Source: a candidate division WOR-3 bacterium
GTDB lineage: Bacteria; Hydrothermota; Hydrothermia; UBA1063
Length of the DNA: 64,000 bases
Assembly (NCBI GenBank): GCA_039803545.1
Contig: JBDRYS010000003.1
Coordinates: 1-64,000, forward strand
Direction: 5' to 3'
A model generated the notes under the pieces. The model was not told where the DNA came from, made no database searches, and saw only the letters and a program-made list of their open reading frames with translations. Shown in pieces: positions 1 to 64,000 of this stretch (positions within the stretch are counted from its first letter, which is position 1; each line of letters opens with the position of its first letter). The translations under genes and the position numbers were made by a program.

Positions 1-125
1 GGTTAGCTACGTGTTACTCCGCCGTCCGCCGCTGACCTGCAGGTTGCCCCACAGGCCCGCTCGACTTGCATGGCTAAGACACGCCGCCAGCGTTAGCCCT
101 GAGCCAGGATCAAACCCTCCATAGG
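1..125 (-). rRNA. 16S ribosomal RNA, 5' end only
   Basis: The reverse complement contains the near-universal 16S 5' segment GTTTGATCCTGGCTCAG, followed by CGGCGTGT and CATGCAAGTCGAGCGG. The gene runs off the left edge, so only about 125 nt are visible; the mature 5' end near 125 is placed by counting back from E. coli position 12. The visible part is clearly more GC-rich than the surrounding genes, as is usual in thermophiles. Confidence 0.97.
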
Positions 126-219
126 AAACTATGTAAAGGTTCGATCCTATACTCGTACCAACTCTAACCTGCTACTCACCTGGTTGACAAAGAACACTAC
201 AACGTTTGTTAGTGTTATA

Positions 220-248
220 AATATAATATAAGGGGAATAGACTGTCAA
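220..248 (-). promoter_or_regulatory. rRNA operon promoter
   Basis: On the minus strand TTGACA (243-248) is followed after exactly 17 bp by TATATT (220-225). This is a near-consensus sigma-70 promoter reading into the 16S gene about 90 nt downstream. It lies back to back with the -10 box of the plus-strand gene at 271. Confidence 0.85.
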
Positions 249-255
249 GTCCCTT

Positions 256-261
256 TATAAT
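256..261 (+). promoter_or_regulatory. -10 box for gene 271, leaderless type
   Basis: A perfect TATAAT ends 9 nt before the ATG at 271, there is no Shine-Dalgarno, and no good -35 is visible. Transcription would start at or within a few bases of the start codon. The same arrangement recurs throughout the window. Confidence 0.55.
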
Positions 262-270
262 ATAAGTACT

Positions 271-1440
271 ATGAAGGAAATCGGAGCCGATGTTAGACGG
301 GATTTAATCGAGCTCGCAAATACGATATCAAAAACCAGTTATCCTAATTCCAATAAATTGAAAATCTTTTTTTACAACCTACTAACGCTCCAGGAAATAA
401 GGGATCACTTACTCCAGCTCAAGGAAAGCTACACCGAGTTAACCGGATTGAACCTTGATGATTTTGAACCTATGGAAATGGAAAGAATTATGAAACCGCT
501 CAGCAACGAATACTTTAGCTACCTCGAACAGAAGGGAATATCCGTAGATTTCTCAAACGAAAAGCTATTACTTTCCTTAGTTTATAAGAAAAATCCAAGA
601 GGCATTGAAGCAAGATACACAAGGCTTTTAAATCTCGTCACCCATCTATTTAACACGCCTACCACCTATGTAGCGATAAGCTTAAACATTGATAAAAACA
701 AGCTGAAAGCCAAAATTGGCGATGAATTTGAAAGATTGTCTGACTCACTAATAGAGAAATACTCGTGGAGAGACAAGCTGCTCAAGGCAATAAAATATTA
801 CCGAGACAATACAAAGCTCACAAATTTAGACGAAGCTTTGCTCAAAATTTTCGAAGGATTCTTAAAACTCACCAATACCATAGAACTTCTTGGCAAGAAT
901 TTAATTCCCATCGAAAAGAAAAGACAGATAATTAGAAATCTGAGTGAACCCATGGTAAATCTATCGGCAGGAATAATGCAATATAAAGACCTAAAAGAAC
1001 GAGCAAATGTAGAAATTATCGAAATGATAACAGATTTAGTGAATATTCTATTCAACGTACTGGCCTCTTTTGGAAAATTTCTATCAAAGGAAGGTGAGAA
1101 AACAGTCATTTATGGCATAATAGAGGCCTTAACCCCTCTTTATGTTTTGGGAATTGAGACATCTAACACCACAGAGGGAAGGCAAGTTGAACTATTAAGA
1201 AACAAATTAGCAAAACTCCTCAAGGAAAGGCATAATTTAATAGATCGTGAGACCGTGGGTGAATCAGGGCAATTCCTTTACGAGGGAGAAAATTTCTGGA
1301 ATTCATTGCTTATTGAGCGCGTTTTATGCAATAAAACACAGGAAATTTTTCAAATGCTTGGAATCCCGATAAAATTCCCAAAGACAGAGATTGATTACGA
1401 GAGCTTCTTTAAGCCCAATCAAGATGAAGAAATATACTAA
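271..1440 (+). CDS. Hypothetical helical protein, 389 aa
   Basis: I do not recognise a family. The protein has no signal peptide and no obvious membrane segment. It is rich in Leu, Lys, Glu and Ile with long predicted alpha-helical stretches, and has only one cysteine, near the C-terminus (VLCNKTQ). The reading frame is long and uninterrupted, and starts right after a TATAAT box with no ribosome-binding site, so translation is probably leaderless. It is divergent from the rRNA operon and stands alone, followed by a tRNA cluster. Codon use looks like that of its neighbours. A cytoplasmic structural or regulatory role is possible but unsupported. Confidence 0.75.
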   Translation: MKEIGADVRRDLIELANTISKTSYPNSNKLKIFFYNLLTLQEIRDHLLQLKESYTELTGLNLDDFEPMEMERIMKPLSNEYFSYLEQKGISVDFSNEKLLLSLVYKKNPRGIEARYTRLLNLVTHLFNTPTTYVAISLNIDKNKLKAKIGDEFERLSDSLIEKYSWRDKLLKAIKYYRDNTKLTNLDEALLKIFEGFLKLTNTIELLGKNLIPIEKKRQIIRNLSEPMVNLSAGIMQYKDLKERANVEIIEMITDLVNILFNVLASFGKFLSKEGEKTVIYGIIEALTPLYVLGIETSNTTEGRQVELLRNKLAKLLKERHNLIDRETVGESGQFLYEGENFWNSLLIERVLCNKTQEIFQMLGIPIKFPKTEIDYESFFKPNQDEEIY

Positions 1441-1554
1441 GATTCCTGCTTTCTAAGCCACCGTAGAATATGGCAGACCTGAAATCTAATTTAGAAAGTT
1501 CTCTAAGGAAATGATTTTAGTAGCATTATGACCTGAATTTGGATTACCCTTTGC

Positions 1555-1583
1555 TTGATTGTACATAGGTCAAATTTTATAAT
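1555..1583 (+). promoter_or_regulatory. Promoter of tRNA Pro-Arg-His cluster
   Basis: TTGATT (1555-1560), 17 bp spacer, then TATAAT (1578-1583), 9 bp before the first tRNA. It is the only good promoter in the gap and should drive all three tRNAs. Confidence 0.75.
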
Positions 1584-1592
1584 TACCAACTA

Positions 1593-1667
1593 CGGGGCGT
1601 AGCGCAGGTTGGTTAGCGCGCCTGCCTTGGGAGCAGGAGGTCGGTGGTTCGAGTCCACTCGCCCCGA
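1593..1667 (+). tRNA. tRNA-Pro (TGG anticodon)
   Basis: Acceptor arm CGGGGCG/CGCCCCG, D-arm with GGTTGGTTAG, anticodon stem CCTGC/GCAGG enclosing CTTGGGA (anticodon TGG) and T-loop GGTTCGAGTCC. The discriminator is A and no CCA is encoded. Confidence 0.97.
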
Positions 1668-1674
1668 TTGGGGA

Positions 1675-1748
1675 GCGCCCGTAGCTCAACAGGATAGAGC
1701 AGCGGATTTCTAATCCGCTGGTTGGGGGTTCAAGTCCCTCCGGGCGCA
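1675..1748 (+). tRNA. tRNA-Arg (TCT anticodon)
   Basis: Acceptor arm GCGCCCG/CGGGCGC, anticodon stem GCGGA/TCCGC with loop TTTCTAA (anticodon TCT) and T-loop GGTTCAAGTCC. No encoded CCA. It begins 7 nt after tRNA-Pro. Confidence 0.97.
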
Positions 1749-1753
1749 AATAT

Positions 1754-1830
1754 GGTGAGCGTAGCTCAATTGGCAGAGCGCCAGACTGTGGATCTGGTGG
1801 TTGGGGGTTCGAGTCCCCTCGCTCACCCCA
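1754..1830 (+). tRNA. tRNA-His (GTG anticodon)
   Basis: Acceptor arm GTGAGCG/CGCTCAC, with the extra G-1 (1754) opposite discriminator C (1827) that marks tRNA-His. Anticodon loop CTGTGGA (GTG). CCA is encoded at 1828-1830, unlike the two tRNAs before it. Confidence 0.97.
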
Positions 1831-1954
1831 TTTTAAAAATCGGAAAACTTTATGTGTAGCATCCTTTTGTAACTTTTTGGAGTCAATCCGCTGTAATAGT
1901 GCTCCAAAATGCTTATAGATTTCCATGCAGAGTTCTTCTGAAGCAGTTCAATTA

Positions 1955-2035
1955 GTTATAATATAGTTCCAATACGGGATTGGAACGTAAAAATTGTCCC
2001 ACCCCTCGATGGCTCAACCCGTTATAATATAGTTC
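1955..2035. repeat. Two direct copies of a 15-bp AT-rich motif
   Basis: GTTATAATATAGTTC occurs at 1955-1969 and 2021-2035, spaced 66 bp. The first copy runs into an inverted repeat GTTCCAAT/ATTGGAAC. The rest of 1831-2120 shows no gene. The spacing resembles one CRISPR repeat-spacer unit, but two copies are too few to call an array. They could also be two promoter-like -10 regions. Confidence 0.4.
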
Positions 2036-2120
2036 TAAAACCCCTAAACAGAAAACTCCTTAAATTAATTGAGCTTGAACCTTCCCCAAAATCTCCCGTT
2101 AAACCTTCAGCCTTTAAACA

Positions 2121-4109
2121 CTACTCAATTATCACGACCCTTTTCTTATTATATCCTTTGTCACTCTTGTAAATCAAATAGTAAACACCGCTTTTTAATT
2201 CGGATAGATCCATTACTCCATTGTGGACTTTTACCTTATCCATCAATCTACCATCAGCACTATAAAAACGCACCTCACTCAAGTTGTCATCAAACTTCAA
2301 CAACTCTCCTCTTTTCACAAAAAGAGTATTAAATTTAGACGGGCCAAATTGTTCCCCTACGCTACTGTTTATACCAAATAGGGTTGCTAAAAAGTTTTTC
2401 TTGGTCATATAGGTTCCAGAGGTTCCAACACCTTCAACGCCAAATCCAAGGAAGATGATCTTGCTTCCCGATGGATGAACCCTGTAAACACCTGCTACCG
2501 AATCTGCATCAGAGCCGGTCAACGCCCTGTAATAAAGGATGGGAAGGGACCCTAAACCTGCAACAACCTCCATCACATCCTTTGAAGTTTGGTTTGAATA
2601 GGCACCAGCACCGCCAATAACCACTGAGTCATTTGTGCTGAAAACAGTTCCTGTTCCCTTGAGTTTTCTATCACCTGTATTAGCGGCAACGAAAGTCACG
2701 CCCAAATAATCCCTCAGGAAAGACGGATTAAGGGTGTCGAAACTTTCAGCAATATTTTGACCTGAAATTATAAGGTTTTTGCCATTGTTGATCGCACTTA
2801 TAAACAGGTTGGCATCGGTGTTATCCGGCAGCCTTTGACCTGAAACGTAAAAAATTGTCCTGTAGTCGTTATACAGATAAGGTTTACCACTGTCAGCTTC
2901 TGAGAACCATTCGTAGGCAAAATTAAGAGAATCTATGAAAGGCTTCAGGTAATTTTTGAGACTATTATCGTAACTCCCATCCCATACAAGGATGGTATCG
3001 ACGCCTATCTTTATCTGAATCGTATCAACTCTCGAAAGAATGCCATCCCAGGAATAATCCAGTACCAATTTTGCATACTGTGGATTATCGAAGTCACCAA
3101 CTTGAACCTGTACCGGCACTTCAACGGTATCATTAACCGGAATAACCGAATAGTTAAACATTGTATCTAAAAGGCTCAGGTATTGACTAAGGGATCTAAT
3201 TCTTAACACTACGTTATGGGCATCGGAGAAAGGCGCCACACTGGTTAATGCAAGATTTATAATGCCATTCTCGTTTCTTTCAAATCGTCTGTTATTATTC
3301 GCATCCGAAATACCTCTAAACATGGCCTGTAAATAACCGAAATTCACGGTTACCCGGGCTTTACCGGATTGCAAAACATTCCCTGCATTCAGTGTATAAG
3401 AGCCAAGATAATCAGGTATTTGATATATCGAATCCTGTTGAACAAAGGCAGCAACATAGTAGTATGGTGCCCTTATTAGTTGGGGAATAGAGAAAGAGAA
3501 GTTGAAGATTGCCGAGTCTCCACGCCCAAGGGCTAAGCTCGTACCCGAAGCATTAGGCCACATCCCTCTTACTACGTACCTCAATATGTTCATATTTTGC
3601 CAGTTGTAAAAGATGGAATCCTCAAGGATAGCCACCCTTAGCTTAAGTTGAGAAGGGATTGGAATGGAATTATCGGAGGTCATGAAAACTTTTACTCGCG
3701 CGTTAGCAACGAGGGTATTTGGGTTGAAACTCAAAATTTCGACCTTAATGGAACACGGAGCAACCTCTTGAAAGCTCTGACGGACGTAATTATCTAAAGG
3801 TGTAAAAACTCCATCCCACCCGCCGACAATGGCTTTGTTACCGGAGACAACAGTGGTAGGATAACCAGGAACATTGTAATAAGAGGCCCTTGTAACAGAA
3901 TAAGAATGATAAAAGGGGTCCGAGGTACTGGGATGATACTTTATCACTGTAAGTGATTCACCATAAATAGATTCTAACTGCGTTATTGCCTGGGCTACAT
4001 AGGGACAGTATGGACACCAAGTTGCGGTGAAATTCTCTATTAGCACATTCTTTCTGTGCGCATGGGCAAAACTCACAATTATTAACAATACTGCCATTAA
4101 CTTTTTCAT
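2121..4109 (-). CDS. Secreted Omp28-type thioredoxin-fold protein
   Basis: 662 aa with a signal peptide, then a thioredoxin-like domain whose active site WCPYC puts cysteines at 32 and 35 (ENFTATWCPYC). This N-terminal pattern is typical of the Omp28 family of outer-membrane/secreted proteins. The middle (about 200-590) looks like beta-sandwich surface domains. The last 70 residues end FYSADGRLMDKVKV...LKSGVYYLIY, a type IX (Por) C-terminal sorting domain. The start at 4109 is chosen because GAGGGA sits 6 nt upstream and the signal peptide begins there; an in-frame ATG at 4157 would add a stretch lacking these. A TATAAT lies on the minus strand at 4131-4136. Role: probably an exported or surface thiol-disulfide protein. 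Confidence 0.85.
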   Translation of the reverse strand: MKKLMAVLLIIVSFAHAHRKNVLIENFTATWCPYCPYVAQAITQLESIYGESLTVIKYHPSTSDPFYHSYSVTRASYYNVPGYPTTVVSGNKAIVGGWDGVFTPLDNYVRQSFQEVAPCSIKVEILSFNPNTLVANARVKVFMTSDNSIPIPSQLKLRVAILEDSIFYNWQNMNILRYVVRGMWPNASGTSLALGRGDSAIFNFSFSIPQLIRAPYYYVAAFVQQDSIYQIPDYLGSYTLNAGNVLQSGKARVTVNFGYLQAMFRGISDANNNRRFERNENGIINLALTSVAPFSDAHNVVLRIRSLSQYLSLLDTMFNYSVIPVNDTVEVPVQVQVGDFDNPQYAKLVLDYSWDGILSRVDTIQIKIGVDTILVWDGSYDNSLKNYLKPFIDSLNFAYEWFSEADSGKPYLYNDYRTIFYVSGQRLPDNTDANLFISAINNGKNLIISGQNIAESFDTLNPSFLRDYLGVTFVAANTGDRKLKGTGTVFSTNDSVVIGGAGAYSNQTSKDVMEVVAGLGSLPILYYRALTGSDADSVAGVYRVHPSGSKIIFLGFGVEGVGTSGTYMTKKNFLATLFGINSSVGEQFGPSKFNTLFVKRGELLKFDDNLSEVRFYSADGRLMDKVKVHNGVMDLSELKSGVYYLIYKSDKGYNKKRVVIIE

Positions 4110-4341
4110 TCTTCCCTCTTGTTTACTAAAATTATAACAGCCAATGATAAAATTCAAAAGTTTTAAATATACTGGAATGGATCCTCACAAAAAGCGAGGA
4201 AGAAAAAAGAGAGTCGCCTTCCGGTTCTTTCGCAGGGGCGGAGGTAAATACTATTCAAGTTATCCACAATCCCAAATAGAACAAACAAAATTTCACTCCC
4301 AATTTATTGCAAAAGTAAAAATTCATAAACCGGTGGAATAG

Positions 4342-4618
4342 TCGCTTAACTATGTCTAATCCAAATCTTACAACTATTTAGCACTGCTTGCACATACAAA
4401 GCCAACCATCGCCTCCCAACCATTAACGTCTCAAAATTCAGAGGTAATGCCTCTTAAATTTAAACTCCAAAGATCTTCTACATTAGGTAATTCGAACGAT
4501 TATTAAAACTGCTTATCAAAAGTTACACAATTGCAAAACTTTACCAGTTTATAAAACTTGTGATCTCGATAAATGCAAACCCCTTGGGTGTAAGAAAATA
4601 AATTTCTCCCTGTTCCCC
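4342..4618. other. Gap without recognisable gene
   Basis: This stretch lies beyond the end of the peptide-maturation operon. It is AT-rich with many stops in all frames and no convincing Shine-Dalgarno plus start pairs. Beyond the hairpin at 4619-4651 I see no structured element. Confidence 0.6.
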
Positions 4619-4651
4619 CTGTGCCAGCGTCCCTTTGGGACGCTGGCACAG
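4619..4651. other. Perfect 15-bp hairpin at end of peptide operon
   Basis: CTGTGCCAGCGTCCC (4619-4633) pairs perfectly with GGGACGCTGGCACAG (4637-4651) around a TTT loop. It lies about 45 nt past the stop codon of the third precursor on the minus strand. Neither side has a U-tract, so it is not a textbook intrinsic terminator. It may stabilise the transcript's 3' end, or be a small mobile or repetitive palindrome. Confidence 0.6.
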
Positions 4652-4695
4652 AAAAGGAAACAAAGGGTTAAAAGGCTACTTCAATAATCTTCAGC

Positions 4696-4821
4696 TTATT
4701 TATTACTACTCCCTTCGGGTTTTTCTTTCTTACATTTTACGAGGAAGCATCCGCAATACTTTTTGCCCCATGCACGGAGCGCTTCCTTTATATTATCCTT
4801 TGTTTTGTTGATCCACTTCAT
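4696..4821 (-). CDS. RiPP-like precursor peptide 3 (CGCFLVKC)
   Basis: 41-residue ORF. The N-terminus is M-K-W-I-N-K, and the core at residues 22-30 is Y-C-G-C-F-L-V-K-C, followed by a short Lys/Glu/Ser tail. It starts 9 nt after the stop of the outer-membrane barrel gene, with AGGGGG placed 5 nt before the ATG, so it is translated and co-transcribed with the operon. It shares both the M(K/R)xIN start and the CGCFLxxC core with two other small ORFs at 9751-9855 and 9866-9979. Three independent small frames sharing the same motifs around a SPASM maturase cannot easily be chance. Inference: substrate of the radical SAM enzyme at 8404-9702, with cysteines 23, 25 and 30 as likely modification sites. 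Confidence 0.8.
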   Translation of the reverse strand: MKWINKTKDNIKEALRAWGKKYCGCFLVKCKKEKPEGSSNK

Positions 4822-4830
4822 AAACACCCC

Positions 4831-6789
4831 CTAAAACTCCAGCTTTAATTTAACAGAAAAGCTTCTGCTTGTCATCTCATAACTTCCGCCATCCTTTCTC
4901 CATACTGCATCACCAAGGAAGAGGATCGAGAGATAATCCGTCAAATAGATGTAGCCGACATTTTTGAGATAGAGGGTCTGGTTTTGTCCGTCATCATTAT
5001 GTTCAATGTAAGGCTTCAGGATAAACCTATCCTTTAAAACAGGCACTAAACCGAAGAGCTGGAATATTGAGCTTTTCCCCTGACCATATTTTAAACTCTG
5101 GAAATTCACGCCAAGATTTAAGAGATTGAAGGGCGAAACCTTGACCTTAAAGGTCACATTATCGCTGTTTTCACTAAGATATTTCCCCTTCATAAAGGAA
5201 ATTCCTACATTGTTATAACTGGCTGGGGAATAAGATAAGGAAATCCCACCAAAGCTAAAATACCTGTCTTCATCCGGAATAAAAGTGAGGTAGTTCAATT
5301 TATCCCTCATATAGCTCAAGCTCACTCCAAAGGGACCCTTAGCACCATCTAAATTTGCATTTAAAAATCTCTCTATTAGGCTGTCATTGGAAAGGTCCCT
5401 TAACTCATCGAAGGAAAACCGGGGCTTAACAAAGGATGCCTTACCAAGGGGAATTCCATAACCACAGTCAAAGGAATATTCTCTTATATTTTCAAAATCA
5501 ATCGGGCTGAAAGGCATTATGAAATTCTGATCAATCTGCAAGAAGGAGGCTGAAGCCTCCAACCCCTTAAATTCACTTCTTCTGTAGAACCTTACATAAT
5601 ATAAGTTTGATTTTTCATCAAACCTGCGAGAAACCTGGGATTGAAAGCCAAACCCCAACTTAGGCATTACAATACCACCAAAATCAAGGGAAGCCAAGGA
5701 ATAAGAAGAGGGACTCCATACATAAAAGGTCCCCACATTAAATCCACGCACAGGTGAGAAGTTAACCTTTCCAAAGGAAAGGGTATCGTAATTTTCATCG
5801 TTCAAAAGAAAGACAATTCCATTGACCTTTTCCGTCTTTGTGTAAAACTTGGCTGCGAATTTGATGTCCTCAAAAGCCCTTGTCCAAACAAGCTGGTAAG
5901 GTAAAGAGTAGAGGTCTCTCCCTTCCATAAAGACTTCTCTTTTTTCTGGATAATAAATGGGCCTTCTTCTAAGAGAAATCTCCTTAACATCCGCTTCAAT
6001 TTCAGAAAAATCTGGCTTCAACACAATATCAAAAAGGGTCGAAGCCCCCTTTTTGAATCTGAAAGCACCGCCGAAAGCCATGCGGTTAAAATTCAAAGAA
6101 TCCTGCCTCTGCGACCAACCCCTCACATAGAAGCCCGACTTCAGTTGAAGGGCACTCCCGTAGTTGGATTCTGCCTGTAGATTTTCAAAGTTTATATTTA
6201 TCCTATGCATATGGGAAAGAGATTGGAAAGAGCCTTCAGTGTTAGAAAACTGGAACTCCCCAGCTCCAGCGATAAATCTCCCCAACTTGATACCCCATTG
6301 GTTTTTGGTATAAGAAATGCCAGAAAGGGGTATTAAAATCAAAACATCATAACCATAATTGGTAATCTGAGCCCTGGCCTCCCATTTACCATCCCATTCT
6401 TCCACATTATCTCCACCTTCAGAAAGGATAAAATCCCTCTTAGTACCCGAAGGGTTAACCTGGAAACCATAAGCGGTATTTCCATTTCCAGCTGCGTCAA
6501 GAAAAACAAGGACATAGTCGTCGGCCATAATGTCTTCCTGGTCATCCTTTTTTACCGTTGAGGAAATCTTTGTCTTTTGGAAGTTTTTAAAGTAAATTGC
6601 AAAGGTGTTACCCCCAATAATTCCCACGTTGAAGAAAGTTGATTCAGCGGGAAAACTATCTAAATTGGGGTATACTTGGTAAAGCCTTTTATCAGGTTCT
6701 GGAAGAGATGCCCTTGAGACAAACTCTTCCACCGTTGGTGTATAGATGGGTTCTATGATGAGTTTTGCGATTAGCATTAACAAAATCAT
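4831..6789 (-). CDS. CBM9-like / DUF5916 outer-membrane beta-barrel
   Basis: 652 aa. The N-terminal hydrophobic segment looks like a signal peptide. Residues about 85-205 have the CBM9-like pattern of DUF5916 proteins (DDYVLVFLDAAGNGNTAYGF, then WGIKLGRF). Residues about 255-300 carry the family block KPDFSEIEAD...YYPEKREVFMEGRDLY, and the rest is alternating aromatic beta-strands ending in Phe (KLKLEF), as in outer-membrane barrels. GGAGG lies 6 nt before the ATG. It sits 11 nt downstream of the ABC exporter and just before precursor 3. Known barrels of this class are often called putative outer-membrane receptors. In this operon I infer an outer-membrane pore or receptor for the modified peptide. 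Confidence 0.85.
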   Translation of the reverse strand: MILLMLIAKLIIEPIYTPTVEEFVSRASLPEPDKRLYQVYPNLDSFPAESTFFNVGIIGGNTFAIYFKNFQKTKISSTVKKDDQEDIMADDYVLVFLDAAGNGNTAYGFQVNPSGTKRDFILSEGGDNVEEWDGKWEARAQITNYGYDVLILIPLSGISYTKNQWGIKLGRFIAGAGEFQFSNTEGSFQSLSHMHRININFENLQAESNYGSALQLKSGFYVRGWSQRQDSLNFNRMAFGGAFRFKKGASTLFDIVLKPDFSEIEADVKEISLRRRPIYYPEKREVFMEGRDLYSLPYQLVWTRAFEDIKFAAKFYTKTEKVNGIVFLLNDENYDTLSFGKVNFSPVRGFNVGTFYVWSPSSYSLASLDFGGIVMPKLGFGFQSQVSRRFDEKSNLYYVRFYRRSEFKGLEASASFLQIDQNFIMPFSPIDFENIREYSFDCGYGIPLGKASFVKPRFSFDELRDLSNDSLIERFLNANLDGAKGPFGVSLSYMRDKLNYLTFIPDEDRYFSFGGISLSYSPASYNNVGISFMKGKYLSENSDNVTFKVKVSPFNLLNLGVNFQSLKYGQGKSSIFQLFGLVPVLKDRFILKPYIEHNDDGQNQTLYLKNVGYIYLTDYLSILFLGDAVWRKDGGSYEMTSRSFSVKLKLEF

Positions 6790-6800
6790 AAAGACCTCCT

Positions 6801-8417
6801 TTATGTTTGGTTTATGTATGATGGTTTCTCTAACTTTATAACCTCAAAGCCACTTAAGTCCACCTCCTGGGACGGTAACGCGACAATCAACCCCTTGCCT
6901 TCTGAATATTCCTTTATCAACCTCCAATAAAACTCCTTTGAATCATCATCGAGATTGGCAAGGGGTTCATCAAGTAAAATAAAATCCCTTTTACCCCTCG
7001 ATAAAGCGATAAGTAATGAGAGTTTCTGCTTTTCCCCCGCTGAAAGCTGGCTAAACTTTAGATCGTCTCTTCCCTTTAAAACTTCATTTTTAGCTATTTC
7101 CACAAGCCCGTCCCTTGCGATAAGATCCAAATTATCCTTCAGGGAGGGCAAAAGCATTGGTGGATAAAAGGAAACAGCGAATCTTTGGAAATACTCAAAC
7201 TTATCCAACTCTTTTAAATCGTATTTTCCATTGATTTTTATATCCCCTTCATCAGGTTCCAATATTCCCGTAATCACTTCAAGCAAGGTAGATTTTCCTG
7301 AACCATTAGGACCAATTATGGCATATTTTTTACCCTTTTTAAATTCAAAGGCAAAATTCGAGATAACTTCTTCATCTTCAAACTTTACGGCAATTGCCTC
7401 AAGGGAAATGGTTTCCAGTTCTCCTTCCAAGCTTTTTCCCCCTCTTTTTCCTTCCATTCCCTTAAACTCTTCAACCCTTTCTATGATACCCACAGTAGTT
7501 TGAATTTCGATAAAAATTTCAGAAAGGCTATCAATGGGAGAGGAAACATACCTCATAAGCTCCATAAAGGCTACCAATCCACCAACGGTAAGATGACCTC
7601 TAACTATTTCAATGGCACCAAGCAAAAAAACTCCAACAGGAAGAAAGTCGCTCAAAATACCGTAAAATCCTGAGTACATTCCACTCACTTCTGTCCTTTT
7701 CAATCTCAATCCTAAATAATCCCTCATCTTAGGTGCCAAAAGCCCTTTAACTTTCTCTAAAAGCCCCATGAAATTTATGAGCTTAAAACCCTTCAGCAGC
7801 TCAACGGCAGTTTCCCCAAAACGGGCTTTGTACTCTTGAAACTTCACAGAATAACCCCGAATAGCGTTTCCAAAAATCACATTTAAAAGATAGAAGACAG
7901 ATGATAGCACCAACACAAAAAGTGTAAGTTTCCAGGAAAGTTTAAGGCAGACGATAAGGCCAAAAGCAAAGATCAGGAAAATCTTAATAGCGAAGGTCAT
8001 CGTTGTGGTAAGGCTTTCCTCAAGTTCAGCGGGTTCATTAAAGACCCTTGAATAGAAGTAACCAGAGTCTTTACTCTTTATTGTTTTGTAGGGCAAGGAA
8101 TAGTAAACATTAAGTAGTTCAGAAACCAGCATTTTGTAGATTCCATTCCTCAACTTTTGGTCAATTACCTTCGAAAAGTAAAGCGTAATTTCCCTCAGAA
8201 TAACAACAACGGCAATCAAAATTGAATACAATCCTACGAGGCCAAGATTTCTCGAGGGTATAACGCGGTCTATGATTTCTTTGAAAATTAGAGGCACAGG
8301 CAGTTGTAATAAGGTTCCAATCAACAACAGGAGAAGAGAAAGGGCAAACAAACTCCCCTGGGAAAGGGTGTATTTTTTAAAATACTTTACAAAAAGTTTA
8401 AAATTATCCCATTGCAA
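6801..8417 (-). CDS. ABC exporter (fused permease-ATPase) of peptide operon
   Basis: 538 aa. Six membrane helices in residues about 20-290 are fused to an ATPase domain with Walker A GPNGSGKST (369-377), signature LSAGEKQK (458-465) and Walker B ILLDEP (catalytic Glu484). There is no N-terminal C39 peptidase domain, so it does not cleave a leader itself. Two usual residues look missing: the Q-loop Gln is replaced by Tyr418 (AVSFYPP), and the H-loop region reads IVALPSQE with no His. The start is TTG at 8417 with AAGGAG 7 nt upstream, overlapping the end of the maturase gene by 14 nt. Inference: it exports the peptide made by the neighbouring maturase. Confidence 0.88.
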   Translation of the reverse strand: MQWDNFKLFVKYFKKYTLSQGSLFALSLLLLLIGTLLQLPVPLIFKEIIDRVIPSRNLGLVGLYSILIAVVVILREITLYFSKVIDQKLRNGIYKMLVSELLNVYYSLPYKTIKSKDSGYFYSRVFNEPAELEESLTTTMTFAIKIFLIFAFGLIVCLKLSWKLTLFVLVLSSVFYLLNVIFGNAIRGYSVKFQEYKARFGETAVELLKGFKLINFMGLLEKVKGLLAPKMRDYLGLRLKRTEVSGMYSGFYGILSDFLPVGVFLLGAIEIVRGHLTVGGLVAFMELMRYVSSPIDSLSEIFIEIQTTVGIIERVEEFKGMEGKRGGKSLEGELETISLEAIAVKFEDEEVISNFAFEFKKGKKYAIIGPNGSGKSTLLEVITGILEPDEGDIKINGKYDLKELDKFEYFQRFAVSFYPPMLLPSLKDNLDLIARDGLVEIAKNEVLKGRDDLKFSQLSAGEKQKLSLLIALSRGKRDFILLDEPLANLDDDSKEFYWRLIKEYSEGKGLIVALPSQEVDLSGFEVIKLEKPSYINQT

Positions 8418-9702
8418 GACTGTGCTCCTTCAAATCGTAGATAGTTTTTAGCAAGTTTTCAAGGTTGTACCTCCACATCTCACAGCGGTTCTTACCCGTT
8501 CTTAACTTGTAAAGGGGACAACCTCCTCCACATATGGGGAGAAACTTGCAGTTATAACACTCTTTGTCTAAGATTTTCAAATTTTCCCACTTAAGGACAC
8601 TCCTGGAATCCTCCCTGTAATTATCCACATTTCCCACAGATTCCTTATCCCTTCCTACGAGATCAAAGCATTTTTTGATGGTCCCGTCGCCATCTATCAA
8701 ATAATGAAAGGGTGTAATACCTGCGCAAAAAACGTAGGAAAGTTCCGGATAAACTTCGTAGGGAAAACCGTATTTATAAAGCAATGGAACAATCTTCTCA
8801 GCATAAACTTTGCCGTATTCCTCATCGGTAAATAGATTCTCACTGGAATCCATCTTGTCCTTTTCGCCTGTGACGGGTGAAAAATAGACCTCTAAATTAT
8901 CCTTTTTAATAGACGCAAGGAGCTTTAAAAGCTCTTCAATGTAGTCTATGTTTAGTTTGTCAACATTTACCCGAATTCTAACGACAAACTGGTGAAAGGC
9001 TTCAATAACATTCTTCACATTCTCAAAGACCCTATCAAAAGTTCCGTTGCCATTCTTTAAAAATCGCCTTTTATCATGAATTTCGGGAGGTCCATCGAGG
9101 GTAATCTGAGCGGATTTCAAAGAGGCCTCTTCTATGAGCTCTCTTGCCGTTTCTACATCGAAGAGATAACCATTTGTAACAACATCTGAAGAAAATTTAA
9201 AACCAAAATCTTCACTCAAACTTTTAAAAAATCTGGCAAATTCAAGGAGTTCATCTTTAAAAAGGAGAGGCTCACCGCCATAAAAAGAGAGAGAAACCTC
9301 TTCAGGTTTAAAAAGCTCAATCCTCTCTTTGATAAATTTAAAAATCTTTCCTTTGAGCTCCTGCGTAATTTTCACAGTCTTGATTCCAGACTCAAAACAA
9401 TAGTAACAGGCAAAATTACAGGCAGTAGTAGGAACAACAGTGAAAAGAAGCTTTCGAGAGTAATACCTGCTCATGAAGAAATTCCTCAAATAGTAACCCT
9501 TTTCGTCAAATTTATTATCAACGATAAAACCAGCGTCAAGGAATTCTTGTAACTTCTTCTCGTCGTCGACTTCAGGAAATTTTTTGTAAAACTCCTCATA
9601 TTCTCTTTCCAGTAAAACAAAGTTTTTGGTCAAAATGTTGTAAAGCAAAAGTCCATCTTCATGCTGAATTTCAACGTTATAAAAATTTTTATGGTATCCC
9701 AT
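8404..9702 (-). CDS. Radical SAM/SPASM peptide maturase
   Basis: 432 aa. The radical SAM cluster motif is C95-x3-C99-x2-C102 (ACNFACYYCFESG). A C-terminal SPASM region holds C382, C385, C391, C395 and C407 (CYNCKFLPICGGGCPLYK, then CEMWRY), which bind auxiliary iron-sulfur clusters. Residues 1-85 look like a small peptide-recognition (RRE/PqqD-like) domain. Start: ATG at 9702 with GGAGG 5 nt upstream, chosen over GTG at 9708. The family makes thioether or carbon-carbon crosslinks in ribosomal peptides. The two small Cys-rich ORFs just upstream are the obvious substrates. Its Shine-Dalgarno lies in an 8-bp hairpin, so expression is probably held below that of the precursors. Confidence 0.92.
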   Translation of the reverse strand: MGYHKNFYNVEIQHEDGLLLYNILTKNFVLLEREYEEFYKKFPEVDDEKKLQEFLDAGFIVDNKFDEKGYYLRNFFMSRYYSRKLLFTVVPTTACNFACYYCFESGIKTVKITQELKGKIFKFIKERIELFKPEEVSLSFYGGEPLLFKDELLEFARFFKSLSEDFGFKFSSDVVTNGYLFDVETARELIEEASLKSAQITLDGPPEIHDKRRFLKNGNGTFDRVFENVKNVIEAFHQFVVRIRVNVDKLNIDYIEELLKLLASIKKDNLEVYFSPVTGEKDKMDSSENLFTDEEYGKVYAEKIVPLLYKYGFPYEVYPELSYVFCAGITPFHYLIDGDGTIKKCFDLVGRDKESVGNVDNYREDSRSVLKWENLKILDKECYNCKFLPICGGGCPLYKLRTGKNRCEMWRYNLENLLKTIYDLKEHSLAMG

Positions 9703-9707
9703 TTCCA

Positions 9708-9734
9708 CCTCCCTTTTATAGACCGGAAGGGAGG
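9708..9734 (-). promoter_or_regulatory. Hairpin sequestering the maturase Shine-Dalgarno
   Basis: On the minus strand CCTCCCTT pairs perfectly with AAGGGAGG (plus-strand 9727-9734 and 9708-9715) around an 11-nt loop. The 3' arm contains the GGGAGG that serves the ATG at 9702. It sits between precursor 2 and the maturase gene, so it could set a high precursor-to-enzyme ratio. Confidence 0.6.
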
Positions 9735-9750
9735 AGTTTTATGCTAAAAA

Positions 9751-9855
9751 CTAAACTTCATCTTTTCTACATTGAACCAAAAAGCACCCGCAAATGGGTG
9801 GGATTATAGGTATTATAAGGTTCGAATTTTGTACATTGTTGTTAATTACCTTCAT
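9751..9855 (-). CDS. RiPP-like precursor peptide 2 (CGCFLVQC)
   Basis: 34-residue ORF. It begins M-K-V-I-N-N, has a hydrophobic Ile/Pro stretch at 13-20, and carries I-C-G-C-F-L-V-Q-C at 21-29 with cysteines 22, 24 and 29. GGAGG is 6 nt before the ATG and overlaps the stop codon of precursor 1, so the two are translationally coupled. It lies 48 nt upstream of the maturase. The motifs are shared with the ORFs at 9866-9979 and 4696-4821, while the rest of the sequence differs. That is the pattern of paralogous substrates under selection only at the recognition start and the core. Confidence 0.85.
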   Translation of the reverse strand: MKVINNNVQNSNLIIPIIPPICGCFLVQCRKDEV

Positions 9856-9865
9856 TTTTCACCTC

Positions 9866-9979
9866 CTACTGTTGCTCCTGATTCTTTGGCGCCCTTTCAT
9901 CACAACGGGTCAGAAAGCACCCACAGAGAAAATCTATGATACTTTTTTGGAGTGTATCTTCTCTATTTATGTACCTCAT
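9866..9979 (-). CDS. RiPP-like precursor peptide 1 (CGCFLTRC)
   Basis: 37-residue ORF. It begins M-R-Y-I-N-R and carries L-C-G-C-F-L-T-R-C at 18-26 (cysteines 19, 21, 26), followed by an acidic/Gln-rich tail. GGGAGG lies 5 nt before the ATG. It is the first gene of the minus-strand peptide operon, about 85 nt below the predicted transcription start and downstream of a long leader hairpin. There is no signal peptide, so export would depend on the ABC transporter at 6801-8417. Confidence 0.85.
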   Translation of the reverse strand: MRYINREDTLQKSIIDFLCGCFLTRCDERAPKNQEQQ

Positions 9980-10011
9980 CTTTACCTCCCTTGTTTTTTT
10001 TGGCTACCCTC

Positions 10012-10057
10012 CCTTCCGGCATACCCTAATAATTGCAAAGGGTATGCCAAAGGAAGG
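10012..10057 (-). promoter_or_regulatory. Leader hairpin of the peptide operon
   Basis: GGCATACCCT (10018-10027) pairs perfectly with AGGGTATGCC (10039-10048). A further 6 bp, CCTTCC (10012-10017) with GGAAGG (10052-10057), extends it past an AAA bulge. It lies in the untranslated leader about 35-80 nt upstream of precursor 1. No U-tract follows, so it is not a terminator. mRNA stability or an operator/regulator role is inferred. Confidence 0.6.
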
Positions 10058-10071
10058 CAAAACTGTAAGTT

Positions 10072-10100
10072 ATTGTAATTTAAGGGAATGAAAATTTGAA
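10072..10100 (-). promoter_or_regulatory. Promoter of the peptide operon
   Basis: On the minus strand TTCAAA (10095-10100), 17 bp, TACAAT (10072-10077). Predicted start near 10065. A perfect 7-bp dyad GTGTGAA-N6-TTCACAC (10113-10132) lies 12 bp upstream of the -35 and looks like a binding site for a dimeric regulator. Another TATAAT occurs further upstream on the same strand. Confidence 0.5.
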
Positions 10101-10112
10101 CAATCTTTAAAG

Positions 10113-10132
10113 GTGTGAAAAAAAATTCACAC
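10113..10132. promoter_or_regulatory. Candidate operator dyad GTGTGAA-N6-TTCACAC
   Basis: A perfect inverted repeat of 7 bp with six A between the arms, just upstream of the predicted promoter of the peptide operon. The rest of 10133-10213 shows no gene. Its role as an operator is inferred from position and symmetry only. Confidence 0.45.
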
Positions 10133-10213
10133 TTGTAAAACGAGGATGTAAGTTATTAGACTTCTAATAATTATATTGCGCAAAAATTTTCAATGGTTTA
10201 CGCAAATTTTCCT

Positions 10214-10246
10214 ATAAAAAATGGGGCGACCTTACGGTCGCCCCAT
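10214..10246 (-). terminator. Intrinsic terminator of the peroxiredoxin gene
   Basis: ATGGGGCGACC (10221-10231) pairs with GGTCGCCCCAT (10236-10246) around TTAC. On the minus strand the stem is followed by a run of six U (complement of 10216-10221). It lies 23 nt after the peroxiredoxin stop and insulates the peptide operon from upstream transcription. Confidence 0.9.
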
Positions 10247-10268
10247 CAAAGAAGGGCAGCCTGCAGAA

Positions 10269-10904
10269 TCACAGTTTCTTGTGGCAGAACCACCAATCGT
10301 AACAGGTATACTCTTTGAGCCTCTTTGCTGCTGTTTCAACATCGGATGCTGGTGGCACTATAACCTCATCACCAACCAGTTCATTATTTGGCCAGTTTGC
10401 TGGCATTGCTACGCCATTCTTATCAGAAATCTGTAAAGCCTTCACCATCCTCAGTATTTCATCCATATTCCTTCCCAGTTCCTGTGGGTAGTAAAGCATT
10501 GCGCGGAGGACACCGTTCGGGTCGATTATAAACACGGCTCTTACAGTATTTGTCCCCTTAGAAGGATGAATCATCCCTAAGAGCTCTGCAATCTGACCTC
10601 TATCATCAGCTATTATAGGGAATTTTATTTCAACGCCGAGTTTCTCTTTTATCCATTCAACCCATTTGATGTGAGAGAAAACCTGATCTATGGAGAGTCC
10701 AATTAGCTCAGTGTTGAGATTTTTGAATTCATCATACCTTTTCTGGAAGGCAACAAATTCTGTGGTACATACGGGTGTGAAATCAGCAGGATGGCTGAAG
10801 AGCACGACCCATTTGCCTTTATAGTCTTCGGGGAATTTTATTTCCCCATGGGTTGTTTTTGCGGTGAATGATGGCACCTTTTCACCTAAGAGTGGCAGCC
10901 CCAT
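10269..10904 (-). CDS. Peroxiredoxin, archaeal Prx6-like
   Basis: 211 aa. The peroxidatic cysteine is C46 in DFTPVCTTE. Two C-terminal cysteines, C201 and C207 (CYDWWFC), match the arrangement in archaeal thioredoxin peroxidases such as that of Aeropyrum, where one C-terminal cysteine resolves the sulfenate. It reduces peroxides in the cytoplasm. AAGGAGG lies just upstream of the ATG. The promoter is near-consensus and a strong terminator follows, so it is a well-expressed single-gene unit. Confidence 0.95.
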
Positions 10905-10945
10905 TTTAACCTCCTTGTTTTAAATACAACTTTGTAATCATTTAA

Positions 10946-10974
10946 ATTTTATTCCTACCCGCTCGTTTTGTCAA
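10946..10974 (-). promoter_or_regulatory. Peroxiredoxin promoter
   Basis: TTGACA (10969-10974), 17 bp, TAAAAT (10946-10951) on the minus strand, giving a leader of about 35 nt with a normal Shine-Dalgarno. The rest of the gap 10975-11150 shows nothing else. Confidence 0.8.
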
Positions 10975-11152
10975 GGGGTTACCTTTTAGAAAGAATAACT
11001 TGCATAATTTACGGGAATAATTCAATGAATTAACAATCTAAAAACTATTGCTTTTTCCCGCGTTAAAGTTCGCCTCAAAGGTCAATTTATCTATATTTAA
11101 GTTTAATTGAGCCTTGCCAATGAAGAAATTCGATGCCTCTAAGATATACCAC

Positions 11153-11181
11153 GTGAAATTTCGACCCCTTTCCACTATAAT
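11153..11181 (+). promoter_or_regulatory. tRNA-Ala promoter
   Basis: TATAAT (11176-11181) 12 bp before the tRNA, with a weak -35 GTGAAA (11153-11158) at 17-bp spacing. Confidence 0.55.
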
Positions 11182-11193
11182 AATATACAAGCT

Positions 11194-11266
11194 GGGGATG
11201 TAGCTCAGCTGGGAGAGCATCGGCTTTGCAAGCCGGGGGTCAGGGGTTCGAATCCCCTCATCTCCA
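11194..11266 (+). tRNA. tRNA-Ala (TGC anticodon)
   Basis: Acceptor arm GGGGATG/CATCTCC with the G3:U70 pair that identifies tRNA-Ala. The anticodon loop is TTTGCAA (TGC) and the T-loop GGTTCGAATCC. No CCA is encoded. Its 3' end is only 2 nt from the convergent dxr stop codon, leaving no room for a separate terminator. Confidence 0.97.
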
Positions 11267-11268
11267 GT

Positions 11269-12411
11269 TTAATTTTTTATGGACTTTACAATTTCCTTGG
11301 CTTTTTCTCTTGCGTTTTTATCGTATTCTTCGAGAACTTCAAGGCTTACATCTTGAACATTACTAAAGCTATCACAGGTTTTCATGACCACTTTTTCTAT
11401 ATCTAAAAAACCAATGTATCCTTTCAAAAAGGCTCCAACAGCTACATCATTCGCTGCATTCATTACACAAGGCATAACGCCGCCGGCCATTAGCATTTCA
11501 TATGCCAGTTCTAAAAGTGGGAACCTTTTAAAATCAGGTTTATAAAATTCCAGTTCACCAATCTTAGTGAGGTCAAGGGATACGAAATCGCATTCCCATC
11601 TCTCTGGATAAGTAAGGGCATACTGAATGGGTATCCTCATATCAGGATAAGACATATGGGCTATAAAGGCGCCATCTCGTAACTTTAACATACCATGGAC
11701 AATGGCTTGAGGGTGTATTAGCACTTTTATCCTTTGAGGAGGTACATCAAAAAGCCAATAAGCTTCTATGACCTCCAATCCTTTGTTCATAAGAGTCGCT
11801 GAATCCACCGTAATCTTTTTTCCCATTGTCCAGACTGGGTGGTCTAACACATCATCAATGGTTACCCTTCTCATTTCCTCCCGAGTAAAGGTCCTGAAGG
11901 GTCCACCAGAAGCAGTTAAGATCAACTCATCCACATCCTTTTTATACTTTTCAAAAAGTTGAAACAAAGCGGAATGTTCCGAATCAATAGGAATCAGTTC
12001 ACCACTGGAACTAAGCCAGGTTTCTTTAACAATTTTTCCAAAAGAAACAAGGGTTTCTTTGTTCGCTAAAGCAACTCTTTTCCCACTTTTTAACCCATGA
12101 ATGGTTGGATAAACGCCTACATTCCCTGCTGTGGCAACGACAATAATGTCCACATCATCCCGTTCTGAAACCTCTATTAACCCTTCCTTGCCATATAGAG
12201 TCGTTACTGGGGGAGACTGAACTTTTAAATCTCCCGTTATTACAGCGACTTTAGGGCTAAACTCATTTATTATCCAGAAGTATCCATTTAAATTTTCATG
12301 GACCGAAAAGGCCACAAGTTCAAACTTGTCTCTAAACTTAGATATAACTCTTAGGGTGTTGTGCCCTATACTACCCGTGGCCCCAAAGAGGGCTATTCTA
12401 CTTCTTTTCAT
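11269..12411 (-). CDS. dxr: 1-deoxy-D-xylulose 5-phosphate reductoisomerase
   Basis: 380 aa, full length. Second step of the MEP isoprenoid pathway: NADPH-dependent conversion of DXP to MEP. Visible motifs are the NADPH-binding GATGSIG at the N-terminus, ANKETLVSFG, PIDSEHSALFQ, TASGGPFR, TVDSATLMNKGLE and IHPQAIVHG. The start overlaps the end of the TlpA-like gene by 14 nt, so the two are one transcription unit although their functions are unrelated. Confidence 0.97.
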   Translation of the reverse strand: MKRSRIALFGATGSIGHNTLRVISKFRDKFELVAFSVHENLNGYFWIINEFSPKVAVITGDLKVQSPPVTTLYGKEGLIEVSERDDVDIIVVATAGNVGVYPTIHGLKSGKRVALANKETLVSFGKIVKETWLSSSGELIPIDSEHSALFQLFEKYKKDVDELILTASGGPFRTFTREEMRRVTIDDVLDHPVWTMGKKITVDSATLMNKGLEVIEAYWLFDVPPQRIKVLIHPQAIVHGMLKLRDGAFIAHMSYPDMRIPIQYALTYPERWECDFVSLDLTKIGELEFYKPDFKRFPLLELAYEMLMAGGVMPCVMNAANDVAVGAFLKGYIGFLDIEKVVMKTCDSFSNVQDVSLEVLEEYDKNAREKAKEIVKSIKN

Positions 12412-12886
12412 CAGATAGAAGCTTCAGAATGGACTTCTCGAACTCACTCTTTGAAGCAAACCCTACTTTAATATCACTAATGTAACCGTCTCTGTCTATG
12501 ATAAAAGTGGTTGGTATGTATTGAAGCCGATAAATAGAGTTATAGCTTTCCAATATATCTCTCGTCGCCATAGCAACAGGGTAATTTATTTTATTTTTCT
12601 TGTAAAATTCTTTAACCGGATCCACACTTCTATCAACGGAAATACCAATTATCTCAATCTTCTTTCCATATTTCTTCTTTAATTCCACATACCCCGGAAT
12701 TTCCTGTCTACACGGTGGGCACCAGGTAGCCCAAAAATCGAGGATTACAACTTTACCCTTTAACTCTGACAATGTGACTTTACTACCGTCAATGGTGGTG
12801 ACAGTAAAATCAGGCGCTAACTTTTTCTGCTGAGCTGCAAGAATTCCAGCCAAGAGAAGGATCACTCCAATGCCCCTAAATTTCAT
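12398..12886 (-). CDS. TlpA/ResA-like periplasmic thiol-disulfide protein
   Basis: 162 aa with an N-terminal signal peptide, then a thioredoxin fold whose active site WCPPC has cysteines at 56 and 59. The cis-proline region (YIPTTFIIDRDG) is intact. Such proteins reduce disulfides in the periplasm, for example in cytochrome maturation, or act as general redox partners. AAAGGAGG lies just upstream of the ATG. It is the first gene before dxr and is divergent from the gene at 12945. Confidence 0.9.
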   Translation of the reverse strand: MKFRGIGVILLLAGILAAQQKKLAPDFTVTTIDGSKVTLSELKGKVVILDFWATWCPPCRQEIPGYVELKKKYGKKIEIIGISVDRSVDPVKEFYKKNKINYPVAMATRDILESYNSIYRLQYIPTTFIIDRDGYISDIKVGFASKSEFEKSILKLLSDEKK

Positions 12887-12944
12887 ACTGCCTCCTTTGA
12901 AGTGTTAAAAAGTTGTTTTATAATTTTAATGGGGATTAGAGAAA

Positions 12945-13874
12945 TTGCAAAAGCTTTTAAAGCTATTTTTTATCTGTTATTTTTTAAATGCTGGATTACT
13001 TACAGCTCAGAAGTATAGGGGCGAAATCTTCCTACTACTCAGGGACCCTGCATCGGCGGCTGAGGGAAACTCTGGCGTCTCAACCCCCCAATCCCTTGGT
13101 GCGATGTTGCTAAATCCATCCTTAGTTAATCTCACAAATTCGGGAATCTACTTTTCCCATTTTGAAATTTTTAACGGATTGATAGCATCAGAAAACCTGA
13201 GCCTCAAACTCGATGTAGGAATTGGTTCATACAAAAATGGATTCAACATATTTTATCTACACTCAGACCCTATCGAGGTAACGAGGTTGAGAGATGAAAA
13301 TCTGGGCGTAGTAGAGGGTAACATAGATGTTTCGGGGGCACACGTTTATAGGTTTTACCTCATCACCTGGATAACGGGGCAACAAATCAACAAAAACTCG
13401 TACTTCGGAACAGCAGTCAAACTATTCCGTGAAACCTTTTTCAACTACGTGGAAAACGGCGCTGGGGTTGACCTCGGTTATACAATCCTTTTGAAAGATT
13501 TAACCATAGGGATAAGCGCAAGGGATGTATTTTTCTCTGTTTTTAAAGGAAAAACTCTGGAACTTGCAAATCCTTCCTTTGGTTTGGGCTTGACAAAAAC
13601 TTCTAACAACCTGAACTGGAGTATGGAGGCTGATTTTTTCACCGATGGTCCCTATCCTGGCGCAATAATAAATATAGGAAAATTAAGTATGGACTTTAAG
13701 TTCGGCGCAGAATATAGACCAGTAGAAAACTTCGCGGTGAGATTTGGATTCTACAGGGGATACCTAAGCGCCGGTGCAGGTTTAAAATGGAAAAAGTTTG
13801 CCATTGACTATTCCCTTTCCCCCAATCCCGAACTAAATACCACTCACAAAATAGGAGCAGGAATATGCTTCTAA
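12945..13874 (+). CDS. PorV-like outer-membrane protein
   Basis: 309 aa. It starts with TTG, 20 nt after a TATAAT (12919-12924), and begins with a signal peptide ending near AGLLTAQ. The early motif RDPASAAEGNSGVSTP...AMLLNPSL resembles the N-terminal hatch of PorV/PorQ-family proteins (AGARAAALG...ALYWNPA), and the rest is repeated amphipathic strands ending in a C-terminal Phe. PorV itself is a type IX secretion partner, which fits the sorting domains elsewhere in the window, but membership is inferred from pattern only. Confidence 0.7.
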   Translation: MQKLLKLFFICYFLNAGLLTAQKYRGEIFLLLRDPASAAEGNSGVSTPQSLGAMLLNPSLVNLTNSGIYFSHFEIFNGLIASENLSLKLDVGIGSYKNGFNIFYLHSDPIEVTRLRDENLGVVEGNIDVSGAHVYRFYLITWITGQQINKNSYFGTAVKLFRETFFNYVENGAGVDLGYTILLKDLTIGISARDVFFSVFKGKTLELANPSFGLGLTKTSNNLNWSMEADFFTDGPYPGAIINIGKLSMDFKFGAEYRPVENFAVRFGFYRGYLSAGAGLKWKKFAIDYSLSPNPELNTTHKIGAGICF

Positions 13875-14440
13875 GAAAAGTACTCCATCTTTCGACGATT
13901 TTCCTTCTATTATTTCTAAAATATCTTCACACGAACAATGATAAACACGTTGGCCTCATTTTAATGCTTTCTCTGAGCACCATTGCAATGTTACTGGAAA
14001 TTGCAAGAAACCAAATACCTTCTTTTAAAAGCTTCTTTCTGAAAATTTTCTCGCCTTTGTTAAAAGAAGACGAAAAAAAAGGAAAACTCACAGGGGCATC
14101 CTTTTTAATTATCTCGATGACATTGAGCTACGCCATTTTCGAATTCAAGTATTTTTACTACGCTTCTCTTATCTCAATCCTTGTTGATGGAATAACACCT
14201 ATTATAACCTTTATAGTTTTTAGAAAAAACAACAAAGACCATCATCATCTCCTCACCTTTTTGATTTCCGCAACAATCGTTGCTTTCATAGTAAATTCTG
14301 GCCTTCCATTGATTGTCAAGTTGACTACAAGTATTGTTGTTTCTATTATAGAATACATAAACCCACCCCCCGATGATAATTTTTACGCAGAATTTTTAGG
14401 GACCTTTATAATTTATTTACTGGCAAAGATTTTCGGCTAA
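13865..14440 (+). CDS. Membrane CTP-dependent lipid kinase-like (dolichol/phytol kinase family)
   Basis: 191 aa, mostly membrane helices. N-terminal RKVLHLSTIF resembles the family's RKxxH start. LVDGITPIITF and the C-terminal EYINPPPDDNFYAEFLGTF match the E...DDN pattern of dolichol kinase/VTE5-like enzymes that phosphorylate polyprenols or diacylglycerol with CTP. It overlaps the PorV-like gene by 10 nt. A second domain of the same kind is fused to PlsY at 53359-54546. Confidence 0.6.
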   Translation: MLLRKVLHLSTIFLLLFLKYLHTNNDKHVGLILMLSLSTIAMLLEIARNQIPSFKSFFLKIFSPLLKEDEKKGKLTGASFLIISMTLSYAIFEFKYFYYASLISILVDGITPIITFIVFRKNNKDHHHLLTFLISATIVAFIVNSGLPLIVKLTTSIVVSIIEYINPPPDDNFYAEFLGTFIIYLLAKIFG

Positions 14441-14457
14441 CAAAAGGAGGAGTAGGT

Positions 14458-15649
14458 ATGAAGAAGCTTATAGCTTTATCAATTTTTGTCTCAATGCTAT
14501 ATGCCCAATCCGTCAGTGAAAAGCTACAACAGGCCAAAGTCCTTGAAGAAAGGAAAGATTTCGAAAATGCTCTATCCATTTATAAAGAGGTTTTAAACTC
14601 AAAGGAACTGGATAAGAACAAAAAATTTGAAGTTTACCTCAACATTGCGGACATAGAACTGGACAAGTTCGAAAGGCCAGACTCAGCCATTAAATACCTT
14701 CAGGCAGCAAGGAAAGATTTCACTGACGCTTATAGAAAAATGGACGAGGTGTTTTATAGACTCGGCCTCGCTTACGAGAAGCTTGGCGATTATCAGAACG
14801 CAGCCGAGGCATATCAAACCGTCGCCGTTAGATTTCAGAAGAGCAAATACCTCCCCGATGCCTTAGATGGCGTTGAGAGAGTTTTCAGAAAGAACTTCAA
14901 AGAGTATGTAGCCTTTATCGGTGATGAGCCTATTACAAGACTCGAACTGGAAAGGGAACTTGAAAACATCCCCCCCTTCGCAAGATCCCAATATGAAACA
15001 GAAGAAGGGAAGCAAAAACTTCTTAAGAATCTCATCCAGAAACATCTCCTGGTAAAAGAAGCAGAAAATAGAAAAATGTACCTCTCCTCTTCCTATCAAG
15101 AAGAAATGAAGAGGGCCCGTGAACAGGCTCTAATCAGGGCACTTTATCAGAATATTTCCCAGAACATTTCGGTAGACGAAAAGGAAATTAAGGAATATTA
15201 CGAGAAAAATAAAGATTCAAAGTACAGAATTCCCGCATCGGTTACCTTCAGGGCAATTATTGTAAATTCTAAGGAAACCGCCGACACGGTCTATAGACTT
15301 CTCAAAAAAGGCATTGACTTCGACTCGGTGTTTAACAAGTACAATACTGACGAACAGCTCAAAGCTACATCGGGATTAAAGAAGGATGTGCCGGAAAACG
15401 GCAAACCTCAGGAGTTAGTAACTGCTGTCTTAAAGATGAAAAAGGGTGAAATAAGCAAGCCAATTAAATTAGAAAAGGAAAATAAATATGCTGTAATCAG
15501 AGTCGAGGAAGAGCCTAAAAAAGCGTCTTATAGAGATTTGGGCGAAGTAAAAGACGAAATCAGGCGGAATATCCAGGCGGAGAAGACCAAAAAGGCATGG
15601 GACAGCCTCATCGATAGCTTGTGGCAAAAGTACAATGTAAAGATCGTGA

Positions 15650-15669
<20 letters not shown>
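14458..15669 (+). CDS. TPR / PpiC-type peptidyl-prolyl isomerase (SurA-like)
   Basis: 403 aa with a signal peptide (start MKKLIALS, cleavage near LYAQS) and TPR-like helices at about 20-140. From about 145 there is a SurA/PrsA-like N-domain beginning FIGDEPITRLELERELE, and from about 235 a parvulin rotamase domain with a degenerate centre. The C-terminus is a helical chaperone tail. AAAGGAGG lies close to the ATG. Role inferred: periplasmic folding of outer-membrane proteins, consistent with the many barrels here. Confidence 0.85.
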
Positions 15670-17415
<1,746 letters not shown>

Positions 17416-17426
<11 letters not shown>

Positions 17427-17925
17427 GCGTAACACCCCCCGTTAAAACCTTTTTTAAACTCTTTTTTGCACTATTCAGCCGGGACTTTACAGTCCCTAAG
17501 GGTATGTTTAATAGCTTCGAAATTTCCTCATACTGAAAGCCTTCCATGTAGTAAAGGGTTAATATTTCCCTTTCCCAATCCTTTAGCTTTTGCAAAGCCC
17601 TTTCAACTTTAATTGTATCCTCTAAATCCATTTCTTCAATAGGACCAGGATCATCGTAATCATCCTCGCTTGCGATCTCCTCAAAATAAACAGGATTAAA
17701 CTTCTTCTTTTTTCTAAAAAAGTCATTTAGATGATTAATTGCTATGCTCATTACCCACGTTTTCATAGAGCTTTCACCTTTAAACTTACCGAGATTTTTA
17801 TAAATCTTGATGAAAATTTCCTGGGTAAGGTCAACAGCTTCATCATAATCATTGATTCTCCAAAAGACATAGTTAAAAACCATCTCCTTATATTCGTTAT
17901 ACACATCATCAAACCTAATTGCCAT
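17416..17925 (-). CDS. ECF-type RNA polymerase sigma factor
   Basis: 169 aa, with only regions 2 and 4. Region 2 reads DEAVDLTQEIFIKIYKNLGK...MKTWVMSIAINHLNDFFRKKK; region 4 reads EREILTLYYMEGFQYEEISKLLNIPLGTVKSRL with its helix-turn-helix. Between them is an acidic linker. No Shine-Dalgarno precedes the ATG. It pairs with the membrane protein downstream, as sigma/anti-sigma pairs do, and would answer an envelope signal. Target promoters cannot be told from here. Confidence 0.92.
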
Positions 17926-18063
17926 TTTTTAATTTGACGCAAAAAATTTTAAAAGTGTTCACATTATAAAACAAATCATGCCAATCAAGAAAACACGATC
18001 ACTAAAACAAATAAAAAGGTTGCTAATGGCTCTCAAACCAAGTTCTGCCTTTGATACCAAATC

Positions 18064-18092
18064 TTGAAAATTTGTAAGAAAAAAAATATAAT
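18064..18092 (+). promoter_or_regulatory. lpxK promoter, leaderless type
   Basis: TTGAAA (18064-18069), 17 bp, TATAAT (18087-18092). The ATG at 18102 is 9 nt after the -10 box and has no Shine-Dalgarno. Confidence 0.8.
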
Positions 18093-18101
18093 TTTCAAAC
18101 C

Positions 18102-19061
18102 ATGATAAAGTCAATTTTGGCTGGGTTGTATAAAGTAGGTCTGCAACTGTGGTATATTTACGAAGATGTGATAAGGGTGCAGGACGTGTTACCTGCCCAT
18201 GTCATCTCCATTGGCAACATAACTACAGGGGGCTCAGGGAAAACCCCACTCACCCTTCATTTAGCGCAAAAACTTTCAACCTTGAAAAAAGTTGCGATAC
18301 TTACGAGAGGATACAAAAGAAAAGGCAAAGGCATCTACATATTGAAAGAGGATTCCCCTTTAACAGGATGGGAGGAAGTTGGAGACGAGCCCTACCTTAT
18401 GTGGAAAAAGTTAAAAGGAAGGATTCCGATAATCATTGGGAAGAATCGTTATGAAACTGGACAAATTGCGATAAAGCAGTTAGGCGCGGAAATTCTGCTT
18501 CTTGATGACGGATTCCAACACCTTTCTTTGGAACGGGATGTGGACGTCGTTTGTATTACCCAAAATACCATACTTAAAGGTGACTCTCTTCTCCCCAAAG
18601 GGAATTTAAGAGAAGAATTTTCAGCACTGAAAAGAGCCGACATACTTATTCTTAATATCAAATCCGAAATCTTAGACCACAAAGCACTCCAATTTCTGGA
18701 AACATATAAGAAACCGATCTTCATAATGAAATACGAACCTTTAAGATTCTTCAACTTCGAAGGGCAACAAATGTCACCAAACGCCCTCAAGGGCTTTGAT
18801 GTAGCACTACTTTCAGGAATTGCCGATCCAGAAAGTTTTGTTAATACTATAGAAAAATTAGGGATTACCCCTAAGAAAGTTGTAACCGTTAGGGACCATT
18901 ATACTTATCCGATGCCAAAACTAAGAACTCTCCTCAAAGAATTCGATTACGTAATTACAACTGAAAAAGATCTCATTAAATATCCATCTTTTAAAAATCT
19001 GCTTGCCCTCGAGATTCAGGTAAAAATCGAAAAGGAAGAGGAGCTTTTAAAGCTATTATAA
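18102..19061 (+). CDS. lpxK: Tetraacyldisaccharide 4'-kinase
   Basis: 319 aa, full length. It phosphorylates the lipid A precursor at the 4' position at the inner membrane. Motifs: P-loop ISIGNITTGGSGKTP near residue 40, ILTRGYKRKGKG, VGDEPYLM and LLLDDGFQHLSLERD. It shows that the cell makes lipid A and so has an LPS outer membrane. Transcribed from its own near-consensus promoter and probably leaderless. It is convergent with the LptF/G-type gene, with a 6-nt overlap. Confidence 0.95.
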   Translation: MIKSILAGLYKVGLQLWYIYEDVIRVQDVLPAHVISIGNITTGGSGKTPLTLHLAQKLSTLKKVAILTRGYKRKGKGIYILKEDSPLTGWEEVGDEPYLMWKKLKGRIPIIIGKNRYETGQIAIKQLGAEILLLDDGFQHLSLERDVDVVCITQNTILKGDSLLPKGNLREEFSALKRADILILNIKSEILDHKALQFLETYKKPIFIMKYEPLRFFNFEGQQMSPNALKGFDVALLSGIADPESFVNTIEKLGITPKKVVTVRDHYTYPMPKLRTLLKEFDYVITTEKDLIKYPSFKNLLALEIQVKIEKEEELLKLL

Positions 19062-20129
19062 CTTCATCTTCACCCAGGGTACAATACCCATACCCGTGCA
19101 CAGAATCAGAGGGAAAAAAGCAGCAATAAATTCATTCATCTTACCCGCTTGTCCAGATACCTTGAAAAACTGTATCAAAGCCCAGAAAAAAAAGGAAACT
19201 ATTAAAGCCAGGCCAAAAGAATAGGTCTTACCCCTTGCCTTTATCGATATAGCCAAAGGTAATGAAAAGAAGGCAAAAATGAACACTGTCAAAGGAAAAG
19301 AGAACCTGTAAAGAAGTTCGACCATTTCTTCTTTATAGGGTAATCTCATTCTCTTCTTATAGGAGACAAGTTTTAAAAGTTGCCGCGCACTCATCTCTTC
19401 AATTTCTGTTTTCTTTCTTATGACCTCAAAGGGAGATACTCCGCAGGTCAAGACTTTTCTCTGAAAGGACACAATAGAATCCTTTTCGGGCCTGATGTAC
19501 CTCTCTTTTACGTTAAAAAGTTCATAAGTCCTTTCAATAATCAGGCAAGAATCGGCGTCTATCCTTACCACTGGCTCGTTTTTATTCAATACCATAATAA
19601 TAACGCCAAGTCCCTTTCTCTCCCTACCGCTTAGTCTTGAAAAGTAAAACAATGTATCATTGCTCATAAAACTAAAATCAGAAACCACCGGATAATAGAA
19701 AAAGTACTCACTCTTCTCTATGTTTGCCTTTCTAACCCTCGTAGAGTTTTGGAGACCCGGAAAGGCAAAAAACTCTCCGTTTAAAAAAACTAAAATCGAT
19801 AGCACAAAAGAAAGAAGCAAAGTCTTCAAAATGAGGAGACGAAGGTCGATACCTGAAATTCTCACGAGCAAGAGTTCATTCTTATAAGCACTTTGCTGGA
19901 AAAGGAAGAAAGAAGCGATTAAAAAAGTGAAAGGGGCCATTAAGTTTAAAAGAAAGGGGATCTGGAAAAAATAAAACTTTAAAATATCGGTAACCCTTGC
20001 TTTATTGGCAATGAAATACCCCAACCGCTCAAAAAAATTTACGATAATAAAAATGGCAACAGAAGCAACTAAAAAGACAATAAAATACCTTAATAGTTCT
20101 TCAAAATAATACTTGTCAATTTTTTTCAT
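19056..20129 (-). CDS. LptF/LptG-family LPS transport permease
   Basis: 357 aa. Hydrophobic helices lie at about 12-120 and 270-355, with a periplasmic beta-jellyroll-like domain between them. N-terminal KIDKYYFEELLRYFIVFL is typical of the YjgP/YjgQ family, which works with LptB to extract LPS from the inner membrane. Only one family member is visible; the partner and LptB must be elsewhere. It starts 9 nt after the upstream barrel gene with no clear Shine-Dalgarno. Confidence 0.9.
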   Translation of the reverse strand: MKKIDKYYFEELLRYFIVFLVASVAIFIIVNFFERLGYFIANKARVTDILKFYFFQIPFLLNLMAPFTFLIASFFLFQQSAYKNELLLVRISGIDLRLLILKTLLLSFVLSILVFLNGEFFAFPGLQNSTRVRKANIEKSEYFFYYPVVSDFSFMSNDTLFYFSRLSGRERKGLGVIIMVLNKNEPVVRIDADSCLIIERTYELFNVKERYIRPEKDSIVSFQRKVLTCGVSPFEVIRKKTEIEEMSARQLLKLVSYKKRMRLPYKEEMVELLYRFSFPLTVFIFAFFSLPLAISIKARGKTYSFGLALIVSFFFWALIQFFKVSGQAGKMNEFIAAFFPLILCTGMGIVPWVKMKL

Positions 20130-20138
20130 TAAAAACAG

Positions 20139-20912
20139 CTATTTGATGGTGTATGAGGTCGAAATCACATAGGTTGTACCGAGTTCCCTTGAAGAACCGA
20201 AGGAAAAATCAACTCCATAGGTATCAGTCTTTAAAGAAAGCCCTAAACGAATTTCTCTCTCTAAAACCGCAACTCTAAGACCAAAACCTTCCGTAAACCA
20301 CAGTTCAGAACCCAATCTGTAAGTAGTTTTCTCCGGCGTTCGTTCAATTCCCATCATCCAGGTGACAGGCTCAGGCAAATTGAAGGAAGTGAAAAACAAA
20401 AGCTCATCGGAAGACTTTTCACTCCTCTCATAAAAACCTAAGGAGGATCTAAGGACGTTAAGATGCATCAAAGAAAGTTTGAAGATACTGACTTTAGCAA
20501 ATAAGCCATAATCTAATGAAAAAGAAGATGTTGTAATGTTATCCTCGATATTTTTCAGATATTTGACACGAGAGTTAACTCCTATACCCCAATTCCTTTG
20601 TTTAAATCCAGCTCCTACAAGGAATGTATAATCTGAGTAGACGTCTTTTATCCCGCTTTTCAGGACGCCCAGCGCTAAGCCAACCCTTGAGATTTTCGTA
20701 GAAGCAGAAAGATGAAAATCGGTTAATTCCGAAGCAAAGTAATTCTGTCTAACACCAAGAACGCCAGAAAATTTAGAGTCAGGAATCATAGAGGGGTTTA
20801 TAAACACAGCATCAGACCTAATAGAAGAAGGGTTATAAAGCCCACCAAGGGCATAAGTCTGAGCTGACACTCCACTTAAGTAACTGACTATTAATATCGC
20901 TATGTTCATCAT
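20139..20912 (-). CDS. Probable PorV-like outer-membrane barrel
   Basis: 257 aa with a signal peptide ending near LSGVSAQ. It then reads YALGGLYNPSSIRSDAVFINPS, which resembles the start of PorV/PorQ-type barrels, and continues with alternating beta-strands. First gene of an operon with the LptF/G-type permease. The -10 box is 6 nt before the first of two tandem ATG codons, so it is probably leaderless. The specific function is unknown. Confidence 0.65.
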   Translation of the reverse strand: MMNIAILIVSYLSGVSAQTYALGGLYNPSSIRSDAVFINPSMIPDSKFSGVLGVRQNYFASELTDFHLSASTKISRVGLALGVLKSGIKDVYSDYTFLVGAGFKQRNWGIGVNSRVKYLKNIEDNITTSSFSLDYGLFAKVSIFKLSLMHLNVLRSSLGFYERSEKSSDELLFFTSFNLPEPVTWMMGIERTPEKTTYRLGSELWFTEGFGLRVAVLEREIRLGLSLKTDTYGVDFSFGSSRELGTTYVISTSYTIK

Positions 20913-20918
20913 AGGAAA

Positions 20919-20947
20919 ATTTTAAATTAAACGGTATCTTTTTGCAA
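20919..20947 (-). promoter_or_regulatory. Promoter of barrel-lptF operon, leaderless type
   Basis: On the minus strand TTGCAA (20942-20947), 17 bp, TAAAAT (20919-20924), then 6 nt to the ATG at 20912. No Shine-Dalgarno is present. Confidence 0.7.
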
Positions 20948-20954
20948 AATTAAA

Positions 20955-23900
20955 TCAACTTTTTCGGAACGCGCCGTCCTCAAAGTTAGAATCAATTGTA
21001 GACACCTTATATGGATTCTTGTAAACCAATCCGCCTTTTTCGTTTTTAAAGGTACTCACACCCACAATCTTTAATCTTGAGATGTTATCAGCGACTTCAA
21101 TTCCAGCGCCTTTATGTTCTGAAATTACCGAATGATAAATTTCGACAAGATAGGAATGAGAAAGTTTTATGCCCCCACCATTTATTCCTTTGGAAATTTT
21201 GGAATTCTTGATAATACCCCGAGAATTTTCTAAAACTATCTGGAAACCATTCTTGTGAACTTCGTTATTCTCCGTAATTTCACAGCCGGAAATCTTCACT
21301 TCAGAGCCGTCCTTCGCAATTATTCCATAAGCCTTGTTCCTGTAAATTTTCGTATTATCCAACTCAACAACCGCTCCGTCATCAGCCTTCACGCCATCCC
21401 CCGATACACTTTCGTATATTTCACACCCCCTTGTTAGACAATTCGATGAAGTAACGGACAATTGCGCTGCACTGGAATTCATCGCATTCGAATAAATTTG
21501 ACATTCTTTAATCTTGATGCCCGAATACCAGGCAAGGTTGATTCCCTCGTCCCTGTGACCAAATATCTTACAATTCTCAAGCTCAACGTAGGATTTCAAT
21601 ATCCCAATACCTATATTCTCCTTCCCATCGTGAATTATAGAATCCTTTATAATTGCATAGGAAGACCCTATCCAGACCTGTGCGTAACTTTCATTGTCAC
21701 TTCCGTTGTTTGATATTTCGCCACCCAAAAATCTTAACTCTGAATTGTAATAAACCTCGATTCCATGATGTGGATTTTGCGAAACAACGGTGTTTTCCAT
21801 CTCAGCGTAAGAGAATTCTACAATAGAAATGCCGGTATTGTTAATGCCAGAAGTAACCTTAGAGGAGTTTAATATTAGCTTAGAATTTTCTACTTTGATC
21901 TGGGCAAAATCCTTATTTTCTTGCCCGTTGTTGGCAACCTCGCAAGCTTTCAAATCAGCTATAGAATTAGATAGTACATAGATTCCAAAATTTTCATTTT
22001 TAGTCACACTGCATTCAACCATCTGCACAAATGACCTTTCTATAACCATTCCTGAAACTCTCGAGCCATTGGTCACCGTTGTCCTTTCAAATTTCCCGCG
22101 GCTTGAAGTAATAAGAATTTGTGGGAACATCCCATCTTTTCCGAGGTTCTCGGAAATGTAGCAATCGCTTACGTTAAAACTGGTATTGGAACTGAACCAT
22201 ACTCCCAAGGAATAGTTGCCACTGATCCTCGACTTATTGATTTCTACAACGGAAATATCGGTTGCATAAACACCCGCTGCATTAACCGAACCATCAATTT
22301 CCGAATCACTGAGCTTTAAAACCGTTGATCTGACCTCAATCTGTGCTTCACCCTCCGAACCCTTGTTATTGGAATAAATCCTGGAATTTTTCACAACCAC
22401 GTTAGAATTTGCTTCTGCGAATAGAGCCCTTCTGAAATGGTTATGTATTGAAACGTTCTCAAAGGTAACATTGGAATTTCGTATATATATACCGTCGTTT
22501 TTAACTCCATCATAAATATTAGAATTTTCAACCTTTAGAACAGCTGAAGAGGCCCAGATCTGAGGAGCGTGAAAATTTTCATTTCCGTTGTGGTAAATGG
22601 CACAATCGGAAAGGAGTGCTTCCGAAGCGGACTTCAAGGTAAGTGCATTAAAGAAATGCCTGTAAATTTGAGAGCTAATAAGTTCAACCCTTGAACCCTC
22701 ATCCAGAACCACACCGCTATTATTAATACCACCATGAATCTTCAAATTTTTCAGATAACCCCTCGATGATATAAAAACCATTTGTGGATTATCCTCATCT
22801 TCATTTCCATTCCTTGCAATTTCGCCGTTCCTGAGAAGGATCTCAGAATCGTCTTTTACCTCAATTCCATTGTAGTAATGGCCAGTAACCTTCAAATCTT
22901 CACACTCTAAGGAGGACTTATCCTCAATGGAAATACCGGAATTATTAATCCCATTTAGTACCCTGCAGTTTTTCAGGTTGGCTTTAGAAGAAACCAGCTT
23001 CAATTGAGGATAATTATCTTCACTATTTCCATTCTCTACAAGCCTGCTGTTACTCATCTGTAAGAAACCGCCGGCATCGATAAAGATTCCATAATAGTAA
23101 TTCCCGCTTATCACGACCTTATCAATGTTTAATTCTGAATTGTCCGCCCATATGCCTGAACCATTTCCTTTGTCTATCTTGCAATTTTTCAGCAATACCC
23201 TACACCCTTTAAAACGCATCTGAGGACTAAAAATGTCAATTCCATTTTCTTGAAAGTCGGAATTTTGCAATCTTAATTCGGAATTCTCCGCATGAATCCC
23301 AATGTACTTGCAGCCAGTTAGTTTTGATTTGGATACAAGTACTTTAGACGTTTGGACCTTTAACCCCGCACCATGAATTTCTACCTTACTTAGCTCCAAA
23401 GAGCTCTCAACGGCATATATAAGACCTATTGTTCTTTCTGGTTCCTTAGTATACTTAAAACTCAGATTCTCTAGGATTAGTTCTGACTTAACTACTTCAA
23501 AGGCAGGCAAAATTTCTGAATAGACTGTGGCTTGTTGAAGTCCGCTGAAAATCAATTTTTTACCCTGTACGGTAATAGGCCTTTCAATCTCAACATCACC
23601 GGATATTTCTATTGCCAACTCATCGCCTTCTTCAAGATATGTTTCTAAGAAGTCCGCAAAGGAAATAGAGCCGTCATAAGTGTAAATACTTGTAGCACCG
23701 CCCTTTATAACGGTAGCCTTCGCCAATCCTTCTTTTACTTCTACATGATGGCCTTCCTGCAGCCGCGCCTTTCTTTTCATTCTTCTTAAAGATGGATCCT
23801 CTTCTATCACCCTTATCAGCCTGTAGAGGGTATTAACGGCCCATACAGCGAGCTCTTCTTTTATTCCCGTACCCTCTGCAAACCCCTTACCTATCAAGTT

Positions 23901-24101
23901 CAAGTCTTCTTCCGTTAAGGAACCCGAATCTCTAAGCGTAACGGGAACCTTCTCTTCTATGGCTGAAGATAAGGCATAAACCCTCGACCGTTCAACGTTA
24001 GAATACCCTGACATTTCCTCCTTTATGAGCGATGGATTTTCAAATATTAATTCACCATGGGCCTTATAAAGTTCCAGAAGGATGTCAAAATACAAATCCA
24101 T
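20955..24101 (-). CDS. Giant cytoplasmic right-handed beta-helix protein
   Basis: 1048 aa with no signal peptide. Residues 1-115 form an all-alpha domain (YFDILLELYKAHGELIFENP...LAVWAVNTLYRLI) of a type seen fused to chaperone or repeat proteins in other bacteria. From about 130 the chain is a parallel beta-helix. A three-coil super-repeat of 73-74 residues is visible: a block N-G-(N/S)-x4-(A/P)-Q-(I/V/L) recurs with that period, for example NGNEDEDNPQ, NGNENFHAPQ, NNKGSEGEAQ. Such helices often bind carbohydrates or act as scaffolds. Start: ATG with GGGAGG 6 nt upstream. The target is unknown. Confidence 0.85.
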   Translation of the reverse strand: MDLYFDILLELYKAHGELIFENPSLIKEEMSGYSNVERSRVYALSSAIEEKVPVTLRDSGSLTEEDLNLIGKGFAEGTGIKEELAVWAVNTLYRLIRVIEEDPSLRRMKRKARLQEGHHVEVKEGLAKATVIKGGATSIYTYDGSISFADFLETYLEEGDELAIEISGDVEIERPITVQGKKLIFSGLQQATVYSEILPAFEVVKSELILENLSFKYTKEPERTIGLIYAVESSLELSKVEIHGAGLKVQTSKVLVSKSKLTGCKYIGIHAENSELRLQNSDFQENGIDIFSPQMRFKGCRVLLKNCKIDKGNGSGIWADNSELNIDKVVISGNYYYGIFIDAGGFLQMSNSRLVENGNSEDNYPQLKLVSSKANLKNCRVLNGINNSGISIEDKSSLECEDLKVTGHYYNGIEVKDDSEILLRNGEIARNGNEDEDNPQMVFISSRGYLKNLKIHGGINNSGVVLDEGSRVELISSQIYRHFFNALTLKSASEALLSDCAIYHNGNENFHAPQIWASSAVLKVENSNIYDGVKNDGIYIRNSNVTFENVSIHNHFRRALFAEANSNVVVKNSRIYSNNKGSEGEAQIEVRSTVLKLSDSEIDGSVNAAGVYATDISVVEINKSRISGNYSLGVWFSSNTSFNVSDCYISENLGKDGMFPQILITSSRGKFERTTVTNGSRVSGMVIERSFVQMVECSVTKNENFGIYVLSNSIADLKACEVANNGQENKDFAQIKVENSKLILNSSKVTSGINNTGISIVEFSYAEMENTVVSQNPHHGIEVYYNSELRFLGGEISNNGSDNESYAQVWIGSSYAIIKDSIIHDGKENIGIGILKSYVELENCKIFGHRDEGINLAWYSGIKIKECQIYSNAMNSSAAQLSVTSSNCLTRGCEIYESVSGDGVKADDGAVVELDNTKIYRNKAYGIIAKDGSEVKISGCEITENNEVHKNGFQIVLENSRGIIKNSKISKGINGGGIKLSHSYLVEIYHSVISEHKGAGIEVADNISRLKIVGVSTFKNEKGGLVYKNPYKVSTIDSNFEDGAFRKS

Positions 24102-24124
24102 TATTTGCCTCCCTTTGTCTAAAT

Positions 24125-24153
24125 ATTATATTGTTTAAACAAATGCTATTCAA
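24125..24153 (-). promoter_or_regulatory. Promoter of the beta-helix gene
   Basis: TTGAAT (24148-24153), 17 bp, TATAAT (24125-24130) on the minus strand. The leader is about 20 nt and carries GGGAGG, in contrast to the leaderless neighbour at 24248. Confidence 0.8.
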
Positions 24154-24210
24154 CCACGGTGCACAAATGTTAGCAACTTAAATTCTTAGCTGGGCAAAAA
24201 TCCACAAGGT

Positions 24211-24239
24211 TTGATTATACAAATCTGCCAAATTACAAT
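24211..24239 (+). promoter_or_regulatory. Promoter of the TPR gene, leaderless type
   Basis: TTGATT (24211-24216), 17 bp, TACAAT (24234-24239), then 8 nt to the ATG at 24248 with no Shine-Dalgarno. Confidence 0.7.
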
Positions 24240-24247
24240 CTAAAGCA

Positions 24248-27187
24248 ATGAAATTCACCTTAGTTATTTTCATTATAAGCCAAAGCGTGTTAGATGTGGG
24301 AATAAAATACCTGCAAAACAAGGATTATGAGAAGGCGTACCAAATCTTCCAGCAAATCGTAACAGTCTCAAAAGACACCCCCGAGGGTAAATGGGCAAAA
24401 TATTATCTAAGTGTTTCTTTGCTCTACCTTGGAGATACGCTATCTGCCATCGGAAACTTGACGACACTCTGGAAGGAAAACTATGAAGATTCTTTAGCCT
24501 ACCTTACTTATAAAAAACTAACGGAACTCTCCACCAACAGAAACGATTCATTGAAATGGACTATAGAACTTTTGCAATACTTTCCCCTCTTCGGAAAGAG
24601 AAAAGAGTTAATCGAGAGTACAGTATCAGATAATTTGAATGACTCCTTAAGGATTATTTTAAGGAAAATTCTCGCCTCCGATTACAAAAGCAAAAGATAT
24701 TTGTATAGCTTCGGAACTGACCTTCTCTCGCAGGAGCCAGGTAAATCATTGATTATCGCAGAACGCGAAGGCTTTCCTTTCTTGAAAATAAAGGCCCTCA
24801 TAAAATCTGGGGAATACCTGCAGGCATACGTAAATCTCCTAAAAAACAATCCTGATAAGAAAATTCCCCAGGAAGCAATTACCTTTGTGCGAAAAAGTGG
24901 AAATTCTACAAGGCTTATCGGCATTCTATACCCACTTGACCCTGAAGACGAAAAAACATCCTTTGAATTTGCAAGGATTTTGGAAGAAAAAGGATTAAGT
25001 ACTTCAAAATTTAAAAAGGCCCTGAAAAATCCTCTATACACAGCTTATTTCAACTTAAAAAACCTTACCTTGCCCGACCTTCAACAACTCGAGAATTTTG
25101 AAAGTTCAAACCTGAAAAACTATCTTCTGGCAAAAGGATATTTGAAAGAAGGATATTTATTGAAATCACTTCAGCTGGCTTTCCTCCTTCCAGATTCTGC
25201 AGAATACAATAGGTTCAAATTGGAGCTCGTCGACACTCTCATCTCACGGGGAATATTTACAAAAGAGATGTTGGATCTCCTCAGTCAAATTGAATACTAT
25301 TACCCTATAACGGAAAGGGACGAAAGAATGCTGGTTATAAGCAAAGCATTAAAAACAGAATGGAAAGATATAGCGGGAAAACTTGAAGCAAATGATGCAA
25401 CAATAAAGCATAAAATCCCAATTAATCTCGATAACGCTTCAATGCCTGATACCGAGGTTATTAAAATACTTTATGAAAACTTTGACTTTGACGGAGTGAT
25501 TCGATTTTCGAGTGGCAAGACACTACCAAGCAGCATGAGACACTACATTGCCAGTGCCTTAATAGAAAAAGGGGTCTACGATGAGGCTGTTAACCTTTTG
25601 GAAAGTGAAAAGGAATCATTTCCCACGCTCTACCTTAAGGCTTTGACAAAAATCAAGGATCCTTCACCCTACCTAAATGATCTTCCCAAAAAACTTAAAA
25701 ACACGGATGCATATTACCTCTACCACATCGCCGTTAAGACAAAAAACAGTTCTCTACTAGACAATTACAACACCCCTTATTTCAATTTTTACCGCGCCAT
25801 CCTAAAAAACAATGTTGATTCCGCTCTCCAATTTGTAGATGTCAACGATGTTCGAATGCTACTCGAGCTTTCAAAACTCCTTTTTAATGAGGGACAATAT
25901 GAAAAAATCGTTTGGCTAACTCAAAATGTCAATCCTCTTTATCCAGTAGAAGCCCAAATTTACAAAATCAGGCTTAAGGCATTGTTTTCCCTGGGAGAGT
26001 ATAACGAGTTAATAAAGGAATACGAAAATTTCAGTGAGCTGATTGGCGATGAAGAACTTTCAACCCTCGCCGCACTTTCCGCATCGAAGTTAAACAATCC
26101 CGATTTAGCCTTTCTTTTTGCACTTCGTTCTGACAACAACGAAAATAAAAAATTGCTCTCACGGCTCTTTCTTTACAATGGCTTTGCAGAGGAAGTTGAT
26201 ACACAATACCTGGAAGGCAAAGACCTTCTCTATTACAACCTTGTAAAAAAAGATGAAAGGCGCCTCTTGGATTTTCCACCTAAGGACTCAGAAGAGGCGT
26301 GGATAAAGCTAAAATACTTAGCAGAAATCTCTAAAATGGCCCTTGTGGACTCCCTATTCCAGATATACGCATCTAACTACAACTTCACTGATGATGCCAG
26401 ATTGATCCTGAAAAGCTATTCACTACTGGCAAAAAACGAAATAGACAGCCTCCTCCAGATTTTAAATTCAAATAATATCCAAGATCCAGAAATTCTTTAT
26501 CTGACGGGTGTCAAACTCATACAGGCAGGAAGAGTTGATGAAGCGTCAAATTTATTTAAATCTGCTTGCGATTTTGCAGAAGACTCCCTAAAACATGAAA
26601 TTTACTTTCGTCTTGGGAACATAGAAGCCACAAAGGGAAATTTCAACTCCGCTCTCTTTTACTATACTAAAGCCTTAAATTTCGAGAGGAAATACAGAAA
26701 AGAGATCTACTACAACCTTTCGATCTCTTTTAAAAACACAGGACAGCTTGACTCTGCCTTTGCTTATCTCGAAAAGCTCATTAATGAATACCCAGATGAT
26801 GAGATCAGTATCGAAGCATCAATAAATCTCGGATTTCAACTGGTCGATAAGCAGGTGAATCCAGATAAAGCGATAAAAGTCCTCGAAGGGATTATCGGAG
26901 TCGGAACAAAAACTCAGGACTGCGAAGCCCTTTACTGGCTTTCCAGGGCTTATATGCTTACTCAAGATCTCAAAATGGCTTTAGCAACCCTAAAGAGAAT
27001 CTATACGTATTACAATGAATTTCCCGACTGGCGCGATACCGCTAAGCTGGATGCAGCAAAAATACTTATCTACTTCAATTATAGAGATATGGCCAAAAAC
27101 TTATACAACGACATAATAAAAACCCGAGGGCAAAACGACCCATTATCCCAAGAAGCACTGAACCAAATAGAGTTCTTTAAACTTTAA
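24248..27187 (+). CDS. Large TPR-repeat protein
   Basis: 979 aa with a short hydrophobic N-terminus that may be a signal peptide. Helical TPR-like repeats occupy most of the chain: clear units at about 15-95 (YLQNKDYEKAYQIFQQIV) and at 740-960 (LIQAGRVDEASNLFKSA, EATKGNFNSALFYYTKAL, NTGQLDSAFAYLEKLI). The arrangement suggests a periplasmic scaffold in envelope assembly, like other large TPR proteins of this group, but no partner is visible. It ends 4 nt inside the convergent zinc-ribbon gene. Confidence 0.85.
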   Translation: MKFTLVIFIISQSVLDVGIKYLQNKDYEKAYQIFQQIVTVSKDTPEGKWAKYYLSVSLLYLGDTLSAIGNLTTLWKENYEDSLAYLTYKKLTELSTNRNDSLKWTIELLQYFPLFGKRKELIESTVSDNLNDSLRIILRKILASDYKSKRYLYSFGTDLLSQEPGKSLIIAEREGFPFLKIKALIKSGEYLQAYVNLLKNNPDKKIPQEAITFVRKSGNSTRLIGILYPLDPEDEKTSFEFARILEEKGLSTSKFKKALKNPLYTAYFNLKNLTLPDLQQLENFESSNLKNYLLAKGYLKEGYLLKSLQLAFLLPDSAEYNRFKLELVDTLISRGIFTKEMLDLLSQIEYYYPITERDERMLVISKALKTEWKDIAGKLEANDATIKHKIPINLDNASMPDTEVIKILYENFDFDGVIRFSSGKTLPSSMRHYIASALIEKGVYDEAVNLLESEKESFPTLYLKALTKIKDPSPYLNDLPKKLKNTDAYYLYHIAVKTKNSSLLDNYNTPYFNFYRAILKNNVDSALQFVDVNDVRMLLELSKLLFNEGQYEKIVWLTQNVNPLYPVEAQIYKIRLKALFSLGEYNELIKEYENFSELIGDEELSTLAALSASKLNNPDLAFLFALRSDNNENKKLLSRLFLYNGFAEEVDTQYLEGKDLLYYNLVKKDERRLLDFPPKDSEEAWIKLKYLAEISKMALVDSLFQIYASNYNFTDDARLILKSYSLLAKNEIDSLLQILNSNNIQDPEILYLTGVKLIQAGRVDEASNLFKSACDFAEDSLKHEIYFRLGNIEATKGNFNSALFYYTKALNFERKYRKEIYYNLSISFKNTGQLDSAFAYLEKLINEYPDDEISIEASINLGFQLVDKQVNPDKAIKVLEGIIGVGTKTQDCEALYWLSRAYMLTQDLKMALATLKRIYTYYNEFPDWRDTAKLDAAKILIYFNYRDMAKNLYNDIIKTRGQNDPLSQEALNQIEFFKL

Positions 27188-27432
27188 AGTTTTTCTTCTT
27201 GGACCCTGAAAGGGGTTTTGGGAAAGGTATAATTGCAGAACGCACATTTGTAGGGTGGTTTAGCTTGTGGATAAGAAAACCTTTTTCCACAGGATGGGCA
27301 TTCAATTTCAATAAAAACTCCTTGAACTTCAGGGATCCTCTTCATCGAAGAACGGCATATAGGACAAAAACGCGGTTCATCCTCAGATATTATTATGTAG
27401 CCACAAGATTTACACTCAAAAAAGCTACTCAT
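27184..27432 (-). CDS. Small double zinc-ribbon protein
   Basis: 82 aa with two CxxC...CxxC zinc ribbons: CKSCG/CPIC in the first half and CPSCG/CAFC in the second. It overlaps the end of ndk by 8 nt and closes the korDB-korC-ndk operon. Likely a nucleic-acid- or protein-binding adaptor. No specific family recognised. Confidence 0.8.
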   Translation of the reverse strand: MSSFFECKSCGYIIISEDEPRFCPICRSSMKRIPEVQGVFIEIECPSCGKRFSYPQAKPPYKCAFCNYTFPKTPFRVQEEKL

Positions 27433-27829
27433 CGCCGAAGAAGCACTTCACTTCGTACTCAAAGGATTCCTGCGAATCGGAGGCATGGACTGCATTAACC
27501 CTTACATTCGTTCCATATTTGTGTCTTATGGTGGCCGGTTCTGCCTTTGAGGGATCCGTTGCCCCGACAAGTTTTCTTAAATCCTCAATAGCATTCTCCT
27601 TTTCAAGCAGTAAACCAATTACCGGTCCTGAAATCATAAATTCCACAAGTCCCTCGAAAAACTCCTTCCCGCGGTGAACCGCATAAAACTTCTCCGCCTC
27701 CTCTCTTGTCCATCGTTTCATACGGATATTTAAAATATTAAATCCCGCCTTTTCTACCATAGAAATTATCTCTCCAACCACCTTTTTCTGCAGTGCATCG
27801 GGTTTAAGAAGCAAAAAGGTCTTATTCAA
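27425..27829 (-). CDS. ndk: Nucleoside diphosphate kinase
   Basis: 134 aa. It moves the gamma-phosphate between nucleoside triphosphates and diphosphates through a phosphohistidine. The active site is H115 in VNAVHASDS, and TFLLLKPDALQ forms the family N-terminus. It starts with TTG inside the end of korC, with GGAGGG about 9 nt upstream, so translation is coupled to korC. Confidence 0.96.
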   Translation of the reverse strand: MNKTFLLLKPDALQKKVVGEIISMVEKAGFNILNIRMKRWTREEAEKFYAVHRGKEFFEGLVEFMISGPVIGLLLEKENAIEDLRKLVGATDPSKAEPATIRHKYGTNVRVNAVHASDSQESFEYEVKCFFGDE

Positions 27830-28358
27830 GGGAATAACCCTCCATCAAGGCCTTCTTGTTAAGGTCATGGTATTTCTTAACCCTTCTATCAACGGCTTTG
27901 TAAAGAGATTCCAGTTTTACGATGTCAAATTTTTTAGCAAGAAACCCGAGAACGAACATATTCAAAACAAGAGGGGTACCTATCTTGTTTCTGACAATTT
28001 CGGTAAAGGGGTAAGCGATAACCTCAGGGCCATCAATGGTGGACAGATCTTTGACATTAAAGGTATCAACAATTACTGTTCCCCCTTTCTTTACAAGCTT
28101 AATAAATTTGTTATAAGCGTCCTGACTCAAAGTAACAAGGACATCGGGATGTTGAACTTTGGGGTAGGAGATCGGTTTCTTAGAAATAATCACATCCGAT
28201 CGAGAAGTGCCAAGCCTTGCCTCAGGACCGTATTCAACCGTCTGAACGATTTCTAAATTTTCCTCAATTCCCGCCGCATCGGCGAGAACCAATCCTGCAA
28301 GGATAAGACCTTGGCCACCCGAACCTGCCAAGGTTATTTCGATCTTATCTCTGTCCAT
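27822..28358 (-). CDS. korC: 2-oxoacid:ferredoxin oxidoreductase, gamma subunit
   Basis: 178 aa with the family motif AGSGGQGLILAG and QTVEYGPEARLGTSRSDVIIS. It is one subunit of an enzyme that oxidatively decarboxylates a 2-oxoacid, probably 2-oxoglutarate, to an acyl-CoA and passes electrons to ferredoxin, or runs in reverse for CO2 fixation. It overlaps the korDB gene by 25 nt. The substrate assignment to 2-oxoglutarate rather than pyruvate is inference. Confidence 0.92.
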   Translation of the reverse strand: MDRDKIEITLAGSGGQGLILAGLVLADAAGIEENLEIVQTVEYGPEARLGTSRSDVIISKKPISYPKVQHPDVLVTLSQDAYNKFIKLVKKGGTVIVDTFNVKDLSTIDGPEVIAYPFTEIVRNKIGTPLVLNMFVLGFLAKKFDIVKLESLYKAVDRRVKKYHDLNKKALMEGYSLE

Positions 28359-29344
28359 TTTCCCCTCAAAATCGTTAAATAACTTTTGTTCTTATTTTCT
28401 GCAATAACCCCTATAGGTATAAAGGCACCTTCCTTCGGCTCCGTTCCAACCATATAGGTTATTTTTTTGTACCAATCTAAGGTTTTAAAGGGGTCGGCTT
28501 CCAGGTTCAGCCTACCGTAATAGGTTGGGCAAGGGCTTAAAACCTCAACCAGTGCAAAACCCTCGACCTGCATAGCCTTCTCTAAGAGCTTCTCAAGGAG
28601 AGGTATATGATAAACGGTAGCACGGGCGACAAAATTGGCACCGGCTGCCTTTGCTACTTCGCATCCATCAAAGGAGGGTTCCATATTTCCGTACGGAGTT
28701 GTTGTGGTATAGGCATTGAGCGGGGTAGTTGGAGAGGCCTGTCCACCCGTCATACCGTAGTTGTAGTTATTAACCACAATAGCGAGTAGATCCACGTTGC
28801 GCTTTGCAGCGTGAAGGAAGTGATTACCTCCAATCGCATAGGCGTCACCGTCACCCATTACCACGATTACTTTAAGGTCTGGTTTAGCAAGCTTTAGACC
28901 TGTGGCAAAGGCAAGGGCTCTTCCGTGTGTTGTGTGTAGGGTATTGAAATCTGCATATCCAGGCATCCTACCAGTACATCCAATCCCGGAGATCATTGAA
29001 ACTCTGTCTTTATCAAGGCCAAGCTTGTTAACCACTTTCAAGAGTGCCTGAAATACCATACCTATACCGCAGCCAGGACACCAGACCGAAGGCATATGGT
29101 CTAATCTCAAATAATTACTCATTGGATGGGTGTCACTCTTCACACCTCTGTCTGTAACCCAGATGGCAAAATCAGGACAGTGATTCTCGCACTGTTTGCA
29201 GTTTATGCAGGCATCTTCATTGACGACTACGGGGAATCCCGCGGAATCAAAGTCAAGAACCTCTTTGGGGCATATATTTACACATATGCCACACCGCTTA
29301 CAGTAACTCTTGTTTATATGAACGGAATACAATTTTTTCTCCAT
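28334..29344 (-). CDS. korB: 2-oxoacid:ferredoxin oxidoreductase, fused ferredoxin-beta subunit
   Basis: 336 aa. Residues 1-60 carry two 4Fe-4S motifs (CKRCGICVNICPKE and CINCKQCENHCP). The rest is the thiamine-diphosphate-binding beta subunit (WCPGCGIG, GIGCTGRMPGY, TTHGRALAFATG, VMGDGDAYAIGG). The start at 29344 (MEKKLYS) is chosen over an in-frame ATG at 29386, because the -10 box lies between them. No alpha subunit is encoded in this operon, and the next gene is divergent. Confidence 0.93.
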   Translation of the reverse strand: MEKKLYSVHINKSYCKRCGICVNICPKEVLDFDSAGFPVVVNEDACINCKQCENHCPDFAIWVTDRGVKSDTHPMSNYLRLDHMPSVWCPGCGIGMVFQALLKVVNKLGLDKDRVSMISGIGCTGRMPGYADFNTLHTTHGRALAFATGLKLAKPDLKVIVVMGDGDAYAIGGNHFLHAAKRNVDLLAIVVNNYNYGMTGGQASPTTPLNAYTTTTPYGNMEPSFDGCEVAKAAGANFVARATVYHIPLLEKLLEKAMQVEGFALVEVLSPCPTYYGRLNLEADPFKTLDWYKKITYMVGTEPKEGAFIPIGVIAENKNKSYLTILRGKWTEIRSK

Positions 29345-29357
29345 AAGGTTGTAAATA

Positions 29358-29408
29358 AGGATAAAACCGCCCTTATGGCTTGTCAAGGAATGATGCTGGA
29401 TTTATAAT
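29358..29408. promoter_or_regulatory. Divergent promoters sharing one palindromic -35
   Basis: The heptamer TTGTCAA (29380-29386) reads TTGTCA on the plus strand and TTGACA on the minus strand. Plus: 17 bp then TATAAT (29403-29408), and ATG 6 nt later (moxR, leaderless). Minus: 17 bp then TATCCT (29358-29363), and ATG 13 nt later (korDB). The two promoters probably cannot be occupied at once. Confidence 0.75.
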
Positions 29409-29414
29409 TTTACC

Positions 29415-30383
29415 ATGAATGAAAATAGGGTTACGGAATTGAGTAAAGATTTGCTCCAGCGGATTCTTAACGAATTTTCAAAGAGAATAGTTGGGCAAAA
29501 GGATGTTATTGAACAAATTCTCATCGCTCTTTTCTCTCAGGGCCATGTGATTGTATTAGGACTACCAGGCCTTGCAAAGACCTTGATCGTCAAAACCCTG
29601 GCCGAGCTTCTTGATATTCAATTCTCGAGAATCCAATTTACCCCAGACCTGATGCCATCCGATATAACGGGAAGCGAAATCCTTGAAGAAGATCCCGTTA
29701 CAGGCAAAAAATATTTCAAATTCGTTAAAGGTCCTGTTTTTGCCAACATCATTTTAGCCGATGAAATCAACAGAACACCCCCTAAAACCCAGTCCGCACT
29801 CCTTGAAGCAATGCAAGAACTCAAAATCACGGTTTCAGGGAAAACCTACTTTCTTGAGAAGCCCTTTTTTGTTGTTGCAACACAAAACCCAATTGAGCAG
29901 GAGGGTACCTATCCGCTTCCCGAAGCATTGCTCGATAGGTTCATGATGGAGGTCAGGATTAATTATCCATCAAGGAAAGAAGAAATCGAGATTGTTAAAG
30001 AAACCACAGGGCCTGAGGATATAACAATTAACAAAGTTTTGTCCCGTGAAGAGATATTAGAAATTCAGAAGCTTATAAGAGAAATTCCAGCTCCAGACCA
30101 CGTGGTAGAGTATGCAGTGGACCTCGTTAGGAAGACCAGGCCCTTAGAAAAAGATGCCCCGGAGGTAGTAAAGGAATATGTTCTTTATGGGGCAAGTCCC
30201 CGTGCCTCCCAATCGTTAATACTCGGAAGTAAAGCAAGGGCCTTTTTGAGAGGCACAATCATACCCACCACCCAGGATGTAAAAAGTCTGGCACTACCGG
30301 TCTTGAGGCACAGGATAATCCGTTCCTTTAAAGCAGAAGTCGACAACGTGAATGTTGAGGATATTATAAACTCGCTATTATGA
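29415..30383 (+). CDS. MoxR-type AAA+ ATPase
   Basis: 322 aa. Walker A-like GLPGLAKT near residue 48, Walker [16 protein letters not shown], sensor [19 protein letters not shown] and arginine finger DRF. MoxR ATPases act as chaperones in activating metalloenzymes or cell-envelope complexes. The usual DUF58/VWA partners are not adjacent; instead dgt follows with an ATGA overlap. Translation is predicted to be leaderless. Confidence 0.93.
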
Positions 30384-31423
30384 CAATCAGGGAAAAATTA
30401 GAGGAAAGAGAGTATCAGATTCTTCATCCTAAGGCTAAAAAATCAAGGGAAAGTAAGAGGGCAAAAAAGGAGGAGCCCTGTCCCATAAGGACTGAATTCC
30501 AAAGGGACAGGGACAGGATAATTCATTCAAAGGCCTTCCGCCGATTAAAACACAAGACCCAGGTATTTATACAACCTGAGGGGGACCATTTTAGAACACG
30601 CCTCACCCATACCCTCGAAGTCTCCCAGATTGCAAGGACCATAGCAAGAGCACTCTTTTTAAACGAAGACCTCACAGAAGCCATCAGCTTAGGTCACGAT
30701 CTTGGCCATACCCCCTTTGGCCATCAGGGGGAGTATGCCTTAAACGAGTTAATGAAGGAATTTGGGGGATTCAGACACCCCGAGCAGGGGGTAAGGGTCG
30801 TCGAAATTCTTGAAAAAGAAGGTAGGGGACTAAATCTTACAGAAGAGGTAAAAGAAGGCATTGCAAAACACTCCAAAGGATTCGGGAAAATCATAAGCAC
30901 AAAAGCATTTTCTTCTACGCTGGAAGGTCAGATAGTAAGGGTTTCCGACATAATTTCCTATGTAAACCACGACCTTGATGATGCAATAAGGGCAAAAATC
31001 TTAAGAAGTGAAGAAATTCCAAAGGAGTTCATTGAGTATTTTGGTGATACAAGTTCAAAGAGAATCAGCTTTATGGTGCAAGATGTGATAGCTTCGACAA
31101 TCAAGAACAACTACGAATTCATATCCATGTCCCAAGAGACCGAAAATATGCTGGAAAAATTGAGAGATTTCCTTAAAAACAGGGTCTATTTCTCGCCCCT
31201 CGTCTTATTAGAGTCTGATAAGGCAAAACATGTCATAGAATTTCTCTTTAACTATTTCGTGAAGCATTACAAAGAAATTCCCTTTTACGAAAGCGTCAAG
31301 AAAGTAATTAAAGATTACCCACCCCAGAGGGCGGCTTGCGATTACATTTCAGGGATGACAGACCGATTTGCTCTCCTTGTTTTTGAAGAAAAATTCATTC
31401 CCAAAGCCTGGAGTATGTTTTAG
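30380..31423 (+). CDS. dgt: dGTP triphosphohydrolase-like HD protein
   Basis: 347 aa. HD-domain metal ligands appear in [15 protein letters not shown] and [15 protein letters not shown], with the N-terminal [24 protein letters not shown] typical of the family. It hydrolyses dGTP (possibly other dNTPs) to nucleoside and triphosphate. It starts within the moxR stop codon (ATGA). Confidence 0.93.
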
Positions 31424-31443
31424 AACCTATCTGAACTCTCAAA

Positions 31444-32319
31444 ATGAGGATCTCAAAAGAAGAATTAAAGAGACGTGTGGTAAAGGCCTATTCAATCCTT
31501 AAAAGCTGTACCCTCTGCCCCAGAAAATGTAGGGTAAACAGGCTAAAAAATGAAATGGGCCTTTGCAGGACAGGAAATAAAGCCATTGTTTCCTCTTTCG
31601 GCTTACATTTTGGTGAAGAAAGGGTTTTAGTGGGAGGCAGAGGCTCAGGCACTATCTTCTTTGCTGGTTGTTCTCTTCGGTGCGTTTTCTGTCAAAACTA
31701 TACAATAAGTCAATATGTTGAAGGAACGCCAATTTCTAATTTAAATTTGGCAAAAATCTTCCTCCTCCTTCAACGGCAAGGGGCAATAAATATTAACCTG
31801 GTTACACCTTCCCATGTGGTACCTATGATCCTCGAAGCCCTCTACTTAGTCTACGACGATATCAAAATACCAATCCTTTACAACTCCAGTGGATATGATT
31901 CCGTTGAAACACTCAAGCTTCTTGACGGGGTTATAGATATCTACATGCCGGATTTCAAGTACGGCGATAATGAAAAGGCCTTCAGATACTCAGGGGTTAA
32001 AGACTACTTCGATGTTGCAAAGGAGGCCATAAAAGAGATGCAGAGGCAAGTCGGAGACTTAGTTATCGAAAAAGGTATTGCGAAAAGAGGCCTGCTTATC
32101 CGCCATTTAGTACTACCCCAAGGGCTTGCTGATTCTAAAAAGGTCCTTGACACAATAAAAAACGAGATCTCAAGTAATGCGTACGTGAACGTGATGGACC
32201 AATATTATCCAACTTTCAGAGCCTATGAGTTCCCTGAACTCTCCCGGAGACTAACCTCCAATGAATACGATGAAGTGAGAAATTACGCGATTTCCCTTGG
32301 ATTAAGGCTCGCCGAATAA
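31444..32319 (+). CDS. PflA-like radical SAM protein
   Basis: 291 aa. N-terminal cysteines CTLCPRKCRVNR...GLCRTG, then the radical SAM motif C-x3-C-x2-C in FFAGCSLRCVFCQNYTIS. This is the COG1313/PflX-type group related to pyruvate formate-lyase activating enzymes, whose substrates are mostly unknown. No glycyl-radical enzyme lies nearby. No Shine-Dalgarno is seen before the ATG. Confidence 0.88.
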   Translation: MRISKEELKRRVVKAYSILKSCTLCPRKCRVNRLKNEMGLCRTGNKAIVSSFGLHFGEERVLVGGRGSGTIFFAGCSLRCVFCQNYTISQYVEGTPISNLNLAKIFLLLQRQGAININLVTPSHVVPMILEALYLVYDDIKIPILYNSSGYDSVETLKLLDGVIDIYMPDFKYGDNEKAFRYSGVKDYFDVAKEAIKEMQRQVGDLVIEKGIAKRGLLIRHLVLPQGLADSKKVLDTIKNEISSNAYVNVMDQYYPTFRAYEFPELSRRLTSNEYDEVRNYAISLGLRLAE

Positions 32320-32403
32320 TACCTATAAATTTAAGCCTTTTTAACGGCGCAAGAATTGATTATCTCAAAGACCATCGTTATAATTATAATCAGGGAGGTT
32401 ACG

Positions 32404-32583
32404 ATGAAGAAGTTTGTCGCCTTCATAGTGGGAATCGGAATTGGGGCTGTCCTGGTTAGCCTTTTATCTCCAGCACCGGGAAAAGAAATCAGGAAGAAGA
32501 TAAAAGTAACCCTGAAAAAGCCGGACGTGCGCGAAAAGATAGCAAAGATCAAGGATATTTACTCAAAATTTCAGGTAGACTGA
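32404..32583 (+). CDS. YtxH-like small membrane protein
   Basis: 59 aa with one membrane helix (FVAFIVGIGIGAVLVSLL), then SPAPGKEIRKKI and a basic helix, the layout of YtxH-domain proteins. Start at 32404 with GGGAGG 5 nt upstream. An upstream TATAAT near 32380 suggests its own promoter. Function unknown. Confidence 0.8.
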   Translation: MKKFVAFIVGIGIGAVLVSLLSPAPGKEIRKKIKVTLKKPDVREKIAKIKDIYSKFQVD

Positions 32584-32586
32584 TTT

Positions 32587-33423
32587 ATGCTCTTCAAGAA
32601 GAAGAAAGAGTTAGAAGCCTCAAAAAAAGAGATCCCCGAAGGTCTTTTTGTTAAATGCGAAAATTGTGGGGAAATGCTTTACAAAGCCGTTCTAGAGAAG
32701 AACTTCCTCGTATGTCCTAAATGTGGCTACCATTTCCGTGCGAATGTCGAGGTTTACAAAAAACTCCTTCTCGATGGTGAGGAATTTGAAGAACTTATTG
32801 CATCTCACCTTGAAAGCGATGACCCTCTAAACTTTCCTGAATACAAAAATAAACTGGAACAAGCGAAGAAAAATACGGGCCTTAAAGAAGCAGCCATCGC
32901 CGGAATAGGGAAATTGGATGGCAAAAAGGTGGTTCTCTTCCTGACAGATTTCAGATTTCTTGGTGGCAGCATGGGGTCTGTTTACGGTGAAATATTTTAC
33001 AGGGCCTGCGAAGTTGCTAAAGAAAAGAAAATTCCTTTAATCTCGGTTACCTCCTCTGGAGGCGGGGCAAGGATGCATGAGGGCATCTTTTCCCTGATGC
33101 AAATGGTAAAGACCACCCTCGGTGTTGAACTTTTGAATGAAGCCAAAATTCCATTTATTTCCGTTGTCTGCGACCCCACCATGGGGGGAGTTATGGCTTC
33201 CTTTGCCTCCCTCGGCGACCTTAACTTAGCAGAACCGGGAGCCCTGCTGGGATTTGCTGGTCCCCGGGTTATTGAACAGACCATCAAACAAACCCTTCCG
33301 CCTGGCTTTCAAAGGAGCGAATTTCTTCTACAAAAGGGCTTTCTTGATATGGTCGTTCCAAGAAAGGAATTAAAAGAAACACTTTCGAAAATATTGTCCT
33401 ATTTGGGGGTTCAAAATGGCTGA
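32587..33423 (+). CDS. accD: Acetyl-CoA carboxylase carboxyltransferase, beta subunit
   Basis: 278 aa. It transfers the carboxyl group from biotin to acetyl-CoA, the first step of fatty-acid synthesis. The zinc ribbon CENCG/CPKCG lies at about 25-48. Crotonase-fold motifs SSGGGARMHEGIFSLMQM and CDPTMGGVMASFASLGD are intact, as is GPRVIEQTI. The alpha subunit is not in the window. Confidence 0.97.
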   Translation: MLFKKKKELEASKKEIPEGLFVKCENCGEMLYKAVLEKNFLVCPKCGYHFRANVEVYKKLLLDGEEFEELIASHLESDDPLNFPEYKNKLEQAKKNTGLKEAAIAGIGKLDGKKVVLFLTDFRFLGGSMGSVYGEIFYRACEVAKEKKIPLISVTSSGGGARMHEGIFSLMQMVKTTLGVELLNEAKIPFISVVCDPTMGGVMASFASLGDLNLAEPGALLGFAGPRVIEQTIKQTLPPGFQRSEFLLQKGFLDMVVPRKELKETLSKILSYLGVQNG

Positions 33424-34498
33424 AGTTAGGCTCATAAATGTGACCAAAATTTATCCCCGTGGTAATGCAGGGGTCAAAAACGTTACCTTTGATGTTGCAG
33501 ATGGTGAGTTTTGCGTGATCCTTGGACCCTCGGGGTGTGGTAAAACTACAACCCTAAGGCTGATTGCGGGGCTTGAGTATCCTACCAGTGGAGAAATCTA
33601 CATTGGGAATAGATTGGTAAATAACGTGGAACCTAAGGACAGAGAAATTGCCATGGTTTTCCAGAACTATGCCCTTTATCCCCACATGACAGTGTATGAA
33701 AACATGGCCTTCGGCTTGAAAATGAGAAAAGTTCCAAAGGAGGAGATTCACAAAAGGATAATGGAAGCCGCCGAACTACTCGATATAAAAAACCTTCTCG
33801 ATCGGAAGCCCCGAGAACTCTCCGGTGGACAGAGGCAAAGGGTTGCCGTCGGAAGGGTAATTGTAAGGCATCCGAAAGTATTCCTCTTTGATGAACCCCT
33901 TTCAAACCTCGATGCCAAGATGAGAGTAAGGATGAGAGCTGAACTAAAGAGAATCCACGAGCAACTCAAAACAACCACCATATACGTAACCCATGATCAG
34001 GTTGAGGCTATGACCTTGGGGCAAAAGATTGTTTTGATGAAAGATGGAGAGATCCAGCAAATTGGCGATCCCATGACTCTTTACGAATATCCAGTGAACA
34101 GGTTTGTTGCAGGGTTTATCGGCTCACCTCCTATGAACTTCATTGAGGGAGAACTAATTGAGGAAAACGGGAAACTCGCCTTTGTTTCCCCCGTAGGGAA
34201 ATACATAATTCCTGAAGAGGTCGCAAAGAAAGTGAGGGGAAAAGCAACCAGGAAGGCGATACTCGGAGTAAGGCCCGAGGATGTAATTTTAAACCAGGGA
34301 GATTTTTCGGCCCAGGTCGAGTTTTACGAGCTTCTGGGTAATGAAACTATCGTCTATCTTAAATGTGGAGAACAAGCCATAACATCAAGAGTTCCTTCAT
34401 CCTACATAGTAAGAACTGGAGAATTTGTAAAATTTACCTTTTCGGGGAAAATACACCTCTTTGATAAAGAGACGGAGGAAAGTTTATTAAAATCTTAA
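33416..34498 (+). CDS. Sugar ABC transporter ATPase (MalK/UgpC type)
   Basis: 360 aa. Walker A GPSGCGKTTTLR, Q-loop QNYALYPHMTVYENM, signature LSGGQRQRVAVGR and Walker B FLFDEPLSNLD, with a C-terminal TOBE regulatory domain (AILGVRPEDV). It probably energises several sugar importers, because no permease or binding protein is adjacent. It starts 8 nt inside accD, preceded by GGGGGTT. Confidence 0.92.
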   Translation: MAEVRLINVTKIYPRGNAGVKNVTFDVADGEFCVILGPSGCGKTTTLRLIAGLEYPTSGEIYIGNRLVNNVEPKDREIAMVFQNYALYPHMTVYENMAFGLKMRKVPKEEIHKRIMEAAELLDIKNLLDRKPRELSGGQRQRVAVGRVIVRHPKVFLFDEPLSNLDAKMRVRMRAELKRIHEQLKTTTIYVTHDQVEAMTLGQKIVLMKDGEIQQIGDPMTLYEYPVNRFVAGFIGSPPMNFIEGELIEENGKLAFVSPVGKYIIPEEVAKKVRGKATRKAILGVRPEDVILNQGDFSAQVEFYELLGNETIVYLKCGEQAITSRVPSSYIVRTGEFVKFTFSGKIHLFDKETEESLLKS

Positions 34499-35661
34499 GC
34501 TTCTTAAAACGTTTTTTTGACAAGATTCAAGAGGACGAGCTGTTTACCAAGGCTTCTTCGCTTTCTTATATGACCATCTTTGCATCGGTGCCTGCTATTT
34601 CCCTTGTCTTTTTCCTATTCGCAAGATTTTCAGTTTTCTCTGATCTCTATCAAAAGTTTAAAAATTTTCTTTTCACCTATTTTATACCCCAAAGCGGTGT
34701 GGGGTTTGAGAAAAAATTGGACCAGTTACTCCAGAATATAGGTTCCCTCGAGATTTTCGGTGTTCTTGCGTTAATTATAACTACAATTCTTGTAGTTGAT
34801 TCCATAGAGGGAAACATAAACAGGATATGGGGAATCAAGAAAAAGAGACCTCTCCTTGTAAAAATGGCTTCCTATTGGGCCTTTATAAGCCTCGTTCCCG
34901 TTTTAATCGCCCTTTCCCTTTATATCTCAACTCGATTTGCCTCCTTCGGATTTCTAAAAATTCTCGGCGAATCCATTGTATTCCGATCCATACAGTATAT
35001 TTTGTTACCCTTTTTTATCACTGTTCTTGCCTTTTGGATCATCTATTTCTTTTTGCCAAATGCAGAAGTAAACCCTCTCGCTGCTCTTGGCGGGGCTGTC
35101 TTTGGAGCCCTGTTTTGGGAAGTTTCAAAGTGGGGTTTTGACGCTTACATCGTCTACTTTTCTACCATCCCAAAATTCTACGGAACTCTCGGAAACATCT
35201 TAATTTTCATATTCTGGATCTATCTATCATGGCTATTTCTCCTTCTTGGTGCCGAAGTGGCCGTATTTTTGGAGGGTGACCCGGGTGCCAAAATCACCCC
35301 CTCGCTTTTACTCACAGTCATGCTACTAACCTACAAAAAGTTTGACAAAGGCGACCCTATTACTTTGAAGGACATAATAAATCACCTCAAGATAAACCGC
35401 GCAAAGACGACGTTTGTATTTAGAACCCTTGAGGCCCATAACCTTGTTGTAGAGATAAAAAAAGGCCACTTTGTTCCAGTAAAACATCCTGAAAAAGTGT
35501 TAATAAAAGACCTTATTAAAACCCTCGGCGTCATAAATTTTGAAACGAATGGCCTCCTGAAAACAGACATCAAAGCTCTTGAATTTATTGAGCAAAAGGT
35601 TGAATCAGGTATAGAAAACCTTACAGTAGAGGAGGTTCTGCCATTAGTACAGGAATTATAA
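34486..35661 (+). CDS. YihY/BrkB-family membrane protein, probable AUU start
   Basis: About 391 aa with six membrane helices and a C-terminal helix-turn-helix-like region (about 285-370). The first ATG in frame is 34570, but that would cut the conserved N-terminal segment FLKRFFDKIQEDELFTKASS before LSYMTIFASVPA. No ATG, GTG or TTG exists further up. GGAGG at 34474-34478 sits 7 nt before ATT at 34486, which opens the frame to the missing segment. I therefore place the start there. It overlaps the ABC ATPase by 13 nt. Family function is unclear. Confidence 0.75.
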   Translation: MKILSFLKRFFDKIQEDELFTKASSLSYMTIFASVPAISLVFFLFARFSVFSDLYQKFKNFLFTYFIPQSGVGFEKKLDQLLQNIGSLEIFGVLALIITTILVVDSIEGNINRIWGIKKKRPLLVKMASYWAFISLVPVLIALSLYISTRFASFGFLKILGESIVFRSIQYILLPFFITVLAFWIIYFFLPNAEVNPLAALGGAVFGALFWEVSKWGFDAYIVYFSTIPKFYGTLGNILIFIFWIYLSWLFLLLGAEVAVFLEGDPGAKITPSLLLTVMLLTYKKFDKGDPITLKDIINHLKINRAKTTFVFRTLEAHNLVVEIKKGHFVPVKHPEKVLIKDLIKTLGVINFETNGLLKTDIKALEFIEQKVESGIENLTVEEVLPLVQEL

Positions 35662-36329
35662 TCGCTTTAAATACAGCCTCGATGGAAGAGGCATTAAAAT
35701 GGGTGGATAATATAGGCAATGAACACGACTTTTACAAAGTAGGGCTCCCCCTTTACCTCCGGTACGGAAAGAACATTATCGAAGAACTTAAAAAACGAAA
35801 TAAGAGGATTTTCCTCGATCTAAAACTCCATGACATACCGTCGGTCGTAGCCCAGAGTCTCGAACCCTTTGAAAGAGGAGAGGTTGAGATTATCACCGTT
35901 CATATCTCTGGTGGTTCTGAAATGCTAAGAAGGGCATTAGAACAAGCCCACAAAAGAGGGATTGCCCTGGCGGGTGTTTCTGTTTTAACCAGCCTTTCAA
36001 GGCTTGAGATACAAAGGCTTTTTGCTTACCCCTGCGAAATAGAAAGAATTGTTGAGAGTATGCTAAACGTTGCCGCTGAATGTGGAGTCGACTATGCCGT
36101 TCTATCAGGCATAGAAGTTTCGAAGATAGGATCAAAGTTTAAAGGAAAAATTGGTTTTATTGTACCTGGCATCAGGATGGAAGGAGAAGAGGCAGACGAT
36201 CAGTCAAGAGTAATAACCCCTCAAGAGGCAAAAAGGCTGGGCATCAACTATATCGTGGTTGGAAGACCCATTACCCACAGTCCGGACCCTGTTAATGCGC
36301 TGAGAAAATACAAAGAAGCTTTGCTTTAA
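35643..36329 (+). CDS. pyrF: Orotidine 5'-phosphate decarboxylase, probable AUU start
   Basis: 228 aa. Last step of UMP synthesis. The active-site block FLDLKLHDIPSVV is present, as are the late GIRMEG and IVVGRPIT phosphate-binding motifs. The first ATG (35682) would remove the conserved first beta-strand. Upstream in frame the DNA encodes ISTGIIIALNTASMEEAL, matching the family's IIVALDVPS start. No ATG, GTG or TTG lies there, but GGAGG (35631-35635) is 7 nt before ATT at 35643. It overlaps the BrkB gene by 19 nt. Confidence 0.85.
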   Translation: MSTGIIIALNTASMEEALKWVDNIGNEHDFYKVGLPLYLRYGKNIIEELKKRNKRIFLDLKLHDIPSVVAQSLEPFERGEVEIITVHISGGSEMLRRALEQAHKRGIALAGVSVLTSLSRLEIQRLFAYPCEIERIVESMLNVAAECGVDYAVLSGIEVSKIGSKFKGKIGFIVPGIRMEGEEADDQSRVITPQEAKRLGINYIVVGRPITHSPDPVNALRKYKEALL

Positions 36330-36330
36330 G

Positions 36331-37437
36331 ATGTTCTGGATTCTGAGCCTCATATCATACTTCCTGCCCCTTTCCACTGAATATCTATTGAAAACACACC
36401 TTATAAACCCACTTAAAGACAGAATTTACATTCAAGGAATCCCCGTCACACCCGATAAGTACCTGCGCTTTTGGAATTTCACAGAAATCAAGGAAGATAA
36501 CGGAAAAATTTTCTTCTCCTTCATTGAAGACTCTCTGAAATCTCCCGAGGTGCTTCTCTACTCTATCAGAGGTGAAGGCTCTTCTGAAATCGGAGGATTT
36601 CTTAAGACACCCATTGGGAGAATTGAAAACCAATCAGCGCTTCTTTATTCCAACGCCAAGAAAGATGATTCCACAAGGTCAATGTTTTTGTTTGGTTTTA
36701 AACATAAAGGCAATGTAAACTTTGATCTCTCCTACGGCCAAATAGAAGGGGAAAGGGGTTATGCAATTTCTTGCTTTTTTAAAAATTTCTTCGCCACATA
36801 TGCACACGGTGACTTCAACGAAGCAAGTGCAGGCTTCAATACGGGAAAACTTTCAGCATATTACAAGTTGGATGGAAAAATTCACAGTGCCATATTCTGT
36901 TACAGCGGTCTTTACTTTGGCTTAAGCTACCTTGACAAACTTTTCCCTCGCTTTGGCATCGAAAAAACCTTTACTTTTGGAACATTGCAAGTTGATTATG
37001 GCGCTAACAACTTCTACAACAAATTGGAAAATCGGCTTTACGGAAAATTAAAACTGGAGAAAAGGGATTATTTTGCAGGTATTGAAGGTAAAATTGGAAA
37101 AGAGGGAGTCTTTTTCTTAGAGAACAGCGAGCTCAAGGGCAAGCCTTATATAGCAGGAGTTTTTGGTGGCCTTCAAAAAGAAAAACTTCAATTTGCTTTT
37201 TACTACCTTTTATCAGGACCAACCAAATTTATACTCCGTGTATCTCCCCATGTTGATTTCAAAAAGGGGGAGGTTGCATTAGAGCCCAGAGCCATAATCT
37301 CCTATGATTATCGTCATGAGAAAACCTCTGGGGTTTTAGAGGTTTCTCTATTTCTTTTTAAGGCTGTGGAAGCAAGATTCTCTTATGATTTTTCAAAGGG
37401 CCCCTATTTTGGAATAGGCGTTAATCTTTTTGATTAA
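36331..37437 (+). CDS. Hypothetical outer-membrane beta-barrel protein
   Basis: 368 aa with a hydrophobic N-terminus like a signal peptide (FWILSLISYFLP). The whole rest consists of alternating hydrophobic and aromatic strands with tight turns (FGLSYLDKLFPRFGIEKTFTF), ending in GIGVNLFD. It begins one nucleotide after the pyrF stop and is probably co-transcribed. No family recognised. Its end overlaps convergent mtnA by 17 nt. Confidence 0.7.
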   Translation: MFWILSLISYFLPLSTEYLLKTHLINPLKDRIYIQGIPVTPDKYLRFWNFTEIKEDNGKIFFSFIEDSLKSPEVLLYSIRGEGSSEIGGFLKTPIGRIENQSALLYSNAKKDDSTRSMFLFGFKHKGNVNFDLSYGQIEGERGYAISCFFKNFFATYAHGDFNEASAGFNTGKLSAYYKLDGKIHSAIFCYSGLYFGLSYLDKLFPRFGIEKTFTFGTLQVDYGANNFYNKLENRLYGKLKLEKRDYFAGIEGKIGKEGVFFLENSELKGKPYIAGVFGGLQKEKLQFAFYYLLSGPTKFILRVSPHVDFKKGEVALEPRAIISYDYRHEKTSGVLEVSLFLFKAVEARFSYDFSKGPYFGIGVNLFD

Positions 37438-38446
37438 AGGTATAGGGCGGGTAAAAGATACCCTCCTCCGTAATTATTGCACTTATAAACTCCCAGGGCG
37501 TAACATCGAAGGCGTAATTTAAAACATCCACTTCTTCAGGGGCAATCTGTTTTTCGCCAACAAAAATTACCTCTTTTTTGCTCCTTTCTTCAATCCTGAT
37601 TTCTTCTCCACTTTCAATAGTCGGATCTATGGAACTCGTTGGAGCAACTACGTAAAAGGGAATCCTGTGTTCTTTTGCAAGAACCGCCAACATATAAGTA
37701 CCAATTTTGTTAGCGATATCTCCATTTCGTGCAATTCGGTCGGCTCCAGCGAAGATCGCATCGACTTTCTCTCGTTTCATAACAAAGGCCGCCGAGTTGT
37801 CCGTGATAAGAACAGGTTTAATACCATTTTCTAAAAGCTCCCAGGTTGTTAATCTCGCCCCCTGAAGTACGGGTCTTGTCTCAAGGGCAAATACCTTCTC
37901 AATTTTTCCCAGTTCATACCCCTTATAAATTACTCCCAAAGCTGTCCCTATATGATTAGTGGCAAGATACCCCGTATTACATATGGTCATCACCTTCGCT
38001 TTCTCAGGAAGAAGGGTCACACCAAACTGTGCCATCTTTTCACACCTTTCTGCCTCTTCCTTCTCTATTTTTTGGGCTTCTTCCAGCAAGAGATTTACCA
38101 GTTCAGATCTGGAAGAAACATTGGAATTTCTTATGATCTTCTCCATTCTGTCAAGGGCGTAAAATAGATTCACCGCGGTAGGTCTTGTTTTCCTCAATTC
38201 TCCTATGCTACTCAACCCTATTTCCTTCACCCTGTCAACATCTTCTACATCAAGGCTTCTTAATACCTGAACAACGGCGTAGGCTGCAAAAATGCCTATT
38301 AATGGAGCGCCACGAACTTTAAGGTTTACTATTGCATCAATAGCATCCTGCAGGGTGTAAATGTATTCAAAGCGGACAATTTCAGGTAACTTCGTCTGGT
38401 CCAAAACCTTTATGGTATCACGAAAGCACTCCACGGGTTTAATCAT
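37421..38446 (-). CDS. mtnA: Methylthioribose-1-phosphate isomerase
   Basis: 341 aa. It converts methylthioribose-1-P to methylthioribulose-1-P in methionine salvage; the related ribose 1,5-bisphosphate isomerase cannot be fully excluded. Motifs: LKVRGAPLIGIFAAYA, TICNTGYLAT with the catalytic Cys, and GADRIARNGDIANKIGTY with the catalytic Asp. It overlaps the PHP gene stop codon by 4 nt. Confidence 0.93.
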   Translation of the reverse strand: MIKPVECFRDTIKVLDQTKLPEIVRFEYIYTLQDAIDAIVNLKVRGAPLIGIFAAYAVVQVLRSLDVEDVDRVKEIGLSSIGELRKTRPTAVNLFYALDRMEKIIRNSNVSSRSELVNLLLEEAQKIEKEEAERCEKMAQFGVTLLPEKAKVMTICNTGYLATNHIGTALGVIYKGYELGKIEKVFALETRPVLQGARLTTWELLENGIKPVLITDNSAAFVMKREKVDAIFAGADRIARNGDIANKIGTYMLAVLAKEHRIPFYVVAPTSSIDPTIESGEEIRIEERSKKEVIFVGEKQIAPEEVDVLNYAFDVTPWEFISAIITEEGIFYPPYTFNQKD

Positions 38447-39261
38447 TGCCTTACAACCTCGATTTTATTTCCAGAGTGCCCACAGTATAAACTGAAATCC
38501 ACCGGATAACCCTGCCCTTCTAAATCCCCATGAAAGTCTGTCCCACCCGTTATCATGAGGCCATTTTTAAATGCAATTTCCTTCAGTTTATCCTCAATAT
38601 AATAAGGATTCTTAGGATGAAAGACCTCAATCCCGTCAATTCCTTTCAAGATCGAAAGATTTATAACCTCATCCATTCTATTTATGAGACCTGGATGAGC
38701 AAGAACGGCAATGCCTCCGCTCTTGTGAATTATATCAATCGCTTCTTCTATCGAAATTTTAAATTTCCCTACGTAGGCAGGGCCAGAATCTCCGATGTAC
38801 TTCTCAAAGGCTTCCTCCATACTGGACACAAAACCCTTTTCCACAAGTTCCCTTGCAAGGTGCGGTCTTCCAATGGCCTTATTTTCTTCAAACTTAGACA
38901 TATCGGGAGTAATTTCAATTCCAAGCCCCTTTAGTTTTTCAACCATTTTCAAAAATCTCTCCTTCCTCGCCTTTCTGAAGGTTTCGAGATAATCCAGAAG
39001 ATACTTGGACCCTGTATCTACAAAATAACCAAGGACGTGCACCTCTTCCCCGCTATATTCTGCGGAAAGTTCAATACCGGGGATCAATTCCATATTCAGT
39101 TTAAGGGCCTCTTCCTGGGCTTCCGCCAGGGCCTCCACCGAATCATGGTCAGTAATGGAAAATATCTTTATACCCTTTGAGTACAGCAAGTAAACCAGTT
39201 CCCGCGGAGAATACAATCCATCGGACTTTGTTGTATGCGTATGTAAATCACACCTCTGCAT
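38443..39261 (-). CDS. PHP-domain phosphoesterase (YciV/RNase AM-like)
   Basis: 272 aa. Metal ligands occur in DLHTHTTKSDG, SITDHDSVE, PGIELSAEY, VLAHPGLI and GGTDFHG. The family removes 3' phosphates from nucleoside 3',5'-bisphosphates and trims RNA 5' ends. TAAACT (39268-39273) lies 6 nt before the ATG on the minus strand with no Shine-Dalgarno, again fitting a leaderless start, although the -35 is weak. Confidence 0.9.
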   Translation of the reverse strand: MQRCDLHTHTTKSDGLYSPRELVYLLYSKGIKIFSITDHDSVEALAEAQEEALKLNMELIPGIELSAEYSGEEVHVLGYFVDTGSKYLLDYLETFRKARKERFLKMVEKLKGLGIEITPDMSKFEENKAIGRPHLARELVEKGFVSSMEEAFEKYIGDSGPAYVGKFKISIEEAIDIIHKSGGIAVLAHPGLINRMDEVINLSILKGIDGIEVFHPKNPYYIEDKLKEIAFKNGLMITGGTDFHGDLEGQGYPVDFSLYCGHSGNKIEVVRQ

Positions 39262-39410
39262 AATTTCAGTTTAAAGGAAAAATCGCGGATTTTAAAGGGA
39301 TTTAAGGTTTTAAATATTTACAAAGTGGAGCGGGAGCTGTTTCAACATTTTACCAATTTGAAAGGCACATTTGAAGGAAACTCCACCCTTTAGACTAATT
39401 TCCAAGCTAC

Positions 39411-39439
39411 TTGACCTTGCGAAAGACATTTTATATAAT
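39411..39439 (+). promoter_or_regulatory. Promoter of the asparagine synthetase operon
   Basis: TTGACC (39411-39416), 17 bp, TATAAT (39434-39439). The predicted start, near 39446-39448, coincides with the ATG of the Asn-rich leader ORF. The gap 39274-39410 has no gene. Confidence 0.8.
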
Positions 39440-39447
39440 TTTTTAAA

Positions 39448-39546
39448 ATGGCACTCTTTCTATTTTATGCAAAGTTTAATGTAGCTCTCCCTGCTATCTC
39501 TAACTTCGCCATTAATTTTGCCAATAATAACGTCCCCCTGCAATAA
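39448..39546 (+). CDS. Asn-rich leader peptide of asparagine synthetase operon
   Basis: 32-residue ORF that starts 8 nt after the -10 box, so it would be leaderless like several genes here. Six of its residues are Asn (11, 19, 23, 26, 27, 28); the last three are consecutive codons AAT-AAT-AAC at 39523-39531, directly at the foot of a GC-rich hairpin (39531-39554). The stop codon lies in that hairpin's loop and 3' arm. The next gene makes asparagine. This is the layout of an amino-acid-sensing leader peptide: a ribosome stalled for Asn-tRNA would hold the hairpin open. The classic terminator U-tract is absent, so the output step is unclear. Confidence 0.6.
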   Translation: MALFLFYAKFNVALPAISNFAINFANNNVPLQ

Positions 39547-39554
39547 GGGGGACG
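39531..39554 (+). promoter_or_regulatory. GC-rich leader hairpin after Asn codons
   Basis: CGTCCCCCT (39531-39539) pairs with AGGGGGACG (39546-39554) around a 6-nt loop. No immediate U-run follows; a T6 occurs at 39583-39588. The hairpin starts on the last base of the third consecutive Asn codon of the leader ORF. Confidence 0.7.
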
Positions 39555-39612
39555 GCCTTGTAGACCAATAAAAACCCTGTTGTTTTTTGTTTCCCCAGAA
39601 GGAGGTAAGACG

Positions 39613-40536
39613 ATGTTAAAGTTTGAAATCTTTGAGCATTTAAAAGACGAAAAGGTAAAAAAGGCGGTCAGGGTTCAATCCCTGATTGTAAAAATTTTAA
39701 GAGATTATTTACACGAAAAAGGGTTTTCAGAAATCCTTCCCGTAGTAATCTCAAGGGTAACAGACCCATTGTCAGAGGTCAAAAACTCTGTATCCTTCGA
39801 GATTTATGGGCAATACTATCAACTTACAAAGAGTATGATTTTCCACAAAAGGATGGCCCTCTACAGCCTCGACAAGATTTTTACCTTTTCACCCAACGTA
39901 AGAATCGAAGAAGAAAAGAAGAGTTCAACCCGCAGGCACCTTGTGGAATTTGTCCAGTTAGATCTGGAAATGAGAAATGCAAGAATGGAGGATGTAATGA
40001 GAATAGCTGAAGATATGCTATGTTATCTCTTCGATAGGCTTAAAGAAGAGGCAAAAGACGAACTCTCCTACTTTGGCAGAGAGCTACCAGAACTTAAAAC
40101 TCCATTCCCCGTTTACGAATTTGAAGAAGTTTATTCGCGATATGGTGAAGATTATGAAAACATACTATCGACAAATTCTACTCATCTTGTTTGGGTTGTC
40201 CATTTCCCTGAAACAAGACGAGAATTCTATTACAAAACAATCCCTGGGACAAACAAAATGGCCGACTTCGACCTCTTGTATCCTTATGGATACGGAGAGG
40301 CAATTTCTGGGGGCGAAAGGGAGGACAACAAAGATAACGTTATTAGGAAGTTAAAAGACAAAGATGCAGACTACCTCAAAGATTTTTACTTAAAACTTCT
40401 GGACGCAGGAGTGCCTCCATCCAGTGGATTTGGAATCGGTATCGAGAGGCTCACCATGTTTGTTTGTGGACTTGACCATATTATTTATACAAAGCTTTTT
40501 CCCAAATTGCCTGTTAAGGAAGTTCAATTCATTTAA
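39613..40536 (+). CDS. Archaeal-type asparagine synthetase (AsnRS-like, AS-AR)
   Basis: 307 aa. It is a class II aminoacyl-tRNA synthetase-like catalytic core with no anticodon-binding domain: motif 2 SSTRRHLVEFVQLDLEM and motif 3 SGFGIGIERLTMFVCG. Archaeal proteins of this build (known from Pyrococcus) make asparagine from aspartate. Start at 39613 with GGAGG upstream. The Asn-rich leader and the glutamine synthetase next door both support a role in asparagine or nitrogen metabolism. A role as a tRNA-related paralogue cannot be ruled out. Confidence 0.8.
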   Translation: MLKFEIFEHLKDEKVKKAVRVQSLIVKILRDYLHEKGFSEILPVVISRVTDPLSEVKNSVSFEIYGQYYQLTKSMIFHKRMALYSLDKIFTFSPNVRIEEEKKSSTRRHLVEFVQLDLEMRNARMEDVMRIAEDMLCYLFDRLKEEAKDELSYFGRELPELKTPFPVYEFEEVYSRYGEDYENILSTNSTHLVWVVHFPETRREFYYKTIPGTNKMADFDLLYPYGYGEAISGGEREDNKDNVIRKLKDKDADYLKDFYLKLLDAGVPPSSGFGIGIERLTMFVCGLDHIIYTKLFPKLPVKEVQFI

Positions 40537-40548
40537 TAAGGAGGGGTT

Positions 40549-41904
40549 ATGCAGGGCTTTGTCTTTTATAACAAAGAAGAGGTCCTTGAATTTTTAAAGG
40601 AACATCCTGAAGTAAAATTCTGCCGGTTCCTCTTCGTTGACGTCCTTGGGAGACTTTTAAGCTTCACGGTTCCTTCAAAGGAGGTCGAAGATGCCTTCAA
40701 CAATGGCAAAGGATTTGATGGAAGTTCCGTTGAAGGATTTGTAAGGATCTTTGAATCGGATCTTATTTTTATTCCAGATCCGAAGACCTTCAGGGTGTTA
40801 CCGTGGAAGTACGAACTGGGCGGTGAAGTCTGGTACGAGGCTTTAATGTTCGGCGATATTTTTGACTCTGAAGGTAGTAGATTTGAGGGCGACTCAAGAT
40901 ACATTTTAATCAAAACCCTTGAAAAATTAAAGGAAACTGGAACCCCTTACATCGGCCCTGAAATTGAGTTCTTCCTCTTTGAAAACGACAAAAGCACTAA
41001 ACTTTTAGATTCAGGAGGATACTTTTACAGCGGTAAGTGGGGTGAACTGAGAAAACTTGCCATGATATACCTGGATAAAATGGGGATCTCCGTGGAGTGC
41101 GACCACCATGAGGTGGCCCCGAGTCAGCATGAAATAGACCTAAAGTACAGCCATGCTTTAGAGATTGCCGATGGGATAATGCTGACAAAATACGTGCTAA
41201 AAAGGATAGCAGAAAGGCTTGGCCTTTATGTTTCCTTTATGCCTAAACCGATCATCAATCTTCCTGGAAATGGCATGCACCTTCATATTTCCCTTTTTAA
41301 AGATGGAGAGAATCTTTTTTACTCTTCCTCTGGGCTTTCTGACTTCGGAAAACGATTTGCTATGGGTCTTATAAAGTACGGAAAAGAAATTCAACTGGTC
41401 TTAAACCAGTGGGTAAACTCCTACAAAAGGCTAAGGCCCGGGTATGAAGCCCCTTGCTACTTAGCCTGGGGAACCAAAAACCGTTCACTTTATATCAGAG
41501 TCCCAAATTTTAAGAAAGAAAACAAGAATTCTTATAGAATTGAACTCCGAAGTCCGGACCCTGCCTGTAACCCGTATCTTGCCTTCGCATTGATACTAAG
41601 CGCGGGGATTAAGGGTGTTGAAGAGGGGATACAAATTTCAGCACCTCAGCAAGTTAACGTTTACGAGCTTTCAGAAGAAGAAAGGAGATCCCGAGGTATA
41701 GAGAATCTTAGTGCGAATTTAAAAGATGCCCTCGAACATTTTAAGTCCAGTAAACTTTGTAGAGAGGTTCTTGGGGATCATATATATCAAAAACTAATCG
41801 AAAATAAAGAAAAAGAATGGGAAGTTTATGTCAGCGAGGTAGGCTTACGTTACGAAAACGAGGTTAGCAAATATGAATTAGAAAAATACCTGCCCATTTT
41901 ATAA
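40549..41904 (+). CDS. glnA: Glutamine synthetase, type I
   Basis: 451 aa. It makes glutamine from glutamate and ammonia. Motifs: KGFDGSSVEGF, GPEIEFFLF, NGMHLHISLF, RIELRSPDPACNPYLAFA. The adenylylation-site region of enterobacterial enzymes is not evident, so it looks like the shorter GSI-alpha type. GGAGG is 6 nt before the ATG. It lies 12 nt after the asparagine synthetase gene, so the two are one nitrogen-assimilation operon. Confidence 0.95.
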   Translation: MQGFVFYNKEEVLEFLKEHPEVKFCRFLFVDVLGRLLSFTVPSKEVEDAFNNGKGFDGSSVEGFVRIFESDLIFIPDPKTFRVLPWKYELGGEVWYEALMFGDIFDSEGSRFEGDSRYILIKTLEKLKETGTPYIGPEIEFFLFENDKSTKLLDSGGYFYSGKWGELRKLAMIYLDKMGISVECDHHEVAPSQHEIDLKYSHALEIADGIMLTKYVLKRIAERLGLYVSFMPKPIINLPGNGMHLHISLFKDGENLFYSSSGLSDFGKRFAMGLIKYGKEIQLVLNQWVNSYKRLRPGYEAPCYLAWGTKNRSLYIRVPNFKKENKNSYRIELRSPDPACNPYLAFALILSAGIKGVEEGIQISAPQQVNVYELSEEERRSRGIENLSANLKDALEHFKSSKLCREVLGDHIYQKLIENKEKEWEVYVSEVGLRYENEVSKYELEKYLPIL

Positions 41905-41926
41905 ACTCAAAAGTTTAAAGGGAATT

Positions 41927-41954
41927 TTGAACTCCAAAGCAAAAACACTATAAT
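41927..41954 (+). promoter_or_regulatory. Thiamine operon promoter
   Basis: TTGAAC (41927-41932), 16 bp, TATAAT (41949-41954). The predicted start at about 41960 is the first base of the riboswitch P1 stem. Confidence 0.85.
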
Positions 41955-41959
41955 AAAAG

Positions 41960-42060
41960 CTGGCACTGGGGGAGCTGGGTAAAAGCCCGGCTGAGAGGCC
42001 TGCCTGAAAGGCGACCCCTCGAACCTGATCCGGGTAATGCCGGCGAAGGGAAAGTGCCAG
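41960..42060 (+). promoter_or_regulatory. TPP riboswitch aptamer
   Basis: Diagnostic thi-box sequences are present: GGCTGAGAGG, GAACCTGATCCGGGTAATG and GGCGAAGGGA. P1 is a perfect 8-bp stem, CTGGCACT (41960-41967) with AGTGCCAG (42053-42060). It senses thiamine pyrophosphate and represses the thi operon. Confidence 0.98.
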
Positions 42061-42081
42061 TAACTTTCCCAATCGCTCAGC

Positions 42082-42107
42082 CCTCCCCCCTGAAAAGCCA
42101 GAGGAGG
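42082..42107 (+). promoter_or_regulatory. Riboswitch expression platform (anti-Shine-Dalgarno hairpin)
   Basis: CCTCC (42082-42086) and CTG (42090-42092) pair with CAG (42099-42101) and GGAGG (42103-42107), the Shine-Dalgarno of thiC. In the aptamer, GGGGGAG (41968-41974) is complementary to CTCCCCC (42083-42089). Without ligand, that pairing could free the ribosome site. So the switch is probably translational. Confidence 0.7.
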
Positions 42108-42112
42108 TTAAA

Positions 42113-43378
42113 ATGGGGGAGACCTTAATTGAAACTCTAAGATCGGGTAAAATCCCTGAAAAATTTGTCGAAATCTGCAAAAAAGAAAAAGTGGACCCTA
42201 GCCTACTGGCCCAGGAAGTGGCCTCTGGAACGGCAGTAGTCGTTGGATACCGCACTGGTAGAAACCCTTTTATCCTTTCCAAATACACTCGAACCAAAGT
42301 AAATGCAAACATAGGGACAAGTACAAACAGATCAAGCCTAACGGAGGAACTGGAAAAGTTGAAAGCAGCCCTCGATGCCGGTGCCGATGCCGTTATGGAT
42401 CTTTCACTATCCGACGACCTCAAAATCATAAGAAAGAAAATCCTTGAAAACTCCACGGTGCCTGTGGGGACCGTCCCTATCTACGAGGCTGCAACGCAGG
42501 CACGAATTAAGCGGGGGGCCGTTGTAAGACTGGATGTAGAAGAGATTTTCGATATCATCGAACAGCAAATGGAAGAAGGTGTTGACTTTATGACTATTCA
42601 CGCAGGTGTTACAAAGGAACTGGTGATGGAACTTAAGAAACATCCAAGACTTGAAGGTATCGTTTCTCGAGGAGGAGCCATACTTTCTGCCTATATAAAA
42701 ACTTACAACAAAGAAAATCCCCTTTTTGAACATTTTGATAGGTTACTAAAATTGGCAAAAAAGTATGATGTTGTACTTTCTCTGGGAGACGGCATGAGGC
42801 CAGGGGCAATCAAAGATGCTGGGGACTACTTTGAAGTTGGTGAGCAGAAGGTCCTCGGAGAACTGGTCTTAAGGGCAAGAGAAGCTGGTGTTATGACCAT
42901 TGTGGAAGGCCCTGGACACGTTCCCCTGCACATGGTAAGAGAGGCAGTGGAGAGGATGAAAAAATTGAATCATGGTGCCCCTCTTTACCTTCTTGGACCA
43001 GTTGTAACTGACATAGCCCCAGGCTTTGACCACATCACCGGTGCCATAGGAGGCGCCTTAGCTGCCTGGGCCGGTGTTGAATTCCTGTGCTACGTAACCC
43101 CCGCTGAGCACCTCGGACTCCCAACGGTCGAAGACGTGAAACTGGGGGTAATTGCTGCAAGGATTGCAGGACATGCGGCTGATATCGCTAAGGGTATTAA
43201 AGAGGCCGATAAATGGGACGAAGAAATGTCCAGAGCGAGAAAAGACCTGGACTGGGATACAATGATGGCTTTATCTATCCATCCGGAAACTTCGAGAAGA
43301 TTAAGGCTCGAAAAGTCAGGTGAAGGTCCTTGCACGATGTGCGGTGAATACTGTGTGTTTCTCATTAACGGAGATTAA
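42113..43378 (+). CDS. thiC: Phosphomethylpyrimidine synthase
   Basis: 421 aa, the short form without the plant/proteobacterial N-terminal extension. It is a radical SAM enzyme turning AIR into HMP-P. The C-terminal iron-sulfur motif is C407-x2-C410-x3-C414 (CTMCGEYC), one residue shorter than the C-x2-C-x4-C of E. coli. SRGGAILSAY, GDGMRPG, EGPGHVPLH and DIAPGFDHIT are conserved. First gene of the thi operon. Confidence 0.96.
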   Translation: MGETLIETLRSGKIPEKFVEICKKEKVDPSLLAQEVASGTAVVVGYRTGRNPFILSKYTRTKVNANIGTSTNRSSLTEELEKLKAALDAGADAVMDLSLSDDLKIIRKKILENSTVPVGTVPIYEAATQARIKRGAVVRLDVEEIFDIIEQQMEEGVDFMTIHAGVTKELVMELKKHPRLEGIVSRGGAILSAYIKTYNKENPLFEHFDRLLKLAKKYDVVLSLGDGMRPGAIKDAGDYFEVGEQKVLGELVLRAREAGVMTIVEGPGHVPLHMVREAVERMKKLNHGAPLYLLGPVVTDIAPGFDHITGAIGGALAAWAGVEFLCYVTPAEHLGLPTVEDVKLGVIAARIAGHAADIAKGIKEADKWDEEMSRARKDLDWDTMMALSIHPETSRRLRLEKSGEGPCTMCGEYCVFLINGD

Positions 43379-43381
43379 AAA

Positions 43382-44197
43382 ATGGAAATAAGGGAAAGAG
43401 CCCAAAAAGCCCTCGAAAATATCAAAAAATTCAATCCTCTTATTCACAATATCACAAACTATGTGGCGGCCAACTTCCAGGCCAATGTTCTACTGGCTAT
43501 TGGCGCCTCACCCGTTATGGCCCACTCCGAAGATGAAGTGGAAGACATGGTTACTATTTCCGATGCCCTCGTCCTCAATATCGGCACTCTCTCAAAAAGT
43601 ATCGTAAATTCAATGATAATTGCCGGTATAAGAGCAAAGGAGCTTAAGAAGCCCGTGATCCTTGACCCCGTCGGTGCAGGAGCAACAAAGTTCAGAAATA
43701 ACGCGATTGAAAAAATATTAAGCGAAGTAAAAGTAGACATCATAAGGGGTAATGCCTCCGAAATCGGAGCTATCTGCGGTATAGAAGGCAATACCAAGGG
43801 CGTTGATTCCATAATGAAACCGGAAGAGGTGCTGAAGTCCGCCATCGAATTTAGTAATAAAACAGGGATCGTAGTGGTGATATCCGGGGCAACAGACTAT
43901 ATTGTAAGCGGAGAGGAAGTGATTAAATGCTACAATGGGGTACCTTTGCTCGGAAAGATAACTGGTTCCGGTTGTGCAGTAACATCCATCATCGGGGCCT
44001 TTTCAGCCGTGGAGGAGAATAAAGCCTTTGCTTCTCTCTTTGGTCTCGGGCTCTTTGGTATAGCGGGAGAAATTGCTTTCGCAAACGCCAAAGGCCCTGG
44101 AAGTTTTTATTCCTTTTTAATCGACAGCCTGTACAATATAACACCAGATGTATTTATGAAAAAATTAAAATTTGACATACAAAGGAGTCAATCATGA
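43382..44197 (+). CDS. thiM: Hydroxyethylthiazole kinase
   Basis: 271 aa. It phosphorylates salvaged hydroxyethylthiazole. The N-terminal NPLIHNITNYVAANF and GASPVMAHS are family hallmarks, and the catalytic Cys198 is in TGSGCAV. It starts 3 nt after thiC and overlaps thi4 by ATGA. Confidence 0.96.
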   Translation: MEIRERAQKALENIKKFNPLIHNITNYVAANFQANVLLAIGASPVMAHSEDEVEDMVTISDALVLNIGTLSKSIVNSMIIAGIRAKELKKPVILDPVGAGATKFRNNAIEKILSEVKVDIIRGNASEIGAICGIEGNTKGVDSIMKPEEVLKSAIEFSNKTGIVVVISGATDYIVSGEEVIKCYNGVPLLGKITGSGCAVTSIIGAFSAVEENKAFASLFGLGLFGIAGEIAFANAKGPGSFYSFLIDSLYNITPDVFMKKLKFDIQRSQS

Positions 44198-44961
44198 AGG
44201 AGAAGAAGATCACAGAAATCATAGTCAAAAACCATTTTACACACCTTTTAAATGCCCTGGAAAATGATGTGATTATTGCAGGAGGTGGTCCCTCATCCCT
44301 TGTGGCGGGCTACTACCTCGCCAAGGCCGGGAAAAAGGTCACCATTCTTGAAAAGAAACTGTCCCTTGGTGGGGGAACCTGGGGAGGAGGAATGGGCTTC
44401 AAGTTTGCCGTTGTAGAGGAGGCCTGCCTGCCCATTCTTAGCGAAATGGGGATCAGATACACAAAGGAAGAAGACGACCTTTACTCCGTTGATTCTATAG
44501 AACTGGCCAGTGGATTGATCTTCAACGCCATAAAAGCAGGTGCAGAAATTTTTAACCTCATTTCGGTGGAAGATTTAGTGGTAAGGGATAACAGGGTTCG
44601 CGGGGTTGTAATAAATGGTTCTCCCATCGAGATTGCCAAACTCCATGTAGATCCCATTACACTTATGGCAAAGGCAGTGGTTGATGCCACGGGGCACGAC
44701 CTTGAGGTAGTGAAGGTATTACTCAGGAAAAATGGGGTGAAATTAAATACAGAAACCGGTGACATTATAGGAGAAAGGTCCATGGATGCCGAGGAGGGAG
44801 AAAGGATTACCATCGAGAAAACGGGAGAAGTATATCCAGGCCTTTACGTCGTAGGAATGGCAGCCTGTGCTTGCTTTGGCGGACCAAGGATGGGACCAAT
44901 TTTTGGGGGAATGCTAATCTCGGGTAAAAAACTGGCAGAGACGCTTATTAAAAGCCTATGA
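44194..44961 (+). CDS. thi4: Thi4-type thiazole synthase, His (sulfide-using) form
   Basis: 255 aa. It makes the thiazole half of thiamine from NAD and glycine. FAD/NAD motif GGGPSSLVAGYYLAKAG at about 30-46 and GMAACACFGGPRMGPIFGGM near the C-terminus. Yeast and plant Thi4 give up a cysteine sulfur (in C-x-DP) and die after one turnover. Here that place is His151 (KLHVDP), as in archaeal enzymes that use free sulfide catalytically. This fits a sulfidic, anaerobic habitat. Confidence 0.93.
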   Translation: MKEKKITEIIVKNHFTHLLNALENDVIIAGGGPSSLVAGYYLAKAGKKVTILEKKLSLGGGTWGGGMGFKFAVVEEACLPILSEMGIRYTKEEDDLYSVDSIELASGLIFNAIKAGAEIFNLISVEDLVVRDNRVRGVVINGSPIEIAKLHVDPITLMAKAVVDATGHDLEVVKVLLRKNGVKLNTETGDIIGERSMDAEEGERITIEKTGEVYPGLYVVGMAACACFGGPRMGPIFGGMLISGKKLAETLIKSL

Positions 44962-45590
44962 AGGACATATTAAAACTTTACCTCATTGCCGATTATCTTT
45001 ACTTTGACGAAAACTTCTACAATAAAGTTAAAGCGGCTATCGACGGTGGTGTGACCGCAGTTCAATTTAGATTCAAGGGCGTTGATGATGGTCCCGCTTA
45101 TGAAATTGCAAAGAATTTGAAGGAAATTTGTGCCGAAAAAGGTGTTGCCTTTTTTGTCAACAATAGGCCCGATTTTGCCATTCTCCTCGATGCCGACGGA
45201 GTCCATGTGGGGCAGGACGACTTACCAGTCTTAGAAGTCAAAAGAATTGTCTCTGGAAAAATCGTTGGCATTTCCGCGGGGAATAGCGACGAGTATGAAA
45301 AAGTCAAAAATATGCCTTTCGATTATCTGAGTTTCGGGTCCGTTTTTGCAACACCTACCAAACCCGATGCAGGAGAACCTATTGGTTTAGAAGGTCTTAA
45401 AAGACTCGTGGAAATTACACCCGATGTTCCAAAGATTGCCATTGGGGGTATCAGCGAGGAAAACGCCCTTAGTGTAATGAGAACAGGAGTTTGTGGCATC
45501 GCCGTTTCTAGTGCCATAATGAAATCTTCGAACCCTTACGATTCTGCAAGAAGGCTGAGAGAAATTGTTGAAGAAGGACTGAAAAGGTAA
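44958..45590 (+). CDS. thiE: Thiamine phosphate synthase
   Basis: 210 aa. It joins HMP-PP and thiazole phosphate. Motifs: AVQFRFKG, FFVNNRPDFAILLDADGVHVGQDDLPV, GISAGN, FGSVFATPTKPDAG and AIGGIS. ATGA overlap with thi4. The operon lacks thiD and thiL, which must lie elsewhere. Confidence 0.96.
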   Translation: MKDILKLYLIADYLYFDENFYNKVKAAIDGGVTAVQFRFKGVDDGPAYEIAKNLKEICAEKGVAFFVNNRPDFAILLDADGVHVGQDDLPVLEVKRIVSGKIVGISAGNSDEYEKVKNMPFDYLSFGSVFATPTKPDAGEPIGLEGLKRLVEITPDVPKIAIGGISEENALSVMRTGVCGIAVSSAIMKSSNPYDSARRLREIVEEGLKR

Positions 45591-45861
45591 ATCATAATCA
45601 GGATACCTTAGCAAATTTTAGATCCCGATAGAATTAAAATAAGGTCTATTAACCCAAGCGAGCAAAAATCAACCATTCCTTAACCCATATCTCATTGCCA
45701 CCTTCAGAACCTTTGTAGAATGCGCTGTGTAAAAGCCATTAAAAAGAAAGGGACATAGTAAAACTTAAAGTTTAAAATCCTTCTCCTTCCCTAACAAAGC
45801 TCCTGAAGGGCACTTAGATTATTGTAATGCCAGCTTTAACCTACGAATGAGTCATCTAAAA
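45591..45861. other. Gap without recognisable gene
   Basis: After thiE only a weak 6-bp inverted repeat (AAGGTA/TACCTT) is seen, with no U-run. I see no ORF with a ribosome-binding site and no structured RNA before the promoter at 45862. Confidence 0.6.
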
Positions 45862-45890
45862 TTGCCTTGCCTCAAAGTGGACTTTAAAAT
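45862..45890 (+). promoter_or_regulatory. Promoter of the DUF2207 gene, leaderless type
   Basis: TTGCCT (45862-45867), 17 bp, TAAAAT (45885-45890), then 6 nt to the ATG at 45897. Confidence 0.6.
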
Positions 45891-45896
45891 CTAAAT

Positions 45897-47531
45897 ATGA
45901 AACTTTTCATTGCCTTTCTTTTATCCTGGTACATAAAAGAGTTTAACGTTATCCTTAAGCTTTCTGAGGAGAACCTTCTGAAGGTAGAGGAAACTATTAC
46001 CGTAGACTTCCAAAGTGAACTCAGACATGGAATCTACAGAACTATTCCCATTAAATTTAGAAACAGCGAACTTCCTATAAAAATCATCTCGGCAGGATGC
46101 GTAGACCATAAGGAAACCCAGTGGACCTGGAGAAAAGGTACAGATTATATCACTATAAGAATTGGCGATCCAGAAAAGTACATCACTGGTATCGTTAAAT
46201 ATTACATCCACTACGAGGTGAAATACTCTGTCTTTGACAGCCTTGACTTCCAATATTTTATCTGGAATGTCACAGGGAATAACTGGGATGTGCCAATCAA
46301 CTCCGTTTTATGTAAAGTTACATTACCTATCCTGCCTTCAGAGTTCCACGCTTACACCGGTCTGTGGGGTGAGAGGAAAGAGGATGTAAAAATAGCTTTT
46401 GATAGCTCTCAGAAATATCTCTACTTTGCCACCACAAAACCCCTTGGGCCTTATGAAGGCTTCACAATCCTGCTAAAATTCCCTCCGAACACTTTTAAAG
46501 TACAGAGCAAAATTTCAAAACTCTTAAGTTTTCTTCTAAATATCTGGCCATTACTTATACCCGTAGTTGCCTTCTTTATTCTCCTTTTAGAATGGTACAA
46601 ACGGGGTAGAGATCCCTATACCGGTACCATTGTCGTCCAATACGATCCCCCTGAGGACCTCACCCCCTCCGAAAGTGGAACCATCTTCGACGAAAAGGTG
46701 GATCCACGGGACATAACTGCTGAAATAGTTTCCTTAATCCTAAATGGCTACATCAAAATAGAGGAAGGCGAAAAAAGGGAGATAATTCTCACAAGGTTAA
46801 AGGACTGCGACGATAATCTTAAACCCCATCAGTGCGCCATTTTAAAAAGCCTTTTTAAACCAGAGTATGCAAAGGAAGATGGCAAAATTGTAAAATTATC
46901 AGATCTTAAAAATCGCTATTATCAGGAGTTTGCAAAAATCCGCGATGAGATCTACGAAAGCCTTACTAAAGGAGGTTACTTCAGGGAAGACCCACAGACT
47001 GTTAAAACCCACTATTACGCCATCGGTTTTATAATCTCCTTCGGAATAGCAGTCATAGGACTACTTTCTTTACAGTCTGCGCCTACCCGCTTTATCACTG
47101 CAATTTTCTCATCCTTTTTGAACTTCATTGTCTTTTCCTTTTTCGGCAGAATAATGGTTGCTAAAACTATTAAAGGTGCAGAAGCTTTAAGGTACCTGAG
47201 AGGGCTTAGAGAATTCATCCATACCGTCGAGAGGGAAAGGCTTAAACTCTTTGCCCTTGATAATCCAGAAATGTTTAAAAAACTACTCCCTTATGCCATA
47301 GCCTTCGGAGAAGAGGAAAAATGGGGTAAGGTTTTTGATGAAATCTTTGAAGAGATAAAGGAAAGGGCTGGCATTGGCTACATGAGGGTACACTCCTTCG
47401 TGCCCACAATGGCCTACCTTAATTCTACACTATACTCTATTCCTCACTCTTCGGGTGGAAGCCACGGTGGTGGATTTAGCGGCGGTTTCAGTGGAGGTGG
47501 TGCGGGTGGCGGCGGGGGAGGGGCCTGGTAA
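45897..47531 (+). CDS. DUF2207 membrane protein with Gly-rich tail
   Basis: 544 aa. A signal-like N-terminus leads into an extracytoplasmic domain (EFNVILKLSEENLLKVEETI), a membrane helix at about 205-225, a cytoplasmic part, two more helices at about 365-415, and a C-terminus of Gly, Ser and Phe ending GGGGGGAW. This is the DUF2207 architecture, function unknown. No Shine-Dalgarno; probably leaderless. Confidence 0.88.
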   Translation: MKLFIAFLLSWYIKEFNVILKLSEENLLKVEETITVDFQSELRHGIYRTIPIKFRNSELPIKIISAGCVDHKETQWTWRKGTDYITIRIGDPEKYITGIVKYYIHYEVKYSVFDSLDFQYFIWNVTGNNWDVPINSVLCKVTLPILPSEFHAYTGLWGERKEDVKIAFDSSQKYLYFATTKPLGPYEGFTILLKFPPNTFKVQSKISKLLSFLLNIWPLLIPVVAFFILLLEWYKRGRDPYTGTIVVQYDPPEDLTPSESGTIFDEKVDPRDITAEIVSLILNGYIKIEEGEKREIILTRLKDCDDNLKPHQCAILKSLFKPEYAKEDGKIVKLSDLKNRYYQEFAKIRDEIYESLTKGGYFREDPQTVKTHYYAIGFIISFGIAVIGLLSLQSAPTRFITAIFSSFLNFIVFSFFGRIMVAKTIKGAEALRYLRGLREFIHTVERERLKLFALDNPEMFKKLLPYAIAFGEEEKWGKVFDEIFEEIKERAGIGYMRVHSFVPTMAYLNSTLYSIPHSSGGSHGGGFSGGFSGGGAGGGGGGAW

Positions 47532-47554
47532 TCACATTTTCGCAACCCTTCATT

Positions 47555-47560
47555 TATAAT
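47555..47560 (+). promoter_or_regulatory. -10 box of epimerase gene, leaderless type
   Basis: TATAAT ends 6 nt before the ATG at 47567. No clear -35 and no Shine-Dalgarno. Confidence 0.5.
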
Positions 47561-47566
47561 TAAAAC

Positions 47567-48490
47567 ATGAAAGTTCTTCTCACTGGAGGTTGTGGATTCA
47601 TAGGTTCCCATGTTCAGGACTACTACATTAAAGAAGGCTATGATGTAGTGGTTGTTGATAACCTCTCTTCTGGCAAAAGGGAACATCTTAACCCCCGGTC
47701 AAAATTTTACGAGGTGGATATTCGCAATCTTGAAGCCCTTGAAGAGGTCTTTTTCAAAGAAAAACCGGATATCGTGAACCATCATGCAGCCCAGATCAGC
47801 GTAATATACTCTACAAGAAATCCTCAGGAAGATGCAGACATCAACATTCGAGGAACAATAAACCTCCTGGAACTATCGGTAAAATATGGTGTCAAAAGAT
47901 TCCTTTTTTCCAGTAGCGGGGGTGCCATTTACGGTAACCCTATTTACCTTCCCTGTGATGAATTACACCCCATAGATCCCCTAAGCCCTTATGGGATATC
48001 AAAGTACGCAGGCGAAATGTACATAAGATATTACCACAAAAATTTCGGTCTTGATTACGTAATTCTTAGATATGGCAACGTTTATGGACCTCGGCAGGAC
48101 CCATACGGAGAAGCTGGAGTTGTGGCGATCTTTGGTATGAATATGTTGCAAAATAAGGATTGTTATATTTTCGGAGACGGTAATCAGGAAAGAGATTTCA
48201 TTTACGTAGAGGACGTGGCCCGAGCGAACCTAATATTCACAAAAGCTGAAAATTTGCGGGAGCGGGAATTTAACATCGGTTCTGGCAAAGGGACATCCGT
48301 CAATGAACTCTTCAAAATGATGAAAACAATAACGGGATATAGCGGAGAGCCCGTTTACAAAGAGCCAAGAAAAGGCGAAGTTTATAAAATTTATTTAAAC
48401 GCCGATAGAGCTAAGAAAGCGGGCTGGTTACCCATTGTAAGCTTCCAGGAAGGCATTGAAAAAACCATTGAACACCTGAGAAAATCATAA
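47567..48490 (+). CDS. NAD-dependent sugar epimerase (GalE-like, SDR)
   Basis: 307 aa. N-terminal GGCGFIGSH binds NAD; active-site FSSSGGAIYG and YGISKYAGE supply Ser and Tyr-x3-Lys. YGNVYGPRQDP and IFGDGNQERDFIYVEDVA are typical of UDP-glucose 4-epimerases and their kin. It supplies nucleotide sugars for surface polysaccharide or galactose use. The exact substrate is not decided by sequence. Confidence 0.92.
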   Translation: MKVLLTGGCGFIGSHVQDYYIKEGYDVVVVDNLSSGKREHLNPRSKFYEVDIRNLEALEEVFFKEKPDIVNHHAAQISVIYSTRNPQEDADINIRGTINLLELSVKYGVKRFLFSSSGGAIYGNPIYLPCDELHPIDPLSPYGISKYAGEMYIRYYHKNFGLDYVILRYGNVYGPRQDPYGEAGVVAIFGMNMLQNKDCYIFGDGNQERDFIYVEDVARANLIFTKAENLREREFNIGSGKGTSVNELFKMMKTITGYSGEPVYKEPRKGEVYKIYLNADRAKKAGWLPIVSFQEGIEKTIEHLRKS

Positions 48491-48492
48491 CT

Positions 48493-48768
48493 ATGGCCAT
48501 AAAGCGTTATTACATAAGGCTTTACGGAATTGTTCAGGGAGTGGGATTTAGATACTTTGCCTATAGGCTTGCAAGAAATATGGGTATAGGTGGATACGTG
48601 AGAAATATGCCCGATGAATCGGTTGAGATCGAAGCAGAAGGTCCAGAGGAGATTCTTGAAGAATTCATAAGAAGAGTTGAAGAAGGGCCTCCAGCTGCCG
48701 TTGTAGAAAGGGTTATAAAGGAGGAAATACCTCCCGTAGGCGAGAAAGAATTCGAAATAAGGCGTTAA
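48493..48768 (+). CDS. acyP: Acylphosphatase
   Basis: 91 aa. It hydrolyses acyl phosphates. The catalytic Arg is in GIVQGVGFRYFAY and the catalytic Asn in GGYVRNMPD. It starts 2 nt after the epimerase stop. Confidence 0.95.
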   Translation: MAIKRYYIRLYGIVQGVGFRYFAYRLARNMGIGGYVRNMPDESVEIEAEGPEEILEEFIRRVEEGPPAAVVERVIKEEIPPVGEKEFEIRR

Positions 48769-48788
48769 AAAAGAGGCTATTTAAAAAT

Positions 48789-48818
48789 GAAAGAGGGGCC
48801 CGAATGGGCCCCTCTTTC
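48789..48818. terminator. Bidirectional terminator between acyP and OmpA-type gene
   Basis: GAAAGAGGGGCCC (48789-48801) pairs perfectly with GGGCCCCTCTTTC (48806-48818) around GAAT. On the minus strand ATTTTT follows. On the plus strand the 3' flank is less U-rich. It serves the two convergent units. Confidence 0.8.
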
Positions 48819-48840
48819 GTTACGCCTAAAATCCTTTCTA

Positions 48841-51234
48841 TTATTCTATCGTACCCAGTATTGTGAACTCCACCCTTCTGTTCATCTGGTAATCTTCCTC
48901 GGTCTTTTCAGGATAAACCACAAGCCTTCTCTCACCATATCCCTTTGCTATTAGCCGGTCAGGAGATATGTTGTGAACCTTAATCAGATAATCTCTCACC
49001 GCCTCCGCTCTTGCTTGAGATAGTTTCAGGTTGTAAGCATCAGACCCCCTCGAATCGGTATGACCTCCAATCTCCACCTTGACATTCGGGTATTCCTTAA
49101 GGAACATGGCAATGGAGTCGAGCACAGGGTAAGACTCAGGCTTAATATCAGCCTTGTTGAATTCAAAGTAGATATTCCTAAAGGTAAAGACCATTTTCTT
49201 CTTGAGAAGTGCGATATCCTTTGTCGTTTTCTTTCCACCCTCAATAACAAAGCTGGTCTCGTAAGGTATATACTTTTCAGCCTGCGCCTTAATTCTGTAC
49301 AAACCTTCTTTCAGTTTCATAGAGAACTCGCCATTTTCTGAAGTGTTTATGGTCTCAACAAGATTACCCGTAGAATCGTAGATTTCTACCGTTGCCACAA
49401 GAGGTGAAAGTGTCTTAGCATCCACTACTTTGCCTATAACCTCACCCTCTGTTGGCATTATGGTGTAGTTCTTAGTAACAGTCTCCAATGCCTTAATGTC
49501 AAAGGTTTCATAAATAGGTTTGTAGTTGGCCTCTTCGATCTTTATGGAGTATACGCCTTCTAAGTATTTTTTAGACACTTTACCGCTTGAGTCAGTAAGA
49601 AGGGTATCAGCATGCCCAAGAGTATCCACTACAATAACAGGAACATAGGCTTTTGGTAACCCCGTTACAAAATCTGTCACCATCACAACCAATTCTCCCA
49701 CGAGTGGCTTTAAATAAAAGGTGGTCTTAACCTTTTCTTTCTTATCAACAAAAATCACTGTGTCCTTCGAAGTGTAATTCTGAGCATACACGCTTATCTT
49801 AGTCCATCCCCAAGGTATCTTTACCTTAAACTTACCGTCATCCTTTGTAGTCAAAGTCTTTACCTTCCCATCGTACCTTTCAATCTCCACCTTCGCAATC
49901 ATCGGATTACCAGTAGTAGAGTCAATAATTGTTCCCTCTATTTTCTGAGTAATAGCACTTCTGAATCCTGCAGCCACTGTCACTGAAAGCCCTTCCGCAG
50001 AGCTTACTACTCCACCCTGATTGGAAACACCGGCATTTATGAACATAAAGGGAAGCTGAAAGCCAGTACCTAATGAAAAGTTTGGCCTCTGACCACCGCC
50101 AAAGGTAGCACCAAGCATTAAAGGAAGGAAGGTATTTAGTTCCAAGGCTAAGGACAACCTCGGCGTAGTACTGGACAGGGCGGTTTTCTTAAAGCCCTGT
50201 TCTACATCAAAGTAAAACTTCAGCGGAGCTCTATAAAAGTCATATCTTCCCGAGAGTCTCAGAATTACAGGAAGTTTGGTATTGAAACTGCCTGCCTTTC
50301 TTTCAATGGTATCGGTGAAAATTTCTCTCAAAGAATCAGCACTATAAAGGTCATAAAGATTAAATTTCTTTGAGGATATAGCGGCGATCCCTGTGAAAGT
50401 TGAGTCAGAGTTCCACCTAATATTCGAAACCAAGTTTTCTAAAGTAAGACCTAAGGTAAACTTCGGCGTCAATTCTACCGAGGATCCCAAGGACATTGAA
50501 AATCCATAACCAGGGGCTTTAAAGATATCGCTAACAGTGAGATTCTTAATATTGTACACGAAATCAGGAGTTGAATACATAAAGTCAACAGTGTCCTTAA
50601 CCTCCATAGAAGTGTCTGATACCTCAATTCTTCCTGTCCTTGAGGTTATTTTCGCATATCCAAGCCCCGCAATATAGGAACCCGAGAGTCCAAAGTAAAC
50701 TTTTTTATTCGCAATCTTTTCCTTTAATCCAAAGCCCAAAGTATTTTGAATATAAGAGACCGCTTCTGCTTCAAGATTCGAAAAATCGTAGGAATTATTA
50801 ACTTGAACACCATAAAGTCCGATGCGGAAAAGGTCTCTTGGTAAGTTAACCTTTGCAGCCTCAACAACCCTGCTTGCCAGCCCGACAGGGCCTATGGATA
50901 TTCCAAGGGGCATCACACTTGAGTACTGACTTAATTCGAAACTTTCGCCTATCTTATTGAGTACCTTCTGCTTAAATTCATCGGTTATCGTATCCATAGG
51001 CGCAAGTTCATTGTAAAAATCAAGGGAAATCAGATTATTATTTAGACCGGTGTGCAAGTAGGGAAGCATCAGTACAAAGGAAGGATTGTATTTTCCCGCT
51101 AAGTTTTGAGGGGAATGGAAAACCGAATAAGGGCCAAAGTGCCCAGCGGTTCCGTACCACTCTCCATTAAAGGAGATTATTGGATAGGCCCAGGTTAGGC
51201 TCACTAAAAAAAGTATTACAAAAAGCTTCTTCAT
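48841..51234 (-). CDS. OmpA-family outer-membrane protein with barrel and Ig-like repeats
   Basis: 797 aa. After a signal peptide (ending near LTWAYP), residues about 20-425 form a DUF5723-like beta-barrel. Three carboxypeptidase-regulatory-like domains follow, starting EGTIIDSTTGNPMIAKVEI, GELVVMVTDFVTGLP and GEVIGKVVDAKTLSPLVATV. About 680-795 is an OmpA peptidoglycan-binding domain (YFEFNKADIKPES, GGHTDSRGSDAYNLKLSQARAEAV). Start 51234 is preferred to 51240, since GGAGG abuts the earlier ATG. It anchors the outer membrane to the wall. Confidence 0.93.
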   Translation of the reverse strand: MKKLFVILFLVSLTWAYPIISFNGEWYGTAGHFGPYSVFHSPQNLAGKYNPSFVLMLPYLHTGLNNNLISLDFYNELAPMDTITDEFKQKVLNKIGESFELSQYSSVMPLGISIGPVGLASRVVEAAKVNLPRDLFRIGLYGVQVNNSYDFSNLEAEAVSYIQNTLGFGLKEKIANKKVYFGLSGSYIAGLGYAKITSRTGRIEVSDTSMEVKDTVDFMYSTPDFVYNIKNLTVSDIFKAPGYGFSMSLGSSVELTPKFTLGLTLENLVSNIRWNSDSTFTGIAAISSKKFNLYDLYSADSLREIFTDTIERKAGSFNTKLPVILRLSGRYDFYRAPLKFYFDVEQGFKKTALSSTTPRLSLALELNTFLPLMLGATFGGGQRPNFSLGTGFQLPFMFINAGVSNQGGVVSSAEGLSVTVAAGFRSAITQKIEGTIIDSTTGNPMIAKVEIERYDGKVKTLTTKDDGKFKVKIPWGWTKISVYAQNYTSKDTVIFVDKKEKVKTTFYLKPLVGELVVMVTDFVTGLPKAYVPVIVVDTLGHADTLLTDSSGKVSKKYLEGVYSIKIEEANYKPIYETFDIKALETVTKNYTIMPTEGEVIGKVVDAKTLSPLVATVEIYDSTGNLVETINTSENGEFSMKLKEGLYRIKAQAEKYIPYETSFVIEGGKKTTKDIALLKKKMVFTFRNIYFEFNKADIKPESYPVLDSIAMFLKEYPNVKVEIGGHTDSRGSDAYNLKLSQARAEAVRDYLIKVHNISPDRLIAKGYGERRLVVYPEKTEEDYQMNRRVEFTILGTIE

Positions 51235-51246
51235 TTTCATCCTCCT

Positions 51247-52275
51247 TTACTCTGAAAGTTTCTCAAAGTCTAAATTTCCAACTACTCTCATATAGCCACC
51301 ATATCTTATGTAGTCAACCGATCTAACAACAACAGGCCTTGGCCTTTGAGGTATAATAACCCTTTGATGAATATAGATCGTATCCCTTGTGAGAAAATCT
51401 ATTACTCTCTTTGGAAGTTTCGCCGTTACACTCCAGGTGGTCTCACCAATTGCAAACCCTTGATTATCTATTGACGCAGGATTTAGATTATGATCGAAGA
51501 CCTGCGCACTATCGGTTTTTTCTTTATTAATTAACCAGGTATTGAAGAATAATCCTACGGGCAGTCTATTGCCTCCAAACATGGAAAATTGCAAAGTATC
51601 GATCAAACCCTTTTGAGCCGCTTCGATAATTGTGGAATCAACTTTAAGGGTAATTTCTTCAAATACCAGCGTGTCTCCCCTCAAATCGAAGGCGGAAGGT
51701 ATCTTATAACCAACGTACAATGTATCAACCTGAATCGCACCGAAGGAACCACGTCCGCGGGCATTTAGTGCAAAAGGTCCAATTGGAACATCAGTTAAAG
51801 CAATAAGAATTGTGGTATCTATAGGGCCAGGGTTATTGAGTGCGATATTCACGGTATCAGCCCGCACCAAAACTCCTTCCTTATAGTAGGAAGAAACACA
51901 TTCTAAATTAAAGGGAAAAATGACCTGTCCCTTGAGCCTGATAGTAACATTAATTAACGGTAATCTCGAAGATATTACCGAGTTCGTTGTATCAAGAACA
52001 TCGGGCAAACCATGGGAGAAAGTAACGTTAAAGGTACTATCTATAGCCAGATAAGTGTTTGTAATAGTCGTGTCTTCGGCAAAATAAATTGTATCATTGC
52101 CGATAGAAAGATATTTGGGATTATCACTTACGAAGTCCGCCATTGAATAGGTTTTATTCACAGCAGGAACACTTACATCGAGTGGCAGCACTTTGTTGCT
52201 GTTCCACTCCTCTATTTTCAGGTTGCATCCGGCAAACATCAATGCCAGAGCAAGCACTGGCAAAAACCTCTTCAT
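51247..52275 (-). CDS. Outer-envelope lipoprotein, unknown
   Basis: 342 aa. The N-terminus has a lipobox, LMFAGC, with the lipidated Cys at 17. The rest is beta-rich with repeated DTTI and VDT patterns and no recognised domain. GGAGG lies 5 nt before the ATG. It sits between manC and the OmpA-type gene in one operon, so it may partner that barrel. Confidence 0.8.
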   Translation of the reverse strand: MKRFLPVLALALMFAGCNLKIEEWNSNKVLPLDVSVPAVNKTYSMADFVSDNPKYLSIGNDTIYFAEDTTITNTYLAIDSTFNVTFSHGLPDVLDTTNSVISSRLPLINVTIRLKGQVIFPFNLECVSSYYKEGVLVRADTVNIALNNPGPIDTTILIALTDVPIGPFALNARGRGSFGAIQVDTLYVGYKIPSAFDLRGDTLVFEEITLKVDSTIIEAAQKGLIDTLQFSMFGGNRLPVGLFFNTWLINKEKTDSAQVFDHNLNPASIDNQGFAIGETTWSVTAKLPKRVIDFLTRDTIYIHQRVIIPQRPRPVVVRSVDYIRYGGYMRVVGNLDFEKLSE

Positions 52276-52288
52276 AAAAACCTCCTGT

Positions 52289-53320
52289 TTACAAAAGTTT
52301 TTCTAAGCCTTTTTCCTTCAGAATTGCCCTTAGCTTTTTTATATTTTGAGCCTCGCTCATTGGAATTACAAGTACAACGTCATCGGTTGAAATTACTATA
52401 ATGTCAGAGAGCCCGTAAGCTGCAATAACCGGTCCCCTCTGAATAAATAGAGAATTCCTACATTCCGAGACCACCGCATCACCAAGAATTAGGTTGCCTT
52501 TTTCATCCGTATTTAAAACTTTAAAGAGAGAAGGAAAGGACCCTAAATCCTCCCAGAAGAACCCTCCTTCCACTACCGCTATGTTATCGGCCTTCTCCAT
52601 AAACGCATAATCCACTGAAATTTCGGGCGCCTCTTTATATATCTTATCAAGCTCTTCAGGGAACTTCGATTCCTTTAAAACCTTATAAAATTCGGGCATA
52701 AATTTTTTCACAGATTCATCAAAGACATCTGTCCTCCATACAAACATCCCTGCATTCCAGTAAAAATTCCCAGAGGAAATGTACTTTTCTGCTGTTTCTC
52801 TATCGGGTTTTTCATGGAACTTAATAGCCTTATAAGATCTTTTTCCAATCTTTTCACCTCTTTCGATATAACCGTAACCCGTTTCGGGTCTTGTGGGCTT
52901 CATGCCAATAGTAACAATGTACCCCTTTTGGGCTAAACCCTTTGCCTCTTCTACAGCTTCGATGAAAATTTCGTCCTCCCTTATAAAATGATCCGATGGG
53001 AAAATGCCAAGGATTATTTCACCGTACTTCCTCAAAGTATACTCGTTGGCCACGGCACAGGCAGGTGCGGTGTTTTTGCCGATGGGTTCAAGAATCTTAA
53101 AGATACCGGGAAACATTGAATCTAACCTATCTTTGAACCTTGAATTGGAAATGAGAAAAATCTCTTTAGTCTCTGGAACTTTTTGCAAACGTTTTACCGT
53201 TTGTTCAATAAGGGTTCCCTCGCCCGCGATTTGAAGAAATTGCTTCGGATTTTCGTCCCTCGATAGGGGCCAAAATCTCTCACCTTTACCTCCACACAAT
53301 ACACCCGCTACAAAACTCAT
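52289..53320 (-). CDS. manC: Mannose-1-phosphate guanylyltransferase
   Basis: 343 aa. It makes GDP-mannose from mannose-1-P and GTP. Signature AGVLCGGKGERFWPLSRDENPKQFL, ILEPIGKNTAPA and KFHEKPDRETAEKYI. It is the short form without the phosphomannose isomerase domain. Start 53320 is chosen over ATGs at 53323 and 53341: TATAAT on the minus strand (53327-53332) lies between them, leaving exactly 6 nt to this ATG. Confidence 0.93.
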   Translation of the reverse strand: MSFVAGVLCGGKGERFWPLSRDENPKQFLQIAGEGTLIEQTVKRLQKVPETKEIFLISNSRFKDRLDSMFPGIFKILEPIGKNTAPACAVANEYTLRKYGEIILGIFPSDHFIREDEIFIEAVEEAKGLAQKGYIVTIGMKPTRPETGYGYIERGEKIGKRSYKAIKFHEKPDRETAEKYISSGNFYWNAGMFVWRTDVFDESVKKFMPEFYKVLKESKFPEELDKIYKEAPEISVDYAFMEKADNIAVVEGGFFWEDLGSFPSLFKVLNTDEKGNLILGDAVVSECRNSLFIQRGPVIAAYGLSDIIVISTDDVVLVIPMSEAQNIKKLRAILKEKGLEKLL

Positions 53321-53326
53321 CATATA

Positions 53327-53352
53327 ATTATAATGCTCCATAGCTTTATAAT
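53327..53352. promoter_or_regulatory. Divergent -10 boxes for manC and PlsY-fusion gene
   Basis: TATAAT on the minus strand (53327-53332) is 6 nt before manC; TATAAT on the plus strand (53347-53352) is 6 nt before the gene at 53359. No strong -35 boxes are seen. Both starts lack Shine-Dalgarno sites. Confidence 0.6.
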
Positions 53353-53358
53353 AAAAAT

Positions 53359-54546
53359 ATGGCTTTGAAGATCCTATTCAGCATCTTATGTGGGTATCTT
53401 ATAGGGTCCCTGTCACCTTCCTACTTCTTTGGAAAACTCCTAAGGGGTATCGACATAAGGGAAGTTGGGGAAAAGAATGCAGGTGTAATTAACGCATACA
53501 AAATCCTTGGACCGATACCCGCCCTTTTTACCGCAATTTTTGACCTTTCTAAAGGGTTAATCTCGGTATGGATTGCCTTTTGTATCGGCATTGGATATCC
53601 AATAAACTTTTTAATTTCCTACGCAGCGGTCCTCGGCCATATTTTCCCCTTTTATCTAAAATTCAGAGGGGGCCAAGGCGAAGCCACTGCAACGGGCATT
53701 CTATTGTACCTCCTTTTCAGAACCTTATTTACAAAACCAGATTTTCTAACAGCCTTTCTACTTCTACTCTTTTATTCACTGGTATTGATTTATATCATCG
53801 GCCCCTCAGGAATACTGGGATTATACATTCTTCCTGTAGCCTTCCTATTGACAGCAGTTCATTCTTCACCCCTTGAATGGTTAACAATGCTGGTATTCGC
53901 TTTACATATCTTTGTCCTTAACTTGCGAAACCGCATTAAAACTGGCTACAGACTAAGCGAAAGAACAAGAACCACTATAAAGTGGTCCAGATTCGCAGCA
54001 AGACCCTTTGCTGTATTATTTATAATTATCTACTTCCAAACCTCAAAGGGCTTCATCCTTAACTTAACCGGTAGTGTTGCCCTTGCCTTTTTAATCTTTG
54101 ACCTTGTGAGGCTCTCAAAAGCAGGTATAAATAAGGCAATTATGAAAACTCTCAGTTTTGCTTTTAAGAGCAAGGAAGAGAAAACCTTCTCCAGTATGAC
54201 CCACTTCACAGTGGCTTCCTTTTTAAGTTTTCTGCTGTTTCCGGGAAAAATCGCTTCATGTTCAATTCTTTTCCCAGTCTTTGGTGATATGTTCGCAAAA
54301 CTTATGGGATTGGAATATGGGCGAAGACAACTCTTTGAAAAGACCCTCGAAGGTTTCATTGCCTATGTAACTTTTGGAGTAATAGCGGGTTACATTTATT
54401 CGATCCTCGCAAACTTTCCCTTTCCCCTTGCCATTATAGGTGCTTTAGTTGGGGCCATATCAGAAGTGCTACCCTGGAAATTAGACGACAACCTGAGCGG
54501 GTCGCTTTTCTCAGGACTTGCAATGTATTATTTTGGAAAATATTGA
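53359..54546 (+). CDS. PlsY-like acyltransferase fused to a CTP-dependent lipid kinase-like domain
   Basis: 395 aa, about twice the length of PlsY. Residues 1-195 match PlsY (acyl-phosphate to glycerol-3-phosphate transfer): GYLIGSLSPSYFFGK, GIDIREVGEKNAGVIN and GHIFPFYLKFRGGQGEATA, with substitutions from the usual GSGN, ATN and GGKG. Residues about 230-395 match the dolichol/phytol kinase membrane family: FPVFGDMFAKLMGLEYGRR, TLEGFIAYVTFG and EVLPWKLDDNLSGSLF. Predicted membrane enzyme of phospholipid or polyprenol synthesis. Confidence 0.82.
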   Translation: MALKILFSILCGYLIGSLSPSYFFGKLLRGIDIREVGEKNAGVINAYKILGPIPALFTAIFDLSKGLISVWIAFCIGIGYPINFLISYAAVLGHIFPFYLKFRGGQGEATATGILLYLLFRTLFTKPDFLTAFLLLLFYSLVLIYIIGPSGILGLYILPVAFLLTAVHSSPLEWLTMLVFALHIFVLNLRNRIKTGYRLSERTRTTIKWSRFAARPFAVLFIIIYFQTSKGFILNLTGSVALAFLIFDLVRLSKAGINKAIMKTLSFAFKSKEEKTFSSMTHFTVASFLSFLLFPGKIASCSILFPVFGDMFAKLMGLEYGRRQLFEKTLEGFIAYVTFGVIAGYIYSILANFPFPLAIIGALVGAISEVLPWKLDDNLSGSLFSGLAMYYFGKY

Positions 54547-54582
54547 AATGGTGTATAATTTAGCAAACAAGAGGAGGTGGAT

Positions 54583-55989
54583 ATGATTAAAAAACATCAT
54601 ATAATTGTCACCATGGTTGCTTGTTTATTTTTTGCACAGGCAACCATCAATGCGCAGGAATTTCCTATTGCAGTGGGAAACGATAGTACTTTCTCAGGGG
54701 GTGCTGTGTACGGTGGACACAATGGTCTAGTGGCAATTTATGGCGATTCCAACAGTCCATATACCATAAACGCACAGCTCATTGGTTATCCCGGAAATTT
54801 AATTGGTTCGCGAATTTCACTTAATGATATTGGAGTTTTCCCTGGTGCAATACCAATATTCGACGGGACCAACTACTTCTTAGTTTGGTGTGAATTCAAT
54901 GGCACCCTTAAAGGGCAATTCATCGATACTGCAGGGAATCTCCTCGGCTTTTCGTTTAGCATTGCTACAAATTTAGTCACAAGTAGGCCTGGTACTTTCA
55001 ACATCGCTAGAGGTGATACAGTGTTCTTGGTAACATTTATTAAATCTGACAACCATCTTTACGGGCAAATAATAAGTAAAAGCGGCAATTTGATAGGTTC
55101 TCAAATACAAATTTCCATTGGAAGTGCAAGGGAGAACGCTGTTGCCTTCGATGGTTCTAACTTTCTCGTCGCCTGGGTTGATGGTGATAACAACAAAGAT
55201 ATTTATGGGCAATTCGTAAGCAAATCCGGCACACTGGTTGGAGGCAATTTTCTAATTGATGGTGGTCCCTACTACAGCGACAATCCAGTTTCTCTTGCCT
55301 TTGATGGGACAAAGTACTTGCTGGCATATCATGAAACTACAGATGATACTTCTTATTTTGTTAAATGGACTTTGCTTGGCAAATTTATTAGCACTTCTGG
55401 GACAATTGATGGAACAATAACTATTTGTGATACCACTAAATTGCCCTTTTTACCATCGGTTGCCTTTGATGGCACGAACTATTTAATAACCTGGACGCAA
55501 TTTTTAGATGGCAACATGATGGGGAGGTTCTATAATACCTTTGGTGTGCCAGTTGATACACCCTTTGTCATTTTTGGCCCATTGAACAATAAAATTCCAG
55601 TAGGTGGCGTTGGCTTTGGAGGGGGAAGCTACCTTGCAGTAGCCACACGCTGTAATTCTGAGTTTTCCAACGGTGATGTTTACGGAAGGTTCATTACCCC
55701 TTTGGTGATAAAAGATATGGACAACCTCATATTACGGCTATACCTGGACTATACGACGCCTTATAACAATTCAGTTACCATAGAATACGATTTGCCGAAA
55801 GGATGCTATGTTACTTTGCGGATTTACAATATCCTTGGACAGGAAATTGCCACATTGATGAGTGGATTTTCACCTGCCGGACCACATACAATGCAATGGA
55901 ATACTTCAAGATTATCCGGAGGCTTATATTTCTGCAGTTTAGAGACTAACTCAGCTGTTGTGACGCAAAAATTAATTTTACCCAGGTGA
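54583..55989 (+). CDS. Secreted propeller-like protein with type IX-type sorting domain
   Basis: 468 aa with a signal peptide (ending near ATINAQE). Seven repeats of about 50 residues carry the pattern FDGTNYLVxW...GQFxxxxGxLxGxxFxI, which suggests a seven-bladed beta-propeller. The C-terminal 80 residues read YNILGQEIATLMSGF...LSGGLYFCSL, a Por-type sorting domain. GAGGAGG lies just upstream of the ATG at 54583; the GTG at 54577 sits inside that site. Surface or secreted, function unknown. Confidence 0.8.
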   Translation: MIKKHHIIVTMVACLFFAQATINAQEFPIAVGNDSTFSGGAVYGGHNGLVAIYGDSNSPYTINAQLIGYPGNLIGSRISLNDIGVFPGAIPIFDGTNYFLVWCEFNGTLKGQFIDTAGNLLGFSFSIATNLVTSRPGTFNIARGDTVFLVTFIKSDNHLYGQIISKSGNLIGSQIQISIGSARENAVAFDGSNFLVAWVDGDNNKDIYGQFVSKSGTLVGGNFLIDGGPYYSDNPVSLAFDGTKYLLAYHETTDDTSYFVKWTLLGKFISTSGTIDGTITICDTTKLPFLPSVAFDGTNYLITWTQFLDGNMMGRFYNTFGVPVDTPFVIFGPLNNKIPVGGVGFGGGSYLAVATRCNSEFSNGDVYGRFITPLVIKDMDNLILRLYLDYTTPYNNSVTIEYDLPKGCYVTLRIYNILGQEIATLMSGFSPAGPHTMQWNTSRLSGGLYFCSLETNSAVVTQKLILPR

Positions 55990-56085
55990 TTCGAAGTTAA
56001 ATAATTATGAATAGTCATAAGTGCAGGAATCCCGATTTTGGAAAAATTCTAAACTGGTTATAAAATTTTAAAACAGGAGGTTTAA

Positions 56086-58926
56086 ATGCTTAAATTACTA
56101 TTGCTAACACTACTAACTACAAGGGCGTACATATACCCCGCCCTCAAGGAAAAACTGGCTAAAGCCGCCCCAAATGAGTACACTGAGGCTATAGTTCACC
56201 TCAAGGCAAAACCAGACTACGATGCTATGAAGGGATTAACTCCCGCCCAGTATGTAGAAGTTTTGAAATCCTTTGCAAAGGAATCTCAAAGCGAAATTCT
56301 TAAAGCCTTAGAGCAAAACTACGGAGATAAAATAAAAACCCTAAGTCCCTATTGGATCTTCAACGGATTTTACATTGTAGCAACAAAGGATGTTATCGAA
56401 TGGATCGCTGAGAGAGATGATGTGGAATACCTCATTGACAACTTCGTGATAAAGTTGGAAAAAACGACGCCTTCAAGTGAAAAGGTTGAAACAAAATCAC
56501 CTACCTGGAACATAACAAAAGTTAAAGCCGATTCTTGCTGGATGGCGGGATACGATGGAAGTGGAATCATAATTGGTCATTTAGACTCAGGTGTAGATAT
56601 AACCCACCCTGCCTTATCCGGGAAGTATTTGGGATACTGGTTCGATGCAGTGAATGGACAGTCTCAACCCTACGACGATAACGGACATGGTACCCACACA
56701 ATGGGGACAATTCTCGGCGGTGATGGTTTGGGATCCTTTGCAAATGACATTGGTGTCGCACCGGGGGCTAAGTTTGTAGCTTGTAAAATCTTCAATTCTC
56801 AAGGAAGTGGATATGCAGACTGGATTCACAATGGATTCCAAAAAATATTGGAATGGAAAGCACAGGGAGTAAACATAAAGGTAGTATCCAATTCCTGGGG
56901 TTCAACGGATTATACGAGTACAGAATTCTGGAATGACGTTGTAAACTGGAGAAACAACGGAATAATCCCTGTTTTCGCTGCAGGTAACAGTGGGCCAAAC
57001 TCTGCAACGGTAAATACGCCTGGCTCTTTCCCCAATGTCATTGCTGTAGGAGCTGTAGATAACAACGATTACATAGCCAGCTTTTCATCGAGAGGGCCTG
57101 CCCCGAATCAGTCTCCCTGGAACAACACTGCCTACTGGCCCCGTAGCGACTGGAACTTCATAAAGCCAAATATTTCTGCACCTGGAGTAAGCGTACCATC
57201 ATCGGTTCCTGGCGGAGGCTACCAATCGATGGATGGTACGTCGATGGCCACTCCACACGTCGCAGGGGCTGTGGCTATACTCCTTCAAAGGAATCCGAAT
57301 TTAGATTTTAACACTGTTTATTCGCTACTTTTGGATTACTCAAGACAGCCTTCCCAGGGTTCACCCTATCCTAACAATAACTATGGTTGGGGAGTCCTCG
57401 ATATATACCAGGCACTTTTGCACACACCTGCCCCCAGCGAGCCTTCAGTAGTGCTTCTAAACTATTCATATACCGATCAGAATGGAAATAACGTGTGGGA
57501 CGCCGGCGAAACGATTTACATCACGGTAACAGTAAAGAACAACGGTGCCGATGCAACCAATGTTCAAGGTACATTAAGCACAAGTTCGACTTATGCCGCG
57601 ATAAGCGATGGAACAACTTCCTTTGGCAATATCTCCTCTAATGGAACAGCCAACAATGGTAGTGATCCCTTCATAGTGAGCTCAAGCGCAAACACACCAA
57701 ACGGAACAAGTATTGATTTCAATTTGAATATTACCTGCGATGGTGGGTACTCCTGGAACTACAGCTTCTCTTTGACCGTAGGTATTCCTGGAGTCGATTA
57801 TGCGGACCATTCACCGGGTAATATTGTTTTAACGGTAACAAAGTATGGCACGCTGGGATATATGAGCTCAAGTCAGTCTCAAGGGTCCGGTTGTAAATAT
57901 CCTTCATCTTCCGCATCTCATCTGTTCTACGGCGCTTTTGCCGTTGGGACCCAGCTTCCTTATGTAATCGATAGATATTACGAATCCAGTTCCGGAGACG
58001 ATGACGACTGGGTCACAACGACCAATCCCGATGGGAGAGTCTTTAAATACAATCCCTATCCACCCTACTATGAATATTCACAGGCCATTTTTACTGACGC
58101 TGGTGGTGAAGTGTCCAAGGGTTTATGGGTCTATCAAAGGGGATATACCTTTAACGATGGCGTTGCTCCCAACTATGTAATCCTTGAATACACTCTATAC
58201 AACTCCTCGCCTAATCCAATCAACGGTCTCTATGCAGGCCTCTTTACCGACTGGGATATCGGAGGAAGCAGCGGCGCCTCATCCAACGCTGGCGGCACCG
58301 ATGCCACAAGGAATTTGGCCTACCTCTACTATTCTTCCACCTTTATGGGAACAGCCATTCTTAACCCTTCACGTCAACAAACCACACTAATTGCAAACCG
58401 TTCAGTGATAGACCATGACACCTATGTTTACCCCTACAATGGCCTTCCCGACAGTGTAGAAATGAAATTCCTCAACGGCACCTATACTTCAGCATCCACC
58501 AATAGAAACTATGATTGGTCAACGGTTGTATCGGCAGGACCTTTCAATATTGCACCTTACGATTCTGTGAAGGTGGCCTTTGTTGTAGCCGGGGCATCGA
58601 GCTTAGCCAACCTACAAAGCTATGTAGAGGATGCCTATGCAAGATACTGGAGTACTGTGGTAAATGCTGGTGAAGCCCCACAGCAAACAAATATTACGAT
58701 ACCCACCATTTCACGGAGCAACTTCAACTTCTCCATTGGCAAAAACGTAAGAGAGGTTAAAGTATCCGTTTACGACGCAAAGGGTTCACTGGTTAGGAGC
58801 GATACCTATGCTCCTACAAACGGGATGGTTAATGTAAATCTTTCAGGGCTCTCCGCTGGACTTTACATCGTAAAGGTGGAAAGTGAAAACGTAAAGAAGA
58901 CATCAAAAATTATTCTCGTAAAGTAA
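56086..58926 (+). CDS. Secreted subtilisin-like (S8) protease
   Basis: 946 aa. Signal and inhibitor propeptide-like region at about 1-140. The catalytic triad is Asp167 (IIGHLDSGVD), His201 (DDNGHGTHTMG) and Ser386 (DGTSMATPHVAG), with oxyanion Asn301 (AAGNSGP). Beta-sandwich domains follow (from about 445), and a C-terminal Por-type sorting domain (VSVYDAKGSLVRSD...LSAGLYIVKVE). It acts outside the cell or on its surface. AGGAGG is just upstream of the ATG. Confidence 0.94.
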   Translation: MLKLLLLTLLTTRAYIYPALKEKLAKAAPNEYTEAIVHLKAKPDYDAMKGLTPAQYVEVLKSFAKESQSEILKALEQNYGDKIKTLSPYWIFNGFYIVATKDVIEWIAERDDVEYLIDNFVIKLEKTTPSSEKVETKSPTWNITKVKADSCWMAGYDGSGIIIGHLDSGVDITHPALSGKYLGYWFDAVNGQSQPYDDNGHGTHTMGTILGGDGLGSFANDIGVAPGAKFVACKIFNSQGSGYADWIHNGFQKILEWKAQGVNIKVVSNSWGSTDYTSTEFWNDVVNWRNNGIIPVFAAGNSGPNSATVNTPGSFPNVIAVGAVDNNDYIASFSSRGPAPNQSPWNNTAYWPRSDWNFIKPNISAPGVSVPSSVPGGGYQSMDGTSMATPHVAGAVAILLQRNPNLDFNTVYSLLLDYSRQPSQGSPYPNNNYGWGVLDIYQALLHTPAPSEPSVVLLNYSYTDQNGNNVWDAGETIYITVTVKNNGADATNVQGTLSTSSTYAAISDGTTSFGNISSNGTANNGSDPFIVSSSANTPNGTSIDFNLNITCDGGYSWNYSFSLTVGIPGVDYADHSPGNIVLTVTKYGTLGYMSSSQSQGSGCKYPSSSASHLFYGAFAVGTQLPYVIDRYYESSSGDDDDWVTTTNPDGRVFKYNPYPPYYEYSQAIFTDAGGEVSKGLWVYQRGYTFNDGVAPNYVILEYTLYNSSPNPINGLYAGLFTDWDIGGSSGASSNAGGTDATRNLAYLYYSSTFMGTAILNPSRQQTTLIANRSVIDHDTYVYPYNGLPDSVEMKFLNGTYTSASTNRNYDWSTVVSAGPFNIAPYDSVKVAFVVAGASSLANLQSYVEDAYARYWSTVVNAGEAPQQTNITIPTISRSNFNFSIGKNVREVKVSVYDAKGSLVRSDTYAPTNGMVNVNLSGLSAGLYIVKVESENVKKTSKIILVK

Positions 58927-58950
58927 GGACTGCACTAAGGGAAAATTCAT

Positions 58951-58982
58951 GCGGGGCCCCCTTCGGGGGCCCCGCCCTTTTT
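58951..58982 (+). terminator. Intrinsic terminator after the S8 protease
   Basis: GCGGGGCCCCC (58951-58961) pairs with GGGGGCCCCGC (58965-58975) around TTC, followed by CCTTTTT. A strong factor-independent terminator. Confidence 0.93.
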
Positions 58983-59028
58983 GATTGTTCGCGTTGCAAA
59001 CTAAAAAATTATTGCAAAAGGAGTAGCA

Positions 59029-60159
59029 ATGAAAATCATTAAAGCCGGTAAAATTATAACCCTGAAAGGCAACGAGATACTTGAGAACAAGTACATCGTG
59101 GTCGAGGATGGGATAATCCAGGATATAACCACATCAAAACCTTCTGTGGGTGAATTTATCCATGCAGAAAAACTTGTGGTTATTCCATCCTTCATCGACC
59201 CTGCAACCCAGATAGGACTTGCAGAAGAAGGTGCAGGATTTAACTACTATGACTCTGACGAAGCCACTTTTCCATCCCTTCCCCACCTCCGAAGCCTCGA
59301 CGCCTTCTACCCAAAAGATCTTGGTATAAAGGATGCAGCTAAGGGCGGTGTTTCTTATTTCGTCTCCTCTCCTGGCGACTCTGCTGTTTTCTCAGGCCTC
59401 GAAGGTATATTTGCAAGCATGGGAATTACAGCGGATGATATGGTAAGGGTATTCCCCTCTGCATTGAAACTCAATATGAATTACAGTTCACGAATCCGCT
59501 GGAGATCAGAGGGTAAATACCCATCGACAAAAATGGGAATTCTGGCACTAATTCGAGAAAAATTCGAAAAGGCAAAAAATTACGAAAAGAAGAAAGAGAA
59601 GGAAAAGGACTTAGAGATGGAAGCCCTTCTTAAGGTCCTGCGTAAAGAGATACCTATTAAGATCTCCGTAAACACAAGGGATGAAATCGAAAAGGCCATT
59701 GAATTAAAAAGGGAGTACGATATTAACATCATTCTCCAGGAGGCAGAAGATTCTTTCCAGGTTGCAGACCTTTTGAAAAAAGAGGAAATTCCTGTTATTG
59801 CAGGTCCCTATTTTATCGCCGGTAGGCTATACCACCAGAGAAACCATTATGCAAAAAATCTCTATCCCCTTTACGAAAAAGGCGTAATCTTTGCTCTAAC
59901 TACCCTCCATCCCGTGGTACCCGTTCATCTCCTTTACCATCAGTCAGCCCTCCTTGTAAAGGTGGGAATTCCAGAACTTGATGCACTGCGTTCAATATCC
60001 ACAAACCCCGCTAATATACTAAGCCTTGAAAGGGAGGCAGGTACTATTGAAAAGGGAAAAAAGGCAAACCTTGTCTTCCTTTCCGACGAGCCCTTTACAA
60101 AGGAATCTGATGTGGTTGGCCACATGTTAGAAGGAGAAATGGTATGGAAAAACTTTTAA
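59029..60159 (+). CDS. Amidohydrolase paralogue lacking metal ligands (pseudoenzyme)
   Basis: 376 aa, full length and collinear with the two paralogues downstream (IKAGKIITLKGN start, SLEREAGTIEKGKKANLVFL end). Every metal-ligand place differs: DPHTH is DPATQ (57-61), the RIHSH block is KISVN, IEHS/LEHA is LQEA, and the TTD/TSD block is TTLH. It should not bind the usual zinc centre. AAGGAG precedes the ATG. It overlaps the next gene by 16 nt. Inference: structural or regulatory partner of the active paralogues. Confidence 0.85.
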   Translation: MKIIKAGKIITLKGNEILENKYIVVEDGIIQDITTSKPSVGEFIHAEKLVVIPSFIDPATQIGLAEEGAGFNYYDSDEATFPSLPHLRSLDAFYPKDLGIKDAAKGGVSYFVSSPGDSAVFSGLEGIFASMGITADDMVRVFPSALKLNMNYSSRIRWRSEGKYPSTKMGILALIREKFEKAKNYEKKKEKEKDLEMEALLKVLRKEIPIKISVNTRDEIEKAIELKREYDINIILQEAEDSFQVADLLKKEEIPVIAGPYFIAGRLYHQRNHYAKNLYPLYEKGVIFALTTLHPVVPVHLLYHQSALLVKVGIPELDALRSISTNPANILSLEREAGTIEKGKKANLVFLSDEPFTKESDVVGHMLEGEMVWKNF

Positions 60160-61301
60160 TCATAAAAGGTGGTAAAATTTTCACCATGGAGGGCGCACCC
60201 CTCGAAGGTGGCTATGTGGTGATTAAAAATGGTAAAATTGAAGATGTCACCCCGAGGATGGAAGTTCCTAAAGATGCAAAGGTGATTGACGCAGCAGATA
60301 GCTTCATTTACCCTGGATTCATTGACATTCACACCCATACTGGCTTATGGGAGGAAGGAGTCAATATTGAGGGTTCCGATGGCAATGAGGCAACAGACCC
60401 TGTAACTCCTCATGTCAGAGCCATCGACGGGATCAACTTCCACGATGATGGATTCAAAGAGGCGATTTCTTCCGGTGTCACAACAGTCAACATAATGCCC
60501 GGAAGCGCCAATGTAATTGGCGGTCAGGGCGTTGCCACAAAGACAACGGGCGAAATCCTTTTGAATCCCTCTGGCATCAAAATGGCCCTCGGTGAAAACC
60601 CCAAAAGGGTTTACTCCTCTCAGAAAAAGTTGCCATCTACGAGGCTTGGCAACGCCGCTATTTTGAGAAAGGCCCTCATCGACACCCTTAATTACATCGA
60701 GAAGAAAAAGAAGGACAAGAAGGCCTTTGATTTCAAACTCGAACCCTTGGTTGGCCTTTTTGAGGGGAAATACCCTGCACGAATTCACTCCCACAGGGAG
60801 GATGACATCCTCACCGCCCTCAGAATAATGAAAGAATTCGGAATAAAATTTGTGATTGAGCATTCTACAGAAGGACATTTCATTGCAGAAATCCTAGCTA
60901 AGGAACAGGTGCCCTGTGCCCTCGGTCCTACAATAACTACAAGAATAAAACAGGAACTCAAATTCAGAACTCCCGAAACTGCAAGGATTTACGAAGAAAA
61001 GGGCGTTCTTTTCGCCTTCACCACCGACTTTCCCGTCCTTCCCCACTACGGTCTCTTTTACTCCGCCCAAATCGCAGTGAGACATGGCCTTTCAGAAGAA
61101 ATGGCCTTAAAGGCACTAACAATAAACGGCGCAAAAATCCTCGGCCTTGACCACAGGATAGGGAGCCTGAAAAAAGGGAAAGATGCCGATATCGTTATAA
61201 CTAACAAAGAAGTCCTGGATCCCAGATTTCGTGTAAAAATGACCATCATCAGCGGCGAAATTGTCTATGAACACAAATCAAGAGAGGACCTCTATATTTA
61301 G
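60144..61301 (+). CDS. Imidazolonepropionase-like amidohydrolase
   Basis: 385 aa. Metal ligands are intact: His63 and His65 (FIDIHTHTG), His in RIHSHRED, His in IEHSTEGH and Asp in TTDFPVLP. It belongs to the HutI/prolidase-like amidohydrolase group that cleaves cyclic amides or dipeptides; the substrate is unknown. Middle gene of a three-paralogue operon. Confidence 0.88.
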   Translation: MEKLLIIKGGKIFTMEGAPLEGGYVVIKNGKIEDVTPRMEVPKDAKVIDAADSFIYPGFIDIHTHTGLWEEGVNIEGSDGNEATDPVTPHVRAIDGINFHDDGFKEAISSGVTTVNIMPGSANVIGGQGVATKTTGEILLNPSGIKMALGENPKRVYSSQKKLPSTRLGNAAILRKALIDTLNYIEKKKKDKKAFDFKLEPLVGLFEGKYPARIHSHREDDILTALRIMKEFGIKFVIEHSTEGHFIAEILAKEQVPCALGPTITTRIKQELKFRTPETARIYEEKGVLFAFTTDFPVLPHYGLFYSAQIAVRHGLSEEMALKALTINGAKILGLDHRIGSLKKGKDADIVITNKEVLDPRFRVKMTIISGEIVYEHKSREDLYI

Positions 61302-61310
61302 GAGGGATGA

Positions 61311-62435
61311 ATGATCGTCCTTATTGGAGGGAAAATCTTTACCGGCGAAGAATTCATTGAAAACGGGGCAATTTTCATTGAAAATGGAAAAATCGTAAAG
61401 GTTTTAAGAAGGAAACGAATACCGAAAAATGCCGAAATAATAAACCTTAAAGGTAAATACATCCTTCCCGGTTTAATCGACCCGCATACTCACATCGGAA
61501 TGAGAGATGAGGGAGCTCCGAGGGATTATTCTGACATAAACGAGGCTACTGACCCTGCCACTCCTCATCTCTATGCGATCGACGCCTATAATCCGCAGGA
61601 CCCAGCTGTTGGAAAGGCCTTGAAAAGCGGTGTGACAACGGTTTTCATTACCCCCGGCAGCGCAAACCCCATAGGAGGGATTGGTTCTGTTATAAAACTC
61701 AAAAACGCACCTATTTCAGAAATCATTGTGAAAAAAGAAGCAGGTCTAAAAATGGCACTGGGGGAAAATCCAAAGCTTACCTACAGAGAGAAGAAGACCT
61801 TTCCATCGACAAGAATGGCCACTGCCGCAGTAATCAGAGAATGGTTCACAAAGGCAAAAAGATACGGAGAGGAGAAAAGGAAAAAAGAAAGGGATTTAAA
61901 ACTGGAAAATATCTTAAAGGCTTTAAGAAAGGAAATACCCTGTAGAATTCACTGTCATTCGGTCCAAGACATTGAGACTGCATTAAGACTTCATGAGGAA
62001 TTCGGTTTCGAAATGATATTGGAACACGCCAGTGATGCGCCCCTTGTTGCTGAAAAACTTAAGGGAAAAGTAAAGGGAATCGTCGTAGGGCCTCTTTTTG
62101 GTGTAAGTTCGAAGCCTGAGTCAAAAAATCTTAGTTTCGAAAACCCCGCGAGGCTATCGACCTATGGTATCCCTGTGGCGATCACCTCCGATCATCCATT
62201 TAACGCCCTTTATCACCTCAACCTCTATGCCGCAATGAGCTTCAAAGAGGGTCTTGATGAGATCACAGCATTCAAAGCAATAACATCCACGCCCGCTGAG
62301 TTCCTCGGTGTTGCAGATCGTGTTGGCTACATTAGAAAAGGAAACGATGCCGACATAGTTGTTTTTAATGGCCATCCCTTCGATGTAATGTCGAGGGTTG
62401 AAATGGTTTTCGTTGATGGAGTGAGGGTGGTTTGA
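61311..62435 (+). CDS. Imidazolonepropionase-like amidohydrolase, third paralogue
   Basis: 374 aa. Ligands: His59 and His61 (LIDPHTHIG), RIHCHS, LEHASD and TSDHPFNAL. Closely collinear with the two genes before it (shared GVTTVxIxPGSANxIGG and FPSTRMAT blocks), so the set arose by tandem duplication. TAGGAGGG is just upstream of the ATG. Confidence 0.88.
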   Translation: MIVLIGGKIFTGEEFIENGAIFIENGKIVKVLRRKRIPKNAEIINLKGKYILPGLIDPHTHIGMRDEGAPRDYSDINEATDPATPHLYAIDAYNPQDPAVGKALKSGVTTVFITPGSANPIGGIGSVIKLKNAPISEIIVKKEAGLKMALGENPKLTYREKKTFPSTRMATAAVIREWFTKAKRYGEEKRKKERDLKLENILKALRKEIPCRIHCHSVQDIETALRLHEEFGFEMILEHASDAPLVAEKLKGKVKGIVVGPLFGVSSKPESKNLSFENPARLSTYGIPVAITSDHPFNALYHLNLYAAMSFKEGLDEITAFKAITSTPAEFLGVADRVGYIRKGNDADIVVFNGHPFDVMSRVEMVFVDGVRVV

Positions 62436-62436
62436 T

Positions 62437-63426
62437 ATGATTGTTCTTGGAATTGAAACATCCTGCGACGAAACGGCGGTAGGAATCGTTAATAACGAAT
62501 ACAAAGTATTGATAAACCTTTCGAAGACCCACCTTGAACACAGCGTTTTTGGCGGCGTAGTCCCCGAAATCGCCTCAAGAATGCACACAAAATTGATTCT
62601 CCCTATGACCGAAGAGGCTTTAAAAAGAGCCAACTTAAATTTTGATAACATAGATGGAATCGCTGTTACTTACGGGCCTGGACTTGTGGGTTCACTCCTC
62701 GTGGGACTTGCCTTTGCCAAATCCTTAGCATACTTTTTCAATAAACCCTTCATTGGCATCAACCATTTAGAAGCCCATATGTTTTCAATATTTTTGAACA
62801 AGAGACTTCCCGAAGAACCCTACCTTTTTCTCATCGTTAGTGGTGGACACACGGAACTGGTACTTATGGAAAGGCCAGGCAAGTATAAATTTCTTGGTGG
62901 CACTGTAGATGATGCAGCGGGGGAAGCCTTGGACAAATTCGCAAAGATGGTGGGATTACCATACCCCGGTGGTCCTATAATCGACAAACTTTCTCAGACA
63001 GGAGACCCCAATTTTTACCGATTCCCAAGAGCAAAGGTAGAAGGCTTGAACTTCAGTTTTAGTGGCCTTAAAACGGCAGCCTTATACCTCATAAAAGAAA
63101 AAGGTGAGCAATTCGTGAAAGAAAATCTGAACAATCTTTGTGCCTCTTACCAGGAGGCTGTAGTCGATATGCTTCTTGAAAAGGTTAAAAGGGCCATCGA
63201 ACAAACAGGCGTGAAAAACCTCGGAGTCGTTGGTGGAGTAAGTATGAACTCGCGACTCAGGAAGATCTTCACCGAGGCATTAAAGGGCATCAAAGTTGAA
63301 TTTCCAGAGCCTCAATTCACAGTGGACAACGGAACTATGGTGGCAGCGGTCGGGGTATTTTATCTCGAAAAAGGCAAAAGGGACGAATTCAATTTGCCCG
63401 CAGACCCTTCACTAATCTTCAGCTAA
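62437..63426 (+). CDS. tsaD: tRNA threonylcarbamoyladenosine synthase, TsaD subunit
   Basis: 329 aa. It transfers threonylcarbamoyl to A37 of ANN-decoding tRNAs. Motifs: ILGIETSCDETAVGIV (read as VLGIETSCDETAVGIV), VVPEIASRMH, INHLEAHMFSIF (iron ligands), IVSGGHTELV and GGVSMNSRLR. It starts 1 nt after the amidohydrolase stop and overlaps convergent purB by 8 nt. Confidence 0.96.
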   Translation: MIVLGIETSCDETAVGIVNNEYKVLINLSKTHLEHSVFGGVVPEIASRMHTKLILPMTEEALKRANLNFDNIDGIAVTYGPGLVGSLLVGLAFAKSLAYFFNKPFIGINHLEAHMFSIFLNKRLPEEPYLFLIVSGGHTELVLMERPGKYKFLGGTVDDAAGEALDKFAKMVGLPYPGGPIIDKLSQTGDPNFYRFPRAKVEGLNFSFSGLKTAALYLIKEKGEQFVKENLNNLCASYQEAVVDMLLEKVKRAIEQTGVKNLGVVGGVSMNSRLRKIFTEALKGIKVEFPEPQFTVDNGTMVAAVGVFYLEKGKRDEFNLPADPSLIFS

Positions 63427-64000
63427 GGCCAAATCTCCTGTAAACTTCATCTACGTTTCTGAGGAAATCCGTCTTAAAGATCTCATCGATTTCTTGCGGT
63501 GTAAATATTTTGCCGAGTTCTGCATCTGAGAGAACCATTTCTCTGAGGCCCACGCCTTCATCAAAGGATTTGTGGGATACCCTCTTTACAATCTCGTAGG
63601 CATCCTTTCTGGGGAGCCCCTTTTTCACGAGGGCAAGAAGAAGTGCCTGTGAGTAGTAAAAATCGCCGTACTTTCTGAGATTTTCCTCAATTTTCTCTCT
63701 ATTTACTACAAGGCCTTCAACGATACCCTTCATTAGCCTGATAACATAGAAAAGCGTACAAAGGGCGTCTTCAAAGATGTATCTCTCGTTGGAAGAGTGA
63801 GAAATATCCCTTTCGTGCCATAGCGGGATGTTTTCCAGGGCAGGAATAAGGTAGCCCCTTAAAAGTCTCGCAAGGCCACAAACCCTCTCAGATTTTATAG
63901 GATTTCTCTTGTGAGGCATCGCAGAGGAGCCCCTCTGACCCTTGCCAAAGGGTTCCATAATCTCGTTGACTTCCGTTCTCTGAAGAAGTCTTATTTCTGT
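63419..64000 (-). CDS. purB: Adenylosuccinate lyase, C-terminal part
   Basis: 193 codons visible; the frame stays open to the right edge, so the start lies outside. EVNEIMEPFGKGQRGSSAMPHKRNP is the fumarase-superfamily signature loop with the catalytic Ser; HERDISHSSNERYIFED is also typical of PurB. It acts twice in purine synthesis, releasing fumarate. An internal ATG at 63958 is not the start, because conserved residues continue upstream. Confidence 0.95.
   Translation of the reverse strand, partial: TEIRLLQRTEVNEIMEPFGKGQRGSSAMPHKRNPIKSERVCGLARLLRGYLIPALENIPLWHERDISHSSNERYIFEDALCTLFYVIRLMKGIVEGLVVNREKIEENLRKYGDFYYSQALLLALVKKGLPRKDAYEIVKRVSHKSFDEGVGLREMVLSDAELGKIFTPQEIDEIFKTDFLRNVDEVYRRFGLS

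Follow-up and report, generated by a model that had tools for sequence, protein, structure and literature searches.

A putative Gram-negative subfamily of SPASM-modified Cys peptides encoded with a DUF5916-like barrel in a WOR-3 bacterium

A stretch of 64,000 nt from a candidate division WOR-3 bacterium (the window) contains an operon that encodes three very short peptides with a CGCFLxxC core, a radical SAM/SPASM maturase, an ABC exporter, and a DUF5916-like outer-membrane barrel. We read this operon as representing a new subfamily, in Gram-negative bacteria, of Cys peptides modified by SPASM enzymes, and the barrel makes its set of export genes unusual. Cross-linking of the peptides by the radical enzyme is probable, as is their export in the direction of the cell surface. 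The best overall explanation, to which we assign a probability of about 0.7, is that ribosomal peptides A1, A2, and B are cross-linked by the maturase and exported by way of the ABC exporter and the cognate barrel.

Three peptide genes under purifying selection surround a maturase and export genes

The minus-strand genes run from window position 9979 to 4696 in the order A1, A2, maturase, ABC exporter, barrel, and B (Table 1). Intergenic distances are about 10 to 50 nt, or the genes overlap, which implies that the operon is likely transcribed as a single mRNA, and the terminator-like hairpin sets it apart from the upstream peroxiredoxin gene. These genes bear out an earlier note on this DNA, which had described a RiPP-like operon of micro-precursors, SPASM maturase, ABC exporter, and outer-membrane barrel on one strand; the small ORFs of 34 to 41 residues that it listed, with Shine-Dalgarno sites and a shared CGCFLxxC core, are present as described and start with ATG.

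Table 1. Features of the operon and of its upstream boundary in the window.
Feature	Position	Strand	Remarks
Peptide A1	9866..9979	-	37 aa, core CGCFLTRC; type A relatives in genomes G008, G001, and G033
Peptide A2	9751..9855	-	34 aa, core CGCFLVQC; orthologue in G008 only
Radical SAM/SPASM maturase	8404..9702	-	CX3CX2C and seven SPASM Cys; best NCBIfam TIGR04463; fold nearest CteB
ABC exporter half-transporter	6801..8417	-	membrane and ATPase domains
DUF5916-like outer-membrane barrel	4831..6789	-	signal-like N-terminus, motif PDFSEIEADV...YYPEKREVFMEG, C-terminal Phe
Peptide B	4696..4821	-	41 aa, core CGCFLVKC; about 10 nt past barrel gene; type B in seven genomes including this one
Strong mRNA-leader hairpin	10000..10062	-	just upstream of A1; z -4.2
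Intrinsic-terminator-like hairpin	10220..10247	-	after peroxiredoxin gene

The maturase start was placed at the ATG at 9702, which matches the sister species (G008), in preference to a GTG at 9708. The mRNA-leader hairpin is kept in G008, where its z value is -5.8 compared to -4.2 in the window, and these two species are the only ones among the 147 genomes of the phylum to have one. An Rfam scan of the operon mRNA leader revealed no known riboswitch, and the hairpin matched no Rfam family. Far from the operon, at window positions 41958-42069, the DNA contains a TPP riboswitch (74.7 bits).

Each peptide gene is preceded by a strong Shine-Dalgarno site, AAGGGAGG for A1 (MRYINREDTLQKSIIDFLCGCFLTRCDERAPKNQEQQ), TAGGAGG for A2 (MKVINNNVQNSNLIIPIIPPICGCFLVQCRKDEV), and AGGGGGTG for B (MKWINKTKDNIKEALRAWGKKYCGCFLVKCKKEKPEGSSNK), and each peptide contains three Cys residues. 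A GTG at 4827 that appears in the ORF list is not the likely start of B. The codon pattern of the core occurs only three times in the 1.67-Mb genome of this bacterium, in A1, A2, and B. When the codon pattern for C[GA]CF[LF]xxC was searched across the 147 genomes, it fell in the cassette in seven of them, and none of about 15 other matches outside the cassette had a conserved start, ribosome site, or leader.

Selection was evaluated between the window species and the congeneric G008, whose maturases are 81% identical. Values of dN and dS were 0.14 and 3.0 for A1 and 0.44 and 2.6 for A2; for B, dN was 0.12 and dS was saturated. Codons of the CGCFL residues show synonymous changes only, with zero amino-acid change; within the core, Phe and Leu are as invariant as the three Cys. 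We conclude that A1, A2, and B are genuine genes under purifying selection. A short, conserved precursor gene under selection lies beside its putative modifying enzyme, an arrangement that is a general criterion of RiPP systems.

Within the phylum, the CGCFL peptides occur exclusively together with one maturase clade

A profile built from the orthologous maturases and run on the 147 genomes scored 759-855 bits in six genomes, and the next homologues reached at most 357 bits. The six orthologues form one clade (support 99/99). Conservation beside homologous maturases had been named beforehand as a test, and a CGCFL-type peptide is present in all six genomes, although in G002 it is located on a separate contig from the maturase, where it adjoins the terminal part of a barrel gene. 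In G005, the seventh genome with a peptide, the gene for peptide B neighbours a barrel gene that is interrupted by the contig end. In the 147 genomes, CGCFL peptides occur exclusively together with one maturase clade.

Type A peptides (MRYIN... or MKYIY...CGCFLTxC) precede the maturase, and type B peptides (M[KRE]WI[NS][KR]...C[GAS]CFLV[KE]C[RK]K) come after the barrel. The order A-rSAM-ABC-barrel-B is kept in G008, in G001, where the barrel frame is split, and in G033, a member of another family of the same class that has the whole cassette and a type B core of CSCFLVKC. The cassette order in G004 lacks A; type A has apparently decayed there and type B is intact. This nearly fixed core across genera hints at a conserved role, as a signal or a metal or envelope ligand, rather than at an arms-race bacteriocin.

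Sister cassettes carry different Cys cores

Profile searches of fetched loci showed that about 20 further maturase loci in the phylum hold sister cassettes with different Cys cores, such as those of precursors MKIIKRPVTTLDASKRTSLHKDGCCHAYRVSK, MKAIKDGVSPTRYVQISLIDILCDVDIKCECKKDNN, and MKIVNQGKTSVPLQNECPILYCGKFCFWGYRGDA. At most of these loci, small ORFs with Shine-Dalgarno sites and Cys-rich ends lie immediately before the maturase gene, or else are interspersed with or follow the other genes of the cassette, and many of the maturase genes are followed by an ABC exporter and then a barrel of the same family. The sister cassettes retain Cys, in quite different spacing, but not the Phe. A start of the form M[KR]x[ILV] is found in 21 of 29 precursors; of the control small ORFs, 9 of 101 have it, and of the long ORFs, 15 of 208. 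These counts are supportive and not independent, since the pattern was picked after the window had been seen. The isolated-oddity reading of the operon was rejected because of these sister cassettes. The operon represents one clade among paralogous cassettes that are common across the phylum.

Several of these loci have features of their own. The genome of the window bacterium contains a second cassette with core CSGRYICGGLQRCG (locus L030, G000:C4); positions 8648-17858 of this locus encode a precursor ending in ...QCSGRYICGGLQRCGVQ, two SPASM maturases, ABC ATPases, and a DUF5916-like barrel; of the two maturases, the second is almost identical to an enzyme of G007. Cassette decay is seen at L033 (4256-9965, G001:C27), where several stops break the maturase frame and the ABC gene, the barrel gene, and small ORFs rich in Cys are still open. 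In locus L095 (58-5196, G002:C379), a PqqD-like small protein is encoded separately, and the other genes are those of a divergent rSAM enzyme, an ABC protein, a barrel, and a precursor ending in CENTCIACQTAIIII.

The maturase is nearest to CteB in fold and may form a thioether cross-link

The maturase has the CX3CX2C motif and the seven-Cys SPASM domain of radical SAM/SPASM enzymes. Residues C97, C101, and C104 and C328, C347, C384, C387, C393, C397, and C409 are invariant among seven diverse sequences, and all ten of these cluster-binding Cys residues are unchanged even in comparison with distant relatives. A scan of genome contigs returned one distant homologue, and viral contigs contained distant SPASM proteins only and no barrel.

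CteB (5wgg/5why) ranks first in a PDB sequence search with the maturase and is also the top, full-length Foldseek match of a structure model (pLDDT 66, pTM 0.67); the Foldseek list includes SkfB, SuiB, and TigE as well. An RRE-rSAM-SPASM layout like that of CteB/SCIFF and further ranthipeptide systems (CteA, PapA) would be expected here; in the model, pLDDT drops under 50 for stretches of the N-terminal residues 1-74, where an RRE would lie. CteB forms a thioether in the SCIFF peptide and binds the leader via its RRE (PMC8326336). Because CteB is the nearest PDB entry in both sequence and fold, a thioether is the likeliest bond, and by this analogy we consider thioether chemistry fairly probable. 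That A1, A2, and B are substrates of the SPASM maturase is very likely. However, the system differs from CteB/SCIFF in its precursors, in a SCIFF maturase score of 65.9 bits against a cut-off of 425, and in having no known acceptor pattern: no invariant Asp, Asn, or Thr of the known ranthipeptide acceptor type is found near the core Cys residues, and each peptide has three Cys, compared to the six in about 45 residues of SCIFF/CteA.

The strongest alternative is that the maturase installs a different bond that is not ranthipeptide-like, for instance an alpha-thioether as in sactipeptides or a C-C link via the invariant Phe. Enzymes with a comparable SPASM fold, namely CteB, SkfB, SuiB, and TigE, make several bond types (PMC8326336), and the conservation of Phe and Leu along with the three Cys would fit such a bond. 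By contrast, the families nearest by sequence pair with Cys-rich peptides and the sister cassettes dispense with the Phe, so that we regard a different bond as unlikely, at perhaps one chance in a few.

Less probable still is that the operon is an ordinary Clo7bot or TIGR04463 member with nothing new about it. Clo7bot (TIGR04333/TIGR04334), as on the Paraclostridium bifermentans plasmid NZ_CP079738, is the closest named kind of system, with several tandem small Cys-rich precursors, one SPASM maturase, and ABC genes nearby. The Paraclostridium maturase is 32% identical over 97% to that of the window, and its precursors, found by a separate route, start with MKFIKKP or MKYIVKP and lie upstream of the maturase, so that leader start and multi-precursor layout are alike. 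TIGR04463 (rSAM_vs_C_rich) and CefB (Cys-every-fifth maturase) are also among the best NCBIfam scores, with nearly full-length matches. Nevertheless, the maturase is far under the curated cut-offs for TIGR04463 (254.8 of 525 bits), TIGR04334 (242.9 of 600), and CefB (232.5 of 600), as it is for the geopeptide maturase (164.8 of 400) and PapB (116.3 of 340). The precursors matched no NCBIfam or Pfam family; on the Clo7bot peptide model TIGR04333 (threshold 31 bits), A1 and a G001 homologue gave no match at E<=10, compared to 44.6, 33.8, and 27.6 bits for the Paraclostridium control precursors. Moreover, Clo7bot precursors have many spaced Cys in place of a CGCFLxxC core, the Methylomagnum partner of TIGR04463 is a long Cys-repeat protein, and the operon in the window adds an outer-membrane barrel gene followed by a peptide. 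The tree that unites the six orthologues gives no strong support to a position of their clade outside the Clo7bot/TIGR04463 branch. The family had been called undescribed, which stands for the peptides, as no curated precursor family covers them, and less so for the maturase and leader type, which are akin to Clo7bot, TIGR04463, and CefB. No papers on TIGR04463, Clo7bot, or RiPPs in WOR-3 were found in the literature searched.

Other known systems are more remote. Thuricin CD, a two-component sactibiotic, also has more than one precursor per system, but uses two radical SAM enzymes (PMC12093266), compared to the one maturase here. Darobactin and dynobactin share a radical SAM maturase and a Gram-negative setting, but have no related precursor here, and the maturase scores weakly (DynA, 93.1 bits of 450).

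Still further behind is the idea that the peptides are metal- or iron-sulfur-binding mini-proteins with CxC...C ligands, or accessory subunits of the maturase, and that the radical enzyme acts elsewhere. CxC-x4-C could hold a metal, the core is nearly invariant, and peptide B sits after the barrel gene and not after the maturase. However, the sister cassettes keep the leader-like start and the position and differ in Cys spacing, as substrates would, and Clo7bot peptides with a like leader have been annotated as the substrates of a maturase related to this one, making this idea improbable. Finally, the three reading frames are very short, as chance ORFs or non-coding repeats would be, but that origin is scarcely credible and was rejected on the strength of purifying selection on the peptides and synteny spanning more than two families of a class, together with the Shine-Dalgarno sites.

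The barrel is frequent near maturases and may serve the modified peptides

The window barrel scores 19.8 bits (E 3.6e-4) on Pfam DUF5916 (PF19313; gathering threshold 22.6), and four of six aligned barrel members match (best E 2.4e-7); these scores are borderline, and the hallmark motif is conserved. The window barrel keeps PDFSxIEADV...YYPEKRxFFMEG, which we take to be the DUF5916 hallmark. A PDB sequence search with the barrel profile gave no match, and no paper on DUF5916 was found in the literature searched.

In the order, 18 of 26 maturase genes are no more than 8 kb from a barrel, and 16 of 31 barrels are no more than 8 kb from a maturase; the expected share is around a tenth or lower. 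Among 40 genomes of the class, 36 have barrels and 14 have such maturases. DUF5916-like barrels also turn up where there is no maturase, either singly or accompanied by an ABC gene; a strict tie of the barrel to RiPP cassettes was rejected for this reason, and this distribution implies that the barrel was recruited to the cassettes and is not exclusive to them. The barrel may pass or receive the peptide, and we put an outer-membrane route for the peptides at about even odds.

No C39 peptidase domain was found in the ABC exporter, and the operon contains no leader peptidase gene. At the position where the switch histidine is expected, the ABC protein reads ALPS and a homologue (L024) reads VLHE; the usual switch His may have been lost. 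Beyond peptide B, window positions 2121-4157 encode an Omp28-like thioredoxin-fold protein that ends in a type IX secretion sorting tail and is near the Omp28-related selenoprotein model, below its cut-off.

In the preferred reading, in which the peptides are cross-linked and exported, the operon would yield ribosomal peptides A1, A2, and B, whose N-terminal leader, of the M[KRE]x[ILV]N[KR] type, would be bound by the N-terminal domain of the maturase. The auxiliary iron-sulfur clusters of the enzyme would then support intramolecular cross-links at the three Cys of C[GAS]CFLxxC, with sulfur-to-carbon thioethers as the likeliest type. The ABC exporter would carry the modified peptides to the periplasm, and the cognate DUF5916-like barrel would release or receive them at the outer membrane.

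Significance

With its precursor, maturase, and transporter genes conserved in several genera, the operon offers a defined system in which to test how radical-modified peptides transit two Gram-negative membranes, and it suggests where to look for the function of DUF5916-like barrels. Across the sister cassettes, the varied Cys cores amount to a naturally occurring series in which bond type could be compared with core sequence. Tentatively, and with the odds somewhat against it, the CGCFL peptides may be one conserved branch of a large and as yet undescribed class of RiPP cassettes in Gram-negative bacteria, with a dedicated DUF5916-like barrel for every cross-linked Cys peptide. If this is true, DUF5916-like barrels would be release ports or receptors for modified peptides.
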